In this document: positions 1 to 64,000 of the stretch, piece after piece
Layout: each line of letters starts with the position of its first letter
How positions within the stretch are numbered: the stretch's first letter is position 1
From: Agromyces tardus
Lineage (GTDB): Bacteria > Actinomycetota > Actinomycetes > Actinomycetales > Microbacteriaceae
Length of the DNA stretch: 64,000 nt
Assembly (NCBI RefSeq): GCF_003710805.1
Contig: NZ_RHHB01000009.1
Span: forward strand, 29,706 to 93,705
Direction of reading: 5' to 3'
Position numbers and translations under genes: made by a program
Notes under the pieces: model-generated
Databases searched by the model: none
Seen by the model: the letters and a program-made list of their open reading frames with translations, nothing else
Told to the model about the DNA's origin: nothing

Positions 1-1526
<1,526 letters not shown>

Positions 1527-1632
1527 GGGAATCCTCCGGGCGGATGGGGGTGGTGGGGATCGTGCCGACGTGGCACAGCCTCCCAGTCTACCGGGGTGGC
1601 GAGTGCGGCACGGCCGTGTCGGCGGTCGGGGC

Positions 1633-1644
1633 CAGAATCGGGAC
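1633..1644 (+). promoter_or_regulatory. Leaderless-type -10 for the AlkZ-like gene
   Basis: CAGAAT (1633-1638) is followed by six bases and then the ATG at 1645, with no Shine-Dalgarno sequence. This is the spacing expected when transcription starts at the start codon. Confidence 0.55.
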
Positions 1645-2748
1645 ATGGCCACCGCCTCCTCCGCCGCCCTGCGCGCCGCGCGGCTCTCGTCGCACGGCTT
1701 GCGCGAGCCGGTCGGGTCGGCGGCATCCGTCGTCGAACGGCTCATGGCCGTGCAGGCGCAAGACCTCGCGGCGGCCAAGTGGGCGGTCGGCAGTCGGGTG
1801 CCGGGGTCCACCGTGGCCGACATCGACGCCATGCTCGAGCAGCGGCAGGTGGTGCGTTCATGGCCCGTGCGCGGCACGCTGCACCTCGTGCCCGCGCGGA
1901 TGCTGCGACCGATCCTCGCGCTCACCGGCGCGCGTGAACTCGGCCGAGCCGCCCTGCGGCACCGTCGCCTCGAGCTCGGAGCCGAGGAGTACCGCATCGC
2001 GCGCGACACGGCCGAGCGCCTGCTCGCGGGCGGCGGGTCCGCGAGTCGCGAGCAGCTCCTGGCCGCCTGGGACGCGGCCGGCTGCGAGACCGCAGGCCAG
2101 CGCGGCTATCACCTCATCTGGTGGCTCGCGCTCGACGGGGTGCTCGCGTGCGGACCCGTCGAGGGGCGCACGCAGCGATTCGTGCTGCTCGACGAGTGGG
2201 CGCCCGCGGCATCCGATGCCCCAATCGGTCGCGAGGCGACGCTCGGCGAGCTCTTCGCGGGCTATGTCGCCGGTCACGGGCCCGTCACGCTCAGGGACTT
2301 CGCGTGGTGGACGGGCCTCACCCTCGGTGATGCGAAGGCCGCACTCGCCGCCGCCGGCGACCGGGTCGAGCGGTTCCCGGGCGACGACGCCGAGCGGTTC
2401 GCAGCGCCCGGCGCGGCGGATGCCGCGCGGCACCGCCCGTCGGGCGCGCTCGCGCTCGCCGCCTTCGACGAGTACTTCCTCGGCTACGCCGATCGTTCGG
2501 CCGTCTGCGACCCGCGCCACCACGATCGTGTGATCCCCGGCGGCAACGGCGTGTTCCAGCCGGTGCTCGTCGTCGACGGGCGGGTGATCGGCACATGGCG
2601 CCGCGCCGGACGTGCGGACCGGCCGCGTGTCGAGCTCGAGGTCTTCGAGGCGGCATCCGATGCGCTGATCCGTCGTCTCACGCGCCCGCTCACCGCCTGG
2701 GCCCGGTTCCACGGCGCGCAGCTCGAGGGGGTCGAGCGACGGGCGTGA
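1645..2748 (+). CDS. Winged-helix DNA-binding protein, AlkZ-like (HTH_42 family)
   Basis: 367-residue protein of the winged-helix family that includes the AlkZ/YcaQ DNA glycosylases, which remove bulky or crosslinked alkyl bases. Residues 37-39 read Q-A-Q, in the place and spacing of the catalytic QxQ motif of AlkZ. The middle carries the family's tryptophan-rich stretch (DFAWWTGL) and the C-terminal part the FDEYFLGYADRS segment that is typical of the family. The start at 1645 is chosen from the leaderless-type -10 just upstream; an open frame extends further 5' but into the neighbouring gene's leader. The gene stands alone, divergent from the ABC-F gene and convergent with the YceI gene. 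The family call is secure; glycosylase activity is an inference from the QxQ motif. Confidence 0.88.
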   Translation: MATASSAALRAARLSSHGLREPVGSAASVVERLMAVQAQDLAAAKWAVGSRVPGSTVADIDAMLEQRQVVRSWPVRGTLHLVPARMLRPILALTGARELGRAALRHRRLELGAEEYRIARDTAERLLAGGGSASREQLLAAWDAAGCETAGQRGYHLIWWLALDGVLACGPVEGRTQRFVLLDEWAPAASDAPIGREATLGELFAGYVAGHGPVTLRDFAWWTGLTLGDAKAALAAAGDRVERFPGDDAERFAAPGAADAARHRPSGALALAAFDEYFLGYADRSAVCDPRHHDRVIPGGNGVFQPVLVVDGRVIGTWRRAGRADRPRVELEVFEAASDALIRRLTRPLTAWARFHGAQLEGVERRA

Positions 2749-2780
2749 GCGCAGCGGCATCCGTCGCTCGACATGGAAGC

Positions 2781-2809
2781 GGGGCGGGCCGGCGATGCCG
2801 ACCCGCCCC
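2781..2809. terminator. Bidirectional terminator hairpin
   Basis: GGGGCGGGCCGGC and GCCGACCCGCCCC pair over 13 positions with one mismatch around a three-base loop. It lies between two convergent genes (ends at 2748 and 2851). There is no long T run on either side. Confidence 0.65.
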
Positions 2810-2832
2810 GGGGTTGCCGAGTGCTCGGTGCG

Positions 2833-2867
2833 TACTGCTCGAGCGCGGGCTTACTGCTCGAGCGCGG
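2833..2867. repeat. 16-bp direct repeat at the end of the YceI gene
   Basis: TACTGCTCGAGCGCGG occurs at 2833-2848 and 2852-2867, a period of 19 bp. The second copy encodes the last residues of the YceI protein and is next to its stop; the first lies just beyond the stop. It looks like a small tandem duplication of the gene's 3' end. Confidence 0.8.
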
Positions 2868-3414
2868 CCTGCAGCTCGAGGGTGATGGTGACCTGCTCGC
2901 CGAGGAGCACGCCGCCGGTCTCGAGCGCGGCGTTGTAGGTGAGGCCGAAGTCCTCGCGGTTGATGACCGTCTTCGCCGTGGCGCCGCCCTTGTAGTTGCC
3001 GTAGGGGTCGCCGCCGAAGCCGCCGAAGTCGAAGTCGAAGGTGACGGGCTTGGTGACGCCGCGCAGGGTCAGCTCGCCGTCGACCTTGTACTCGCCCTTC
3101 TCGACGCGGACGCCCGTCGACACGAAGTCGATCGTCGGGTAGGTCTCAGCCGCGAAGAAGTCGCCGGTGCGCAGGTGCGCGTCGCGGTTGGGCTCGTTGG
3201 TGGTGATCGATGCGACCTCAGCCGAGGCGGTCACGGTCGACTCGAGGGGGTTCTCGGCGGTCACGAAGGTGGCGTCGAAGCGCTCGAACTTGCCCTTCAC
3301 CTTGCTGATCATGAGGTGGCGGATGCTGAAGGAGACCTCGCTGTGGGCGGTGTCGATCTTCCAGGTTCCAGCGCGGTAGCCGGGGATCTCGGTCGTCGTG
3401 GCGGTGCTCGTCAT
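2851..3414 (-). CDS. YceI family protein
   Basis: 187-residue lipocalin-like protein of the YceI family, thought to bind polyisoprenoid or other hydrophobic ligands. The opening GTWKIDTAHSEVSFSIRHLM and the later segment GELTLRGVTKPVTFDF are hallmark family sequences. There is no signal peptide, so this is the cytoplasmic form common in actinobacteria. The ATG at 3414 has GGAG nine bases upstream. The gene is monocistronic, with a terminator hairpin after it. Its ligand is not known from sequence. Confidence 0.92.
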   Translation of the reverse strand: MTSTATTTEIPGYRAGTWKIDTAHSEVSFSIRHLMISKVKGKFERFDATFVTAENPLESTVTASAEVASITTNEPNRDAHLRTGDFFAAETYPTIDFVSTGVRVEKGEYKVDGELTLRGVTKPVTFDFDFGGFGGDPYGNYKGGATAKTVINREDFGLTYNAALETGGVLLGEQVTITLELQAALEQ

Positions 3415-3488
3415 AGGGATGTACTCCGATTTCGTACGTTGCAGGGCGGCCGTGCGGCCACACGTATGCAAACGCATGAGAACGAGAT

Positions 3489-4664
3489 CTATTCCCCGTG
3501 ATCGAGGAATATCTGGCGACGGAGTTCGAGGACCCTCGACGCGGCGTCGTCGAGACGCTCCTCGGGGATCCGCCCGCTGCGCACCGCGTCGGCGATCGAG
3601 CCGGCCAGCCCGTCGACGCTGATGCCGAACTCCGAGGGATCCGCGGGCAGCACGTAGAGCAGCAGGTCGGAACCCGCGGCGACCGCACGGACCGCGTTCT
3701 CGCCGGGATCGGCGTACTCGGGCAGCTCGTTGTGCTGCAGCATGAGCATGTCGTCGGTGACGATGACCCCGTCGAAGCCGAGCTCCTCGCGCAGGATCCG
3801 GTGCCACTCGGGTGAGAGCGACGCCGGCGCGGCATCGACCGCCGGGTACGCGAGGTGCCCCGTCATCACGAGGTCGGCGCCGGCGTCGATCGCCGCGGCG
3901 AACGGCGGCTCGGCCGTGGTGCGCCATTCGTCCATGCTGAGGGGAGCACTCGGCACCGAACGGTGCGAGTCGCCCGGCGCCGCGCCGTGTCCCGGGAAGT
4001 GCTTCACCGTGCTCGCGACTCGGCCCTGCTCCCCTGCGACCGCGGCGGCCACCCGGTCGGCCGCGGACTTCGCGTCCCCGCCGAGCACGCGGTCGAAGAT
4101 GAACGAATCGGGATCGGCCGTGACATCCGCCACGATGCCGAAGTTCACGTTGACGCCGGATGCCGCGAGCACGTCGCCCCGCGCCGCGAAGGCGTCGTGC
4201 GCTGCTGCGGGCGGGGCGGCACGCAGCGCCTCGGGGCCTGCCGCCGTGTCCCAGTCGAGGCGCTGCACGATGCCGCCCTCCTCGTCGATCCCGATGAGGG
4301 TCGCCGCCTCGTCGTCGACCTGCAGTGCTCCCGTCAGCGCGCCCAGCTCCTCGGGACCGGCGGGGATGTTGTCGCCCATGAGGATGACGCCGGCGATGCC
4401 CCGGTCGACGAGCGCACGCAGCGGGGCGGCATCCGTGCCGGGTGCGTGCAGCATGAGCAGCGACGCGGCCTTCTGCTCGAGCGTCATGCCCGAGAGTCGC
4501 TCGTCGACCCATGCCGCCGTGTCGAGTGCCGGGGTCGCGGGGGTCGACACCTCGGCCGACCGCGTCGGCGCCGGCACTCCCGGGGCAGCCGCGGCGCACC
4601 CGGTGAGCCCGATCAGCCCGGCCACCATCGCCACCGGCAGTGCCGCCGCTCGCTTCACACGCAT
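3489..4664 (-). CDS. GH3 beta-N-acetylhexosaminidase-like lipoprotein (NagZ type)
   Basis: 391-residue glycoside hydrolase family 3 protein. It begins with a lipoprotein signal peptide whose lipobox is LTGC (Cys about residue 23), so it should be anchored outside the cell membrane. The NagZ-type motif KHFPGHG is followed by a DSHRS loop that carries the acid/base His-Asp pair, and the nucleophile Asp lies in VTDDMLM. This fits release of GlcNAc from peptidoglycan fragments. The ATG at 4664 has a TAGAGT hexamer seven bases upstream and no Shine-Dalgarno sequence, suggesting leaderless transcription. It is divergent from a secreted transglycosylase-like gene, which supports a shared cell-wall role. 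Confidence 0.9.
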   Translation of the reverse strand: MRVKRAAALPVAMVAGLIGLTGCAAAAPGVPAPTRSAEVSTPATPALDTAAWVDERLSGMTLEQKAASLLMLHAPGTDAAPLRALVDRGIAGVILMGDNIPAGPEELGALTGALQVDDEAATLIGIDEEGGIVQRLDWDTAAGPEALRAAPPAAAHDAFAARGDVLAASGVNVNFGIVADVTADPDSFIFDRVLGGDAKSAADRVAAAVAGEQGRVASTVKHFPGHGAAPGDSHRSVPSAPLSMDEWRTTAEPPFAAAIDAGADLVMTGHLAYPAVDAAPASLSPEWHRILREELGFDGVIVTDDMLMLQHNELPEYADPGENAVRAVAAGSDLLLYVLPADPSEFGISVDGLAGSIADAVRSGRIPEERLDDAASRVLELRRQIFLDHGE

Positions 4665-4744
4665 TCGAACGACTCTACGCTGCGTGTCCGAACGATCGCC
4701 GAGTGCCGCCGTGGTTAGAATCGCGGGGCTTGGAGGAGGTGGTC
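4665..4744. promoter_or_regulatory. Divergent promoter pair, GH3 / transglycosylase-like
   Basis: On the minus strand TAGAGT (4677-4672) ends seven bases before the GH3 ATG. On the plus strand TAGAAT (4716-4721) precedes a TTG at 4730, the ribosome site GGAGGAGG (4731-4738) and a GTG at 4745. The two -10 elements are only about 38 bp apart, so the two transcripts probably share control. Confidence 0.55.
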
Positions 4745-5887
4745 GTGCGAGTCGGGCGGCATCGGACCCTCTGGGCGGTCATCGTGTTGTCCGTGGCGCT
4801 GCTGAGCCCGGCGAGTCCCGCCGGCGCAGCCGAGTACCCGAGCTGGGACGAGGTCGAGGCGGCGAAGGCCGATGCGGCATCCCGCGCTGCCGAGGCGGAC
4901 CGCGTCGCCGGATTCGTGGACCAGCTCGAGGCCGAGGCCGGACGCCTCGGCGACGTGGCCGTCGAGGCCGCCGCGGCATCCGCCACCGCCGAGGCGGCAC
5001 GCGTCGACGCCGCCGCCCGTGCCGACACGCTGCGCCGCGCCGCCGACGCAGCCGCCGCGAAGGCGGACGCGTCGGCCGCGCGGTTCGGACGGGTCGGCGC
5101 GCTGCTGGCCCGGTCGAGCGGCACCGACGTGACGCTGCGGCTCCTCTTCGACGACGGCCCGAGCGACCTGCTCGCCGGACTCTCGCGGGCCGCGCAGCTC
5201 GCCGACGTCACGGCCGGCGTCGCCGAGCGGGCGAAGGCCGATCGAGCCGACGCCGAAGCGCTCAGCGCGCAGGCCGACATCGCCGAGGCCGAGCGCACGC
5301 GTCTCGCCGCGGAGGCCGCGGCCGCCGCCGAGGCCGCGCGCGCCGCACACGAAGCCGCCGAGGCACGCGTCGCCGCGCAGCAGGCGACACTGCAGACCCT
5401 CTACGCGCAGCTCGCGAGCCTGCGCGAGCGATCCGTGGAGCTCGAGCGGCGGTTCCGCATCGGCGAGCAGGCCGCCCGCGAGCAGGCGGCTCGCGCGGCG
5501 GCGGCAGCCGCAGCCGCGGCTGCCTCGGGAGGCGGCGGCGGAGGAGGCGATGCGGGCGCCCCACCGCCCGGGGTGATCGTCGACCCCGCCGCGGCGAAGG
5601 CCTATGCCGCATCGGTGATCGGCGCGTACGGCTGGGGCCAGGGCGACTACAACTGCCTCGTCCTGCTCTGGAATCGCGAGTCGGGGTGGCGTGCCGACGC
5701 GTACAACGCGTCGAGCGGCGCGTACGGGATCCCGCAGTCGCTGCCGGGCAGCAAGATGGCCGCCGCCGGCGCCGACTGGCGCACGAACGCCGCGACGCAG
5801 ATCGACTGGGGCCTGTCGTACATCTCGGCCCGCTACGGCGCCCCGTGCGGCGCCTGGGCGCACTCGGAGGCGGTCAACTGGTATTGA
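4745..5887 (+). CDS. Secreted coiled-coil protein with C-terminal lytic-transglycosylase-like domain
   Basis: 380 residues. A signal peptide ends near AGAAEYP. An Ala/Glu/Arg-rich coiled coil follows up to about residue 250, then a Gly-rich linker and a C-terminal domain of about 95 residues. That domain has the lysozyme-like catalytic Glu in WNRESGW, then NASSGAYGIPQSLPGSKM and a final HSEAVNWY, as in actinobacterial transglycosylase-like proteins. It probably cuts or remodels peptidoglycan outside the cell. The GTG at 4745 is chosen because GGAGGAGG lies six bases upstream; the in-frame TTG at 4730 is a leaderless alternative. One annotation doubt is whether the domain is enzymatic or only wall-binding. 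Confidence 0.85.
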   Translation: MRVGRHRTLWAVIVLSVALLSPASPAGAAEYPSWDEVEAAKADAASRAAEADRVAGFVDQLEAEAGRLGDVAVEAAAASATAEAARVDAAARADTLRRAADAAAAKADASAARFGRVGALLARSSGTDVTLRLLFDDGPSDLLAGLSRAAQLADVTAGVAERAKADRADAEALSAQADIAEAERTRLAAEAAAAAEAARAAHEAAEARVAAQQATLQTLYAQLASLRERSVELERRFRIGEQAAREQAARAAAAAAAAAASGGGGGGGDAGAPPPGVIVDPAAAKAYAASVIGAYGWGQGDYNCLVLLWNRESGWRADAYNASSGAYGIPQSLPGSKMAAAGADWRTNAATQIDWGLSYISARYGAPCGAWAHSEAVNWY

Positions 5888-5894
5888 TGAGGTG

Positions 5895-6725
5895 ATGACC
5901 GATCCGTCCGAGCGGCAGCTCTTCCGGCGGCACGCAGCCGAGGGCGTGCTGCTCGTCGGCGGCGGGGCCGCGATCCTGCTGCAGCTGGCCGATCCGCGCG
6001 TCGCCGCGGGGGTGGCGCGGCACAGCGGGTTCCGGGAGCGACCGCTCGACCGGTTGCTCGGCACCCTCGACTACCTCACGGCCCTCGCGTTCGGCGACGA
6101 GGCCGACCGGCGGCGTCTCGTGCGCACGGTCAACGCGCGCCACGCCCCCGTGCGGGGCGCGGCCGCGGGCGGCGAGGCATCCGCCGGGTACTCGGCATTC
6201 GACGCCGACGCGCAGCGGTGGGTCGCATCGACCCTGCTCGCGGTCGCCCTCGACCTGCACGAGCGCACGTGGGGCCCGCTCGACGCGGCGACCGCCGACG
6301 CCATCGTGCGCGGGTATGCGCCGCTCGGGGGTCGCCTGCAGGGCACCCGGGCGGGCTGGCCGGCGACGCGGGCCGAGTTCGACGCCTGGTGGGCCGAGCG
6401 GATGCCGCGGCTCGCCGTCGGCGACGACGCGCGCTCCGTGGCGCACGGCCTCCTCGACGGGCACGCCCTGCCCGTGCCCCTCCGGATGCCTCTGCCGGCC
6501 GTGCGTCTCGTGACCGCCGCACTCCTGCCGCCCGCGATCCGCGACGCCTACGGATTCCGCTGGACGCCCCGCGCGGAGCGGGTCGCCGGCGCGTGGCTCG
6601 GCGCGATCACGGGAGCCTGGCCGTACCTTCCCCGGCCGCTCCGTCACGCGGCGAAACAGGCATCGCTCCGGCGGGTGCGACGCGGTACCCGGTACGCTGG
6701 CAGTGACCTGCGAGGACGAGGATGA
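5895..6725 (+). CDS. Oxygenase MpaB family protein (DUF2236)
   Basis: 276-residue protein of the MpaB/Lcp-type DUF2236 family, some members of which are heme oxygenases. The opening LFRRHAAEGVLLVGGGAAILLQLADPRVAAGVARHSGF and the mid-protein LHERTWGPL are characteristic. It begins eight bases after the stop of the previous gene, so the two are probably cotranscribed. GAGG sits just before the ATG at 5895; a GTG directly upstream is also in frame. Its last four bases overlap the start of the Lrp gene. The substrate is unknown. Confidence 0.85.
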   Translation: MTDPSERQLFRRHAAEGVLLVGGGAAILLQLADPRVAAGVARHSGFRERPLDRLLGTLDYLTALAFGDEADRRRLVRTVNARHAPVRGAAAGGEASAGYSAFDADAQRWVASTLLAVALDLHERTWGPLDAATADAIVRGYAPLGGRLQGTRAGWPATRAEFDAWWAERMPRLAVGDDARSVAHGLLDGHALPVPLRMPLPAVRLVTAALLPPAIRDAYGFRWTPRAERVAGAWLGAITGAWPYLPRPLRHAAKQASLRRVRRGTRYAGSDLRGRG

Positions 6726-7216
6726 CCCAGCAACCAGCGCACCGTGGCGAGCCGCTCGACGCAATCGACCGGCGCATCGTCGCCGAGCTGAGCCGCGACG
6801 GACGACTGTCGGTGCGCACCCTCGCAGAGCGCGTGCACATCTCCCGCACTGCAGCGCACAACCGGGTGCTGAACCTGCAGCAGCGCGGGGTCATCACCGG
6901 CTTCGGCGCCCAGATCGACCGCAAGGCGATCGGCCTGAACATCTCGGCGCTCGTCGTCGTGCGCATCGGCGACGTCTCGTGGGAGTCGATCGCGGCGAAG
7001 CTCGCCACGCTCCCCTTCGTCGAGAAGGTGCAGGCCGTCTCGGGCGACATCGACATCATGCTCACGGTGAGCGCGCCCGACCACGAGCAGCTGAGCCAGG
7101 CGATCCTCCGCGACATCCACGACCTGCCGGGTGTCGTGTCGACGAGGTCGCACCTCATCCTCGCCGAGATCGACGGCCGACCGCCCGCGCAGACGCTGGA
7201 CATCTGGCGCGACTGA
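6722..7216 (+). CDS. Lrp/AsnC family transcriptional regulator
   Basis: 164 residues with an N-terminal helix-turn-helix (about 12-60, including VRTLAERVHISRTAAHNRV) and a C-terminal AsnC/RAM ligand domain with the segment SGDIDIMLTV. Such proteins form octamers that respond to amino acids. The ATG overlaps the previous stop as ATGA and has GAGGACGAGG in front. A TACGCT hexamer at 6693-6698, inside the upstream gene, could give it its own promoter. It directly precedes the 2-oxoacid dehydrogenase operon, so control of that operon by leucine, valine or isoleucine is the natural guess. Confidence 0.93.
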   Translation: MTQQPAHRGEPLDAIDRRIVAELSRDGRLSVRTLAERVHISRTAAHNRVLNLQQRGVITGFGAQIDRKAIGLNISALVVVRIGDVSWESIAAKLATLPFVEKVQAVSGDIDIMLTVSAPDHEQLSQAILRDIHDLPGVVSTRSHLILAEIDGRPPAQTLDIWRD

Positions 7217-7248
7217 CGCCCCGGCGGGTGGACGCATGACCGCGATTC

Positions 7249-7264
7249 CGGCACGCGAGTGCCG
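7249..7264. promoter_or_regulatory. Inverted repeat upstream of the dehydrogenase operon
   Basis: CGGCAC-gcga-GTGCCG is a perfect 6-bp inverted repeat between the Lrp gene and the E1alpha gene, about 40 bp upstream of the presumed -10. It could be an Lrp-type operator or a weak terminator for the Lrp gene. Confidence 0.35.
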
Positions 7265-7302
7265 ACCGTTCACCATTCCCGCGTACCCCGAGCGAGGGGC
7301 CC

Positions 7303-7328
7303 CAGACTGGCGCACCATGGCTCCATGA
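7303..7328 (+). promoter_or_regulatory. -10 and three-codon leader frame before E1alpha
   Basis: CAGACT (7303-7308) is followed eight bases later by an ATG at 7317 that reads Met-Ala-Pro-stop. Its TGA overlaps the E1alpha start codon as ATGA (7325-7328). No Shine-Dalgarno sequence is seen for E1alpha, so the mini-frame could feed ribosomes to it. Confidence 0.35.
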
Positions 7329-8434
7329 GCCTCAATGTCGAGCATCACGCGACCCGAACCCTCCCGTCCGAGAAGCCCCTCCGACTCCTCGACAACGCCG
7401 GCCATGCCGTCGACGGATCGGAGACGGGCGGGTTCTCGTTGCCGCCCGTCGAGCGGCTCCTCGAGCTCTACCGCCGCATGGTGGTCGCCCGTCGCTTCGA
7501 CGTGCAGGTCACCGCCCTCACCAAGCAGGGGCGCCTCGCCACCTACCCGTCGGCGTACGGCCAGGAGGCATGCGAGATCGGCGTCATCTCGGCGATCACG
7601 GCCGACGACTGGTTCTTCCCCACCTATCGCGACAGCATCGCGCTGCTGACCCGCGGCATCGCCCCCGGCGAGATCCTCACGTCCTTCCGCGGCGACTGGC
7701 ACAACGGCTACGACCAGCACCGGTACCGCACCACGGCGCAGGCGACGCCGCTCGCCACCCAGGCCCTCCACGCGGTCGGCCTCGCGCACGCCGCACGGCT
7801 GCGGCGCGATCCGATCGTCGCGCTCACCTTCCTCGGCGACGGCGCCACGAGCGAGGGCGACGCGCACGAGGCGTTCAACTTCGCCGCCGTCTGGCAGACG
7901 CCCACGGTCTTCCTCGTGCAGAACAACCAGTTCGCCATCAGCACCCCGGTCGCGCGGCAGACCCACGCGGCGACGCTCGCCGACAAGGCCGTGGGCTACG
8001 GCATGCCCGGCTACCACGTCGACGGCAACGACGTCGCGGCCATGTACGCCGTCGCGCACGCCGCCGTCGAGCGCGCACGTTCGGGCGGCGGCCCGACCCT
8101 CATCGAGGGCCTCACCTATCGCATCGAGTCGCACACCAACTCCGACGACCCCACCCGGTATCGCAAGGCCCGCGAGGTCGAGCACTGGAAGCGCCGCGAC
8201 CCGATCGAACGACTCGAGAAGTACCTCGTCTCCGAGGGGGCGCTGTCCGACGCCACCCGCGCCGAGATCGCCGACGCCGCCGAGTCCCTCGCCCGCGAGA
8301 CGCGCGAGGTCATGACGCGGGAGGCCGTGATCGACCCGCTCGAGCTCTTCGACCACGTCTACTCGCGGCCGCGCGCGGCACTGCTCGAGCAGCGCGCCGC
8401 CCTCGAGGCCGAGCTCGCCGGAGCCGCCCGATGA
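7325..8434 (+). CDS. bkdA: 2-oxoacid (branched-chain) dehydrogenase E1 component, alpha subunit
   Basis: 369-residue thiamine-diphosphate subunit that decarboxylates the 2-oxoacid together with E1beta. The ThDP/Mg motif runs from GDGATSEGD to QNNQF, and the regulatory loop IESHTNSDDPTRY is present. The heterotetrameric E1alpha/E1beta design in actinobacteria usually belongs to branched-chain oxoacid dehydrogenases, because their pyruvate enzyme has a single-chain E1; the neighbouring Lrp gene agrees. Pyruvate or acetoin as substrate is not excluded. ATG at 7325 is chosen over an in-frame ATG-less extension. The next gene overlaps by four bases. Confidence 0.92.
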   Translation: MSLNVEHHATRTLPSEKPLRLLDNAGHAVDGSETGGFSLPPVERLLELYRRMVVARRFDVQVTALTKQGRLATYPSAYGQEACEIGVISAITADDWFFPTYRDSIALLTRGIAPGEILTSFRGDWHNGYDQHRYRTTAQATPLATQALHAVGLAHAARLRRDPIVALTFLGDGATSEGDAHEAFNFAAVWQTPTVFLVQNNQFAISTPVARQTHAATLADKAVGYGMPGYHVDGNDVAAMYAVAHAAVERARSGGGPTLIEGLTYRIESHTNSDDPTRYRKAREVEHWKRRDPIERLEKYLVSEGALSDATRAEIADAAESLARETREVMTREAVIDPLELFDHVYSRPRAALLEQRAALEAELAGAAR

Positions 8435-9465
8435 CCACGACCCACACGGAACCCACCCCGGCGACGGATGCCGCGGCATCCGCCCCGCAGCCCCTGACGA
8501 TGGCCGGGGCGCTCAACGCGGCGCTCCGCGACGAGATGGCCGCCGACGACCGCGTCGTGGTCTACGGCGAGGACGTCGGGCCGCTCGGCGGCGTGTTCCG
8601 GGTGACCGACGGCCTGCAGGCCGCGTTCGGCGACGAGCGCGTCTGGGACTCCCCGCTCGCCGAGTCGGGCATCGTGGGCACGGCGATCGGCATGGCGCTG
8701 TACGGCATGCGACCCGTGGTCGAGATGCAGTTCGACGCGTTCAGCTACCCCGCGTTCGAGCAGATCGTCTCGCATGTCGCCAAGATGCGGAACCGCACGA
8801 AGGGGCGGGTCGAGCTGCCGATCGTCATCCGCATCCCCTGCGCGGGCGCGATCGGCGGGGTGGAGCACCACTCCGACTCGTCGGAGGCGTACTGGGCCTC
8901 GACGCCGGGCCTCACGGTCGTCATGCCGTCGAGCCCGGCCGACGCCTATTCGATGCTGCGCGAGGCGATCCGCAGCGACGACCCGGTCGTCTTCATGGAA
9001 CCGAAGAGCCGCTACTGGTCGAAGGCACCGCTGACGCTGCCCGTGCAGACCGCGCCCATGGATCGTGCCCAGGTCGTGCGCGAGGGCACCGACGTGACCC
9101 TGATCGGCTACGGTCCCACCGTGCGGACGGCCCTCGATGCGGCCTCCGCCGCCGAGGCCGAGGACCTCTCGATCGAGGTCATCGACCTGCGGAGCCTCTC
9201 TCCGTTCGACGACGAGACCGTGAGCGCCTCGGTGCGCAAGACGTCGCGCGCGGCCGTCATCCACGAGGCCGCGCAGTTCGGCGGCTACGGCGCCGAGGTC
9301 GCCGCCCGCATCACCGAGCGCAACTTCTTCCATCTCGCGGCGCCGGTGCTGCGCATCACGGGCTACGACATCCCCTACCCCTCGCCGAAGCTCGAGGAGC
9401 ACTACCTGCCGACGCCCGACCGCGTGCTCGCCGCGATCGCCGGCTGGGAATGGGACCTCGCATGA
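8431..9465 (+). CDS. bkdB: 2-oxoacid dehydrogenase E1 component, beta subunit
   Basis: 344 residues. It completes the E1 heterotetramer with the preceding gene. The N-terminal pyrimidine-binding domain holds the conserved VVVYGEDVGPLGGVFRVTDG segment with its ThDP-activating Glu, and the C-terminal transketolase domain includes IEVIDLRSLSPFD. A low-complexity Thr/Ala/Pro leader of about 22 residues precedes the domain. Start and stop overlap both neighbours as ATGA, so the three subunits are likely made at matched rates. Confidence 0.95.
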   Translation: MTTTHTEPTPATDAAASAPQPLTMAGALNAALRDEMAADDRVVVYGEDVGPLGGVFRVTDGLQAAFGDERVWDSPLAESGIVGTAIGMALYGMRPVVEMQFDAFSYPAFEQIVSHVAKMRNRTKGRVELPIVIRIPCAGAIGGVEHHSDSSEAYWASTPGLTVVMPSSPADAYSMLREAIRSDDPVVFMEPKSRYWSKAPLTLPVQTAPMDRAQVVREGTDVTLIGYGPTVRTALDAASAAEAEDLSIEVIDLRSLSPFDDETVSASVRKTSRAAVIHEAAQFGGYGAEVAARITERNFFHLAAPVLRITGYDIPYPSPKLEEHYLPTPDRVLAAIAGWEWDLA

Positions 9466-10961
9466 GCCGCGCGTTCATCCTGCCCGACCTCGGCGAGGGC
9501 CTCACCGAGGCGGCCGTCGTCGCATGGCTCGTGGCCCCCGGCGACGAGGTCGCCATCGACCAGCCGGTCGTGGAGCTCGAGTCGGCGAAGTCCGTCGTGC
9601 AGCTGCCGACGCCCTTCGCGGGCGTGGTCGAGTCGCTCGGCGGCGAGATCGGCGACGTGCTGCACGCCGGCACGGTGCTCATGACGCTCGCCGACGGCGA
9701 GGCGGGCAGTGGTCCGGATGCGGCGGGCGATGCCGCTGCGGGCGGGTCCGTCGCGACCGGTGGGGCGGTGGCGGCGGATGCCGCGGCCTCCCCGATTCCC
9801 GACGCGGCACCGGAGTCGGGCGCGTTGCCGTCCGCCGAGACGGTTCCTGCGGCGGCGTCGGCCGCCACGGACGCCGCCCCGGCCGCACCCCCGGCCGCCG
9901 CCCACGGCGACGCCGACGCATCCGGAGCGGTGCTCATCGGGTACGGCACCCGACAGGTCGCGGCGTCGAAGCGCGACGCCGGCGCCCCCGCGCGCTTCGG
10001 CCGCGCACGCTCCGGGTCCCCAGCGGGCTCGCCCCCGCGACTCCAGGCGGGGCGGCACTCCCCCGTCGTGTCCCCTATCGTGCGGCGGATCGCCCGCGAC
10101 CACGGCTTCGACGCGAGCGAGCTCCTGGGCTCTGGCCCCGACGGGCTCGTGGCACGCAGCGACGTCGAGGCGTTCATCCGGGAGCAGGAGGGCGCAGCGG
10201 CATCCGCGCCCGTCGACGCCCGCGTCGAGCCCGCCGCGCCCGTTGCCGCACCGGTTCGCAGCCCGTCTGCGGGAGAGCACCGGGTGCCGCTCAGCAGCAC
10301 CGCCCGGGCCGCCGCCGCGCACTTCACGAGGTCGCGCCGGGAGATCCCCGAGGCGACGGTCTGGATGGACGTCGACGCGACCGAACTGCTCGCCGCACGC
10401 CGGCAGCTGCAGGAGGCGACCGGGGAGCGCTTCGGCGTCACCGCACTGGTCGCGCGATTCGTCGTGGCGGGCCTGGCGCGGCATCCGTCGCTCAACGCGA
10501 CGTTCGACGCCGAGCGAGACGAACTCGTGCTGCACGACGCCGTGAACCTCGGGCTGGCTGCGCAGACCCCGCGCGGGCTGCTCGTGCCGGTGGTGCACGG
10601 CGCCGAGCGGATGTCGCTGCGCGAACTGCGCGACGCCGTCGCCCGGCGCACCGAGCAGGCGGCGTCGGGAGCGTTCCCGCCCGACGCGCTCGCGGGCGGC
10701 ACGTTCACGTTCAACAACTACGGCACGCTCGGCGTCGACGGATCGGCGGCGATCATCAACCACCCCGAGGCCGCCATGCTCGGCATCGGCCGCCTCGTGG
10801 AGCGCCCCTGGGTCGTCGATGGCGCACTCGCGGTGCGCACGGTCACCGAACTGACGCTCTCGTTCGACCACCGGGTGTGCGACGGCGCCGAGGCCGCGGC
10901 GTTCCTCACGTTCGTCGCGCACTGCATCGAGCGCCCGATCTCGCTGCTCGCGGACCTCTAG
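9462..10961 (+). CDS. bkdC: 2-oxoacid dehydrogenase E2, dihydrolipoamide acyltransferase
   Basis: 499 residues in three parts. One lipoyl domain at the N-terminus carries the lipoylated Lys in ESAKSVV (about residue 43). A long Ala/Pro/Gly-rich linker leads to a subunit-binding domain (VVSPIVRRIARDHGF). The C-terminal acyltransferase domain has the catalytic signature FDHRVCDG. It passes the acyl group from E1 to CoA. It ends the operon; no E3 (lipoamide dehydrogenase) gene is in this window, so E3 must be shared from elsewhere. A terminator hairpin follows. Confidence 0.95.
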   Translation: MSRAFILPDLGEGLTEAAVVAWLVAPGDEVAIDQPVVELESAKSVVQLPTPFAGVVESLGGEIGDVLHAGTVLMTLADGEAGSGPDAAGDAAAGGSVATGGAVAADAAASPIPDAAPESGALPSAETVPAAASAATDAAPAAPPAAAHGDADASGAVLIGYGTRQVAASKRDAGAPARFGRARSGSPAGSPPRLQAGRHSPVVSPIVRRIARDHGFDASELLGSGPDGLVARSDVEAFIREQEGAAASAPVDARVEPAAPVAAPVRSPSAGEHRVPLSSTARAAAAHFTRSRREIPEATVWMDVDATELLAARRQLQEATGERFGVTALVARFVVAGLARHPSLNATFDAERDELVLHDAVNLGLAAQTPRGLLVPVVHGAERMSLRELRDAVARRTEQAASGAFPPDALAGGTFTFNNYGTLGVDGSAAIINHPEAAMLGIGRLVERPWVVDGALAVRTVTELTLSFDHRVCDGAEAAAFLTFVAHCIERPISLLADL

Positions 10962-10969
10962 CAGCGGTC

Positions 10970-10996
10970 GCCGGGCCGGCGCGATGCCGGCTCGGC
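10970..10996. terminator. Hairpin between convergent genes
   Basis: GCCGGGCCGGC pairs with GCCGGCTCGGC (10 of 11) around a five-base loop, just after the E2 stop and before the end of the convergent membrane-protein gene. Confidence 0.55.
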
Positions 10997-11037
10997 GCCG
11001 CTTGGTTCGGGTCGCCGCGCTGCGTGGCGCGTCGTTC

Positions 11038-11568
11038 CTAGAAGAACTCGTCGGGCGTGCCCGCGGCGCGTTCCACGTCGCGCGTGCTGACGCCGGCCGC
11101 GGCGAGCTTCGCGACGGCCACCCGCAGGCCGGACTCCATCTGCGCCGCCCACGCGTCGGACTCCCGGGCGCTCGCCTCGGCGGTGCGGGCCCGCGCCTCT
11201 GCGGATTCGGCGGCACGCCGGGCGTCGCTCACCTGGCGGAGCGCGAGCGAGATGCCGTAGTACGCGGCCACGATCGTGGCGATCGGCGCGGCCACGACCG
11301 CGAGCGCGCTGACGCCGACCCCGGTCGGGCTGAACGCGATCACGAGCACGAAGGCGAGGAAGAGCACGATGAGCGCCACGAGCACCACGAGCATGAATCG
11401 GATGTCACGGCTCCACAGCGTGCGGCTCGCGGCGTCGGCAGACCTCACCTCGGCGGCCGTCGGTTCGGCGGGCACCGGCGGCTCCGGGGATCTCGGGGAC
11501 GTCGGCATCACCATGGTGGTGTCGGCGCCGAGAACGGCGTCGGACTGGCGGGCGTGCGTGTCGCTCAT
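11038..11568 (-). CDS. Membrane protein with two transmembrane segments and Ala-rich coiled coil
   Basis: 176 residues, not assigned to a family. A Pro-rich N-terminal tail of about 55 residues is followed by two hydrophobic segments (FMLVVLVALIVLFLAFVLVI and a second starting VSALAVVAAPIATIV), then an Ala/Glu/Arg-rich helical region that should form a coiled coil. Both ends are probably cytoplasmic. The ATG at 11568 has GGGGAG six bases upstream, preferred over an ATG eleven codons earlier. It is a single gene convergent with the dehydrogenase operon. I assign no function. Confidence 0.8.
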   Translation of the reverse strand: MSDTHARQSDAVLGADTTMVMPTSPRSPEPPVPAEPTAAEVRSADAASRTLWSRDIRFMLVVLVALIVLFLAFVLVIAFSPTGVGVSALAVVAAPIATIVAAYYGISLALRQVSDARRAAESAEARARTAEASARESDAWAAQMESGLRVAVAKLAAAGVSTRDVERAAGTPDEFF

Positions 11569-11656
11569 CGGGGACTCCCCTGTGTTCGGATCGTCCCCCA
11601 ATTGTGGGACGCGACGCCGGAGCGGTCAAGGAACCGCGCCGACGCGCGGGAACGCG

Positions 11657-11688
11657 AAAACCCCCGAGCTTCCGGAGAAACTCGGGGG
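11657..11688 (-). terminator. Rho-independent terminator after tRNA-Ala
   Basis: On the minus strand CCCCCGAG and CTCGGGGG form a perfect 8-bp stem directly followed by TTTT. It is a few bases beyond the tRNA 3' end. Confidence 0.85.
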
Positions 11689-11691
11689 CGA

Positions 11692-11767
11692 TGGTGGATC
11701 TGAGGGGACTCGAACCCCTGACCCCCTGCATGCCATGCAGGTGCGCTACCAGCTGCGCCACAGACCC
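11692..11767 (-). tRNA. tRNA-Ala (anticodon GGC)
   Basis: The minus strand folds as a complete cloverleaf: acceptor GGGTCTG with CAGATCC (one G-U pair), anticodon stem CCTGC/GCAGG with loop ATGGCAT, and T-arm with GGTTCGAGTC. The anticodon GGC reads GCC/GCU. The 3' CCA is encoded (11694-11692). It follows rsfS on the same strand and may be processed from the same transcript. Confidence 0.96.
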
Positions 11768-11773
11768 GTTCGG

Positions 11774-11799
11774 GAGTTGCTGCCCGCTCGGGGCAACTC
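11774..11799 (-). other. Hairpin between rsfS and tRNA-Ala
   Basis: GAGTTGC and GCAACTC pair perfectly, with a further CCC/GGG inside, seven bases upstream of the tRNA 5' end. It may end rsfS transcripts or guide tRNA 5' processing. There is no T run. Confidence 0.4.
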
Positions 11800-11845
11800 A
11801 TTCAGAGTACACCAGCATTCCGGTCGAAACGAAATCGAGGGAGCC

Positions 11846-12241
11846 TCAGGCGCCGGCCTCCCGGGCCGACTCGTCGCGCTCCAGGAGCGGCGCGACGGGG
11901 ATGGCGGGACAGTCCAGCCAGAGCCGCTCGAGTCCGTAGTAGAGGCGCTCCTCACGGTGGAAGACGTGCACCACGAGGTCGCCGAAGTCGAGGAGCGCCC
12001 ACCGTCCGGAGGTCTGCCCTTCGCGGCGCACGGCCTGCACGCCGGCGTCGCGCAGCGCATCGACGACGGCGTCGGCGATGGCGACCACGTTGCGCTCGGA
12101 ATTGCCCGTGACGAGCAGGAACACGTCGGTGAACGGAAGCGGCCCCGACACGTCGAGCGCGACGAGATCCTCACCGCCCTTGGCGTCGGCGGCTCGCGCG
12201 GCGACGGCGAGCAACTCGTGTGCGTTCGCGGATGCGGTCAT
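11846..12241 (-). CDS. rsfS: Ribosome silencing factor RsfS
   Basis: 131 residues. RsfS binds ribosomal protein L14 on the 50S subunit and blocks subunit joining when nutrients are short. The family core is visible: DVSGPLPFTDVFLLVTGNSE, then QTSGRWALLDFGDLVVHVFH and the ending ERLYYGLERLWLDCP. The length is usual. It lies 38 bp after a membrane-protein gene that follows nadD, the classic nadD-rsfS neighbourhood. Confidence 0.97.
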   Translation of the reverse strand: MTASANAHELLAVAARAADAKGGEDLVALDVSGPLPFTDVFLLVTGNSERNVVAIADAVVDALRDAGVQAVRREGQTSGRWALLDFGDLVVHVFHREERLYYGLERLWLDCPAIPVAPLLERDESAREAGA

Positions 12242-12279
12242 GCACTCAACTTCCGGATGATCGATGCCGGCATGGCCGG

Positions 12280-13425
12280 TCAGGAGAAGAGCCCGGTCAA
12301 GGCCCCGATGACGAGGGTGCCGACGACGCCGAGCGCGAGGATGCCCGCGGTGACCGCGAGCACGAGGGGCACGTTCATGCCCTCCTTCGTGGGCGGAGCG
12401 AGCATCGTGCGCGTCCCTCCCTGGGTGCTGATGGCGCTCGTCGCGGCGACCGGGGCGACGCCCGTGCCGGTCGAGTCCTCGACCTGCTCGAAGAGCCGGT
12501 CGATGTCGGTGGAGTCGATCTGGCTCGGGTGCACGCCGGTCGACCCGTAGCTGCGGGGCAGGTCGATGGACCCGGTCACCATGATCTCGCCGCTCTTCGC
12601 GAGCGGTGTGCCGCCGATCGAACCCTGGTCGGGCAGCGTCGGCAGGATGAGGGCATTGGTGGTCGTGGGGATGCCGCGCACGCCGCCGCCGCGGGAGAGG
12701 AGCTGGTCGAACGGCTCCGCGGGCTCCTCCGGAAGGTTCAGCTGCGAGGTCCAGTGACCGATGGGCTTCGGGGTCGCCACGAGGTCATCGAGCCCCGTGT
12801 CGACCGTCGAATGCGGCGCGGGCGTGCGGATGGGGGCCGGCAGCGACGGGGTGCGCTGCTGCGGCTGCGCGACCGGTGCGCCGTACGCCTCGGGAGCGTT
12901 GACGGATGCCGCGCTGCGGGGCTCGGGCATCGGCTCGTCGTCGAGGCCGAGTTCGTCGAAGCCGTCGCCGCTGTGGGCGTCGAGCATCGCGCGGAGCTCG
13001 CGTCGCGTGAGGGTGCGCTCGGGAGCCGAGGCCTGGGGAGCGGCCGGCGTCGCCGGCGCCGCCGGCGACGGTGCCGCCGCCGCCGACGACGATCGTGGTC
13101 GATCGACGGGCGGCGTGCCCGGGTAGGTGGTCGGCGCGCCGAACGGGTTGGGGCTCTGCTGCGGCGCGGGCGCCGGGCGCGGCGCCGGAGGGGGCGCTGC
13201 GGGCGCCGGTGCGGGAGCCTGCGCGGGCACGGCACCGTAGCCGGGTCCCGCGGGAACGGGCGTGGGGGCGGCCTGCGGATACGGGGCGGCAACGGGAGCC
13301 TGCGGCACCTGCGGCGTCGCGGGAGTCGCGGGTTCCGGCGTCGCCGGAGTGGCCTGCTGCTCGCGCAGGCGCTCCCGTTCGCGGGCCTCGCGCCGCGTGA
13401 GCGGCGGTTCCTGCGACGACGTCAT
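12280..13425 (-). CDS. Pro/Ala-rich protein with one C-terminal membrane segment (unknown)
   Basis: 381 residues, not recognised as a named family. It starts with a charged stretch ([16 protein letters not shown]), continues as about 120 residues of Pro/Ala low complexity, has a second [14 protein letters not shown] motif that echoes the first, then a more ordered region, and ends in a single hydrophobic segment ([20 protein letters not shown]). The topology suggests a tail-anchored protein with a large cytoplasmic part. The ATG overlaps the nadD stop as ATGA and rsfS follows, so it is expressed with NAD and ribosome-silencing genes. Confidence 0.8.
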
Positions 13426-14021
13426 TCGACACTCCGGTAGAGGTGGTGCTTGGAGATGTACTGGACGACCCCATCAGGCACCAAGTACCACACCGGGAAT
13501 CCCCGGTGCACGCGGCTCCGGCAGTCGGTCGACGAGATCGCCAGAGCCGGAACCTCCAGCAAGCTTACGACGTGCTCCGGCAAACCCGAAACGGACAGCG
13601 CATGTCCCGGACGACTCACAGCCACGAAATGGGCGAGGTCCCAGAGCTCTTCGGGGTGCTTCCACGAGAGGATCTGGGCGATCGCGTCGGCCCCCGAGAT
13701 GAAGAACAGGTCGCTGTCGGGGCGGTCGCGGCGGATGTCGCGCAGCGTGTCGATCGTGTAGGTGGGCTTGTCGCGGTCGATGTCGACCCGGCTCACCGTG
13801 AACCTGGGGTTCGACGCCGTCGCGATCACCGTCATGAGGTAGCGATGCTCGGCGGGAGTGACGGGACCCTTGTGGTACGGCGTGCCCGTGGGCACGAAGA
13901 CGACCTCGTCGAGCTCGAACGACTGCGCGACCTCGCTCGCCGCGACCAGGTGGCCGTGGTGGATGGGGTCGAACGTGCCGCCCATCACGCCGATGCGTGG
14001 TCGGCGCTGCTCGCCCGTCAT
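13422..14021 (-). CDS. nadD: Nicotinate-nucleotide adenylyltransferase
   Basis: 199 residues. It joins nicotinate mononucleotide and ATP to deamido-NAD in NAD synthesis. The nucleotidyltransferase signature [11 protein letters not shown] is at about residues 14-24 and the second motif ISSTDCRSR near residue 163. It starts 15 bp after a small membrane-protein gene on the same strand. The usual ISSTxIR has Cys in place of the aliphatic residue, which is tolerated. Confidence 0.96.
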
Positions 14022-14035
14022 CAGCGGCTCAGGCC

Positions 14036-14257
14036 TCAGTGCCCGCCGTGCTGGTCTCCCCCGTGGCGAGCCGTGTAGGCCGCGGCCTTGGCGCGGTGGC
14101 GGTTGGCCACGTCACGGTAGGAGTAGGTGACCGCGCCGAGGGCGAAGAACACGATGAGTGCGATCACGCCGTACATGAACGTCGGAATCGGCAGCTCCCG
14201 CGCGAACTCGGTCTCGGTCATGAACGTGCTCGTCAGCACGGCGGTTGCAAGGCTCAT
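14036..14257 (-). CDS. Small single-span membrane protein
   Basis: 73 residues, family not named. One clear membrane helix ([21 protein letters not shown], split here only by its own length) lies in the middle, followed by a basic, His/Gly-rich tail ([10 protein letters not shown]). The ATG at 14257 is fixed by GGAGG eight bases upstream. It lies between proA and nadD, all on one strand. Function is unknown; the His-rich end could bind metal. Confidence 0.75.
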
Positions 14258-14307
14258 TCGCCAATCCTCCAGGTCGCTCGGGTGCGGCTCGACACAGTCT
14301 ATCGGGG

Positions 14308-15573
14308 TCAGGCGCGCACGTGCCCGGCGCCGCGCACGAGCCACTTCGTGCTCGTGAGCTGCGGCAGGCCCATCGGGCCGCGGGCGTGCAGCTTCTGCGT
14401 CGAGATGCCGACCTCGGCGCCGAAGCCGAACTCGGCGCCGTCGGTGAACCGCGTCGACGCGTTCACCATGACGGCCGCGGCATCCACCTCGTTCAGGAAC
14501 CGCTCCGCGTTCCCGAGGTCGTTCGTGACGATCGACTCGGTGTGCTTCGTCGAGTACCGCCGGATGTGGTCGAGCGCGTCGTCGAGCGAGTCGACGACGC
14601 CGACCGAGATGTCGAGGCTCATGTGCTCGGTGGCCCAGTCCTCGTCGGTGACGGGCAGGGCGCTGGGGTGCAGCGCTCGCACGCGGTCGTCGGCGTGCAC
14701 CGTGACTCCGGATGCCTCGAGGCGGGCGAGCACGGGCGGAAGCAGCCGCTCGGCGGCGTCGCGGTGCACGAGCAGCGTCTCGAGGGCGTTGCAGACGCTC
14801 GGGCGCTGCACCTTGGCGTTCTCGACGAGCTCGACGGCCCAGTCCTCGCGGGCGGACGCATCGAGGAACATGTGCACGACGCCGGCGCCGGTCTCGATGA
14901 CGGGGACGGTGGCCTCGGTGACGACCGCTTGGATGAGCCGGGCGCTGCCGCGCGGGATGAGCACGTCGACGAAGTCGCGCGCCCGCATGAGGTGCTGTGC
15001 GCCCGCACGGCCGAAGTCGTCGACGGTCTGCACGGCGTCGGCCGGCAGGCCCACGCGGTCGAGGGCGTCGCGGAGCACCTGCACCAGCACGGCGTTCGTG
15101 CGCTCGGCGGCGCTGCCGCCGCGCAGCACCACGGCGTTGCCGCTCTTGAGCGCGAGCGCGGCGATGTCGATCGTGACGTTGGGGCGCGCCTCGTAGATGG
15201 CGCCGACCACGCCGAGGGGGACCCGCACCTGGTCGATCCGCACGCCGCTCGGGAGGGAACGGCCCGAGACGGTCTCGCCGACGGGGTCCGTGAGCGAGAT
15301 CACGTCGACCACGGCGGAGGCGATCGCGCGGACCCGCGTCTCGTCGAGCTTCAGGCGGTCGAGGAGGCCGTCGCCGAGCTCGGCGGCGCGCCCGGCCTCG
15401 AGGTCGGCCGCGTTCGCCGTGACGACCTGTCCGATGCGCTCGACGAGCAGGTCGGCGATCGACTGCAGCGCGGCATCCTTCTCGGCGGTCGTCGCGCGGG
15501 CGAGCCGGTGGGAGGCCTCCTTCGCAGCGGCGAAGCGGGCGTCGAGGACGTCGGCGGGCTCAGCGTTCTGCAT
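14308..15573 (-). CDS. proA: Gamma-glutamyl phosphate reductase
   Basis: 421 residues. It reduces gamma-glutamyl phosphate with NADPH in the second step of proline synthesis. The catalytic Cys lies in QRPSVCNALET; the N-terminal VPLGVVGAIYEARPNVT and later GFGAEVGISTQKLHARGPMG are family signatures. It lies downstream of proB with a gap of 91 bp, and it has its own leaderless-type promoter. Confidence 0.97.
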   Translation of the reverse strand: MQNAEPADVLDARFAAAKEASHRLARATTAEKDAALQSIADLLVERIGQVVTANAADLEAGRAAELGDGLLDRLKLDETRVRAIASAVVDVISLTDPVGETVSGRSLPSGVRIDQVRVPLGVVGAIYEARPNVTIDIAALALKSGNAVVLRGGSAAERTNAVLVQVLRDALDRVGLPADAVQTVDDFGRAGAQHLMRARDFVDVLIPRGSARLIQAVVTEATVPVIETGAGVVHMFLDASAREDWAVELVENAKVQRPSVCNALETLLVHRDAAERLLPPVLARLEASGVTVHADDRVRALHPSALPVTDEDWATEHMSLDISVGVVDSLDDALDHIRRYSTKHTESIVTNDLGNAERFLNEVDAAAVMVNASTRFTDGAEFGFGAEVGISTQKLHARGPMGLPQLTSTKWLVRGAGHVRA

Positions 15574-15585
15574 CCCACCAGCCTA
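15574..15585 (-). promoter_or_regulatory. Leaderless-type -10 for proA
   Basis: On the minus strand TAGGCT is followed by GGTGGG and the ATG at 15573. GGTGGG is a poor ribosome site, so the six-base spacing suggests that the transcript begins at the ATG. Confidence 0.55.
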
Positions 15586-15664
15586 TTGCGCCGCAGCGGG
15601 GGCGACGCCCGTGTGACGGGCTCCCGACCGTGCGACGAACGCCGCGGCACGCGTCGTGCACGAC

Positions 15665-16447
15665 TCAGGGCGCGGGTTCGAACCAGGTGCCGAGTTCGTC
15701 GCCGCGCAGCGCCTCGCGCACGAGCGCCGTCGCGGTGATGAGCACGCCGGCGCCGGATGCCGCGGCGATGCGTGCCGCCGACACCTTCGTCTCGGCTCCG
15801 CCCGTGCCGACGCCCTCGCGCCCGACCGAGCCGATCTGCACGCCCGCGAGCTCGTCGCCGTACGGGACGTGCGAGATGCGCTCGGCGCCCTCGAGGTGCG
15901 GCGGCTTCGTGTACAGCGCGTCGACGTCGGAGAGGAGCACGAGCAGCTCGGCGCCGACGAGCTCGGCGACGAGCGCCGCGAGCCGGTCGTTGTCGCCGAA
16001 GCGGATCTCATGGGTCGCCACCGTGTCGTTCTCGTTCACGATCGGCAGGATCCGCAGGCCCAGCAGTCGCTCCATGGCGCGCTGCGCGTTGACGCGCGGC
16101 GTCGTGTTCTCGAGGTCGCCCGCGGTGAGCAGCACCTGTCCGGCGACGATGCCGTAGCGGCGCAGCGACTCCTGGTAGCGGTAGATGAGGATGTTCTGCC
16201 CGACGGATGCCGCGGCCTGCTGCGTCGCGAGGTCGTCGGGCCGCTCCCCCAGGCGGAGGTAGGGCATGCCCGTGGCGATCGCGCCCGATGAGACGAGCAC
16301 GACCTCCGCGCCGCGTTCGTGCGCCTCCGCGAGGGCGTCGACGAGCTTCTCGATCTGGCCGACGTGCTCGCCCGAGATCGACGACGAGCCGACCTTCACG
16401 ACGATGCGGCGGGCGGAGCCGATGCCGTCGCGCGTGAGCCCTGTCAC
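15665..16447 (-). CDS. proB: Glutamate 5-kinase, short form without PUA domain
   Basis: 260 residues. It phosphorylates the gamma-carboxyl of glutamate to start proline synthesis. The amino-acid kinase core is present, with [11 protein letters not shown] at the N-terminus, [10 protein letters not shown] and [14 protein letters not shown]. The protein stops after the kinase domain, about 100 residues short of the E. coli-type enzyme, so the C-terminal PUA domain is absent. The GTG start at 16447 overlaps the obg stop as GTGA. Confidence 0.95.
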
Positions 16448-17958
16448 GACTGCTCCGACTCGTCCTCGGCCCAGATGCCCGCCTCCCGCTCGCGCTCGAG
16501 CTCGGCGCGGGCCTCGGCCTTGGCGTCCATGCGGTCGTGGTAGTCGCTGCGGCGCTCGGCGCGGGTCTGGCGACGGTTGTCGTCGAGGCGCAGGTCGGCG
16601 CCGCGGGGGGCCGTGATGAGCTCGGCGGTGGAGGTGAGCGTGGGCTCCCAGTCGAACACGACGCCCGAGCCCGGGCCGATCACGACGGTGGAACCGGCGA
16701 CCGCGCCCGCGCGCACCAGTTCGTCTTCGACGCCGAGGCGGGCGAGGCGATCGGCGAGGTAGCCGACGGCCTCGTCGTTCGTGAAGTCGGTCTGCGCGAC
16801 CCAACGCTCGGGCTTGCGGCCAAGGATGCGGTAGAGCGTGCCGTAGCTGCCGCCCTCGGGGCGCACGACGAAGTCGACCTCGTCGACGGCCTTGGGGCGC
16901 ATCACGATGCGCTCGGGCGCCGGTGCCAGTGCCGCCTCGGCGCGCGCCCGGTCGACGAGCTCGCCGAGCGCGAAGCCGAGTTGGCGCAGGCCCTCGTGGC
17001 TCACCGTGGAGATCTCGAACACGCGGTAGCCGCGCGACTCGAGCTCGGGCCGCACGAAGTCGGCGAGATCGCGCGCCTCGGGCACGTCGATCTTGTTGAG
17101 GGCGATGAACTGCGGCCGCTCGAGGAGCGGCGTCTGGCCCTCGGGCACCGGGTAGGCGCCGAGCTCGGCGAGGATGACCTCGAGGTCGCTGAGCGGGTCG
17201 CGCCCGGGCTCGAGCGTGGCGCAGTCGATGACGTGCAGGAGCGCCGAGCAGCGCTCCACGTGCCGCAGGAACTCCAGGCCGAGGCCCTTGCCCTCGCTCG
17301 CACCCTCGATGAGGCCGGGCACGTCGGCGACGGTGAAGCGGTGGTCGCCCGCCTGCACGACGCCGAGGTTGGGATGCAGCGTCGTGAACGGGTAGTCGGC
17401 GATCTTCGGGCGCGCGGCCGAGAGTGCCGCGATGAGGCTCGACTTGCCGGCCGACGGGAAGCCGACGAGCGCCACATCCGCGATGCTCTTGAGCTCGAGG
17501 GTCACCTCGCCCTCGAACCCGGGCGTGCCGAGCAGGGCGAAGCCGGGCGCCTTGCGCTTGGTCGATGCGAGCGCCGCGTTGCCGAGGCCGCCCTGGCCGC
17601 CGGGCGCGACGACGAAGCGCATGCCGGGCTCGGCGAGGTCGACGAGCTCGGTGCCGTCGGGGTCCTTCACGACGGTGCCCACGGGCACGGGGAGCTCGAC
17701 GTCCTCGCCCATGGCCCCGGAGCGGTTGTCGCCCATGCCGGGCTGGCCGTTCGGGGAGGTGCGGTGCGGGCGGCCGTGGTACTCGAGCAGGGTGGTGACC
17801 TGGGGGTCGGCGACGAGCACGATGTCGCCGCCGTTGCCGCCGTTGCCGCCGTCGGGACCCCCGAGGGGCTTGAACTTCTCCCGGCGCACCGAGACGCAGC
17901 CGTTGCCGCCGTGTCCGGCGCGCACGAACAGGCGCACCTCGTCAACGAAGCTGACCAT
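16444..17958 (-). CDS. obg: Obg GTPase (CgtA)
   Basis: 504-residue GTPase that helps 50S assembly and couples growth to GTP/ppGpp. The Gly-rich Obg fold is N-terminal ([19 protein letters not shown]), the G domain follows with [19 protein letters not shown] and NKIDVPEA, and the long C-terminal OCT domain ends with a charged tail. The ATG at 17958 has GGAGGG seven bases upstream and replaces an in-frame start eight codons earlier. The order rplU-rpmA-obg-proB is typical. Confidence 0.97.
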
Positions 17959-17986
17959 GCCGCATCCCTCCTTCTTGCCCAAACAC

Positions 17987-18014
17987 GTGAGGGCGGGCCG
18001 AAGCCCGCCCTCAC
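17987..18014 (-). terminator. Hairpin between rpmA and obg
   Basis: GTGAGGGCGGG and CCCGCCCTCAC form a perfect 11-bp stem with a six-base loop. It lacks a T run and lies inside the operon, so it probably lowers rather than ends transcription into obg. Confidence 0.7.
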
Positions 18015-18030
18015 GAAGTCGATCGGTCGA

Positions 18031-18288
18031 CTACTCGCCGACCGCCACGATGTTGACGACCTTGCGGCCGCCCTTCTGGCCGAACTGCACTGCGCCGGCC
18101 TCGAGCGCGAAGAGGGTGTCGTCGCCACCGCGACCGACGCCCGCACCCGGGTGGAAGTGGGTGCCGCGCTGGCGGACGATGATCTCGCCCGCGCCGACGA
18201 CCTGGCCGCCGAAGCGCTTCACGCCGAGGCGCTGCGCGTTCGAGTCACGACCGTTCCGAGTGGAGCTCGCTCCCTTTTTGTGTGCCAT
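18031..18288 (-). CDS. rpmA: 50S ribosomal protein L27
   Basis: 85 residues beginning [20 protein letters not shown], the standard L27 N-terminus that reaches the peptidyl-transferase centre, and including [20 protein letters not shown]. No extended N-terminal cleavage peptide of the Firmicutes type is present. It follows rplU by 25 bp in one operon. Confidence 0.98.
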
Positions 18289-18313
18289 GTCTGTCTCTCC
18301 TTGCGGGCCGCTG

Positions 18314-18622
18314 CTACTTGATGCCGGTGATCTTGACGCGCGTGAGCTCCTGACGGTGGCCCTGGCGCTTCTTGTAGCCGGTCTTGTTCTTGAACTTCTG
18401 GATCACGATCTTGGGGCCGCGGAGATCGTTCAGGACCTCAGCCGTGACCGTGACCTTCGCGAGCGACTTGGCGTCGGAGGTGATCTTCTCGCCGTCGACG
18501 AGGAGGACCGGGATGAGCTGGACGTTGCCGTCCTTGTCAGCCTTGATGCGGTCCATCGTCACGATGGTGCCCACTTCGACCTTCTCCTGCCGACCGCCGG
18601 CGCGCACTACTGCGTAAACCAC
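18314..18622 (-). CDS. rplU: 50S ribosomal protein L21
   Basis: 102 residues, starting with GTG as [18 protein letters not shown] and ending [15 protein letters not shown], both typical of L21. The region before the GTG has only a weak ribosome site. A leader of about 150 bases precedes the gene and may control it. Confidence 0.98.
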
Positions 18623-18772
18623 TACTCGTACCTATCTCTGGGGAACCCGGGGGCTCCATAGCTGTTGGCTGTCATTGCCTGATGGGATGTCACTGCGCGG
18701 GACCCCAGCGGGAAGGAGGGTCGTCACTGCCAGAAAACTGTGCGGGCACACCGGGATAAGCGGTGGCACCAA
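18623..18772 (-). promoter_or_regulatory. Long rplU leader with three copies of a GCARTGACNNCC element
   Basis: Between the promoter and rplU lie about 150 transcribed bases without a gene. On the minus strand GCAGTGACGACC (18730-18719), GCAGTGACATCC (18696-18685) and GCAATGACAGCC (18678-18667) are near copies. A GACCC...GGGTC stem is possible between them. This could be an autoregulatory ribosomal-protein leader; no known leader family is matched. Confidence 0.45.
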
Positions 18773-18778
18773 CGGTCG

Positions 18779-18807
18779 AGTTTACTTGATGACAGGGGGG
18801 CGGTCAA
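18779..18807 (-). promoter_or_regulatory. Sigma-70-type promoter of the rplU-rpmA-obg-proB operon
   Basis: TTGACC (18807-18802), a 17-bp spacer and TAAACT (18784-18779) on the minus strand. This is the best consensus promoter in the window. Confidence 0.8.
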
Positions 18808-18851
18808 ACGGAGCCGTCGGGCGTGTCGCGCGATGCGGCCGGCCCGCCGCC

Positions 18852-18863
18852 TAGACTCGCCGC
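18852..18863 (+). promoter_or_regulatory. Leaderless-type -10 for the DUF4031 gene
   Basis: TAGACT (18852-18857), six bases, then ATG at 18864. There is no Shine-Dalgarno sequence. Confidence 0.6.
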
Positions 18864-19148
18864 ATGACCGTGCTGATCGACCCGCCGCTCTGGCCCAAGC
18901 ACGGCACGGTGTGGTCGCACCTCGTGAGCGACAGCTCGATCGAGGAGCTCGTGGCGTTCGCCGAACGGGCGGGGATCCCCGCCCGCGGCTTCGACCTCGA
19001 CCACTACGACGTGCCGCAGGAACGGTACGACGAGCTCGTGCGCGCCGGCGCCGTGCCGGTGCCCGCGCGCGAACTCGTGCGCCGGCTCCGCGCGAGCGGG
19101 CTCCGGGTCACGCCGCGCGAGCGGCACGGCCGGTCACTCGGCGCCTGA
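18864..19148 (+). CDS. DUF4031 domain-containing protein
   Basis: 94 residues, beginning MTVLIDPPLWPKHGTVWSHL and containing FDLDHYDVPQERYDEL, which are the conserved parts of DUF4031. The function of this family is not known. The gene is transcribed alone from a leaderless-type promoter. Its last 15 bases overlap, tail to tail, the end of the RNase E gene on the other strand, so one of the two messages always contains antisense to the other's end. Confidence 0.88.
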   Translation: MTVLIDPPLWPKHGTVWSHLVSDSSIEELVAFAERAGIPARGFDLDHYDVPQERYDELVRAGAVPVPARELVRRLRASGLRVTPRERHGRSLGA

Positions 19149-21890
19149 ACCGCCGGGCGCCTCGTCTGCACGCGTGATCACGGGCGGAGCGCCCGCGGGG
19201 CTCAGCGCCGCCGTGGAGACCCGTCGGCTGCGCGACTTGGCGCGGCCCTCCCCCGGGCGCTTCGGCGCCGGCAGCGCGTCGAGCACCGAGTCGAGGAGGA
19301 CCTCGGCCTCGGCCACCCGCACCGGGCGCTCGCGCCGCACGGGCACCTCGGGCAGGCCGGGGAGCTCGATGAGCGGAACCGAGGCCGGCTGCGCGTCGGC
19401 GGGAGCCGGTGCGGCCGCGGGCGCCTCGACGGATGCCTCGGGGCGGCCGCCCGCCTGCGAGGCCCGACGGTGCCGTCCGCGGCGACGGCCCGACGGCTCG
19501 CGTGCCTCGGTCGCCGCGGGAGCCTCGGCGGGTGCCGTGGGAGCCTCGGACGTGTCGGATGTCCCGGATGCCTCCGGTGCCTGCTCGGTCGACGTCGGAG
19601 CCTGCTGCGCGGCGGCGTGGGCGGCCGCGGCATCCGCTGCCTTCTGCTCGCCGTGCGACAGCGTCGAGGCGGCGATGAGCGCGAGCGCGTGCTTCGCGTC
19701 CTCGGTGATGCCGTGCGTGCCGGTGTGCGGCTTGGGCTCGGCGGGCTGCTGCGGCGCCTGCGGCTGGCCGCCGCCCTGCCCGCCGCGGCCACGGCGGCGC
19801 TCGGGCTGCTGCGGCTGCTGCGGGGAGCGGTGCCGGGCGATGGGCTCGTGGTGCACGATGATGCCCCGGCCGGCGCAGATGTCGCACGGCTCGGAGAACG
19901 ACTCCAGCAGGCCCAGGCCGAGCTTCTTGCGGGTCATCTGCACGAGGCCGAGCGAGGTGACCTCGGCGACCTGGTGCTTCGTGCGGTCGCGCGAGAGGCA
20001 CTCGACCAGTCGCCGCAGCACGAGGTCGCGGTTCGACTCGAGCACCATGTCGATGAAGTCGACCACGATGATGCCGCCGATGTCGCGCAGTCGCAGCTGG
20101 CGCACGATCTCTTCGGCCGCCTCGAGGTTGTTCTTCGTGACGGTCTCCTCGAGGTTGCCGCCGGAGCCGACGAACTTGCCCGTGTTGACGTCGACGACCG
20201 TCATCGCCTCGGTGCGGTCGATGACGAGGGAGCCGCCCGACGGCAGCCAGACCTTGCGGTCGAGCGCCTTCTCGATCTGCTCGGTGATGCGGAACTCGTC
20301 GAACGCGTCGCGGTCGCCCGCGTACGCCTCGACGCGCTCCATCAGGTCGGGGGCGACGGCGCGCAGGTAGCGCTCGATCGTCTCGCGCGCCTCGTCGCCG
20401 GCGATGATCATCTTCTGGAAGTCCTCGTTGAAGACGTCGCGGACGATCTTGATCAGCAGGTCGGGCTCCGAGTGCAGGAGCGCCGGCGCCTGCACCTTCT
20501 CGAGCTGCGTCGAGATGTCGGCCCACTGCGCGAGCAGGCGGTTCACGTCGAGCGTGAGCTGTTCCTCGGTGGCCCCCTCGGCCGCGGTGCGCACGATGAC
20601 GCCCTGGTTCTCGGGGAGCACCTCCTTGAGGATCTTCTTGAGGCGGGCCCGCTCGGTGTCGGGCAGCTTGCGGCTGATGCCGTTCATCGAGCCGTTCGGC
20701 ACGTACACGAGGTACCGGCCGGGAAGCGAGATCTGGCTCGTGAGGCGGGCGCCCTTGTGGCCCACCGGGTCCTTCGTGACCTGCACGAGCACGCGGTCGC
20801 CGGGCTTGAGGGCGAGCTCGATGCGGCGGGGCTGGTTCTTCTCGCCGTTCTCGGCGGCGGCATCCCAGTCGACCTCGCCCGAGTAGAGCACGGCGTTGCG
20901 GCCGCGGCCGATGTCGACGAACGCGGCCTCCATGCTCGGCAGCACGTTCTGCACGCGGCCGAGGTAGACGTTGCCGATGAGCGACGCGTCCTGGTTGCGT
21001 GCGACGTAGTGCTCGACGAGCACGCCGTCTTCGAGCACGCCGATCTGGATGCGGCCGGCCTTCTGACGGACGATCATCGAGCGGTCGACCGACTCGCGGC
21101 GGGCGAGGAACTCGGCCTCGGTGATCACGGCGCGTCGGCGGCCGGCGTCGCGGCCGTCGCGGCGACGCTGCTTCTTCGCCTCGAGGCGGGTGGAGCCCTT
21201 GACCTTCTGCGGCTCGGTGATGAGCTCGACCTCGCGGGGCTTGCGCACGCGCACGACCGTGTTGGCCGGCTCGTCGCCCGCGTTGCGCGGCTCCTCGCCG
21301 GTGCGGCGACGGGTGCGGCGACGCACGCTCGTGCCCTCGTCGGATGCCGCGGGGCGCTCGCCGCGCTCAGGACGCTCGCCGCGCTCGCGGTCGGGACGCT
21401 CGCCGCGCTCCGGACGCTCGGGCAGTGCGAGCACGGGCGGGGCGTGGAAGATGAGCGAGGTCGTGGTGAGCACCGCGGGGATCGGCGAGGCGGGCTCGGC
21501 GGCCGGCTCCTCGGCGGGCTGGGCGCCCGGCTCGGCCGACTCGGTGTCGGCCTGCTCGGCGTCCCCGTCGGCCTGCGTCGCGTCGGTGTCGGCGCCCTCG
21601 GCGTGCGGTGCCTCGTCGTTCACGGACCCGGGCGCGGACTCGGCCGCGGACGGGGCCTGCGCCTCGGTCGTGCCGTCGACGTGCTCGACCGAGGGAGCCG
21701 GAGCCGCGGCATCCGCACCGGCCTCGGCGGAAGCGGACGCGAGGTCGTGCTCGCTCGTGTCGCCGGCGCGCGGCACGACCTGGGCGCGACCGCGACCGCT
21801 GCGACGTGCTCCGAACAGGCCGCCCCGACGCCGGGACGCTGCGTTCACGGATTCGGGTTCGTTGGTCTGGTTCTCGTTGCCTTCCACCAT
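19134..21890 (-). CDS. rne: Ribonuclease E/G
   Basis: 918-residue endoribonuclease for mRNA turnover and rRNA processing. An acidic, Ala/Pro-rich disordered region occupies about residues 1-270 and includes a run of ERPERGERP-type repeats. An S1 RNA-binding domain follows (GNVYLGRVQNVLPSMEAAFVDIG), then the catalytic domain with VVDVNTGKFVG and VVDFIDM carrying the Mg-binding Asp residues, and the Zn-link CDICAGRG near residue 670. A disordered C-terminal tail ends the protein, the usual actinobacterial layout. The ATG at 21890 has AGGAG ten bases upstream. Confidence 0.96.
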   Translation of the reverse strand: MVEGNENQTNEPESVNAASRRRGGLFGARRSGRGRAQVVPRAGDTSEHDLASASAEAGADAAAPAPSVEHVDGTTEAQAPSAAESAPGSVNDEAPHAEGADTDATQADGDAEQADTESAEPGAQPAEEPAAEPASPIPAVLTTTSLIFHAPPVLALPERPERGERPDRERGERPERGERPAASDEGTSVRRRTRRRTGEEPRNAGDEPANTVVRVRKPREVELITEPQKVKGSTRLEAKKQRRRDGRDAGRRRAVITEAEFLARRESVDRSMIVRQKAGRIQIGVLEDGVLVEHYVARNQDASLIGNVYLGRVQNVLPSMEAAFVDIGRGRNAVLYSGEVDWDAAAENGEKNQPRRIELALKPGDRVLVQVTKDPVGHKGARLTSQISLPGRYLVYVPNGSMNGISRKLPDTERARLKKILKEVLPENQGVIVRTAAEGATEEQLTLDVNRLLAQWADISTQLEKVQAPALLHSEPDLLIKIVRDVFNEDFQKMIIAGDEARETIERYLRAVAPDLMERVEAYAGDRDAFDEFRITEQIEKALDRKVWLPSGGSLVIDRTEAMTVVDVNTGKFVGSGGNLEETVTKNNLEAAEEIVRQLRLRDIGGIIVVDFIDMVLESNRDLVLRRLVECLSRDRTKHQVAEVTSLGLVQMTRKKLGLGLLESFSEPCDICAGRGIIVHHEPIARHRSPQQPQQPERRRGRGGQGGGQPQAPQQPAEPKPHTGTHGITEDAKHALALIAASTLSHGEQKAADAAAAHAAAQQAPTSTEQAPEASGTSDTSEAPTAPAEAPAATEAREPSGRRRGRHRRASQAGGRPEASVEAPAAAPAPADAQPASVPLIELPGLPEVPVRRERPVRVAEAEVLLDSVLDALPAPKRPGEGRAKSRSRRVSTAALSPAGAPPVITRADEAPGGSGAE

Positions 21891-22195
21891 CTCTGGTGCA
21901 CTCCTACGTCGGGTGTCGATGGCCGCGCCATCGTGCCCGTACTCCTCAGAGCGGCCCCACGCCGTGCGCGGAACCGCCAATCCTTCACTACTGCGCCCGG
22001 CGGGTGCCGGTGACGCCACGTCTCGCGGTGCATTGGACCGCGTGTCGGATGCGGTGCATCCTCAAAGCCTTCATTGGCGTCGCGCGGGCGCGGCCCGGAC
22101 GACTTCCTCGATTATCGCACGGTCTCGTCGGTACGCGCGGAATCGGCGTGCGGGAACTCGCAGGTGCCCACGGAATCGCATGCCAGAATACGGAC
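21891..22195. promoter_or_regulatory. 305-bp divergent gap: rne leader and VKOR promoter
   Basis: No gene is seen. On the minus strand GATAAT (22116-22111) is a good -10 for rne; its -35 is weak. That would give rne an untranslated leader of about 215 bases. The VKOR promoter occupies the other end. The leader is GC-rich and can form several hairpins, but I see no known riboswitch. Confidence 0.5.
22184..22195 (+). promoter_or_regulatory. Leaderless-type -10 for the VKOR gene
   Basis: CAGAAT (22184-22189), six bases, then ATG at 22196. This sets the start well inside a longer open frame. Confidence 0.55.
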
Positions 22196-22822
22196 ATGCC
22201 CGACGACTCCCCCACGAGAACCCGGCCCGTGGCGTTCGCGATCTTCCTCATCGTCGCCGGGGCGCTCGGGCTGCTGGCCGCATTCGAGCTGTCCATCGAG
22301 AAGATCCTCACGCTCTCGAACCCCGACTACGTGCCCAACTGCAATGTCGGCGTGCTCGTCGGTTGCAGCGTGAACCTGGCATCCGACCAAGGCTCGGTGT
22401 TCGGCTTCCCCAACCCGTTCATCGGGCTCATGGCCTGGCCGGTCGTGATCACGATCGCCGTGGCGCTCCTCGCCGGAGCCGCGTTCGCCCGCTGGTTCTG
22501 GATCGGCTTCAACGTGGGCGTCACCGGCGCACTCGTGTTCGTCGGCTGGCTCATCGCGCAGAGCATCTACGTGCTCGACGTGCTCTGCCCGTGGTGCATG
22601 CTCACCTGGTCGGTCACGATCCCGGTGTTCTGGGCCGTGACCCTGTACAACCTGCGCGAGGGGCATATTCCGGCGTCGGCACGTGTGCGTGAGTTCGCGG
22701 GACGCCTGTTCTCGTGGATCCCGGTCATCACCGTCGTCTGCTACGCGATCGTCATCCTGCTGGCACAGGCGCAGATGAACGCGATCCCCCGGGTCCTCAT
22801 CGACCTGCAGAACCTGTTCTGA
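22196..22822 (+). CDS. Vitamin K epoxide reductase (VKOR) family protein
   Basis: 208-residue integral membrane protein with about five helices. VKOR homologues in actinobacteria replace DsbB: they pass electrons from periplasmic thiol oxidases to quinone during disulfide formation. The active-site pair CPWC sits at the end of the fourth helix (VLDVLCPWCMLTW), and the loop pair is CNVGVLVGC followed by the conserved SVFGFPN. A DsbA-like partner is not in the window. Confidence 0.94.
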   Translation: MPDDSPTRTRPVAFAIFLIVAGALGLLAAFELSIEKILTLSNPDYVPNCNVGVLVGCSVNLASDQGSVFGFPNPFIGLMAWPVVITIAVALLAGAAFARWFWIGFNVGVTGALVFVGWLIAQSIYVLDVLCPWCMLTWSVTIPVFWAVTLYNLREGHIPASARVREFAGRLFSWIPVITVVCYAIVILLAQAQMNAIPRVLIDLQNLF

Positions 22823-22886
22823 TCGCCGCGCGCGCTCATCGCGCCGCGCGGGCGGGCGGCATCCGTCTGACCGGGGTGCCGGCGGG

Positions 22887-23564
22887 TCACTCGCGCCACT
22901 CGACGATCCGGTCGGCGTCCCACGGCTCCGACCACCCGAGCTCGTCGAACATGCGCGAGAGCACGATCCCCGTGAACCCCCAGATCAGGCGGCTCCCGAC
23001 GGTGAACGCGGGCGCGCGGTAGACCACGCCATCGAGTGCGTGCTCGGTGCTCGCTCGGTTGTCCGGATGCAGCAGGTCGGCCACCGGCACGCGGAACACC
23101 TCGACCGATTCGTGGTGGTCGACGGCGGCGACGTGCGACGGCCGCACCCACCACGCGGGCACCGGCGTGACGAGGTGGTTGCTCACGGGTACGGCCATCG
23201 GCGGGAGCACGCCGAGCGCGTCGATGCCCTCCGGATCGAGGCCGGTCTCCTCGACCGCCTCGCGCACGGCGGCGTCGACCGGTCCCGCGTCGGACGGCTC
23301 GATGCGGCCGCCCGGGAAGGCGATCTGCCCAGGGTGGCTGCCGAGCGTCGCGGCGCGGCGCAGCAGCAGCACGTCGAGGTCCCGCGGAACGGAGCCGCTC
23401 GACCGGGCGGCGAGGGCGTCGAGCACCCCGAACAGCACGAGGACCGCCGCGGGGCGCGCGCCGCCGGGATCTGCGAGCACGCGCGTGCGATCCGTCCGCC
23501 ACTCCAGCCCGCGCTCGCACAGGGCCACGAGCTGGGCTCGGGCATCTGCAGTCGACGTCGGCAT
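22887..23564 (-). CDS. CoA pyrophosphatase-type NUDIX hydrolase
   Basis: 225 residues. It should hydrolyse CoA or its derivatives to phosphopantetheine and 3',5'-ADP. The CoA-family segment LRRAATLGSHPGQIAFPGGR runs directly into the Nudix box (REAVEETGLDPEGI). The start at 23564 is chosen because a TAGGCT-N6-ATG leaderless arrangement points to it rather than to a GTG two codons earlier. It is monocistronic. Confidence 0.9.
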   Translation of the reverse strand: MPTSTADARAQLVALCERGLEWRTDRTRVLADPGGARPAAVLVLFGVLDALAARSSGSVPRDLDVLLLRRAATLGSHPGQIAFPGGRIEPSDAGPVDAAVREAVEETGLDPEGIDALGVLPPMAVPVSNHLVTPVPAWWVRPSHVAAVDHHESVEVFRVPVADLLHPDNRASTEHALDGVVYRAPAFTVGSRLIWGFTGIVLSRMFDELGWSEPWDADRIVEWRE

Positions 23565-23576
23565 CTGCACAGCCTA
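23565..23576 (-). promoter_or_regulatory. Leaderless-type -10 for the CoA pyrophosphatase gene
   Basis: On the minus strand TAGGCT (23576-23571) is followed by six bases and the ATG at 23564. It decides the start. Confidence 0.6.
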
Positions 23577-23649
23577 CGGACTCGTGCCGTGGCGCGGGTG
23601 GGGGCCGGCGACGCGGACCGGCCGCCGACGCCGGGCGCGCACCATCCGG

Positions 23650-24699
23650 TCAGGCCTCGCCGGGCACTCCGGCCGCGAGCTCGGCGAACACCGCGTTCGC
23701 GTCGTCGTCGCGCGCGAGGGGCGCGGCCTGCCCGGCCCACAGCGACTGCAGCTCGCCGAGGCCGCGCCGTGCCGCTTCCTCCCGGAACCGGGCGGTGAGC
23801 CAGTTCTGCACGGGGAACGGCGCGATCACTCCCCCGCGCTCGATCGCGCGCACGGCCCGGTTCGGGATGCCGCGGGCCAGCCGGCCGCTCATCGCCCGCG
23901 TGAGCACCATGCCGTGCGCGGTCGCCTGCGCGATGGCCTCGCGGTGCGCGTCGTTCGCCGCCGACTGCCGCGTGCGCAGGAACGCCGTTCCGACCTGCAC
24001 CCCGGAGGCGCCGAGCGCGAACGCGGCCGCGACACCGCGCCGATCGGCGATGGCGCCGGCGGCGATCACCGGCACCCGCACCGCGTCGGCGACCTGCGGC
24101 ACGAGCGCGAGCGTTCCCACGAGCGAGTCCTCGGCGGATCGGAGGAACGACACGCGGTGCCCACCGGCCTCGAACCCGGTCGCCACGATCGCGTCGACCC
24201 CGCCCCGCTCGAGCGCGACCGCCTCGTCGACCGTCGTCGCCGTGCCGACCACGAGGATGCCGCGATCGTGCGCCGCATCGACGACCTCGGTCGAGGGGAC
24301 CCCGAAGACGAAGCTCACGACCGCCGGGCGAGCGTCGAGGACCGCGACGAACTGCTCCTCGAACGGCGGCAGGTAGCGCTCGGGCCGCTCGGGCGGCTCG
24401 AGGTCGAGTTCGTCGAAGAACGGCCGGAGCGCCCCGACGGCGGCGTCGAACTCGGACCGCGTCACCTGGGCGACGTCGTCGTGCGGCAGCCAGAGGTTGA
24501 GCGCGAACGGCCGAGCCGTGGCGTCGCGGAGCGCGGTCGCGGTGTCGCGGATGCGATCGGCGTCGTAGCCGTAGAGGCCGTACGAGCCGAGTCCGCCGCG
24601 CTCGCTCACGAGGGCCGCGAGCTCGACCGACGAATGCCCGCCGAACGGGCCGAGTACGATCGGCCGTTCGATGCCGAGCAGTGTCGCGAGATCAGCCAA
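23650..24699 (-). CDS. Nitronate monooxygenase (NMO/NPD family)
   Basis: 349-residue FMN TIM-barrel enzyme that oxidises alkyl nitronates such as propionate 3-nitronate. Key segments are IVLGPFGG near the N-terminus, the catalytic His in GFEAGGHR, the FMN phosphate site VPVIAAGAIADRRGVAAAFALG and GASGVQVGTAFL. The TTG at 24699 is chosen because AGGAGG lies six bases upstream; an ATG at 24714 is also in frame. The upstream zinc-ribbon gene overlaps this start, so translation is coupled. The haemoglobin and regulator genes across the divergent promoter suggest a nitro or nitrosative stress role. Confidence 0.88.
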   Translation of the reverse strand: MADLATLLGIERPIVLGPFGGHSSVELAALVSERGGLGSYGLYGYDADRIRDTATALRDATARPFALNLWLPHDDVAQVTRSEFDAAVGALRPFFDELDLEPPERPERYLPPFEEQFVAVLDARPAVVSFVFGVPSTEVVDAAHDRGILVVGTATTVDEAVALERGGVDAIVATGFEAGGHRVSFLRSAEDSLVGTLALVPQVADAVRVPVIAAGAIADRRGVAAAFALGASGVQVGTAFLRTRQSAANDAHREAIAQATAHGMVLTRAMSGRLARGIPNRAVRAIERGGVIAPFPVQNWLTARFREEAARRGLGELQSLWAGQAAPLARDDDANAVFAELAAGVPGEA

Positions 24700-24847
24700 G
24701 GTGTTCCTCCTCATCGGCGGGCGTCCGCCCGCACCTCCAGCACGCAGTGGTCCGCGGGCCGTCGATCAGCGCGCCGCACTCGGCGCAGACGCGGCCGAGC
24801 CAGCACGCCGGGTCCCCGCCGGGATCATCGTCTGGTAGTGCGGTCAT
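24692..24847 (-). CDS. Small zinc-ribbon protein
   Basis: 51 residues from the ATG at 24847 (alternatives at 24856 and at a GTG 24877). Two CxxC pairs, CAEC and CWRC, are 16 residues apart, as in a zinc ribbon, in an otherwise acidic protein. Its end contains the ribosome site of the nitronate monooxygenase gene and overlaps that start by eight bases. It is too short to assign a function; a partner or regulator of the enzyme is possible. Confidence 0.65.
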   Translation of the reverse strand: MTALPDDDPGGDPACWLGRVCAECGALIDGPRTTACWRCGRTPADEEEHLG

Positions 24848-24863
24848 CGGCCTCATTCGGTTG

Positions 24864-24881
24864 TTCGCTGAATTCACCGAA
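24864..24881. promoter_or_regulatory. Palindromic operator candidate in the divergent NMO/haemoglobin promoter
   Basis: TTCGCTGAATTCACCGAA is palindromic in 16 of 18 positions around GAATTC. It lies just downstream of a minus-strand TAGTGT (24887-24882), about where that transcript would start, so a bound protein would repress the zinc-ribbon/NMO genes. Confidence 0.5.
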
Positions 24882-24902
24882 ACACTATCCGGTTAATTCG
24901 GC

Positions 24903-24914
24903 TAGCGTGAGGGC
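24903..24914 (+). promoter_or_regulatory. Leaderless-type -10 for the truncated haemoglobin gene
   Basis: TAGCGT (24903-24908), six bases, ATG at 24915. Confidence 0.6.
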
Positions 24915-25340
24915 ATGACGCGCGACCTGCAGGACCGTTCCGACATCCGCGACCTCGTCGACGGGTTCTACCGCCGCGCGTTCGCCGATCCGCTCATCGG
25001 ACCGATCTTCACCGAGGTCGCGAAGCTCGACCTCGACCACCACCTCCCGATCATGTGCGACTTCTGGGAGACCGTGCTCTTCAACGCCGGCCTCTACCGA
25101 CGCAACGCCCTGCAGCTGCACCTCTCGTTGAACGCACGGCATCCGCTGCGACCGGAGCACTTCGATCGCTGGCTCGAACTCTGGATCGCGAACGTCGACG
25201 AGCACTTCAGGGGCCAGAAGGCCGAGCTCGCGAAACTCCAGGCGCAGCGCATCGCCGGCTCGATCAGCCGGCGGATGGCGGGACGATCCGGCAGCGGGTT
25301 CGAGACGATCGTCACGAGGGAGCACGTCGATGCGTCCTGA
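24915..25340 (+). CDS. Group III truncated haemoglobin
   Basis: 141-residue 2-on-2 globin. The pattern LVDGFYRRAFADPLIGPIF, then CDFWETVLF, the His-containing LHLSLNARHPLRPEHFDRWL and the final QAQRIAGSI fits group III (P) globins, often linked to NO or oxygen chemistry. It starts from a leaderless-type promoter and overlaps the next gene by 11 bp. It faces the nitronate monooxygenase gene across a promoter with a palindrome. Confidence 0.9.
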   Translation: MTRDLQDRSDIRDLVDGFYRRAFADPLIGPIFTEVAKLDLDHHLPIMCDFWETVLFNAGLYRRNALQLHLSLNARHPLRPEHFDRWLELWIANVDEHFRGQKAELAKLQAQRIAGSISRRMAGRSGSGFETIVTREHVDAS

Positions 25341-26001
25341 GCCCACGGACGCACGCGTCCATGCCGCGCTCGCGTCGGCCCCGCGCCGCCGGGTGCTCGA
25401 CGCGCTCACGCGGTCGGCGACTCCGCTCGACGCGCAGACCATCGCCGCCGGCCTCGAGCTGCATGTGACGACCGTGCGGTTCCACCTCGAGCAGCTCGAG
25501 GCGGCACGGCTCGTGCACCGCAGCCGAGCCGGCGACGGGCAGGGCGCCGACGGGCGTCGGGGCCGCCCTCGCATCAACTACGTCGCCGCTGACCCAACGC
25601 AGGAGGACAGCCGCGAGCAGCTGATCGACGCGCTCGCCGGAGCGCTCGCAGCCGGCGACGACGGCGGGCGGAGTCGATCGATCGCGGCGGGCCGCACGTG
25701 GGCCGACTCCCTCGTCGTCGATGCAGGCGGCGTTGACGGCGCCGGCGACGACGAGGTCGCGACGCTCGTGCACGTGCTCGACGGCCTCGGCTTCGATCCC
25801 GTGCGCGGCGCCGACGAGATCCGGCTCCGCGCGTGCCCGTTCCGCGACGCCGCACGCGAGCACCCGCAGGTGGTCTGCTCGGTGCACCTGGGACTCGTCG
25901 AGCGAGTGCTCGCGCAGGGCGGCGGCGATCGTCAGCCCGAGCTCCTGCCCTTCGTCGAGCCGGAGGTGTGCCTCATCACGATGCGCCGCGCGACGACGTG
26001 A
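25330..26001 (+). CDS. Helix-turn-helix regulator with C-terminal cysteine motif
   Basis: 223 residues. An ArsR-like winged helix lies at about 8-85 (HVTTVRFHLEQLEAARLVHR, with a basic wing GRRGRPRINYV). The C-terminal half has Cys in RACPFRD, Cys 14 residues later in QVVCSVH, and Cys 31 residues after that in PEVCLI. This resembles the spacing in SufR-type regulators that bind an Fe-S cluster. A metal or Fe-S cluster that senses NO or redox state is therefore plausible but inferred. It overlaps the haemoglobin gene and probably controls this divergent cluster. Confidence 0.82.
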   Translation: MRPEPTDARVHAALASAPRRRVLDALTRSATPLDAQTIAAGLELHVTTVRFHLEQLEAARLVHRSRAGDGQGADGRRGRPRINYVAADPTQEDSREQLIDALAGALAAGDDGGRSRSIAAGRTWADSLVVDAGGVDGAGDDEVATLVHVLDGLGFDPVRGADEIRLRACPFRDAAREHPQVVCSVHLGLVERVLAQGGGDRQPELLPFVEPEVCLITMRRATT

Positions 26002-26002
26002 C

Positions 26003-26038
26003 GGCGCGATACGCGGCGGAGGCGCCGTGCATCGCGCC
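26003..26038. terminator. Possible terminator between convergent genes
   Basis: GGCGCGAT (26003-26010) and ATCGCGCC (26031-26038) are perfect inverted arms in the 81-bp gap between the convergent regulator and FAD oxidase genes. Confidence 0.35.
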
Positions 26039-26082
26039 GGGCGTGCATCTGCCCGGTCATGCTCGGCCCGGGCGCTCCGCGA

Positions 26083-27468
26083 TCAGCCCGCCCGAACGGA
26101 TGCCGCGAAGCGCCCCGCCGGGTCCACCGCCGCCTCGATCGCCGCGACCCGCTCCCGCTCCCCGGCTGCATACGCGTCGGCGAGCCCCTGCCAGGGCGCG
26201 AGGAACGTGGGCAGGAGCCGGCCCGACGTCCACGGAGCGAACGCGCGCTGCAGCTCACGCGCGGCATCCTCGGCTGCGGCCGCCGCCTCGGGGAACGGGG
26301 TGATCGCCAGGACCGAGAGCAGGTACCCGGCCGTGGTCGTCGCGCCGACGCCGTCGCGGCCGCCGGGTGCGCCCGTGAGGTCCCGCACCTGGAACTGCAG
26401 GAACGGCCCGCGACGCGTGGCAGCGTCGATGATCGCGCCGATCGCGGCATCCGTCAGGCGGCCCAGCGGCACCGCGAACACGAGACCGGGCGTCGGATCG
26501 GTCGGTTCCTCGCAGATGTCGCCGATCTCGCCCGGCGTACGCCGGCGCACCGTGTCGTGCACCACGGGTCCCGCAGCGCGGAACGGCTCGAGCACCTGTG
26601 ACAGCTCGTCGAGCCCGCGGGTGGTCACGGCGTCGATGACGCAGAACGACTCGCCGCGCACCGGCTCGGGGATCTCGGGCAGGTCGGGGAAGTTCAGTGC
26701 CGACGCCCAGAGCGAGACGTGCGACGGCACCGCCTCGCTCGCCTCGGCGAAGGCGGAGAACAGCGCCGGCGCCGTCTCGATCGGGAACATGAGCCGCCCA
26801 CCCGCGAGCTCGTCGACGGGGAACAGGTCGATCTCGGCCGCCGTCACGATGCCGAAGCGGCCGCCACCGCCGCGCAGGGCCCACAGGAGCTCGGGGTCGG
26901 TGCGGTCGTCGATCCAGCGGCGGCGCCCGGATTCGTCCACGATCTCGACGGCGCGCAGGGCGCCCGACCCCGTGCCGAACTCGCGCGTGAACCACGAGTA
27001 GCCGCCCTGCAGGGAGAAGCCGACGACCGAGACGTCCGGATTCGAGCCGATGAGGCCGGTGAGGCCCGTGCCGTCGAGCTCCTCCTGCAGCGCACCCCAC
27101 TTGACGCCGGCCCCGATCTTGGCGACACGGGCGGTGGCGTCGATCCAGATGTCGTCGAGGCCGGTGGTGCGCACCACGATGGTGCCCGCGTGCTCCGCGG
27201 TCGCGCCGTGACCGCCGGCCTGCGGCGAGATGCGGTAGCCGTGGGTTGCGGCGTAGCGCACCACGGTGCTCACGTCCTCGGGCGTCGCAGCGAACAGCAC
27301 CGCGGCGGGCTCGGCCTGCACCGCGACGTTCCAGGGCAGTCGGCGTACGGCCCAGTCCCGATCGGCCGGGGTGACGAATTCGCCCACGAGGTCATCGCGC
27401 AGTTCGGCGAGTCCGGGCAGCCGGCGCGCGCCGAAGACGGGATGGTCGAGGGTCATGTCGATGGTCAT
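26083..27468 (-). CDS. FAD-linked oxidase with C-terminal BBE domain
   Basis: 461-residue flavoprotein of the berberine-bridge-like (FAD-binding PCMH) family. The His in PQAGGHG (about residue 87) is the usual site of covalent 8-alpha-histidyl FAD; the second, cysteinyl attachment site is not seen (GVKWGAL). The substrate loop contains ALRGGGGRFGIVTA, and the C-terminal BBE segment is short. It lacks a signal peptide. The ATG at 27468 has GAGG eight bases upstream; the ATG at 27456 is an alternative. It is divergent from a LuxR regulator, a frequent pairing for catabolic or protective oxidases. The substrate is unknown. Confidence 0.88.
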   Translation of the reverse strand: MTIDMTLDHPVFGARRLPGLAELRDDLVGEFVTPADRDWAVRRLPWNVAVQAEPAAVLFAATPEDVSTVVRYAATHGYRISPQAGGHGATAEHAGTIVVRTTGLDDIWIDATARVAKIGAGVKWGALQEELDGTGLTGLIGSNPDVSVVGFSLQGGYSWFTREFGTGSGALRAVEIVDESGRRRWIDDRTDPELLWALRGGGGRFGIVTAAEIDLFPVDELAGGRLMFPIETAPALFSAFAEASEAVPSHVSLWASALNFPDLPEIPEPVRGESFCVIDAVTTRGLDELSQVLEPFRAAGPVVHDTVRRRTPGEIGDICEEPTDPTPGLVFAVPLGRLTDAAIGAIIDAATRRGPFLQFQVRDLTGAPGGRDGVGATTTAGYLLSVLAITPFPEAAAAAEDAARELQRAFAPWTSGRLLPTFLAPWQGLADAYAAGERERVAAIEAAVDPAGRFAASVRAG

Positions 27469-27526
27469 GCCACGAGCCTCACCGCCGGCGCCGACGGGCG
27501 CCATCCCAGCCGGCTGGTGGTCCGAT

Positions 27527-27544
27527 ACCCCAGAAACGTGGGGT
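27527..27544. promoter_or_regulatory. Perfect inverted repeat in the FAD oxidase / LuxR promoter
   Basis: ACCCCA-gaaacg-TGGGGT is an exact 6-bp inverted repeat in the 110-bp divergent gap. It lies about 25 bp upstream of the LuxR -10 candidate, a good place for an operator of that regulator. Confidence 0.5.
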
Positions 27545-27566
27545 GGCCGGGGATTCGCGCGTCGGG

Positions 27567-27578
27567 GAGACTGTGCGT
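27567..27578 (+). promoter_or_regulatory. Leaderless-type -10 for the LuxR gene
   Basis: GAGACT (27567-27572), six bases, ATG at 27579. The first base departs from TANNNT. Confidence 0.4.
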
Positions 27579-28703
27579 ATGCGCACGTATCACGCCGAAT
27601 CCGCGCGTGCCGGCCTCGAGGTGCTGGCACGCGCAGGACTGCGCCCCGACGAGTTCAGTCGCGAGCTCATCGCGATCGTGGGGCGCGCGGTGCCGTTCGA
27701 CGCCATGTGCGTGGCCACGACGGATCCGGCCACGGGTTTCTTCACCGGCTCCGTCAAGCAGAACCTCGACGAGGACGACGAGCTGAACTACGAGTTCGCC
27801 GTGCACGAGTACGCCACCGAGGACGTCAACCAGTTCACCGACCTCGCGCGCCGCCGGATCGGCGTGGGCATCCTGCGCGATGACACCGGCGGCGACCCGG
27901 CGCGCAGCGGCCGCTTCGCCGAGATGGTGCATCCCGTGTTCAACGCCGAGCACGAGCTCCGCGCGGTCGCCCGCTCCGGCGGGTCCATGTGGGGTGCGTA
28001 CGCGCTCTACCGCAGGTCGGGCGGGTCGGGGTTCAGCCCCGCGGAGGCCGACTTCCTGCACGGCATCGAGTCGACGGTGGCGACCGGCATCCGCACGAGC
28101 CTCGTCGCGGCCGCCGCCGACCCGACCGACGACCCGACGGCGCCCGCAGTGCTCATGTTCGACCGCGACGGGCGCGTGACCCAGGCCACTCCCTCGGCCG
28201 ACGGCCGGCTCGCCGACCTCGGCGGCGAGTCGTGGACCCGACTGCCCGCGGCCGTGGCATCCGTCGTCAGCGCCGGCCGTGCACGGCTGAGCGGCGCGGA
28301 GTGGGTGCTGCCGCGACTGCGCGTGCGCGGTCGAAGCGGTCGCTGGTACGTGATGCACGCCTCACCGATGCAGTCGATGGACGGCTCGGGGACCCAGGTC
28401 GTCGTCACCATCGAGGAGGCCGGCCCGCCCGACGTCGTGCCGCTGCTCATCGCCGCCTACGGCCTCACCGCTCGCGAGGGCGACGTGCTGCGAGGCGTGC
28501 TGCAGGGCCGCAGCACCAAGGAGATCGCCACCGAGCTGCACCTCTCCCCGTACACGGTGCAGGACCACCTCAAGGTGATCTTCGACAAGACGGGCGCCTC
28601 GAGCCGGCGCGAGCTCACGTCGCAGGTGTTCTTCAGCCACCAGTTCGACCGCTACGGCGCGGCGCAGCGCCCGTCGGGCAGCAACCTCGCGATCGCCGGC
28701 TGA
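27579..28703 (+). CDS. LuxR family regulator with GAF-like sensor region
   Basis: 374 residues. The N-terminal 180 residues look like a GAF-type small-molecule domain (GRAVPFDAMCVATTDPATG). A second, PAS-like part follows at about 190-290 with MFDRDGRVTQATPSAD. The C-terminal LuxR helix-turn-helix is complete (LTAREGDVLRGVLQGRSTKEIATELHLSPYTVQDHLKVIF, in shorter pieces LTAREGDVL and STKEIATELHLSPYTVQDHL). It faces the FAD oxidase gene across a perfect inverted repeat, so it probably controls that gene and itself. The ligand is not known. Confidence 0.88.
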   Translation: MRTYHAESARAGLEVLARAGLRPDEFSRELIAIVGRAVPFDAMCVATTDPATGFFTGSVKQNLDEDDELNYEFAVHEYATEDVNQFTDLARRRIGVGILRDDTGGDPARSGRFAEMVHPVFNAEHELRAVARSGGSMWGAYALYRRSGGSGFSPAEADFLHGIESTVATGIRTSLVAAAADPTDDPTAPAVLMFDRDGRVTQATPSADGRLADLGGESWTRLPAAVASVVSAGRARLSGAEWVLPRLRVRGRSGRWYVMHASPMQSMDGSGTQVVVTIEEAGPPDVVPLLIAAYGLTAREGDVLRGVLQGRSTKEIATELHLSPYTVQDHLKVIFDKTGASSRRELTSQVFFSHQFDRYGAAQRPSGSNLAIAG

Positions 28704-28746
28704 TCGGGCGGTCGGCTGATCGGCTCGTGCGGGCGGTCCGAGTCCG

Positions 28747-29964
28747 TCAGCGGTCGCCCGCCCGCACCGCCGCCGCGATGCGCGCGGCGAGCTCGCCGAG
28801 TTCGGCGAGGATGTCGTCGACGCCCCAGACCCGGTTGCGCTGACGCGCCGTGACCTGGTGGATGATGCCGTCGGCCTCGAGCCGGTCGAGCGCCGTGTAG
28901 ACGCTCGACAGCGGCGCACCCGTGAGCTGCTGCGCCTCCTCGGCGCTCAGGATGGGATGTTCCGCGAGCACGGCGAGCAGGGACGCTGCGGCGCTGCCCG
29001 CGCGCGGCCGGCTGAGCTCGCGCCACTCCCCCGGCAGGTCGGCGAGCCGGTCGGCCGAGCGACGCGCCTCGGCCGCGGCGATGCGCGTGCCACGCGCGAG
29101 GTCGGCGACGAACTCGTCGGCCCGGCCGTCGCGGTAGCCGTTCACGAGCGCGAAGTACCGGTCGCGTTCGGCGAGCATGGCGGATGCCACGGGCACGACG
29201 GTGCGCCGGGTCAGGCCGCGTCGCCGCAGGATCGCGTTGATCAGCGCCCGCCCGATGCGCCCGTTTCCGTCGGTGAAGGGGTGGATCGACTCGAACTGGG
29301 CGTGCGCGATCGCCGCCTGCGCGACCGGGTCGAGGTCGTCGCGGTTGGCGAACACGACGAGGTCCTCCAGGTAGGCGGGTACCGTGTCCGGCGGCGGCGG
29401 GACGTGCACCGCCCCGATCGGCGAGTGGTCGGACCCGCCGATCCAGTTCTGCACGTCGCGCAGCCGGCCCGCGTAGCGGCCGTCCATCCGGTCGTCTTCC
29501 ATGAGCGTGCGGTGCGCGGCCAGCAGGTCGTCGAGCCGCACCCGGCCCGCCTCTCCCGCACGGTCGATCATCTGCGCGAGTGCGCGCGTCGCCGCGACCA
29601 TCGACGAGGCCGATTCGTTCGAGCGGATGCCGGCGACGGCCCGCGCGTAGTCGTCGAGGCTCGCATCGATGCGCTCGATCTTCGAGGACGAGACCGACTC
29701 GGTGCGCAGCAGGAGGCCGCCGAGCGCGCCGATGTGCCCGCGCGGGTCGGCGTCGACGGCGATGACCTCCCGGGCGGCCTCGGCGAGCGCGCCCGCCACC
29801 TCCGGCGGCGGCGTGTAGGGCAGCTCGGCGATCATCGGCGGCAGGGCGACGGTGATCTCGCGCAGCATCCGGTCGGCTCGCGTGCCGTGTCGGCCGGACT
29901 GCCGCCATGGCACGGTGCGTGCGGCGTGTGCGGGCCACGCGTGGGATGCGGTGTGGGCGACCAT
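28747..29964 (-). CDS. Fic family protein with C-terminal winged helix
   Basis: 405 residues. The catalytic Fic motif HPFTDGNGRIGR (about 227-238) is intact, so it should transfer AMP or a related group to hydroxyl side chains. The Fic N-terminal domain precedes it with ELPYTPPPEVAGALAEAA. The segment SSSKIER near residue 90 is in the place of the inhibitory motif (S/T)xxxE(G/N), but ends in Arg. A winged-helix region closes the protein (about 330-395; ILSAEEAQQLTGAPLSSVYT). The ATG at 29964 follows a GAGGAG site; an upstream TTG is less likely. The promoter holds a large nested palindrome, which suggests autoregulation by the winged helix. Confidence 0.9.
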   Translation of the reverse strand: MVAHTASHAWPAHAARTVPWRQSGRHGTRADRMLREITVALPPMIAELPYTPPPEVAGALAEAAREVIAVDADPRGHIGALGGLLLRTESVSSSKIERIDASLDDYARAVAGIRSNESASSMVAATRALAQMIDRAGEAGRVRLDDLLAAHRTLMEDDRMDGRYAGRLRDVQNWIGGSDHSPIGAVHVPPPPDTVPAYLEDLVVFANRDDLDPVAQAAIAHAQFESIHPFTDGNGRIGRALINAILRRRGLTRRTVVPVASAMLAERDRYFALVNGYRDGRADEFVADLARGTRIAAAEARRSADRLADLPGEWRELSRPRAGSAAASLLAVLAEHPILSAEEAQQLTGAPLSSVYTALDRLEADGIIHQVTARQRNRVWGVDDILAELGELAARIAAAVRAGDR

Positions 29965-29975
29965 GTGCTCCTCGG

Positions 29976-30049
29976 GAAGTCGGAACAAGCCTACCGTTAT
30001 TCCGAGTTATGCGGGTAACTCAGAATTATTGTCGTCCTGTTCCGACTTC
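29976..30049. promoter_or_regulatory. Nested 74-bp palindrome in the Fic promoter
   Basis: Outer arms GAAGTCGGAACA (29976-29987) and TGTTCCGACTTC (30038-30049) are exact inverted copies. Inner arms ATTCCGAGTTA (29999-30009) and TAACTCAGAAT (30016-30026) match in 10 of 11. Both pairs have the same centre (between 30012 and 30013), with 11-bp gaps between outer and inner arms. The minus-strand -10 candidate TAGGCT (29993-29988) lies next to the outer arm, so a protein bound here would cover the Fic promoter. Confidence 0.75.
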
Positions 30050-30072
30050 GCCGGCGGCGGTCGATGGGCCCG

Positions 30073-30912
30073 TCACGCGTCTCGCGCGGCCGCCCGCGCG
30101 ACGGCACGTTGCACCCTCGACAGCAGGCGGCGCGTGGCGAGCACGTGCGCACCCGTGCCCATCAGCAGCATCCGGTATGCCGCGCCGCGCCGGCCGGGGA
30201 AGATCGCGCGCGTCTCGGCCCGGAGCCGGCTGCGATCGGCGCCGAGGTCGTCGACGCGGAAGACGAGCTCGTAGTCGGAGTACCGGTGGCGCCCAGCGAG
30301 CGCGAGGACCGACGGGCGCTCGGCCGCCCCGACGTGGAACCCGGGGACGCTCGACCACTCCGCGAGCGGGCGCGGGCCGGATGCCGTGGTGTCCTCGCAT
30401 CCGAGGAGCATCGCGAAGCGCGGGCTGCCCACGCGGTCGACGACGCGCTCGAGCGCCGACCAGACGGCGTCACGGTCGGCGTCGATCACGATCGAGTGCT
30501 CGTCCACGTGCGGCAGGGGCGGCACGAGACCCGCGCGGCGCAGGTGATCGACGAGGTGCGTCGTCAGCGGCACCGCATGGAGTTCGGCGGGCGTGAACCA
30601 GCGCGCGTCATCGGCGTCGTCGCCGCGTCGGAGCACGCCGCCGACGACGGTCGCGGCGAAGTCGTGGATCTCGAAGTCGCGACCGTCGCCCGTGGGCGTG
30701 CGCACCGTCCACAGTTCACAGCCGATCTCGACGTGGAAGCCCGTCTCCTCGAGCGCCTCCCGCGCGGCGGCCGACTCGAGGGTCTCGCCGGGTTCGACGC
30801 GTCCGCCCGGAACCGACCACCGACCCCGCTGCGGCTCCCGGCCCCGCTCGACGAGGAGCACCCGCCCGTCGGGGTCGGCGATGACCGCGCTCGCGGCGAG
30901 GACGACCTCCAT
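30073..30912 (-). CDS. NUDIX hydrolase fused to an SRPBCC domain
   Basis: 279 residues. Residues 1-130 are a NUDIX hydrolase with a complete box, GGRVEPGE then REALEETGF, and WSVPGG in front. From about 140 on there is a second domain resembling SRPBCC/polyketide-cyclase folds (HSIVIDADRDAVWSALERVV at its start, then the strand YELVFRVDDLG and a final amphipathic helix). SRPBCC domains bind hydrophobic ligands; the combination could sanitise a nucleotide attached to, or made near, such a ligand. A TACGGT-N6-ATG arrangement sets the start at 30912. Confidence 0.8.
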   Translation of the reverse strand: MEVVLAASAVIADPDGRVLLVERGREPQRGRWSVPGGRVEPGETLESAAAREALEETGFHVEIGCELWTVRTPTGDGRDFEIHDFAATVVGGVLRRGDDADDARWFTPAELHAVPLTTHLVDHLRRAGLVPPLPHVDEHSIVIDADRDAVWSALERVVDRVGSPRFAMLLGCEDTTASGPRPLAEWSSVPGFHVGAAERPSVLALAGRHRYSDYELVFRVDDLGADRSRLRAETRAIFPGRRGAAYRMLLMGTGAHVLATRRLLSRVQRAVARAAARDA

Positions 30913-30924
30913 GTCACCACCGTA
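30913..30924 (-). promoter_or_regulatory. Leaderless-type -10 for the NUDIX-SRPBCC gene
   Basis: On the minus strand TACGGT (30924-30919), six bases, ATG at 30912. It separates this gene from the signal peptidase gene upstream, only 29 bp away. Confidence 0.5.
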
Positions 30925-30941
30925 CGGCGAGTCGACCGACC

Positions 30942-31445
30942 TCAGCGGACGCTGCACTGCGGCCGGGCTCGAGCGCGGGCTCGAGCGCCGGCGCGGAGGA
31001 GCCGGCCGCGCACCACCCCGCGGAGATCCGCGCGCCGCACGTACGGCTCGTCCCACGATCGCGAGTCGTCGGATTCCTCGCGCGCGTCGCCCAGCACGAG
31101 GTAGCCGTCGGGCGGCACCTCGAAGGCCCCTCGGTAGCCACCCGACGGCTGCGCGTACGGCTCGGCGAGCGGCATGCCATCCACCCGAACCGCTCCCCCG
31201 TCGATGTCGACGCGTTCGCCGGGCAGGCCGATGACGCGTTTGAGGAGGATGTCCCCGCGCTCGCGCGACGCGAACACGACGAGGTCGCCGCGTCGCACCC
31301 GGGTCGTGCGGCGCACCCTGATGGTGAGCAGCAGGTCGCCGGGCTCGAGCGTCGGACGCATCGAGCCCGACCGGACCAGTGTCGTGGACATCGCGAAGCG
31401 GTTCATGAGCACCGCCGCGACGACCGCTCCGGCGAGCGCCGCCAG
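30942..31445 (-). CDS. Signal peptidase I (S26 family), start uncertain
   Basis: About 167 residues. The nucleophile Ser lies in RSGSMRPTLEPGD and the general-base Lys in RGDILLKRVIGLPGE; the later LGDAREESDDSR is the third family box. It would cut signal peptides outside the membrane. The expected N-terminal membrane helix (LAALAGAVVAAVL) is encoded, but no ATG, GTG or TTG precedes it in frame. I chose the CTG at 31445, which has GGGAG four bases upstream; GTG 31412 and ATG 31406 would lose the helix. It begins just inside 30 bp downstream of the DUF6448 stop. Confidence 0.8.
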   Translation of the reverse strand: MAALAGAVVAAVLMNRFAMSTTLVRSGSMRPTLEPGDLLLTIRVRRTTRVRRGDLVVFASRERGDILLKRVIGLPGERVDIDGGAVRVDGMPLAEPYAQPSGGYRGAFEVPPDGYLVLGDAREESDDSRSWDEPYVRRADLRGVVRGRLLRAGARARARARPQCSVR

Positions 31446-31470
31446 CCGTCTCCCGGCGCGGACCGACGCC

Positions 31471-32094
31471 TCAGTGGGTGCCGTGGTGCGCCCCGGGTGC
31501 GTGGTGGGACCCGTCGCCGTGGTGCGGCTCGGAGGCGTGTTCCTCCCCCTCGGCGAGGTGGAAGAATCCGACGTAGGCGGCGATGAACGCCCGCGCCGCC
31601 GGGAGGTCGTCGGCGTCGAAGTGCCGGGTCGCGAGCACCTGCTCGAACCGCTCCCGCAGCTCGGGCACCTCGTCGTCCCGGACGAGTGCCTCCAGCGGAG
31701 CCAGGCTCCCCACCGCGACGCACCGGTCGGCGGCCGCGACCTTCTCGTCGATCGGGATGCCCGACGGCCTGATGCCCGTGAACGGCTCGCCCTCGCCGGC
31801 CCGGTGCAGTCGCACGAGGGTCTCGAGGAAGTACCGGTCGGCGAGCTCGCGGGCGTCGTCCCCGAGCCCCCGCACGCGGCGGGCGAGATCGAACGCGGCG
31901 GCCAGCTCCGCTTCGTGCCGCTCGTCGACCCACTTGAGTGCGTGGTTGGCGTTCCCCGTCTCGAGCGCCCGTCGGCCATCCGCGACCGTCGGGCCGTCCA
32001 TGGTGTCGCAGTGCGCGCGGGCCGGGCGGGGCACGGCGAGCGCGAGTACCGCGGATGCCGCGGCCGCGGCGAGTACTCGAAGCAGCATCCTCAT
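31471..32094 (-). CDS. Secreted DUF6448 family protein with His-rich tail
   Basis: 207 residues. A signal peptide ends near ARAHCDT. The family start HCDTMDGPTVADGRRALETG and the helical NHALKWVDERHEAELAAAFDLAR match DUF6448. The C-terminus is very rich in His (HHGDGSHHAPGAHHGTH), suggesting metal binding. The ATG at 32094 has GAGGAC upstream. A signal peptidase gene follows on the same strand and may be translated by reinitiation. The family's function is not known. Confidence 0.85.
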   Translation of the reverse strand: MRMLLRVLAAAAASAVLALAVPRPARAHCDTMDGPTVADGRRALETGNANHALKWVDERHEAELAAAFDLARRVRGLGDDARELADRYFLETLVRLHRAGEGEPFTGIRPSGIPIDEKVAAADRCVAVGSLAPLEALVRDDEVPELRERFEQVLATRHFDADDLPAARAFIAAYVGFFHLAEGEEHASEPHHGDGSHHAPGAHHGTH

Positions 32095-32222
32095 CGCGGA
32101 GTCCTCTTGTTCCGGCGCGGACGGGCCGCGCCCGGGCCCAGTGTACGACCGGCGACGATATCGGCTCGGGACCTTCGCCACTGGAGGCGAGCGTCGCGGA
32201 CGTGGACCCTGATCCCGTGGAG

Positions 32223-33416
32223 ATGGGGCCCGGCGCATCGGGCCGTGGGTCCGCACCGGGCGGCCACGGTTCCGCGGTCGAGCAGTGGGCGTCGCAGCGC
32301 GAGCGCTACCTCGACAACCTCAAGGTGATCCTGATCGCCGTGGTGATCGCCGGACACGCGCTCGTCGGGTATTCCGAATTCGACTGGTGGTCGTATTCGG
32401 ACGTACGCGAGGTGACGCTCGCGCCGGTGACGACGATCGTGCTGATCGCCGTGGCGCTGCCCTTCGCGCTGCTCGTCATCCCGCTGCTGTTCCTCGTCTC
32501 GGGGCTGCTCACCCCGCCGTCGGTCGAACGGAAGGGAACCGGCCGGTTCGTCCGGGACCGCCTCCTGCGCTTGGGGGTGCCGTTCGTGGTCTTCGCGATC
32601 CTGCTGTGGCCGCTCCTGGAGTACGGCCTGTTCCGCTGGCTCGGCGAGGCGCCCGGGTTCTGGGTCTACCTCCGCGCCGAGGGCAGCCTCGACACCGGCG
32701 TGCTGTGGTTCGTCGGCGCCCTGCTGGTCTTCTCGCTCGCGTACGCAGGATGGGTCCGGATACGGCGGGGGCGCGCGCAGCGGCGCCGCCGCGGTCCGAT
32801 CCGTCTCGGCCACCTCGCCGCGCTCGCCGGCGTGGTCACGGTCGCGACCTTCCTGCTGCGCATGGTCGTGCCCTTCGAGACCGACAACTGGTTCATCGAC
32901 GTCAACCTGTGGGAGTGGCCGGCCTCCGCTGCCCTGTTCGGGCTGGGCGTCGTCGCTGCTCGGGAGGGGTGGGTGCACGCGGCCCCGGACCGGCTCCGTC
33001 GGCAGAGTCGCACCGTGACGCTCATCGCAGTCGCCGCCGCCGGTGCGTTCGCGCTCGCGATCATCGCCCTCGGCGTCGACGAGGAACAGCTGTGGGGCGG
33101 ATGGCACTGGACCGCGCTGGCGTTCGCGGCCGGCGAATGCACGCTCTCCGTCTTCGGACCCGTGTGGCTGCTCGGGTCGGCGCAGCGGCTCCTCGACCGT
33201 CCCCTCCGCTGGGCCGGCCCGGCGATCAGCCGCAGCGCCTACGGGGCGTTCCTGCTGCAGGGCATCGTGCTGATCGGGCTCGCGCTCGCGCTGCGCGTGG
33301 TGCCGTTCCCGGCCGAGGTCAAGGCGATCCTCGTCGCCGTGGGCGGGGTCGCGGGATCGTTCGCGCTCGCCTGGGTCCTCATCAGCCGCGTCCCGGGCGT
33401 GGCGCGAGTGCTCTGA
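32223..33416 (+). CDS. Membrane acyltransferase family protein
   Basis: 397 residues with about ten membrane helices. The opening RERYLDNLKVILIAVVIAGH contains the family's catalytic His, followed by LFLVSGLLTP and FVRDRLLRLGVPFVVF. Such enzymes acylate exported sugars, glycans or antibiotics. The start is uncertain: ATG 32223 is used, while GTG 32202 and 32217 are in frame and GGAGG at 32183 is too far from all of them. It is followed by an esterase gene, so the two may add and remove acyl groups, but that is inference. Confidence 0.85.
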   Translation: MGPGASGRGSAPGGHGSAVEQWASQRERYLDNLKVILIAVVIAGHALVGYSEFDWWSYSDVREVTLAPVTTIVLIAVALPFALLVIPLLFLVSGLLTPPSVERKGTGRFVRDRLLRLGVPFVVFAILLWPLLEYGLFRWLGEAPGFWVYLRAEGSLDTGVLWFVGALLVFSLAYAGWVRIRRGRAQRRRRGPIRLGHLAALAGVVTVATFLLRMVVPFETDNWFIDVNLWEWPASAALFGLGVVAAREGWVHAAPDRLRRQSRTVTLIAVAAAGAFALAIIALGVDEEQLWGGWHWTALAFAAGECTLSVFGPVWLLGSAQRLLDRPLRWAGPAISRSAYGAFLLQGIVLIGLALALRVVPFPAEVKAILVAVGGVAGSFALAWVLISRVPGVARVL

Positions 33417-33524
33417 CGGGGTCGGCCCGCGACGAGCGGTACTGCAGCACTCTGCGCCGCGCGCGAGCGGCGCACGCGTTCGGGACCTTCGCCCCCGTGC
33501 GCGGCGGCGACAGGGAGGACCGTG

Positions 33525-35078
33525 GTGTGCATGGCTGCAGTGGTCACGACCGTCCACGGGCAGGTGCGGGGTCGGGACACCGAGGGCGTGCACGCGTTCC
33601 TCGGCGTCCCGTACGCCGCGCCGCCGTTCGGTGCGAACCGCCTCCGGCCTCCGCAGCCGGCACCGTCGTGGAGCGGCGTGCGCGACGCCACCGAACTGGG
33701 ACCCGAGCCGCCGCAGGTGGCGCCGCCACGAACCGGTGGGCCGTCGTCGGGCGCATCGGAGGACTGGGGCGAGATCGACGATGCCTTCGCGAAGGTCGAG
33801 CGCGCCGCATCCGTCGAGGAATGCCTCAACCTGAACGTGTGGACACCGGACCCGTCGGCTGCGGGGATGCCGGTCATGGTGTGGATCCAGGGCGGCATGT
33901 TCGAGATCAGCTCCACCGCGGCGTACGACGGCAGTCGATTCGCCCGCGACGGCGTGGTCTGCGTCGTCATCAACTGGCGGCCCGGTGCGGAGGGCTTCCT
34001 CTTCCTCGACGACGGCATCGCGAACGTCGGCCTGCTCGACCAGGTCGCGGCGCTCGAATGGGTGCGGGCCAACATCGCCGCGTTCGGCGGCGATCCCGGC
34101 AATGTCACGGTCTTCGGCGAGTCCGCCGGGGCGATGAGCATCGGGATGCTGCTGGCCATGCCGCGTGCCGAGGGCCTCTTCCGGCGGGCCATCCTGCAGA
34201 GCGGAGCGGCGCAGCACACCGTTCCGGCAGCGGACGCGCGCCGGATCGGCGCGTTGCTCGCGACGAAGCTGGGCGTGCCCGCCGACCGGGACGCCATCGC
34301 CGCGGTCAGCCTCGAGCGGTTCCTCGGGGCCCAGGCCGAGCTGAAGGCGGAACTGCTCGCCGATCCCGACCCGGACCGGTGGGGACTGCCGGTGGTGGCG
34401 ACGAACATGCCCTGGCAACCGGTGATCGACGGGGTCGTCCTGCCCGCACCGCCGATCGAACGGATCGCCGCCGGCTCCGCCGCGAGCGTCGACGTGCTCG
34501 TCGGCACGAACACCGACGACTGGCGCCTCTGGAGCGTGGTCAGCGGCGTGATCGGTCGGATGACCGAAGAGATCCTCACGGGGCCGATCGCGACCTACGG
34601 CGCACAGTCCCTGGCCGCCTACGGGCTGCCCGTCGAGCAGGCGCTCGCCGCCTATCGGGCGAGGTATCCGGATGCCACGCCGGGCGACGTGTTCGCGACG
34701 GTGCAGACCGACTGGTGGATGCGGATCCCGGCCATCCGCCTCGCGGAGGCCCACGCCGGCGCGGCGGCCGGCACCTGGATGTACGAGTTCGCTTGGCCCT
34801 CGCCGGGGCTCGGGGCCGTGCACGCGCTCGAGATCCCGTTCGTGTTCGACACCCTGAGCCCGGATGTCCCCCTTTTCGGGCCGATGCTGGGGCCGAACCC
34901 GCCCCATGCCCTCGCCGCCACGATGCACGCCGCGTGGATCTCCTTCGCCTCCGACGGCGACCCGGGCTGGCGGAAGTACGACCTCGCCGACCGCGCGACG
35001 ATGCGGTTCGACACGACCTCGGGGGTGGTGCCCGATCCCCGGCAGTGGGAACGGGCGCTGTGGAGCGGCATCCGCTGA
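33525..35078 (+). CDS. Carboxylesterase/lipase (type B family)
   Basis: 517 residues. The alpha/beta-hydrolase nucleophile lies in FGESAGAMS (Ser about 200), with the opening VHAFLGVPYAAPPFG, the Cys-containing EECLNLNVW, the oxyanion segment IQGGMFE and the catalytic His in GAVHALEIPF (about 432). There is no signal peptide, so it is cytoplasmic. GTG 33525 is chosen because GGAGG ends six bases upstream; ATG 33531 is the alternative. The oxyanion segment has MF in place of the common GF/GW, which may affect activity. Confidence 0.9.
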   Translation: MCMAAVVTTVHGQVRGRDTEGVHAFLGVPYAAPPFGANRLRPPQPAPSWSGVRDATELGPEPPQVAPPRTGGPSSGASEDWGEIDDAFAKVERAASVEECLNLNVWTPDPSAAGMPVMVWIQGGMFEISSTAAYDGSRFARDGVVCVVINWRPGAEGFLFLDDGIANVGLLDQVAALEWVRANIAAFGGDPGNVTVFGESAGAMSIGMLLAMPRAEGLFRRAILQSGAAQHTVPAADARRIGALLATKLGVPADRDAIAAVSLERFLGAQAELKAELLADPDPDRWGLPVVATNMPWQPVIDGVVLPAPPIERIAAGSAASVDVLVGTNTDDWRLWSVVSGVIGRMTEEILTGPIATYGAQSLAAYGLPVEQALAAYRARYPDATPGDVFATVQTDWWMRIPAIRLAEAHAGAAAGTWMYEFAWPSPGLGAVHALEIPFVFDTLSPDVPLFGPMLGPNPPHALAATMHAAWISFASDGDPGWRKYDLADRATMRFDTTSGVVPDPRQWERALWSGIR

Positions 35079-35120
35079 CCGGCGCCGACCCGCGCATGTT
35101 GCGAACGAGGAGGTGAGGTC

Positions 35121-36464
35121 ATGGCTCGAGTCGACGCGAATGCCGTCGCGGCGGGGCCGGGCTACGCCCTCTCCCCCGTGCCGAGGTACCGCCGGCCGGT
35201 GCTCGACCGGCTGACGAGCGCGAGCCGCCGGTTCCAGGTCCATGCGCTGGTCGAGCTCGACGTGTCCGAGGCCGGCGCACGGATCGCGGCGGCGGACCAC
35301 CGGGTGTCGTGGACCGGGTTCGTCATCGCGAGCCTCGCCCGTGCGGTCGCGAGGCATCCGGAGGTGAATGCGCGGAAGGCCGGCGCTCGCATCCTGACCT
35401 TCGATCGGGTCGACCTCGGCGTGACCGTCGAACGGGAATGGCAGGGGCGGCGGATCCTCGACGTCGTCACGATCCGCGACGCCGACCGCACCCCGTGCGC
35501 CGAGATCTCCCGGTTGCTGCACGAGGCGAAGCACGGCCCCCCGGGTGGTGCGCCGGCGCCGCGCGGCCTGACGGCGGCGATGCTGCGCCTGCCCGGACCA
35601 CTGCGGCGCACCGCGTTCCGGATCGCGGGCAGGAATCCGCGCGTCGCGGCGAGCTTCGGACCCGCGGTGGGCGTCACGTCGCTCGGCATGTTCTCGAGCG
35701 GGTGGGCGTGGGCGGTCCCCCTCGCCCCCCTGACGGTGATCGCCACCGTCGGTGCCGTCGTCGATCGCGCGGTGGTGCGCGAAGACAGTATCGTGGCGAG
35801 GCCGATGATGCCGCTCACGCTGAGCTTCGACCACGCCGTGATCGACGGCGCGCCCGCCGCTCGCTTCACCGAGACGTTCCGCTCGCTCGTCGAGTCGGCC
35901 GCGGCCTTCGACGAGTCACCGATCGACGACGGCAGCGCCGACTCGGGCGGCCCACCGGTCGCGCCGGTATCGCACAGCGACGCAGCCCCGGTCGCACCGC
36001 TCGCGTTCGACCTCGCGGTGGCGATACGACGCCCGCCACGCGCGGTCTTCGCACTGCTCACCGACATCCAGGACGCGGAACCGATTCCGCGGGACGCCGT
36101 GATCAGGATGGTCAAGGATCCCCCTGGCCCGACCGTCGCCGGCACGCGATGGCACGAATCGGTGAGGATCGCGCCGTTCTCCTGGTTCCACGTCGAGAGT
36201 GTGGTGACCGACGTCCAGCCGCCGCACCGGCTCGCGATGGACTTCCACAGCCTGTGGCTGACCGGGCACTTGGCCTACGAGATCGAGCCCGTCGCCGGCG
36301 GATGCGTCCTGCACCACCGCGAGACGGTGCGAGCGCGCGTGCTGCGGCGGTGGCTGCAGCCGCTCGTGGAGCGGGGCATGCGCCCGCGGCTCCTGCGGCG
36401 TCTGGCCGATATCCGGTCGATCGTCGAGGAGACGACGGAGGACGCGGCCACCGAGACCGTGTGA
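35121..36464 (+). CDS. Orphan 2-oxoacid-dehydrogenase-type acyltransferase domain fused to SRPBCC
   Basis: 447 residues. Residues 20-265 match the E2 catalytic (CAT-like) domain, with FDHAVIDG carrying the catalytic His and Asp. No lipoyl or subunit-binding domain is present, so it cannot work as a normal E2. Residues about 298-445 form an SRPBCC domain starting DLAVAIRRPPRAVFALLTDI and containing VAGTRWHESVRIAPFSWFH. A CoA-dependent acyl transfer to a hydrophobic acceptor held by SRPBCC is a reasonable guess. The ribosome site GAGGAGGTGAGG is strong. It lies 42 bp after the esterase gene, in one likely operon. Confidence 0.82.
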   Translation: MARVDANAVAAGPGYALSPVPRYRRPVLDRLTSASRRFQVHALVELDVSEAGARIAAADHRVSWTGFVIASLARAVARHPEVNARKAGARILTFDRVDLGVTVEREWQGRRILDVVTIRDADRTPCAEISRLLHEAKHGPPGGAPAPRGLTAAMLRLPGPLRRTAFRIAGRNPRVAASFGPAVGVTSLGMFSSGWAWAVPLAPLTVIATVGAVVDRAVVREDSIVARPMMPLTLSFDHAVIDGAPAARFTETFRSLVESAAAFDESPIDDGSADSGGPPVAPVSHSDAAPVAPLAFDLAVAIRRPPRAVFALLTDIQDAEPIPRDAVIRMVKDPPGPTVAGTRWHESVRIAPFSWFHVESVVTDVQPPHRLAMDFHSLWLTGHLAYEIEPVAGGCVLHHRETVRARVLRRWLQPLVERGMRPRLLRRLADIRSIVEETTEDAATETV

Positions 36465-36508
36465 GCGACGCTCGTCGCCGAGCCGTGCCGCTCACGGATC
36501 CGACGCGA

Positions 36509-36532
36509 GAGCCTGCCGGGTTCCGCAGGCTC
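36509..36532. terminator. Terminator hairpin between convergent genes
   Basis: GAGCCTGC and GCAGGCTC pair perfectly around an eight-base loop, between the SRPBCC fusion gene and the response regulator gene. Confidence 0.6.
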
Positions 36533-36534
36533 CG

Positions 36535-37179
36535 TCAGCCCTGCCGAGCGGCAAGGTACGCGACCACGGCCCGGACTCGGCGATTGTCCGACGAGGTCGA
36601 GGGAAGCTCGAGCTTGGTGAAGACGTGCTGCACATGCGTGTAGACCGTATGCAGGCTCACACTGAGGCGCTCTGCGATCCCCCGGTCGGAGAGTCCCTCG
36701 GCCATGAGCCGCAGGACCGCGCGCTCCCGATCGGTGAGGACCGCCAAGGACGAATCCGCGGTGACCATGTGCGCAACGAGGACGGGGTCGACGAACGTGC
36801 CCCCGGCCGCGATGCGGGACATCGCGGTCTCGAGGACATCCGGCCGCAGCACGTTGTCCTTCAGGAGATATCCGACACCTCCCGGCGCGTGTGCAAGCAG
36901 CAGGGCGGCGTACGAGCCCACCACGTACTGCGAGAGCACCAGCACGCCGATGCCGGGGTGGCGGGAGCGGATGCCGGCGGCCAGCCGCAGGCCTTCGTCC
37001 GTGTACGTCGGCGGCATCTTGATGTCGACCAGCACCACGTCGGGTGTGCTGGCTCGAACCAGGGCCGGCACCGCTGTCGGATTCTCGGCGACGCCGACGA
37101 CCTCGTGTCCTCGGGCCGCGAGCAGCGCGATCAGTCCCTCGCGCACGAGGAGACTGTCGTCGACCACCATCAGGCGCAT
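36535..37179 (-). CDS. NarL/LuxR-type response regulator
   Basis: 214 residues. The receiver domain (1-120) has VVDDS, the phospho-acceptor Asp in VLVDIKMP and the Lys in GYLLKDNV. The LuxR helix-turn-helix follows (LTDRERAVLRLMAEGLSDRG and IAERLSVSLHTVYTHVQHVF). Its first ten bases overlap the end of the histidine kinase gene, so it is the cognate output regulator. Confidence 0.94.
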   Translation of the reverse strand: MRLMVVDDSLLVREGLIALLAARGHEVVGVAENPTAVPALVRASTPDVVLVDIKMPPTYTDEGLRLAAGIRSRHPGIGVLVLSQYVVGSYAALLLAHAPGGVGYLLKDNVLRPDVLETAMSRIAAGGTFVDPVLVAHMVTADSSLAVLTDRERAVLRLMAEGLSDRGIAERLSVSLHTVYTHVQHVFTKLELPSTSSDNRRVRAVVAYLAARQG

Positions 37180-38942
37180 GGCACCTCCAAGGTCACGACG
37201 GTGCCGTGGTCACGCCGGCTGTCGATGGTGAGCGTGCCGTCGACCGACGCCAGCCGGTCCCGTACGCCGACCAGTCCCGAACCGTCCCCGTCGGCTCCGC
37301 CGGCGCCGTCGTCGCTCACTTCGATCACGATCCGGTCGTCGCGGTCGATCACGGAGACGCGGACCAGGGTCGGCGCCGCATGCTTGAGGGCATTCGTGAT
37401 CGCCTCGCTCGCGGAGAAGTACGCGGCGGCCTCGATTTCCGGCGAGCACCGGCGAACCGGGCCGTGCGCCTCCAGCACGACACGGGCGCCGAGGCGCGCG
37501 GCAAGGGCGTCGAGAGCGGCCACGAGCCCCAGATCGGTCAGGACCGCGGGATGGATTCCCGCTGCGAGCTCGCGCATCTCGGTGAGGGCGCTCGTCAGCT
37601 CACCCTCGGCCGCATCGAACAGGCTCGCGTCGCCGGGTCTCTGTCGCAGCAACTGCAGGGCGATGCCGATGGCCAGCAGCCGCTGCTGCGCGCCGTCGTG
37701 CAGGTCCCGCTCGAGCCGGGCCCGCGCTTCGTTCGTGGCGTTCACGATCCTGGCGCGCGACTCGCGAACCTCCCGCAACTGGGCGCGCACCTCCGCCTGC
37801 AGCCGGGCGTTCTCGAGCATGAGTCGTGTCGCGGAGCCCGCCGCGGTGAGGAGTGCCGGCTCCTCGTCGAGGGAACGGTCGTGGCGGATCAACGCCATCG
37901 GCATCTCTGGCTCGCCGACCGCCGTGACGGTCGTACGGTCGTCGGGCTCGGGCCGGGGCACCGGCCTGCCCCGGGAATCCGCGAAGCCGTCTCCGACCGG
38001 GAATGCGACCGTGAGGGTCGGGTCGCCCAGGGCGATGGCCAGGGATCGCTCCAGGTCCGCACCGGCGCCTCCCGCCAGTTTCACGACGAGCTCACCGATT
38101 CGGCGGTACGCGAGCCGTTCGCGGAGCAGGGCGACGAGGAAGGACAGCGGCACGGCCACGAGCGCCACGACCTGGAGGGCGATCAGGGTCGTCATCGAGA
38201 CGCCCCATGCGCTCGTCCCGCGCGGTGCCGCAACCACGGACAGCACGGCGTACAGGGCCGCCGCCACCGCGATCGACGCATACGGCAGGCGGAGGAGTCG
38301 CCGCTCCCGACGACCGGCGCGGCGGTAGCGACCCCACAGCAGGATCAGGAGACACGCGCACAGGCCGACCCACGCGGCGCCGATGACCAGTGACACCGCC
38401 CGATGGACCGACTCGGGAACGACGACGTGGAGGTACGAGCGTGCGCACGCATCGCACGTGCGAGCGCTGACGTGCGCGAACGTCCACCACACGGCCTCGA
38501 CTCCCGCAACGGCGTAGGCGGCGACCACCACGCGCCGCCCGAACGGGTCGAGGAGTCGCCCCGTCGGGTAGGACGCGCCCAGATGGACGGCGAGGGCGGT
38601 CTGCAGGGGGATCAAGGTCGCGGTCAGCGTCACCAGCAGGCGTGGCATCGGGTCGCTGCCCAGAAGCCCGAACGATCCGACGAAGTCGGCCGCCAGGACG
38701 AGGGACAGTGCCAGGATGCGGCGAGCCAGCAATCCGCGGCGCAACCACATCGCGACGACGCCGACGGCGATCCAGGCGACCGCGAAGAGCGCCTCCCGCA
38801 GCACCGATCCCGGTGGAGCGAGGTAGGGGACCGTTGCGAGCACCCAGGCGTCGACGACGAGCACGACGGCCGTGGCGCCGAGCAGGATGAGCGAGGCCCG
38901 GTCGAGAGGTGGCCGTGCGAGGCGGTCGGCGAACGAGGTCAT
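37170..38942 (-). CDS. Sensor histidine kinase (HisKA_3 type)
   Basis: 590 residues. Around eight membrane helices fill the first 285 residues, with an extracytoplasmic loop that has a CDAC pair (RTCDACARSY) which may sense redox or bind metal. After a GAF-like linker comes the dimerisation/phospho-acceptor segment ERDLHDGAQQRLLAIGIALQ (His about 418) and the HATPase domain with NALKHA and DDGAGG. It overlaps regulators on both sides (ATGA with the receiver-only gene, ten bases with the NarL gene). Confidence 0.93.
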   Translation of the reverse strand: MTSFADRLARPPLDRASLILLGATAVVLVVDAWVLATVPYLAPPGSVLREALFAVAWIAVGVVAMWLRRGLLARRILALSLVLAADFVGSFGLLGSDPMPRLLVTLTATLIPLQTALAVHLGASYPTGRLLDPFGRRVVVAAYAVAGVEAVWWTFAHVSARTCDACARSYLHVVVPESVHRAVSLVIGAAWVGLCACLLILLWGRYRRAGRRERRLLRLPYASIAVAAALYAVLSVVAAPRGTSAWGVSMTTLIALQVVALVAVPLSFLVALLRERLAYRRIGELVVKLAGGAGADLERSLAIALGDPTLTVAFPVGDGFADSRGRPVPRPEPDDRTTVTAVGEPEMPMALIRHDRSLDEEPALLTAAGSATRLMLENARLQAEVRAQLREVRESRARIVNATNEARARLERDLHDGAQQRLLAIGIALQLLRQRPGDASLFDAAEGELTSALTEMRELAAGIHPAVLTDLGLVAALDALAARLGARVVLEAHGPVRRCSPEIEAAAYFSASEAITNALKHAAPTLVRVSVIDRDDRIVIEVSDDGAGGADGDGSGLVGVRDRLASVDGTLTIDSRRDHGTVVTLEVPCA

Positions 38943-39292
38943 GCCAGCATCTCGGCGAGCCGCGCGACGGTCAGCTCGTCCTTCTGCAGGAAGCCGCGCA
39001 CCGGCGCGTCGTGCAGGCGTGCGCCCAGTCCGCCGTCGGGGTAGCTGGAGATCAGCACCACCTCGGGCGGGCGCGGAAGTGCGGCGAGCCGCTCCGCGAC
39101 GTCGGCCCCGTTCCCATCGGGCAGCAGCACGTCGAGCAGCACCACGTCGGGTTGGAGTTCACGCGCCGAGGCGACCGCCGCGGCAGCCGAGCCGGCCTCG
39201 CCCACGACGTCGTAGCCGCCGCTCTCCAGCAGGAGCCGGGCCATCGCGCGGAACCCCCCGTGGTCGTCGACGAGCAGCACGGTGCGGACCAT
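38939..39292 (-). CDS. Receiver-only response regulator
   Basis: 117 residues that hold only a receiver domain: LLVDDH, the acceptor Asp in VVLLDVLLPDG, Ser in VLISSYPDG and Lys in GFLQKDEL. No DNA-binding domain is encoded. It is the first gene of the three-gene two-component operon. It could act as a phosphate sink or protein-protein regulator for the kinase. The ATG at 39292 is used; the longer frame upstream has no ribosome site. Confidence 0.88.
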   Translation of the reverse strand: MVRTVLLVDDHGGFRAMARLLLESGGYDVVGEAGSAAAAVASARELQPDVVLLDVLLPDGNGADVAERLAALPRPPEVVLISSYPDGGLGARLHDAPVRGFLQKDELTVARLAEMLA

Positions 39293-39414
39293 GCCTGATT
39301 GTGGCACCGTGCGGCCCGCGCGGCGAGGAATGGTCGACGGAATCACTGGTTTCAGGGAGGCCGGCCCGCATCACGGGAGAGGACGCTGGGAGGACCAGAG
39401 AAAGGGAGCTCATC

Positions 39415-40590
39415 ATGGCCTTCGGACTGCAGACTCGGCGTACGACGTGTGCGGTGCTCGCGCTCGCGATGGCAGCGTGGTCCACGATTGCGTTCGATCC
39501 GAACCCCGCGATCGCCGTGGATGCCGACTGCGGCGTGCACGTCCTGCCGAGCCTCGACACGAGCGGTGCTTCTCCGCACGGGGAGCTGTTGGCGATGACC
39601 GCCGACGGCATCTACGTGGGTGCATCGGACGATGCTGCAGGCAGGCAGCACGCGACGTACTGGATCGGCGGCGTGGCTCATCGGGTTCCGATCGACCTCG
39701 TGGACAGCGGCCTGCTCGACGTCAACGACAGTCACGTGGCAGTCGGGGACGGCTTCGACCCCACGCTCGACCGCTGGCGGGGCTTCGTCTTCGATATCGA
39801 CAGCGGTGTCGTCACGTGGCTGCCGGGCATCGGCGGATACTGGGCCAGCGCGCGACGCATCAACGAACACGGCGTCGCGGTCGGGGACGGCGGAAGCCCG
39901 AACGGCACGGCGCACCCGCTGCGATGGGATGCGCCGTACACCAGCGCCCAACGCCTGCCGAAGGTGGGCGGCGACGGCGGGCACTCCGGCGCTTGGGCCG
40001 TGGGCATCAACGACCACGGCGACATCGTCGGCTCGACGGTTCGCGGCCGCCTCACGCCCGACCGGCGGGACTACGGCGGCGTGCCCGCGCAGGAGCACTG
40101 GGGCGACCTCGACGCGATCGCCTGGCAGCCGGGGCCGGCGGGTCTCGAGGAAGCCGGTCCTGCATCCCACACCTGGGCGGTCAACAACGACGGACGCTCG
40201 GTCGGATTCGCCGACGTCGACGAACTGCAGACGACGGTCGCGGCCTACTGGTCGCTCGATGACGGTCGGCTGCACCTCATGGGCTCGGTCGTCCCGGGAA
40301 TGGCGCAGTCGTACGCCCTCGGTGTGTCAGCGGGCGGGTGGGCAACGGGTGCCGTCGAGACGATCGGCATCGACGAAGCGGATCGCCATGCCTTCGTCTG
40401 GACCGGCTCGGGCGATCTGCTGATGCTGCCCGGCCTCGCGGGCGCCTGGACGGACAACACCTCCAACGCCCACGGTGTGGACGACGCGCGAGACGAGGTC
40501 GTCGGCATGCTGACCGTCGACGGCATCAGTCGGCCGACCGTCTGGCGTTGCGCCTCGGAGCTCGGCGTCGCCGCCGGTGACGCATCATGA
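39415..40590 (+). CDS. Secreted HAF-like repeat protein
   Basis: 391 residues. A signal peptide (AVLALAMAAWSTIAF, ending near AIAVDA) precedes several repeats of about 50 residues, each with an aromatic-Trp motif and an I/V-N-x-x-G-x-x-V-G turn (RINEHGVAVGDG, GINDHGDIVGST, AVNNDGRSVGFA, GVDDARDEVVGM). This is the pattern of HAF-type extracellular repeats of unknown role, probably a beta-propeller. AAGGGAG six bases upstream supports ATG 39415. It is divergent from the two-component operon, 122 bp away, and could be its target. Confidence 0.8.
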   Translation: MAFGLQTRRTTCAVLALAMAAWSTIAFDPNPAIAVDADCGVHVLPSLDTSGASPHGELLAMTADGIYVGASDDAAGRQHATYWIGGVAHRVPIDLVDSGLLDVNDSHVAVGDGFDPTLDRWRGFVFDIDSGVVTWLPGIGGYWASARRINEHGVAVGDGGSPNGTAHPLRWDAPYTSAQRLPKVGGDGGHSGAWAVGINDHGDIVGSTVRGRLTPDRRDYGGVPAQEHWGDLDAIAWQPGPAGLEEAGPASHTWAVNNDGRSVGFADVDELQTTVAAYWSLDDGRLHLMGSVVPGMAQSYALGVSAGGWATGAVETIGIDEADRHAFVWTGSGDLLMLPGLAGAWTDNTSNAHGVDDARDEVVGMLTVDGISRPTVWRCASELGVAAGDAS

Positions 40591-40676
40591 GGCGCGCGAG
40601 CGACGCCGGTCGCATCCACGCTCGGACTCGCGGACGCACCCACGGCCCGTGTCCACCGGGGTGAGGGCGACGATCG

Positions 40677-40710
40677 AAAAAGTCCTGACGAACCGAAGTT
40701 CGTCAGGACT
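40677..40710 (-). terminator. Rho-independent terminator after tRNA-Pro
   Basis: On the minus strand AGTCCTGACGAAC and GTTCGTCAGGACT form a perfect 13-bp stem with a TTCG tetraloop, then TTTT. It ends five bases after the tRNA. Confidence 0.93.
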
Positions 40711-40714
40711 CTCG

Positions 40715-40788
<74 letters not shown>

Positions 40789-41021
40789 ATGTCATCCGCT
40801 CTCGCGAAGACAACTTGACCATCATAGCGGCATCCGCGGTGGTGCTCGTGCACATGCAGCACCCCTCGGACCCGATCGGCGCCGCGCTGCGCCGACCCGC
40901 CGAGACCGCGCTCGGAACACCGGCAGCGCAGGCGCGATCCACGACGAATGCACTGCCGATTGATACCCGTGTCATAGACCGCGTTCCTACGCTCGCCTCA
41001 CCGAACACTCCAGGAGGAACC
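40789..41021. promoter_or_regulatory. 233-bp gap with tRNA-Pro promoter
   Basis: TATGAT (40826-40821, minus) is a clear -10 for tRNA-Pro. On the plus side TACGCT (40988-40993) could serve the membrane-protein gene. No gene is seen. Confidence 0.5.
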
Positions 41022-41498
41022 GTGTCGAACATCTCCCCGCGCCGCCCGGCGTTGAACATCCCGCTGCTCGCCCTGTGGGCGGCCTCGATCGGGGTGGCCG
41101 TGCTGGGCTCCATGCTGCTGCAGCACGGCAACGCCGAACTCGCCGCGTTCTACACGGCCGGCGGCTCGGACTACCAGCAGTTCCTCGGACTGCAATCGCA
41201 GGGCACGATCGGCGGGATGCTGCTGACGGCCGGCGTCGTCGGCGGGTTCATCGCACTCGCGACCCACGCGCGCAATCGCGCCGCCAGGCTCGTCGCGGCG
41301 AGTGCGATCGACGATGCCGCGAGCGAGGCCGACCGGATGGACGACGTGCTGTACATCGAGGACATCGACGACGTCGATGACACGACGGATGCCGCGACGC
41401 GGCCTGAGGCGCCCGCCGCTGCCTCCACGGCCGACGCACCCGTCCCGGCCGCCGACGCCGCGCCCGCGCCCCTCGAGCCCACCTCCGTGCGCGGCTGA
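41022..41498 (+). CDS. Two-span membrane protein with acidic/Ala tail
   Basis: 158 residues, family not named. Two membrane helices (PLLALWAASIGVAVLGSMLL and GTIGGMLLTAGVVGGFIALA) flank an outside loop with Tyr and Gln (FYTAGGSDYQQFLGLQ). An acidic stretch (MDDVLYIEDIDDVDD) and an Ala/Pro tail follow in the cytoplasm. The GTG at 41022 has AGGAGG four bases upstream. No function can be assigned. Confidence 0.8.
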   Translation: MSNISPRRPALNIPLLALWAASIGVAVLGSMLLQHGNAELAAFYTAGGSDYQQFLGLQSQGTIGGMLLTAGVVGGFIALATHARNRAARLVAASAIDDAASEADRMDDVLYIEDIDDVDDTTDAATRPEAPAAASTADAPVPAADAAPAPLEPTSVRG

Positions 41499-41558
41499 CC
41501 GCCGTCGCAACCCGGGCGGGCGCGAGCGCGGCATCCGTGGCCGCCCTCCCGCCCGCCC

Positions 41559-41570
41559 TAGGCTGGCGCC
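41559..41570 (+). promoter_or_regulatory. Leaderless-type -10 for the F420-type gene
   Basis: TAGGCT (41559-41564), six bases, ATG at 41571. Confidence 0.6.
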
Positions 41571-42065
41571 ATGGCGATGAAGAAGCCCGGCCCGGTGCTC
41601 CGGTGGTTCGCTCGGGCCCCGTACGTCGCCTACCGTGCGCGCCTCGGCTGGCTGTTCGGGTCCCGATTCCTCATGATCACCACCACCGGCCGCAAGACGG
41701 GCACGGCGCGGCGCACGATGCTCGAGGTCGCGGCCCTCGACGGCCGCGGCGCGGCATCCGCCGTTCCGACCCTCTGGGTGATCGCCAGCCGCGGCAGGAA
41801 CACCGACTGGTACCGGAACGCGGTCGCGGGCGGCCCGGTCCAGGTCGACTGGAAGTCGTATCACGCCTCCGTGCGCGCATACCCGCTCGATGCGCGGGAG
41901 CGGGTCGACCTGCTCGCCGACTACCGGCGCCACCATCCCAAGGCCGCGGCACTGCTCAGCCGAGGCGTGCTCGGCGAGGAGCTCACCGACGATCCGGAGG
42001 CCGTGCGCCGGCTCGCGACCGAATTGCGGGCACTCCGGCTCGAACCCGTCTCCCGCGAAGCCTGA
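41571..42065 (+). CDS. Deazaflavin (F420)-dependent nitroreductase family protein
   Basis: 164 residues of the Ddn-like split-barrel family. The segments LMITTTGRKTGTARRTML, VIASRGRNTDWYRN and the strand PVQVDWKS are typical. Relatives use F420H2 (or FMN/heme) to reduce quinones or nitro compounds. A second member is encoded at 46623-47066. Cofactor choice is not decided by sequence alone. Confidence 0.88.
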   Translation: MAMKKPGPVLRWFARAPYVAYRARLGWLFGSRFLMITTTGRKTGTARRTMLEVAALDGRGAASAVPTLWVIASRGRNTDWYRNAVAGGPVQVDWKSYHASVRAYPLDARERVDLLADYRRHHPKAAALLSRGVLGEELTDDPEAVRRLATELRALRLEPVSREA

Positions 42066-42098
42066 CCAAGGGGGTCGCCGGATGTCGGCGGACCCGGG

Positions 42099-42110
42099 TA
42101 GCGTGCCGCC
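42099..42110 (+). promoter_or_regulatory. Leaderless-type -10 for the GNAT gene
   Basis: TAGCGT (42099-42104), six bases, ATG at 42111. Confidence 0.6.
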
Positions 42111-42731
42111 ATGGAATCGAAGCCGAGCGAATCCGCGACCCGGCCACCGCTGCGGGTCGTGCCGGCGGGCGAGGCGCCGTTCGCCGACGTCGAGGCGGTG
42201 TTCGGCACGCGCGGCGACCCCGCCGGCTGCTGGTGCCAGTGGTACAAGATCCGCGGCGCCGAGTGGAACGCGGCGAGCCGCGACGAGCTGCGCGACCGGC
42301 TCGCGGCGCAACTGGCCGAGCCCGGGCCCGGGCCGGGCCTGCTCGCCTACGACGGCGACACGCCCGTGGGGTGGTGCGCCGTCGAGCCGCGCCCCGCACT
42401 CGTGCGGCTGCGGTACAGCCCGGTCGGGTCGGCGACGCCCGATCCCGACTTCGACGATGCCTCGGTGTGGTCGGTGTCGTGCTTCGTCGTGCCGCGCGCC
42501 TTCCGACGCCGCGGCGTCGGAAGGCAGCTCGCGTCCGCCGCCGTGGAGTATGCACGGGCGAACGGCGCCCGGATCCTCGAGGCGTACGCCGTCGACACGG
42601 ACGCGCGATCGAAGCCTCCGGCGGCCGAGCTCTTCCCCGGCACGGCCTCGATGTTCGCAGACGTCGGGTTCACCGAGGTCGCGCGCCCCAAGCCGTATCG
42701 CGTCGTCATGCAGCACCCCCTGCACCACTGA
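42111..42731 (+). CDS. GNAT family N-acetyltransferase
   Basis: 206 residues. The acetyl-CoA-binding segment is VSCFVVPRAFRRRGVGRQLA (about 124-143), with the preceding strand TPVGWCAVEPRP. The N-terminal CWCQWYKIRG, with two Cys, is seen in a GNAT subgroup of unknown substrate. It is 45 bp after the F420-type gene but has its own leaderless-type promoter. Confidence 0.9.
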   Translation: MESKPSESATRPPLRVVPAGEAPFADVEAVFGTRGDPAGCWCQWYKIRGAEWNAASRDELRDRLAAQLAEPGPGPGLLAYDGDTPVGWCAVEPRPALVRLRYSPVGSATPDPDFDDASVWSVSCFVVPRAFRRRGVGRQLASAAVEYARANGARILEAYAVDTDARSKPPAAELFPGTASMFADVGFTEVARPKPYRVVMQHPLHH

Positions 42732-42767
42732 CGCGTCAGCGCCCCACGTGTCGGTGCCCGCTACGCG

Positions 42768-43730
42768 TCAGCGCGACTCCCACGCCCGCGTCGCCGAACG
42801 CAGGTCGCGCACCACCTTGGGCAGGTGCTTCAACTGCGACGCGGCCCGGGCGTCCGCGGCGACCGCGAGCCGTTCGAACGCGGCGGCCGGCGCCCCGTCG
42901 TGCGCGGCGTGAGCGGCCATGCGCCGCACGTGCTCCGCGAACAGCACTTCGTCGCGGTGGTCGCCGAGCAGGTCGTGCAGGTCGTCCCCGACCGACGCCA
43001 GCGCGTGCGCCCGCCCGTCGAAGAGTTCGAGGGGCTCCTTCGACACCGCCTCGGCCGCGTAACGCAGGCGCCGGCCGGCCTTGCGCACCGCATGCAGGGT
43101 CTCCGTGTCGGATGCGTCGTCGAGCCGTTCACTGCGACGCACCGCGTGTCGCGCCTCGAGCTCGAGCAGCGCGCCGAGCACCTGCTTCGCGGGCTGGGCG
43201 GCGAGCGCCGTGCGCGGCGGATCGTCGAGGAACACCTGCAGCGCGTCGCGACGGGCGTCGGCGCGTGCCGAGCGTTCCCGCTCGGCCAGGCGGGCGTGCG
43301 CCAGGGCGTGCGACGCTCGCTCGGCGTCGATGAGCCGCGCCTGCACCGCTTCGCGCTCCTCCGCGTCGGCGATGACGCCCTCCTCCGCGGCCTCGGCGAG
43401 GGCGCGCTCGGCGACCTGGACGCGCACCTCGAGGTCGCGCACCACGCCGAGCTCACGACCGAACGTGCGGTAGCGGCGGCGCAGCCCCGTGGCGACGGAC
43501 ACGTCGAACAACGGCCCGTACGCGGCGAGCAGGCTGCGCAGCCGTCGCACGTAGGTTCGGAGCTGGTGCACCGCATCGGGCTCGTCGGCCAGCACCGCGG
43601 GTTCGAGCTGCGACATCCGCTCGCCCACCGCCCGCAGCGCGGTGAGCATCGCCGTGCCCGCGTCGAGCACGTCCACCTCGACGTCGTTGTCGTGCTCGGC
43701 CGTGCTGCCCTGTGCCTCGCCGTCGCCCAT
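42768..43730 (-). CDS. CHAD domain-containing protein
   Basis: 320 residues of helical CHAD domain, rich in conserved basic residues (VHQLRTYVRRLRSLLAAYGP and LHAVRKAGRRLRYAAE). CHAD domains bind inorganic polyphosphate and are often near polyphosphate or phosphate enzymes. No CYTH triphosphatase domain is fused. TACGAT-N6-ATG sets the start. It is co-directional with, and 71 bp after, a GH65 phosphorylase gene. Confidence 0.92.
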   Translation of the reverse strand: MGDGEAQGSTAEHDNDVEVDVLDAGTAMLTALRAVGERMSQLEPAVLADEPDAVHQLRTYVRRLRSLLAAYGPLFDVSVATGLRRRYRTFGRELGVVRDLEVRVQVAERALAEAAEEGVIADAEEREAVQARLIDAERASHALAHARLAERERSARADARRDALQVFLDDPPRTALAAQPAKQVLGALLELEARHAVRRSERLDDASDTETLHAVRKAGRRLRYAAEAVSKEPLELFDGRAHALASVGDDLHDLLGDHRDEVLFAEHVRRMAAHAAHDGAPAAAFERLAVAADARAASQLKHLPKVVRDLRSATRAWESR

Positions 43731-43742
43731 GGCGCCATCGTA
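43731..43742 (-). promoter_or_regulatory. Leaderless-type -10 for the CHAD gene
   Basis: On the minus strand TACGAT (43742-43737), six bases, ATG at 43730. Confidence 0.55.
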
Positions 43743-43801
43743 TGCGCCGGGGGCGCGGGCGAGTCGGGACCTCGGTCCCCGGCCGATGTCCGCTCGACGC
43801 A

Positions 43802-46273
43802 TCACAGCGCGAACCGGCGTTCGTCGCCCGCGCGGATCTCCACCTCGTCGCCGTCGACGACTACCCGGATGGGCGCCGCATCCCCCTCGGCCGAATCGAT
43901 CCGCAGCTCGTGCTGCGAGAGCCGGACGCTGAGCGCCTGGTCGCGGTACACGAGATGGAACTTGATCGCCTCGATCTCGGCGGGCATGCCGGGGTGGAAC
44001 CAGAGCCGATCCTCGCGCATCTCGATGCCGGCGTAGCAGCGGGTCACCATGTCGACCGACCCCGCCATCGCGGCGATGTGCACCCCCTGCCGCGTCGTGC
44101 CGCCCTGGATGTCGGAGAGGTCGCTCGACAGGGTGCGCTGCAGGAACTCCCACGATCGCTCACGATCGCGCCGCGCCTCGAGCCACGAGTGCACGACGTT
44201 CGAGAGCGTCGACCCGTACGTGGAGGTGGTCGAGTAGCGCTCGACGGTGCGCACGATCGCCTCGGGGGGCAGCTCGTAGCCCATCTCCCCGAGCAACTCG
44301 CGCAGCTCCTCGGCCGAGAGCAGGTAGAGCAGCATGAGCGCGTCGGGCTGCTTCGACACCTGGTAGCGGTTCGAGCTGTCGTGCTCGGCGTTCAGGATGA
44401 GGTCGAGCCGCCCGATCCAGCCGTAGCGGCGCCGGTAGGCGTCGAGGTCGATCGGCTCCAGCTCCTGGTACCCGTCGAACTGCGAGAGCGACCCGTCGTC
44501 GTTGAACACGACCGTGAGGCGGGCGGCGATCCGGGCCCAGGCCTCCGGCTCCCCCGGCGCGATCTCGAGGCGCCGCCACGCGAGCCGGCCCGGATGCCGC
44601 TGCAGCACGTCGACCGTCGCGATCGCGCGCCGCAGCACCCACGCCGTCATGACGTTGGTGTACACGTTGTCCTTCACGCCCTCGCCCGGCCGCTCGGGAT
44701 ACCCGTCGTGGAACTCGTCGGGACCCATGACGTGATCGATCGAGTAGCGGTCGCGCTCCGGGTCGTAGACGGCGAGCGAGGCGAAGAAGCGTGCGACGGC
44801 GACGATGAGGTCGGCGCCGTCGTGCAGCAGGAACTGGAGGTCGCCGGTGGACTCGTAGTACTGCCACGCGCTGTACGCGACGCCGAGGCCCACGTGCCGC
44901 TGCAGGTGCGAGTGGTCGGGCATCCAGTCCTCCGTCAGCGGGTTGAACAGCCGACGGGGCGTGACGTCGTCGCCCGCGATCCCGCTCTGCCAGGGAAACA
45001 TCGCGCCCGCATGTCCGGCGCGCGCCGCGGCGGCCGTCGCGGCGCCGAGACGCCGGTGTCGATACGCGAGCAGCGCGGGGGTGAGCCGCGGACGCCGCAG
45101 CGTGATGAACGGGTAGACGAACACCTCGTCCCAGAAGACGTGGCCGTCGTACGCCTCGCCGTGCAGGCCCCGCGCGGGGATGCCGGCGTCGAGGTCGGCG
45201 TCGACGGCGTTGAGCGTCTGCAGCACGTGGAAGGCGTTGAAGTGCAGCGCGAGCGCATGGTCGCCCGAGGGGTGCAACTCGACCGCGAACTCCGCCCACA
45301 GCCGCTCCCAGGCGAGCTCGTGCTCGCGGAGCAGCTCGGCGAACGTCGGGGCGGCGGCCAGGCGGTCGGTCGCGTCATCCGCCGCCGAGAGCACCGCACG
45401 GTCTCGTGACGTGCCGACCGAGACGACCTTCTCGACCTCGATGGGCACGCCCGCGGCGGCCTCGACGGTGAACTCGTGCGCGACGGCGCCGTCCTCGTGC
45501 GAGAGGAACTCGCGTCGGGACGACACCACGGAGTCGCCGACCGCGACCCTCGTGCGCGCCGCCACGGCGATGCGGATCGCGGAGCGCTCGGTCTCCGCCT
45601 CGAGCAGCACCGCGTCGGGCGCGAGCTCGCGCAGCTCGACGGGTCGCAGGTGACGGTGCGTGCGCGGCTGGTGATCGGGCACGTTCGAGTTGGACACACG
45701 GCCGTCGATGCCGGAGCGCACGGTGACCGGTCCCGACCAGTCGACGGGCACGATCGACACCCGCATCGCGGCGACGTGCGGGTCCGCCTGCGAGAGGAAG
45801 CGGTCACTGCGCACCGCCGTCACGCGCCCCGTGTCGTCGCGGAAGGTCAGGCTCCGCCTGAGGATGCCGTGCCGCACGTCGAGCTCCTGACGGAAGGCGA
45901 GCAGCTCCGAGTCATCCAGTGCGTCGAGGCGGAACCAGTCGCCGCCGTCGAGACGGAACTGCACCGGCAGCCAGTTCGGCGCGTTGACCATCTCCTCGTC
46001 GGGAACTCTCACGTCGCCGACGGTCGACGTGACGACGTCGTACACCCCGGCGAAGTAGGTCCCCGGGTAGTGCACGCCGTCGGCCCAGCATTCCTCGGCC
46101 GCGCCGCGCGTGCCCCAGTAGCCGTTCGCGAGCGCGCAGAGCGCCTCCCTCGTGCCCTCGTCGGAAGGCACGTAGTCGTCGAATGCCAGCACCCAGGTGT
46201 CGGCGTCGCCCGGTGCGTGGTCGGGATGCGGCACGCTGCAGAGTCGTTCACCGAGCGCGGGCGGCAGTGCCAT
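43802..46273 (-). CDS. Glycoside hydrolase family 65 disaccharide phosphorylase
   Basis: 823 residues, the usual GH65 length. These enzymes split alpha-glucosides such as maltose, trehalose or kojibiose with phosphate to beta-glucose 1-phosphate. An N-terminal beta-sandwich (EALCALANGYWGTRGAAEE) leads to the (alpha/alpha)6 barrel with GEAYDGHVFWD, the catalytic Glu in HVMGPDEFHDG (about 514), KQPD, and the phosphate-binding GTTRQGVH (about 725). No beta-phosphoglucomutase gene, the usual partner, is in the window. The exact disaccharide cannot be read from sequence. Confidence 0.93.
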   Translation of the reverse strand: MALPPALGERLCSVPHPDHAPGDADTWVLAFDDYVPSDEGTREALCALANGYWGTRGAAEECWADGVHYPGTYFAGVYDVVTSTVGDVRVPDEEMVNAPNWLPVQFRLDGGDWFRLDALDDSELLAFRQELDVRHGILRRSLTFRDDTGRVTAVRSDRFLSQADPHVAAMRVSIVPVDWSGPVTVRSGIDGRVSNSNVPDHQPRTHRHLRPVELRELAPDAVLLEAETERSAIRIAVAARTRVAVGDSVVSSRREFLSHEDGAVAHEFTVEAAAGVPIEVEKVVSVGTSRDRAVLSAADDATDRLAAAPTFAELLREHELAWERLWAEFAVELHPSGDHALALHFNAFHVLQTLNAVDADLDAGIPARGLHGEAYDGHVFWDEVFVYPFITLRRPRLTPALLAYRHRRLGAATAAAARAGHAGAMFPWQSGIAGDDVTPRRLFNPLTEDWMPDHSHLQRHVGLGVAYSAWQYYESTGDLQFLLHDGADLIVAVARFFASLAVYDPERDRYSIDHVMGPDEFHDGYPERPGEGVKDNVYTNVMTAWVLRRAIATVDVLQRHPGRLAWRRLEIAPGEPEAWARIAARLTVVFNDDGSLSQFDGYQELEPIDLDAYRRRYGWIGRLDLILNAEHDSSNRYQVSKQPDALMLLYLLSAEELRELLGEMGYELPPEAIVRTVERYSTTSTYGSTLSNVVHSWLEARRDRERSWEFLQRTLSSDLSDIQGGTTRQGVHIAAMAGSVDMVTRCYAGIEMREDRLWFHPGMPAEIEAIKFHLVYRDQALSVRLSQHELRIDSAEGDAAPIRVVVDGDEVEIRAGDERRFAL

Positions 46274-46285
46274 GCCCCCACGGTA
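46274..46285 (-). promoter_or_regulatory. Leaderless-type -10 for the GH65 gene
   Basis: On the minus strand TACCGT (46285-46280), six bases, ATG at 46273. Confidence 0.5.
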
Positions 46286-46345
46286 CGCCGCGCCGCGCCC
46301 CGCGTGCCGCAAGCGCACGCCGATGGGCCGGACGAATCGGGGCCG

Positions 46346-46588
46346 TCACGCCTCGGCGACCTCGACGCGCACCCGCTTGATGCGCGAGGACACCCCGCGC
46401 AGGATCGTGACCTTCGATCGCGCGACGCCGAAGTGCGCGGCCAGTGCGGCGATGACGCCGGCGTTCGCGGCACCGTCGACCGCCCGCTCGCGCACGTACA
46501 CGGTGACGGATGCCGCGGGGTCGCCCGGCGTCTCCTCGACGCGCGGTCCCGCGCGGCTGCCCGGCTTCACCCGCACGGTCAGCTCCAT
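46346..46588 (-). CDS. DUF167 (YggU) family protein
   Basis: 80 residues, with LTVRVKPGSR at the start and VDGAANAGVIAALAAHFGVA followed by ILRGVSSRIKRV. These are the conserved segments of the DUF167 family, whose function is unknown. GGAGGAG precedes the ATG. It lies between the F420-type gene and the GH65 gene. Confidence 0.92.
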   Translation of the reverse strand: MELTVRVKPGSRAGPRVEETPGDPAASVTVYVRERAVDGAANAGVIAALAAHFGVARSKVTILRGVSSRIKRVRVEVAEA

Positions 46589-46622
46589 CGCCCTGCTCCT
46601 CCAGAGCCCTTCCGCCGCACGG

Positions 46623-47066
46623 TCAGTCCCGGGGCTCGCAGATTACGAGCGGGATCCGCCGGGACGTGCGGCGCTGGTACCCCGCGTAGCCCCGGTACGC
46701 GGCGGTGATCAGCGGCCAGAGCTCGGCTCGTTCCGCCTCGTCGGCGGTGCGCGCGGTCATGCGGCGGGCGACCCCGTGCACGGTGAGTTCCACCGAGGGG
46801 TCGGCGACGAGGTTGCGATACCAGTCGGGATCCCGGTCGTCGCCGCCCTTCGAGGCGACGAGCACGACGCGGTCACCGTCGATGACCGGCGACGAGAGCA
46901 CCACCTCGCGGGGCCGGCCGCTGCGTCGTCCGGTGGTGCGCAGCAGCACGACGGGCATGCCCGCGATGCCCGCGCCGAGGTGCCAGCGACTGAGCCGCAG
47001 GAGCCCCGCGTGCACGGAGGAGGCGGCGCGGAACCAGACGTCCGCGAACGGTCCGCGTCGGGTCAT
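46623..47066 (-). CDS. Deazaflavin-dependent nitroreductase family protein (second copy)
   Basis: 147 residues, a relative of the protein at 41571. It has VVLLRTTGRRSGRPREVVLS, LVASKGGDDRDPDWYRNLVA and VELTVHGVARRMTAR. F420 or another flavin is the likely cofactor. The ATG at 47066 has GGGAGG seven bases upstream. It lies 71 bp after der on the same strand and may be its last cotranscribed gene. Confidence 0.88.
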   Translation of the reverse strand: MTRRGPFADVWFRAASSVHAGLLRLSRWHLGAGIAGMPVVLLRTTGRRSGRPREVVLSSPVIDGDRVVLVASKGGDDRDPDWYRNLVADPSVELTVHGVARRMTARTADEAERAELWPLITAAYRGYAGYQRRTSRRIPLVICEPRD

Positions 47067-47137
47067 CGCCCAGCCTCCCGATCGTGGGATGCCGGCGCCG
47101 CGGGTGCGGTCACGGGCATCCCCGGTGCCACCTCGAG

Positions 47138-48646
47138 CTACCGCGCCCGGCGCTCGCGCACCCGCATGTTGATCACGATGGGCGAGCCCTCGAAGCCGTA
47201 GATCTCGCGCAGGCGGCGCTGGATGAAGCGGCGGTACCCCGGGTCGAGGAATCCGGTCGTGAACAGCACGAAGGTGGGCGGACGGCTCGCTGCCTGCGTG
47301 CCGAACAGGATGCGGGGCTGCTTGCCGCCGCGCACCGGGTGGGGGTGCTCCTGCGTGAGCTCGGTGAGGAAGGCGTTGAACTTGCCCGTGGGGATGCGGA
47401 GGTCCCACGATTCGAGCGCGGTCTCGAGGGCGGGCACGAGCTTCTCGAGGTGACGCCCGGTCTTCGCCGAGATGTTCACGCGCGGCGCCCACTGCACGTG
47501 GTGCAGGTCCTGCTCGATCTCGCGCTCGAGGTAGCGGCGACGCTCGTCGTCGAGGAGGTCCCACTTGTTGTACGCGAGCACGAGCGCGCGGCCCGACTCG
47601 AGCACGAGGTCGATGATGCGCACGTCCTGCTCGGAGATGGGCTGCGAGACATCCAGCAGCACCACCGCGACCTCGGCCTTCTCGAGGGCCGCCTGGGTGC
47701 GCAGCGACGCGTAGAAGTCGGCGCCCTGCTGCAGGTGCACGCGACGACGGATGCCGGCGGTGTCGACGAAGCGCCAGATCTTGCCACCGAGTTCGATCTG
47801 CTCGTCGACGGGGTCGCGGGTGGTGCCGGCGAGCTCGTTCACGACGACGCGCTCCTCGCGGGCGGCCTTGTTGAGCAGGCTCGACTTGCCCACGTTCGGG
47901 CGGCCGAGGATCGCGACGCGGCGGGGGCCGCCGAACTCGTCCTTGGCCACGGCGGAGACCTGCGGGAGGACCTTGAAGACCGCCTCGAGCATGTCGGCGA
48001 CGCCGCGACCGTGCAGCGCCGAGACGGGGTAGGGCTCGCCGAGGCCGAGGTTCCACAGGGCCGCGGCCTCGGGCTCCTGGCGGGCGTCGTCGACCTTGTT
48101 CGCCACGAGGAACACGGGCTTGTTCGCGTTGCGGAGCATGCGCACCACGCGCTCGTCGGTGGCGGTCGCGCCGACCATCGCGTCGACGACGAACAGCACG
48201 ACGTCGCTGAGGTCGATCGCGACCTCGGCCTGGGCGGCGACGGAGGCGTCGATGCCCTTCGCGTCGGGCTCCCAGCCGCCGGTGTCGACGAGCGTGAAGC
48301 GCCGGTCGAGGTACTCGCCCTTGTACGACACGCGGTCGCGCGTGACGCCGGGGGTGTCCTCGACGACGGCCTCGCGTCGGCCGAGGATGCGGTTGACGAG
48401 CGCGGACTTGCCCACGTTCGGGCGCCCGACGATGGCGATGACCGGCAGCGCCGGCAGGTACCGGATGCCCTCCTCGCCCTCCTCCGAGAGCTCGAGCAGG
48501 TCCAGGTCCTCCTCGTCGAGATCGTACGCCTCGAGGCCGGAGCGGAGCGCGGCGGCACGCTGCTCGGCGAGCTCGTCGTCGACGTCGGCCAGTCGCTCGG
48601 CGAGGTCGTCGTCGGGTGCGTCGAACTCGTCGTCGCGGTCGGTCAT
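47138..48646 (-). CDS. der: Ribosome biogenesis GTPase Der (EngA)
   Basis: 502 residues with two GTPase domains in a row, unique to Der: [13 protein letters not shown] (about 76) and [13 protein letters not shown] (about 249), with DTGGWE and DTAGIR switch motifs, NKVDD and NKWDLL. A C-terminal KH-like domain ends in INMRVRERR. An acidic N-terminal extension of about 70 residues is common in actinobacteria. It works in 50S assembly. AGGAG five bases before ATG 48646 sets the start. Confidence 0.97.
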
Positions 48647-48699
48647 GGGGTCTCCTGCCAAAGTTCACGGGGTCGCGCGCGTGCGCGCAACCCCTCTAT

Positions 48700-49383
48700 T
48701 CAACCAGCGTGTGCCTGAGAGTCTCGGATCACGGCGATGACGGCCTCGACCGTCTGGTCGAAGTCGAGCTCGGTCGAGTCGACGGTGGTCACTCCCTCGG
48801 CGGCGTTCATGAAGTCGACGACCTTCGAATCGGCGAGGTCCCGGCGGCGCAGCTGCTCCCCCGTCGTCGAGACCGAGTGGCCCACGAGCTCCGCCGAACG
48901 GCGCGCGACGCGGGCCTCCTCCGAGGCGGTCAGCAGGATCCGCACGGGCGCGTCGGGGGCGACGACGGTCGTGATGTCCCGGCCCTCGACGACGATCCCG
49001 GCGCGCTCCTCGGCGGCCATGATCGCGCGGAACACCTCGATGAGGTGGGTGCGCACCTCGGGGATGCGCGCGACCGCGCTCACGATGGCGGAGATCCCCG
49101 GCTCGCGGATCGCCTCCGTCACGTCGACCGATCCGACGCGCACCGCGTAGCCCGCCGGGTCGGTGCCGATGGCGTAGTCGAAGGAGTCGAGGCATGAGAC
49201 CACGGATGCCGCGTCCTCGGTGTCGACGCCCGACGCCGCCGCGTGCCACGCGAGCGCGCGGTAGGCGGCACCCGTGTCGAGGAAGCCCCAGCCGAGGCGA
49301 CGGGCGACCTCCTTCGAGACGCTCGACTTGCCGCTGCCGGCGGGTCCGTCGATGGCCACCACGTACGGAAGGACGGGGTTCAC
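48700..49383 (-). CDS. cmk: Cytidylate kinase
   Basis: 227 residues. It phosphorylates CMP/dCMP. The P-loop [13 protein letters not shown] is followed by [12 protein letters not shown], and the CMP-binding/lid parts are [15 protein letters not shown] and RRDLADSKV. The GTG at 49383, four bases after the tyrA stop, is preferred to a TTG inside tyrA. The pair cmk-der is a conserved neighbour couple. Confidence 0.96.
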
Positions 49384-49387
49384 GTTG

Positions 49388-50470
49388 CTAGCCTGCAATC
49401 CGCCAGCCGCGCGCGGCCAGCTCGTCGGTGAGGCGGTCGGCCGCCTCGGGGAGTACTGCGATCTCGGCGAGGCCCACCTGGCGGCCGGGCGAGTGCTCGA
49501 GACGGAGGTCTTCGAGGTTCACCCCGATCTCGCCGATCTCGGCGAGCAGCCTGGCCAACTGGCCGGGGCGGTCGTCGATCATCACGATGATGGTCGTGAA
49601 GCGCTTGTCGGTGCCGTGCTTGCCCGGCAGTCGTTCGACTCCGGTGTTCCCGCCCGTGAGCTCCTCGGCGACCTTGCGCCGCGCCCCCGGTGCGGTCGGA
49701 TCGCCGAGCGCCTCGATGAACCGGTCGAGGTCGTCCCGGTAGTCCATGAGGATGTCGCGCACCGGCGCTGCGTTCGCACCGAGGATCTGCACCCACAGGT
49801 CGGGGTCGCTCGCGGCGATGCGCGTGACGTCGCGCACGCCCTGCCCGGCGAGGCCGAGCGCCGCATTGGGCGCGTCGAGGAACCGGCGCGCCATGATGCT
49901 CGAGACCACCTGCGGCACGTGGGAGATGAGGGCGACGCCGCGATCGTGCTCCTCGGGCGACATCTCGACGAGCGTCGCGCCGAGGTCGAGGATGAGGTCG
50001 TCGATCGCGCTCGCGCGCTGGTAGCTGATGGCGTCGTGCGCGGCGACCACCCACGGCCGGCCGGCGAAGAGGTCGGCGCGCGCGGCGAGCGGTCCCCCGC
50101 GTTCGCGACCGGCGAGCGGGTGCGATCCGATGTACCGCGAGACGTCGGCGTCGGATGCCGCGAGCTCGGCGAGGATGCCCGTCTTGACGCTCGCGACATC
50201 CGTCACGATCGCTTCGGGGAACGCTGCGAGCTCTGCCGCCACGACCGAGGCCGTGACATCGGGCGGCACGGCCACGACGATGAGCTGCGGGCGGTCATCG
50301 GGGCGTGCCGCGCGACCCGCGCCGAGGTCGATCGCGATGGCGACGTGCGTGGGCGATGCGTCGGCGAGGATCACGTCGATCCCGCGCGATCGGAGGCCCA
50401 GCGCGACGCTCGTGCCCAGCAGCCCGGCGCCGACGACGCGCACCGGCCCGATCAGGCGTGATTCGCTCAC
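49388..50470 (-). CDS. tyrA: Prephenate dehydrogenase with ACT domain
   Basis: 360 residues. It makes 4-hydroxyphenylpyruvate for tyrosine. The NAD-binding [19 protein letters not shown] is at the N-terminus, [11 protein letters not shown] holds the active-site His, and a C-terminal ACT domain ([20 protein letters not shown]) from about 285 should give feedback control by tyrosine. The GTG start overlaps the rluB stop as GTGA. Confidence 0.94.
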
Positions 50471-51294
50471 GAGTCCCCTTCGTGCGAGTGCGGGTGGGTG
50501 TCGGCGCCGCCCGAACGACCGACATCCGCGGCGCGGGAGATCGTGAGCAGCTGGCCGAGTTCCACTGTAGTCAACTCGCGCATCGCGCCGGATCGGAGCG
50601 TGCCGAGGTGCAGTGGGCCGAAGCTGCGGCGCACGAGTTCCACGACCGGATGCCCCACCGCGTCGAGCATGCGTCGCACGATGCGGTTGCGGCCCGAGTG
50701 CAGCGTGACCTCGACGATCGTATGGCGATCGTCGCCCTGCTGCTGCAGGATCTTGGCGCGGTCGACGGCGATCGGGCCGTCGTCGAGCTCGATGCCGCGC
50801 TTGAGCTGCTGCAGCGTCTGCGCACTCATCCGGCCCGTCACCTTGGCGATGTAGGTCTTCTCGATGCCGAATGACGGGTGCGCGAGCACGTGCGCGAGCT
50901 CGCCGTCGTTCGTGAGCAGCAGCAGCCCGCTCGTCTCAGCGTCCAGGCGGCCCACGTTGAAGACGCGCTCGTCGAGGGCGTCGGTGAACCGCCGCAGGTC
51001 CGGCCGGCCGTGCTCGTCCCGCATCGACGAGACGACGCCGGTGGGCTTGTTGAGCATGTAGTAGCGCTTCTGGGGGTCGAGCTGCACGGCCTCGCCGTCG
51101 ACCGCGATGTGATCGACGGCGGGGTCGATACGGCTGCCGAGCTCGGTGACGACCTCGCCGTTCACCGCGACGCGGCCGGCGACGATGAGCTGCTCGGACA
51201 CGCGTCGCGAGGCGACGCCCGCCGCCGCGAGCGCCTTCTGCAGCCGCACGCCCTCGGTGCCGCGCGGGTCGGCCTGTGGGTCAGACGAGGTCAC
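50467..51294 (-). CDS. rluB: RsuA/RluB-family pseudouridine synthase
   Basis: 275 residues. An S4 RNA-binding domain comes first (VRLQKALAAAGVASRRVSEQ), then the catalytic domain with Asp in GRLDAETSGLLLL and the YYMLNKPTGVVSS segment. It modifies a uridine in 23S (or 16S) rRNA. GTG 51294 is inside the end of scpB, overlapping by 14 bp. Confidence 0.95.
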   Translation of the reverse strand: MTSSDPQADPRGTEGVRLQKALAAAGVASRRVSEQLIVAGRVAVNGEVVTELGSRIDPAVDHIAVDGEAVQLDPQKRYYMLNKPTGVVSSMRDEHGRPDLRRFTDALDERVFNVGRLDAETSGLLLLTNDGELAHVLAHPSFGIEKTYIAKVTGRMSAQTLQQLKRGIELDDGPIAVDRAKILQQQGDDRHTIVEVTLHSGRNRIVRRMLDAVGHPVVELVRRSFGPLHLGTLRSGAMRELTTVELGQLLTISRAADVGRSGGADTHPHSHEGDS

Positions 51295-52021
51295 GTTCGA
51301 ATCCTTCCTGTCCGCCGTCGAGCAGCGGGGAGATGGGCGGCAGCTCGTCGAGCGCGTTGAGCCCGAGGTTCGTGAGAAGCAGCTCGGTGGTGCCGTAGAG
51401 GATCGCGCCGGTCTCCGCATCCGTGTCGACCTCGGTGATCAGGCCGCGGCCGAGCAGTGTGCGCACGACCGAGTCGACGTTCACCGCCCGGATCGAGGCG
51501 ATCGACGAGCGCGAGATCGGTTGCTTGTAGGCGATGACCGCGAGCGTCTCGAGCGCCGCCTGCGAGAGACGGGTCGACGATTGCGCGGCGACGAAGCTCG
51601 TCACGAGGGTGTCGTACTCGCTGCGCACGTAGAAGCGCCAGCCGCCGCCCACCTCGCGCAGCTCGAACGCACGACGGATGCCGCCGCTTGCCGGTGCCTC
51701 GGCGGCATCGGTGCGCGGCTCGCCCGATCGGCCCTCGCCGTCGTAGTCGGCACGCAGGCGTGCGATCGCGGCCCGCACCTCCGCCACGGGCCGCGCGACC
51801 GCGGCCGCGAGGTGCACGACGCTCTGCGGCTCGTCGGCGATGAACAGGATCGACTCGATCGCTCGATCGAGGTCGAGGCGCGGCTGTCCGGGCATGTCGA
51901 GCGGCGTCGCCACCGAGACCTCGGGTCCGTCGTCCTGTGCGGGTCGAGGAGCCGGCTCCGCCGGCGTCTCGAGACCCTCCGCCGCACCCGTCACGCCCGC
52001 GGCATCCGTCTCAGCTGTCAT
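51281..52021 (-). CDS. scpB: Segregation and condensation protein B
   Basis: 246 residues. Two winged helices typical of ScpB are seen (AIESILFIADEPQSVVHLAA and LETLAVIAYKQPISRSSIAS), with VRTLLGRGLITEV. Both ends have low-complexity tails. It joins ScpA and SMC in chromosome condensation. The start overlaps the scpA end by 11 bp. Confidence 0.95.
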   Translation of the reverse strand: MTAETDAAGVTGAAEGLETPAEPAPRPAQDDGPEVSVATPLDMPGQPRLDLDRAIESILFIADEPQSVVHLAAAVARPVAEVRAAIARLRADYDGEGRSGEPRTDAAEAPASGGIRRAFELREVGGGWRFYVRSEYDTLVTSFVAAQSSTRLSQAALETLAVIAYKQPISRSSIASIRAVNVDSVVRTLLGRGLITEVDTDAETGAILYGTTELLLTNLGLNALDELPPISPLLDGGQEGFERDLV

Positions 52022-52886
52022 AGTCGGCCCCCAGGCTCTCGAGATTGTCGTCGGACCAGTGCTCGTCGGCCGCCCAGCGCAGGGTGAGCTCGCCCAGCGG
52101 CTCGACCTGCTCGAAGCCGATCGCGGCGTGGCGGTACAGCTCGAGCACGGCGAGGAACCGTGCGACGACCACACCCGGCTGGCCGACGCCGGCGATGAGC
52201 TGACGGAACGTCACCGAGTCGCCCCGCCGCAGCACCGCGACGACGTGCGCCGCCTGCTCGCGGATCGAGACGAGCGGCGCATGCAGGTGGTCGAGTCCCA
52301 CCACGGGGATCTCGCGCGGCGTGAGCGCGAGCACCGCCAGCGCGGCGAAGTCCTCGGCGGAGAGAGTCCAGCGCAGTTCGGGCGGCGGCTTGCGGAACCG
52401 CTCCTCGAGTCGCACGGCGCGCGGATGCCGCAGGCCCTCCGCCTCCAGTCGGGTGCCGAACCAGCCGGCCGCCTCCTTGAAGGCGCGGTACTGCAGGAGG
52501 CGCGCGAAGAGCAGGTCGCGCGCCTCGAGCAGGGCGACGTCCTCGGCGTCGACGAGCTCGCCCTGCGGCAGGAGCCCGGCGACCTTGAGATCGAGCAGGG
52601 TCGCCGCGACCACGAGGAACTCGCTCGCCCGGTCGAGCTCCTCGGCCGAGTCGAGGCCCTTGAGGTAGGAGATGAACTCGTCGGTCACGGCCGACAACGA
52701 CACCTCGGTGATGTCGAGCTCGTGCTTGGCGATGAGCGAGAGGAGCAGGTCGAACGGCCCCTCGAAGTTGGTGAGCGCGACCCGGAACCCCGGGTCGGCG
52801 GGCGCGGCCGGGCTCCCCGCGCCGTCGGCGCGCTCGGGTGCCGCGGAGAGCGCGGCGGCCGGCCTGGGCTCAGGCGACCGCGCCAC
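52011..52886 (-). CDS. scpA: Segregation and condensation protein A
   Basis: 291 residues. The kleisin N-terminus FEGPFDLLLSLIAKHELDIT and the segment ASEFLVVAATLLDLKVAGLLP are clear; the C-terminal winged helix ends the protein. ScpA bridges the SMC heads. GTG 52886, inside the parA end, gives a 17-bp overlap; its ribosome site is weak, so the start is the least certain part. Confidence 0.94.
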   Translation of the reverse strand: MARSPEPRPAAALSAAPERADGAGSPAAPADPGFRVALTNFEGPFDLLLSLIAKHELDITEVSLSAVTDEFISYLKGLDSAEELDRASEFLVVAATLLDLKVAGLLPQGELVDAEDVALLEARDLLFARLLQYRAFKEAAGWFGTRLEAEGLRHPRAVRLEERFRKPPPELRWTLSAEDFAALAVLALTPREIPVVGLDHLHAPLVSIREQAAHVVAVLRRGDSVTFRQLIAGVGQPGVVVARFLAVLELYRHAAIGFEQVEPLGELTLRWAADEHWSDDNLESLGADYDS

Positions 52887-53769
52887 GGTCGACCAGCTCC
52901 CTGGCGAGCTGACGGTATGAGCGCGATGCCTGGTGATCGGGCGCGAACTCGGTGATGGGGGTCGCCGCGACCGTGGCATCCGGGAACTTCACCGTTCGGG
53001 TGATGACCGTCTCGAGCACCTTGTCGCCGAAGGCGTCGACGACCCGCTCGAGCACCTCGCGGGAGTGCAGCGTGCGGGCGTCGTACATCGTCGCGAGGAT
53101 GCCGTCGAGCTCGATCGCCGGGTTGAGTCGGTCGCGCACCTTGTCGATCGTCTCGATGAGCAGGGCCACGCCGCGCAGGGCGAAGTACTCGCACTCGAGC
53201 GGGATGACGACGCCGTGGCTCGCGGTGAGCGCGTTGACCGTGAGCAGGCCGAGCGACGGCTGGCAGTCGATGAGGATGACGTCGTAGTCGGCGGAGACCC
53301 GCCGCAGCACGCTCGCGAGGATCTGCTCGCGAGCGACCTCGGTGACGAGGTGGACCTCGGCGGCCGACAGGTCGATGTTCGCGGGGATGACGTCGAGGTT
53401 CGGGGTGCCGGTGTGCTGGATCGTGTCGGCGGGGTCGAGCTGGCGCGACAGCAGCAGGTCGTAGATCGTCGGCACGTCGTGCGTCTGCACGCCGAGCCCC
53501 GCGGAGAGCGCGCCCTGCGGGTCGAAGTCGACCGCGAGCACCCGGCGCCCGTACTCGGCGAGCGTCGCGCCGAGGTTGATCGTGGTCGTCGTCTTGCCGA
53601 CGCCGCCCTTCTGGTTGCACAGCGCGATGATGCGCGCGGGACCGTGCGAGGTGAGCGGCGGCGGCTCGGGGAAGTCGCGCAGCGGCCGACCGGTGGGACC
53701 GAGATCCGACTCCAGCGAGGCGGTGCCGTCCGCCGGGTCGTGCGTCTCGTCGGTCACGTGGGGTCTCAT
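52870..53769 (-). CDS. parA: ParA family ATPase (chromosomal, next to scpA)
   Basis: 299 residues. The deviant Walker A NQKGGVGKTTTTINLG, then VLAVDFDPQGALSAGLG and LIDCQPSLGLLTVNAL define a ParA/Soj ATPase. A 40-residue tail precedes the domain. No parB or parS is adjacent; this is the xerD-parA-scpAB copy found in many actinobacteria, not the origin-proximal one. Either ATG 53769 or GTG 53757 could be the start. Confidence 0.93.
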   Translation of the reverse strand: MRPHVTDETHDPADGTASLESDLGPTGRPLRDFPEPPPLTSHGPARIIALCNQKGGVGKTTTTINLGATLAEYGRRVLAVDFDPQGALSAGLGVQTHDVPTIYDLLLSRQLDPADTIQHTGTPNLDVIPANIDLSAAEVHLVTEVAREQILASVLRRVSADYDVILIDCQPSLGLLTVNALTASHGVVIPLECEYFALRGVALLIETIDKVRDRLNPAIELDGILATMYDARTLHSREVLERVVDAFGDKVLETVITRTVKFPDATVAATPITEFAPDHQASRSYRQLARELVDRGAVA

Positions 53770-53802
53770 CTCCAGGTCGTCTGCGGTAGGGCTTGGTCGA
53801 TT

Positions 53803-54704
53803 CTAGCGAGCACGTGGGTGCGCTGCCGTGTACATCTCCCGGAGTGTATCGGCAGTGACGAGCGTGTAGATCTGGGTCGTCGCGACCGACGAATGCCCCA
53901 GCAGCTCCTGCACGACGCGCACGTCGGCGCCGCCCGCGAGCAGGTGCGTCGCGAACGAGTGCCGCAGGGTGTGCGGTGACACGGATGCGGCGACGCCGGC
54001 CCGCTCCGCGGCATCCCGGATCACCTCCCACGCCGCCTGGCGCGACAGCCGCCGGCCGCGCGCGCCGAGGAAGAGCGCGGGCGTGGCGCTCCCCCGGCGC
54101 GAGAGCTCGGGGCGGCCGCGCACGAGGTACGCGTCGAGCGCGGTGCGGGCGTAGCTGCCCACGGGCACGATGCGCTGCTTGCCGCCCTTGCCGAAGAGGC
54201 GCACGACCTCCTCGTCGACGAGGTCGTCGACGTTCAGGCCGATCGCCTCCGAGACGCGCGCGCCGGTCGCGTAGAGCAGTTCGAGCAGCGCCCGGTCGCG
54301 CAGCGCGATGACGTCGTCGCCGACGCCCGCGGCCTCGATGATCGCGACGACGTCCTCGATGGGGATCGCCTTGGGCAGCCGGGTGGGGATCTTCGGCGGC
54401 CGCAGCTCGCGCGAGGCATCCGTGGGGGTGCGCCCCTCGTCGGCCAGGAAGCGGTGCAGCCCGCGCACCGCCGAGAGCACTCGGGCGATCGACGGGGTCG
54501 CGAGCCGCGGCTCGCGTTCGGCGCCGAGGTACCGCAGGAACGCCGAGAGGTCGCGCTCGGCGACCTGCTCGGGGCCGTCGAAGCCGGCGGATGCGAGCCA
54601 GTCCGCGTAGATCGCGAGGTCGCGCCGGTACGAGGCGAGGGTGTTGCGTGCGAGGCCGCGCTCGACGGCGAGATGCCGGAGGTAGTCGTCGACCGCGCGG
54701 GAGG

Positions 54705-54708
<4 letters not shown>
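53803..54708 (-). CDS. xerD: Tyrosine recombinase XerD
   Basis: 301 residues. The N-terminal SAM-like domain opens [20 protein letters not shown]. The catalytic residues are in place: Arg in ATGARVSE, Lys in [30 protein letters not shown]. It resolves chromosome dimers at dif. It lies in a conserved housekeeping cluster, not beside phage genes. The ATG overlaps the NUDIX stop as ATGA. Confidence 0.96.
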
Positions 54709-58836
<4,128 letters not shown>

Positions 58837-58844
<8 letters not shown>

Positions 58845-59751
58845 GCCCCACCGGTCCCCTCCACCCCGACACCGGGAGCTGGAACTTGTTGACGAGCCGG
58901 TCGGTGAACGGTGCCTGGTGCAGCCGCGCGAGTCGCACGGGCACCGGCGATCGACGCACGATCACCCGCGAGCCGGGCGGCAGGTCGAACATGCGCCGCC
59001 CGTCGCACCAGATGACGGCGGATGCCTCGGTGCGCTGCAGGATCTCGACCGCGAGCGACGACTCCGGCCCGACGACGATCGGCCGGGCGAAGAGCGCATG
59101 CGCACTGAGCGGGACGAGCAGGAGTGCCTCGACCGACGGCCAGACGATCGGGCCGCCGGCGGAGAAGGAGTACGCGGTCGAGCCCGTGGGCGTGGACATG
59201 ACGATGCCGTCGCATCCGAACGACGAGAGCGGCCGGCGGTCGACCTCGACGACGACCTCGAGCATGCGCTCGCGTTCGGCCTTCTCGACCGTGGCCTCGT
59301 TGAGCGCCCAGCTCTCGTAGACGACCTCGTCGCCGACCTTCGCCCGCACCGAGAGCGTCATGCGCTCCTCGACCGTGTAGTCGCGGGCGAGGGCCCGCGC
59401 CACGGTGTAGCCCAGGTCGTCGCGCTCGCTCTCGGCGAGGAATCCGACGTGGCCCAGGTTGACACCGAGGAGTGGCACGGGATGATCGCGGGTGAGCTCG
59501 GCCGCACGCAGGATGGTGCCGTCGCCGCCGAGCACGATGACGAGTTCGATGTGCTCCTCGCGCGTGTGCTCGAATCGTCGCGTGCGCCCGTTGAGGCTCG
59601 GGACCGCGGCATGCACGTCGTCCCATTGCTCGGCAGCGATCACGGGTACCGCGCCGGCAGCGAGCAGCTGCGCGCACACCTGGCTGGTCGCCTCGAGGGC
59701 GGCCGGCCGGCCGGTGTGCGACACCACCAGGAAGTGCCGTGCGTCGTTCAC
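58837..59751 (-). CDS. nadK: NAD kinase
   Basis: 304 residues. It makes NADP. The motif VLGGDGTILRAAEL holds the catalytic Asp, and ALNEATVEK and STPTGSTAYSFSAGGP are the other conserved parts. The GTG start overlaps the tlyA stop as GTGA, the common tlyA-nadK-recN order. Confidence 0.97.
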
Positions 59752-60557
59752 GCGATCGATCCTTTGGTCAGTTGCTCGACTCGACTCACCCATTCTGTCG
59801 GATTGACGCCCCGCACCGAGCTGAGATGCACCAGGTACTCGTGATTGCCGTGCGTGCCGGCGATTGGGGAGGACAGGATCCCCGCGGTGCCGAGACCGAG
59901 GTCGAAGGCGGCCCACAGCACGTTCGCGACCGCATCGGACCGCAGCGCGGCATCTCGCACCACGCCCTCGCGCACGCCCGATCGGCCCACCTCGAACTGC
60001 GGCTTCACGAGCAGCACGAAGTCGGCATCGTCGGCCGCGCTCGCGCGTAGGGCGGGGAGCACCGTGGTGAGCGAGATGAACGAGAGGTCTGCGGTGACGA
60101 GCGTCGGGCGCTCGGCGATGCCGGTGAGCTCGGCCAGCCGGGCGGCGTCGAGGTGGCGCACGTTGCACCCCTCGACGAGCACGAGGCCCGCCGCGCCGCG
60201 CAGCTCGAGTGCGAGCTGGCCGTGCCCGACGTCGACCGCGAGCACCGTGGAAGCGCCACGCTCGAGGAGCACCTGGGTGAATCCTCCGGTCGACGCACCT
60301 GCGTCGAGTGCGACGCGTCCGGCGGGGTCGATCGCGAAGCCGTCGAGGGCCGCGATGAGCTTGTGGGCGGCCCGGCTCACGTAGTGGTCGGATGCCGCGA
60401 CCTCGAGCCGCGCGTCATCCGCGACCCGATGGGCGGCCTTGAGGACGGGCGCACCGTCGACCGTCACGACACCGGCCGCGATGAGCGTGGCCGCGTGCGT
60501 GCGCGAGCGCGCGAGCCCGCGTGCTGCCAGTGCGGCGTCGAGTCGCTGGTCGGCCAT
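59748..60557 (-). CDS. tlyA: TlyA family rRNA 2'-O-methyltransferase
   Basis: 269 residues. An S4 domain (RLDAALAARGLARSRTHAAT) is joined to a methyltransferase with SAM motif DAGASTGGFTQVLLERGA. In mycobacteria TlyA methylates C1409 of 16S and C1920 of 23S rRNA, which makes ribosomes sensitive to capreomycin. The catalytic KDKE set is partly visible as Lys and Asp positions in AHKLIAALD and ADLSFIS. Confidence 0.95.
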   Translation of the reverse strand: MADQRLDAALAARGLARSRTHAATLIAAGVVTVDGAPVLKAAHRVADDARLEVAASDHYVSRAAHKLIAALDGFAIDPAGRVALDAGASTGGFTQVLLERGASTVLAVDVGHGQLALELRGAAGLVLVEGCNVRHLDAARLAELTGIAERPTLVTADLSFISLTTVLPALRASAADDADFVLLVKPQFEVGRSGVREGVVRDAALRSDAVANVLWAAFDLGLGTAGILSSPIAGTHGNHEYLVHLSSVRGVNPTEWVSRVEQLTKGSIA

Positions 60558-60561
60558 GCGA

Positions 60562-60768
60562 TCAGACGTCGCGCGACGGATCGGAGCGCTCGAGCTCGGC
60601 CCGCAGTCGACCGGCGAGGGTGTCGTAGCCGATCGAGCGCTCGCCGAGCGGCGCCGCCTCGATGCGAGCCAGCTCGTCGGCCGTCTCGCGCGAGGCGGAG
60701 GCGACGTCGTCGATCGCGGCTCCGGCGAAGTCGTCGGGCGCGTCGAAGTCCATGTCTCCTGTGCTCAC
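60562..60768 (-). CDS. Small conserved-looking acidic protein
   Basis: 68 residues, very acidic at the start (MDFDAPDDFAGAAIDD), helical in the rest (TADELARIEA and YDTLAGRLRAELE). GTG 60768 is chosen because TAGCGT lies six bases upstream, although an internal ATG at 60753 follows AGGAG. It lies directly before tlyA. Function is unknown. Confidence 0.75.
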   Translation of the reverse strand: MSTGDMDFDAPDDFAGAAIDDVASASRETADELARIEAAPLGERSIGYDTLAGRLRAELERSDPSRDV

Positions 60769-60780
60769 AGCACCACGCTA
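60769..60780 (-). promoter_or_regulatory. Leaderless-type -10 before the small acidic protein and tlyA
   Basis: On the minus strand TAGCGT (60780-60775), six bases, GTG at 60768. It may drive tlyA-nadK-recN. Confidence 0.55.
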
Positions 60781-60844
60781 CCCCGCACCGCCGACACCGG
60801 AGTCGCGCGCGACCGCGCGCGGCTGCATCCGCGTGGCACGGGCA

Positions 60845-61885
60845 TCACGAGTACAGTCGTGCCGGCACCTCGAGTGCGTGGATCGCGACGCCGGAGTTCC
60901 ACACCGCTGCGCAGGCCGCGCGCAGCAGGTCGAGGCCACCGTCGCCCTCGTCGACGACGACCACGTGCCGGCCGTCGATCCTCACCCGGGCCGACCCCAC
61001 GCGCACCGAGCCGCGAACCGACTCGGTCGGCGGATACGGCGCGTAGAGTCCGCGGAGGTCGCCGAGGATGAAGTCCGGGCGGCTGTCGGCGTTCGCGGCC
61101 AGGAGCTGCTTCGCCCGGTCGACCCCCGTCAGCACGATGGCCGAGGCCATGCCCGCGCGATTCGCGCCGAGGATGTCGGTGTCGAGCCGGTCGCCGACGA
61201 CCAGCGGCCGCTCGGCGGCGAAGCGGCGGCGCGCCTCCTCGAAGATCGGCGTCTCGGGCTTGCCCGCGACGAGCGGGAACCGGCCCACTGCGGTATGCAC
61301 CGCAGACACGAGGGTGCCGTTGCCGGGAGCGATGCCGCGCTCCACCGGGATCGTCCAGTCCATGTTCGTCGCGATCCACGGGATGCCGCCGGGCTCCCCC
61401 GGTCCGCCGTGCGCGTTGAGCGCGAACGAGGCTTCGGCGAGCTGCCGCCATCCGACCTCGGGCGCGAACCCCTGCACCACCGCGTCGGGGTGGTCGTCGG
61501 CCGACCGGGTCACGCGATAGCCCCGCCGTTCGAGCTCCGTCGTGATGCCCTCGCCGCCCACGACGAGCACGAGCGCCCCGTCGGCGACCTCGCCCGCGAG
61601 CAGCGCCATCGCGGCCTGCGGCGACGTCACGACATCCGCGGGCACGACATCGAGGCCGAGCTCGGCCAGATGGGCGGCGACGGATGCATCGCTCCGCGAC
61701 GCGTTGTTCGTGATGTAGCCGACCGCACCCTGCGCCTTCGCGCGGTTCAGGTTCTCGACCGCGTACGGGATGGCGTGCGGGCCCTGGTACACGACGCCGT
61801 CGAGGTCCGCGAGCACGGCATCCACGCCGTCGAGCGGCGTGGCGCCGGAGCGTCGGGTGCCGAACAGTCCCATCGGTGACGTCAC
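60845..61885 (-). CDS. HAD-IIA family hydrolase (NagD-like)
   Basis: 346 residues. Motif I is LADLDGVVYQG (the nucleophile Asp), motif II ITNNASRS, and motif IV VVGDRLDTDILGANRAG. It is likely a sugar- or glycerol-phosphate phosphatase. The GTG start overlaps the stop of the Gly/Arg-repeat gene as GTGA. The last 80 residues extend past the HAD core and have no known domain. Confidence 0.93.
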   Translation of the reverse strand: MTSPMGLFGTRRSGATPLDGVDAVLADLDGVVYQGPHAIPYAVENLNRAKAQGAVGYITNNASRSDASVAAHLAELGLDVVPADVVTSPQAAMALLAGEVADGALVLVVGGEGITTELERRGYRVTRSADDHPDAVVQGFAPEVGWRQLAEASFALNAHGGPGEPGGIPWIATNMDWTIPVERGIAPGNGTLVSAVHTAVGRFPLVAGKPETPIFEEARRRFAAERPLVVGDRLDTDILGANRAGMASAIVLTGVDRAKQLLAANADSRPDFILGDLRGLYAPYPPTESVRGSVRVGSARVRIDGRHVVVVDEGDGGLDLLRAACAAVWNSGVAIHALEVPARLYS

Positions 61886-63759
61886 TCAGCCGACTCGTCA
61901 GCGGGCTGCGAGCCGGGGCGCGGGTCGTCCGCCGTCTCGGCGAGGATCGCTGCCACCTCGGGTTCGAGCACGGCGCCCGGATCCTCGTGGTCGTCGTCGG
62001 CCTCGGCGGCGCCCGTTCCGTCGGCGGATGCGTCGTCGACGTCGGCCTCGGTGCGGTCCGACACCGGCGCGAGCGTCGGCTCCGGCGCGTCCGGCGCGTC
62101 CGGCCCGTCCGTGGAGGCATCCGGCACCTGCGACTCGACGCGCGCCTCGTCGGCACCGTCCTCCTCGAGCTCGAACACCTCGATCACGTCGTCGGCGTCA
62201 CCGCCGAGCGCGGCCTCGGCGCGCGCAGAGCGGGCGCGCCATTCCTCGGCCTCGGTGGTCCTGCCCAGCTCGTCGAGCACCTCCGCGTACGCGGAGAACA
62301 GTGCCGGGCTGTACGAGAAGGCGCGGTCGGGGTCGAGCTGGGGGATTTCGAGCTCCGCGAGGGCGAGCTCCGGCTGGCCCAGGTCGAGCCGTGCGCCCGA
62401 CATCGCGATCGCGAGGCCGACCTGCACGCCGGCGGGCAGCGTCGCCCGGTCGACCGATCGCCCGAGTTCGAGCGCTCGATCGGGGCGGCCGACGCCACGC
62501 TCGCTGTCCACCATGAGCGGCAGCTGGTCGTTGCTCCCCGAGATCCGACGGTAGGTGCGAAGCTCGCGCAGGGCCAGGGCGAAGTCGCCGGTCGCGTACG
62601 CCGTGATCGCGAGGGTCTCGCGAACGACGGCAATGCGGCCCGCGCGACGCGAGGCCGAGAGTGCGTAGCGGTGCGCGAGCGCGGGGTCGTCTTCGAGCGC
62701 CTCGGATGCCGCGACCAGGTACCGTGCGACCCAGTCGGCGTTCTCCTTCGTCAGTGTCTTCAGCTCGAGGCGGGCGCTCTTGTCGAGGTCGCGCGGCTCG
62801 ATCCGATCGGGCACGATCGGATCGTCGTGGCGCGGACGCACCTGCAACTCGGCTGCGCCGTAGGCGCCCGGGCGCTGCGTGCCGTCTCGAGGCGCACGCT
62901 CGGCCGGGCGGCCCGCGACGCGCGCACCGCTGCGCCGGTCGTCGGGGCGGGATGCGCCGTGCTGCGGCCTGCGGTCTCCTCCGTAGCCGGGACGATCGCC
63001 ATCACGTGCCGGACGGTCGTACGGCTTGCGCTCACCGTCACGTGCCGGACGGTCGTAGGGCTTGCGCTCACCAGCGCCGGCCGGACGGGCGTACGGCTTT
63101 CGCTCGCCGTCACGAGCGGGACGCCCGTAGCTCGGACGCTCACCGTCACGTGCCGGACGGTCGTAGGACTTGCGCTCACCGTCACGTGCAGGACGCCCGT
63201 GGCTCGGACGCTCACCGTCACGAGCCGGACGGTCGTAGGACTTGCGCTCACCAGCGCCGGCGGGACGGGCGTACGGCTTCCGCTCGCCATCACGAGCGGG
63301 ACGTCCGTGGCTCGGACGCTCACCGTCACGTGCCGGACGGTCGTAGGGCTTGCGCTCACCAGCGCCGGCGGGACGCGCGTACGGCTTCCGCTCGCCATCA
63401 CGAGCGGGACGTCCGTAGCTCGGACGATCGCCATGCGGACGGTCGTACGGCTTCCGCTCGCCATCGCACGCCGGGCGGTCGTACGGCTTCCGCTCGCCGC
63501 CGGCGGGACGTCCGTACGACTTCTGCCCGCCATCGCGAGTTCCGCCGTACGACGGACGATCGCCGCCACGCGAGCCGCCGGCCGCGGGCTTCCGCTCGCC
63601 GTCTCGGCCGCTGCGGGCGTATCCGCCCCGCTCACCGCTGGAGCGGGGCGCGCCGTCACGCTTCGGAGCACCGCTTCGTGCTCCGCCGGCGCCGCCTCGA
63701 GCCCCCTGGTCTCGCTGGGGGCGGTCTCCGCCGGCCGCGTCCTGCGTCGAATCGCTCAC
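61882..63759 (-). CDS. Gly/Arg-rich repeat protein with TPR-like C-terminal half
   Basis: 625 residues. After a Gly/Arg-rich start come about 14 units of 12 residues such as GRPARDGERKPY and DRPARDGERPSH (about residues 75-260). These basic RG-rich repeats look like RNA-binding disordered tails. From about 290 a helical, TPR-like region follows (ADWVARYLVAASEALEDDPA, FALALRELRTYRRISG). The C-terminal 150 residues are acidic. GTG 63759 is used; it has no good ribosome site. It is next to an rRNA operon, and is followed by HAD and tlyA genes. An RNA- or ribosome-linked job is inference. Confidence 0.8.
   Translation of the reverse strand: MSDSTQDAAGGDRPQRDQGARGGAGGARSGAPKRDGAPRSSGERGGYARSGRDGERKPAAGGSRGGDRPSYGGTRDGGQKSYGRPAGGERKPYDRPACDGERKPYDRPHGDRPSYGRPARDGERKPYARPAGAGERKPYDRPARDGERPSHGRPARDGERKPYARPAGAGERKSYDRPARDGERPSHGRPARDGERKSYDRPARDGERPSYGRPARDGERKPYARPAGAGERKPYDRPARDGERKPYDRPARDGDRPGYGGDRRPQHGASRPDDRRSGARVAGRPAERAPRDGTQRPGAYGAAELQVRPRHDDPIVPDRIEPRDLDKSARLELKTLTKENADWVARYLVAASEALEDDPALAHRYALSASRRAGRIAVVRETLAITAYATGDFALALRELRTYRRISGSNDQLPLMVDSERGVGRPDRALELGRSVDRATLPAGVQVGLAIAMSGARLDLGQPELALAELEIPQLDPDRAFSYSPALFSAYAEVLDELGRTTEAEEWRARSARAEAALGGDADDVIEVFELEEDGADEARVESQVPDASTDGPDAPDAPEPTLAPVSDRTEADVDDASADGTGAAEADDDHEDPGAVLEPEVAAILAETADDPRPGSQPADESAE
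62980..63530 (-). repeat. In-frame 36-bp tandem repeats
   Basis: About 14 units of 36 bp (12 codons) encode variants of xRPARDGERKPY. Three-unit blocks (108 bp) of the order GRPARDGERKPY, ARPAGAGERKPY, DRPARDGERPSH recur, which shows that the array grew by block duplication. All units keep the frame. Confidence 0.85.
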
Positions 63760-63838
63760 GATAATCCCGTCGATGTGTGGAGTCCTCGTGGACTCAACCG
63801 TACTGCGGTCGCCTTCGAAGCCGCCCGTTAACGAAGAA

Positions 63839-63862
63839 TGGCCACCCGTCTTCGGGTGGCCA
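63839..63862 (-). terminator. rRNA operon terminator
   Basis: TGGCCACCCG and CGGGTGGCCA form a perfect 10-bp stem with a four-base loop, followed on the minus strand by TTCTTCGTT. It lies 13 bp after the 5S gene. Confidence 0.85.
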
Positions 63863-63875
63863 CTCCTCAATGAAT

Positions 63876-63993
63876 GTCCGGCGGTGTCCTACTCTCCCAC
63901 AGGGTCGCCCCTGCAGTACCATCGGCGCTGCGAGTCTTAGCTTCCGGGTTCGGAATGTGTCCGGGCGTTTCCCTCGCGCTATGGCCGCCGAAA
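63876..63993 (-). rRNA. rrf: 5S ribosomal RNA
   Basis: About 118 bases on the minus strand. The 5' TTTCGGCGGCCATAGCG, the inner CCGAACCCGGAAGCTAAG, GCGCCGATGGTACTGC and the 3' GGGAGAGTAGGACACCGCCG are universal 5S features, and the two ends pair. The 23S and 16S genes should lie beyond the right edge, as the operon reads leftward. Confidence 0.97.
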
Positions 63994-64000
63994 CTCTTGC

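Follow-up and report, generated by a model that had tools for sequence, protein, structure and literature searches.

Which protein reads the nested inverted repeats that lie directly upstream of a Fic-family gene in Agromyces tardus? The repeats occupy positions 29976–30049 of the window, by which we mean the whole 64,000-nucleotide stretch of contig NZ_RHHB01000009.1 that was analysed. The original prediction was that the Fic protein, which ends in a winged helix, represses its own gene from this site.

Layout of the array and the Fic promoter

The DNA features of the locus are as follows.

29976–30049, no strand: putative operator array of 74 bp with one dyad and four alternating half-sites (34-nt arms, 27/34 paired)
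29977–29988, plus strand: half-site AAGTCGGAACAA, nearest to the gene
29997–30008, minus strand: half-site AACTCGGAATAA
30017–30028, plus strand: half-site AACTCAGAATTA
30037–30048, minus strand: half-site AAGTCGGAACAG, farthest from the gene
29968–29973, minus strand: ribosome-binding site GAGGAG of the Fic gene, identified by eye
29988–29993, minus strand: candidate −10-like hexamer TAGGCT, between the two half-sites closest to the gene

The palindrome is present as predicted. Its outer arms (29976–29987 and 30038–30049) are complementary at 12/12 positions and its inner arms (29999–30009 and 30016–30026) at 10/11; both pairs share the centre 30012.5, and on either side a gap of 11 separates the outer from the inner arm. 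Taken alone, the outer 12-bp match is not rare: the window holds some seven places where a perfect 12-bp arm has its inverted partner no more than 60 bp away (11 raw hits). Scored as a single dyad with 34-nt arms and a 6-nt gap, the array pairs at 27 of 34 positions, compared with 22 for the next-best window position at the same gap and 24 for the best other place in the window when gaps of 0–12 are allowed (scan plus repeat finder). A second long imperfect dyad is found at 7988–8062 (34-nt arms, 24/34 paired at gap 7).

The arms had been described as two independent inverted repeats, which can be ruled out: all four are copies of one 12-bp half-site that switches strand from copy to copy and recurs every 20 bp exactly, which leaves 8 bp between neighbours. 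The shared centre and the equal gaps follow from this arrangement, because four alternating half-sites at even steps must give them. Searching the window with AASTCGGAAYAA and allowing up to two mismatches returned a single stray site (32369) besides the four half-sites of the array.

The array is flanked by the Fic gene (GAGGAG, with the ATG at 29964), which starts 11 nt beyond it, and by the stop codon of an upstream NUDIX gene. The last ~165 residues of this NUDIX gene (30073–30912, minus strand) have no Pfam match at E ≤ 0.001. The array had also been placed over the likely −35/−10 region. This is favoured in part by the candidate −10 hexamer TAGGCT, at whose place L002 has TAGGAT and L003 has TATACT; against it, a sigma-70 consensus scan found no promoter here. 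At 40 of the 67 loci outside the clade that carry a palindrome, a TANNNT hexamer stands at the end of the palindrome and is followed 4–9 nt later by an in-frame start codon, so that an operator in this position would cover the −10. These 40 Fic genes look leaderless (e.g. L013, L014, L022, L024, and L041).

Because the arms could also pair in RNA, the repeats might form a hairpin (an attenuator, a terminator, or a 5′-UTR element) and not a DNA operator. We found no terminator-like site at the array. If TAGGCT is the −10, transcription would start inside the gene-proximal half-site and the arms would not be transcribed together, and the layout at the 40 other loci leaves no leader in which a hairpin could form. 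Same-strand copies of the half-site at 40–41 bp (described below) also suit the helical phasing of DNA and not a hairpin. The empty terminator scan and the leaderless layout in 40/67 other loci make an RNA element very improbable.

Occurrence of the putative operator in genomes and across the Fic family

Mobile-element ends commonly carry palindromes, and the array could by chance be the end of a transposon, a recombination site, or one copy of an interspersed repeat. We searched for a 30-bp operator pattern (ASTCGGAAYAA-N8-TTRTTCCGAST, up to three mismatches) in the 4.06-Mb host genome and obtained two matches, both of which are halves of the array in the window; at this stringency the genome thus holds a single array and no scattered copies. 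The same search was extended to 14 genomes. Six of these have a Fic orthologue and together gave nine matches, each placed immediately upstream of that gene; G375, one of the six, comes from another family in the class. The 30-bp pattern did not occur in the eight congeners that lack a Fic match, and a reversed control pattern gave one match in the 14-genome search (in G031). The predicted presence of the operator upstream of Fic orthologues was therefore borne out in all six Fic-bearing genomes. Its occurrence at Fic promoters alone fits a dedicated operator and speaks against a repeat element, as does the fact that palindromes of this kind, in different letters, recur ahead of Fic genes in both the family and the class; a mobile or interspersed repeat has almost no probability left. 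No second site that would indicate a larger regulon was found in the six Fic-bearing genomes at up to three mismatches. A 32-bp pattern for the central palindrome matched in only 3/14 genomes, always at the Fic promoter, which indicates that the letters of the central pair are less conserved than those of the flanking pairs.

We then asked how general such palindromes are. The family set drew 130 loci from searches of the genus, the family, and relatives, and 126 of these have a Fic motif in an open frame; L057, L073, L121, and L122 were excluded since no Fic motif was found. Sixty of the search matches without a locus were added to the set and the rest were omitted, pattern loci L031, L043, and L044 were excluded, and L155 is the same gene as L107. 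Only palindromes with AT-containing arms that scored 15 or more were counted. In an early scan some of the top palindromes were rich in GC, resembled terminators, and lay far upstream (L006, L013, L020), and arms were later restricted to at most 60% GC.

By these rules, 93 of the 126 related Fic genes, the window gene included, have a comparable palindrome within 190 nt upstream; this count includes L087 and L077, whose palindromes appear to be off the promoter. An AT-containing palindrome scoring at least 15 is present in 92/125 full-length Fic upstream regions versus 11/384 flank pieces and 22/165 upstream regions of other ORFs, crudely defined. For 69/126 loci the observed score was never reached in 60 dinucleotide shuffles. 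The coding-piece control was near chance, with 9/126 pieces unmatched in 20 shuffles where 6 are expected. In a class-wide set the palindrome was found in 22/27 cases, one of the 22 being already in the family set. A palindrome at threshold is absent from 33/126 Fic loci, including 12 of the 38 clade loci (one of these, L057, could not be scored), and relatives with 52–55% identity (L004, L005, and L006) show no clear array.

The letters of the operator vary by sub-family and include ACCAAAGGTTA, ACCGATGGTTA, TTATGAGTAA, TTACTAACACTT, AATGACACTTA, and TTCCGAGTTA, among others; TTCCGAGTT, ACCAAAGGTTA, and TTATGAGTAA are the operators of three sub-families. At two loci (L114 and L128) a single Fic gene is preceded by tandem copies of the palindromic operator. 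The Fic gene of L009 (G006:C1:1776462-1777645) was matched as two overlapping pieces in different frames and looks broken.

The spacing of half-sites is less variable. Counting arm copies on the same strand with at least 75% identity, a copy lies 40–41 bp away in 14/26 clade loci and in 13 of the 59 that were tested among the 65 other loci, or 27/85 when pooled; any other single distance between 14 and 100 bp is represented by 0–2 loci. The array in the window falls just under this threshold, with 73% at 40 bp. At a threshold of 70% identity the 40–41-bp copy is found in 15/26 clade loci, and in none for four control distance bands. Neighbouring half-sites alternate in strand in 53/56 clade cases and 101/107 other cases. 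We also scored the four-half-site layout in 25 clade loci, with words chosen by eye and 4/12 mismatches allowed; the spacing test at ≥70% and ≥75% arm identity is a repeat made without eye-chosen words. The whole alternating order is seen in 8 of the 25 (L001, L003, L045, L046, L047, L055, L068, and L052, which has five half-sites), with steps of 22, 18–19, and 22, equivalent to 20, 20, and 20 in the register used for the window. The remaining clade loci of the 25 have a partial layout or a single pair. Relatives thus keep the placement of the operator and, where a second same-strand copy exists, a spacing of 40–41 bp, or about four helical turns, while the letters change.

The Fic protein and co-variation with its predicted recognition helix

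The features of the Fic gene that bear on DNA binding and on activity are listed here.

28747–29964, minus strand: gene for a Fic-family protein of 405 amino acids, modelled with a winged helix at its C-terminus
29248–29283, minus strand: Fic motif HPFTDGNGRIGR (residues 228–239)
29674–29688, minus strand: likely inhibitory-helix motif SxxxE
28819–28992, minus strand: winged helix, residues 325–382, predicted by AlphaFold2 (HTH_IclR match below cut-off)
28873–28911, minus strand: predicted recognition helix, residues 352–364, from the model (top window for operator similarity in all-pairs scans)

Membership of the Fic/Fido family is clear, with a PF02661 score of 80.7 bits against a cut-off of 24 and a motif, HPFTDGNGR, that fits HPFx[D/E]GN[G/K]R. 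PF02661 is also present in all 47 aligned members, and 4400 of the 7998 candidates scored are close homologues with E ≤ 0.001. An S/TxxxE ahead of the Fic domain is the inhibitory-helix motif of class II Fic proteins, in which G or N comes directly after the E. S93 and E97 are invariant among the aligned members (47/47), and we would call the window protein class II-like only, because its residue 98 is R and not G or N. The AlphaFold2 model has a mean pLDDT of 93.6, and the winged helix, which had been predicted from the sequence, is modelled at a pLDDT of 90–97, with helices at 341–348 and 352–364 and strands at 368–370 and 379–382.

A palindrome does not by itself reveal which protein binds it, and some other DNA-binding protein, a neighbouring or a global regulator, could bind the array and control the Fic gene. 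One neighbour (27543–28703) converges on the Fic gene and looks, by eye, like a LuxR-type gene. Against an outside regulator stands the 14-genome search, in which the operator occurs only where Fic is present and only at its promoter. A further line of evidence is a comparison of operator similarity with the similarity of every 10-residue protein window, corrected for the effect of the remaining protein. Loci with short or off-promoter arms (L019, L035, L077, L080, and L087) were removed ahead of the co-variation test. Residues 350–359 rank first among 384 windows over 109 loci (r = 0.279), and the nine best windows all overlap the recognition helix; the mean over windows is 0.013 (sd 0.072), and 60 permutations gave at most 0.120. 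As the sequences are related and not independent, these and the following figures are not clean probabilities. In a scan of 88 loci the recognition-helix stretch is again first, of 387 windows. The plain partial correlation between helix and operator, given the Fic domain, is 0.308, with 0/2000 permutations as high. Over all pairs, then, the predicted recognition helix is the protein stretch that best tracks the operator letters, ahead of every other part of the protein, and this argues against an unrelated binder, which we regard as improbable.

The signal is not uniform. For pairs with Fic-domain identities of 0.35–0.65, window 88–97, which contains the inhibitory motif, is ahead of the helix (0.220 vs 0.206). 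This window (29674–29703) is the best operator correlate outside the helix, and its correlation may reflect a sub-family marker or real coupling. Among distant pairs (<45% Fic identity) the trend is weak, with operators scored as similar in 1.4, 3.9, 5.9, and 3.6% of cases in four bins of rising helix identity. For 21 new class-wide loci, predicting the operator from the nearest neighbour gave a mean of 5.53 by helix, 3.88 by Fic domain, and 3.28 on average. Prediction by helix was better than shuffling (60/5000 permutations as good), yet among these 21 loci it was not specific to the helix, as other windows matched or exceeded it (up to 6.92, for the window at position 52). Among the new loci, L134 is the strongest single case: it comes from another family, is 56% identical, and has helix APVSSVYAAID and operator TTATTCCGAGTTAG; the counterparts in the window are APLSSVYTALD and TTATTCCGAGTTA. 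Finally, 0/14 pairs of Fic paralogues from the same genome reach an operator similarity of at least 8, versus 17% of all pairs (close orthologues included), a weak hint against a shared regulator and in favour of each Fic protein reading its own site.

Proposed autorepression and comparison with known systems

Given the genome specificity of the array and the co-variation of its letters with the helix, we consider it very probable that the four half-sites are bound by the C-terminal winged helix of the Fic protein itself, which would block its own promoter. Each Fic dimer would contact a pair of half-sites separated by about two turns of the DNA, and neighbouring dimers, about four turns (40–41 bp) apart on one face of the DNA, would bind cooperatively. 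Bound dimers would cover the −10 region, and the Fic protein would thereby keep its own level low. The proposal of autoregulation is thus partly supported, as in the genomes searched the operator is specific to Fic, it is conserved upstream of orthologues, and its letters co-vary with the helix; the ‘double operator’ of that proposal is really an array of four half-sites.

The sequence evidence suggests that in this actinobacterial family the majority of Fic genes have a palindromic operator of their own, in many cases on a 40–41-bp frame. If autorepression by the winged helix is correct, many unannotated ‘Fic family proteins’ would be self-contained and possibly mutually insulated regulators, and about a hundred helix–operator pairs would become available for reading DNA recognition by winged helices. 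Control of Fic activity by docking to DNA would also become testable.

The closest solved relative of the window protein is a FIC-domain protein of Mycobacterium marinum (PDB 7cb8), with 52% identity over 395 columns and TM scores of 0.93/0.96. It was solved with CDP, and the nucleotide used by this branch of Fic proteins may thus not be ATP. No paper on 7cb8 was found in the open-licence literature. SoFic (Shewanella SO_4266), which forms an anti-phage model in PADLOC, has the same overall fold (TM about 0.7), and its PADLOC profile matches residues 81–387 of the window protein (E = 5e-66). It differs in having only 19% identity, and the window protein does not reach the NCBIfam equivalog cut-off for SoFic (54.8 vs 550 bits). 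DNA binding by SoFic had not been shown according to the CbFic2 paper (PMC10628234).

CbFic2 of Coxiella burnetii resembles the window protein in being a Fic enzyme with a C-terminal winged helix that binds DNA, with DNA inducing a dimer (PMC10628234). It differs in that random DNA sequences and histone targets were studied, and it is 18–19% identical to the window protein in a fold alignment. The terms ‘operator’ and ‘autoregulat-’ are absent from its main text. DNA is further reported to promote dimerization of CbFic2, to stimulate deAMPylation, and to stop auto-AMPylation (PMC10628234). This coupling between DNA and activity keeps a further reading open, in which the array acts as a DNA antitoxin: Fic dimers docked on it at intervals of four helical turns would have nucleotidyl transfer shut, and release would re-open the gene and free active monomers. 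We hold this to be unlikely, if somewhat less so than control by another regulator. Were it true, a single DNA element would govern how much of a defence-type Fic enzyme is made and how active it is, and several such switches could run in one cell because each Fic protein carries its own half-site word.

Our preferred reading, repression by the protein's own winged helix, has its nearest precedent in CccR of Yersinia pseudotuberculosis, a Fic domain with a C-terminal HTH that represses its own gene through a palindrome (PMC9755527). The authors report footprint, EMSA, and lacZ data for autorepression and a need for the dimer. The control loop, which had been put forward as new, is in this sense already published; within the open-licence literature, CccR is the only bacterial Fic protein for which we found a documented role of the DNA-binding end at its own promoter. 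A proposed tuning of the loop by AMPylation state is speculation and finds no support: with CccR H192A delivered from donor cells, the promoter was still repressed in recipients, and the regulatory and toxic activities are called independent by the authors (PMC9755527), which speaks against such tuning. The window protein shares with CccR a C-terminal winged helix (in the model) and an inverted repeat in its own promoter, that of CccR lying near the −35/−10 (PMC9755527). The two differ in their sites, since CccR has two 10-bp arms 26 bp apart and the window has four 12-bp half-sites with 8 bp between them and other letters; in addition, CccR is a secreted effector, as described there. We infer that the Fic protein of the window would work like CccR, yet we do not class it as CccR. 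Relative to that system, and within the open-licence literature (subscription papers and preprints lie outside this scope), what is new is the family-wide co-diversification of operator and helix, together with the 40–41-bp frame.
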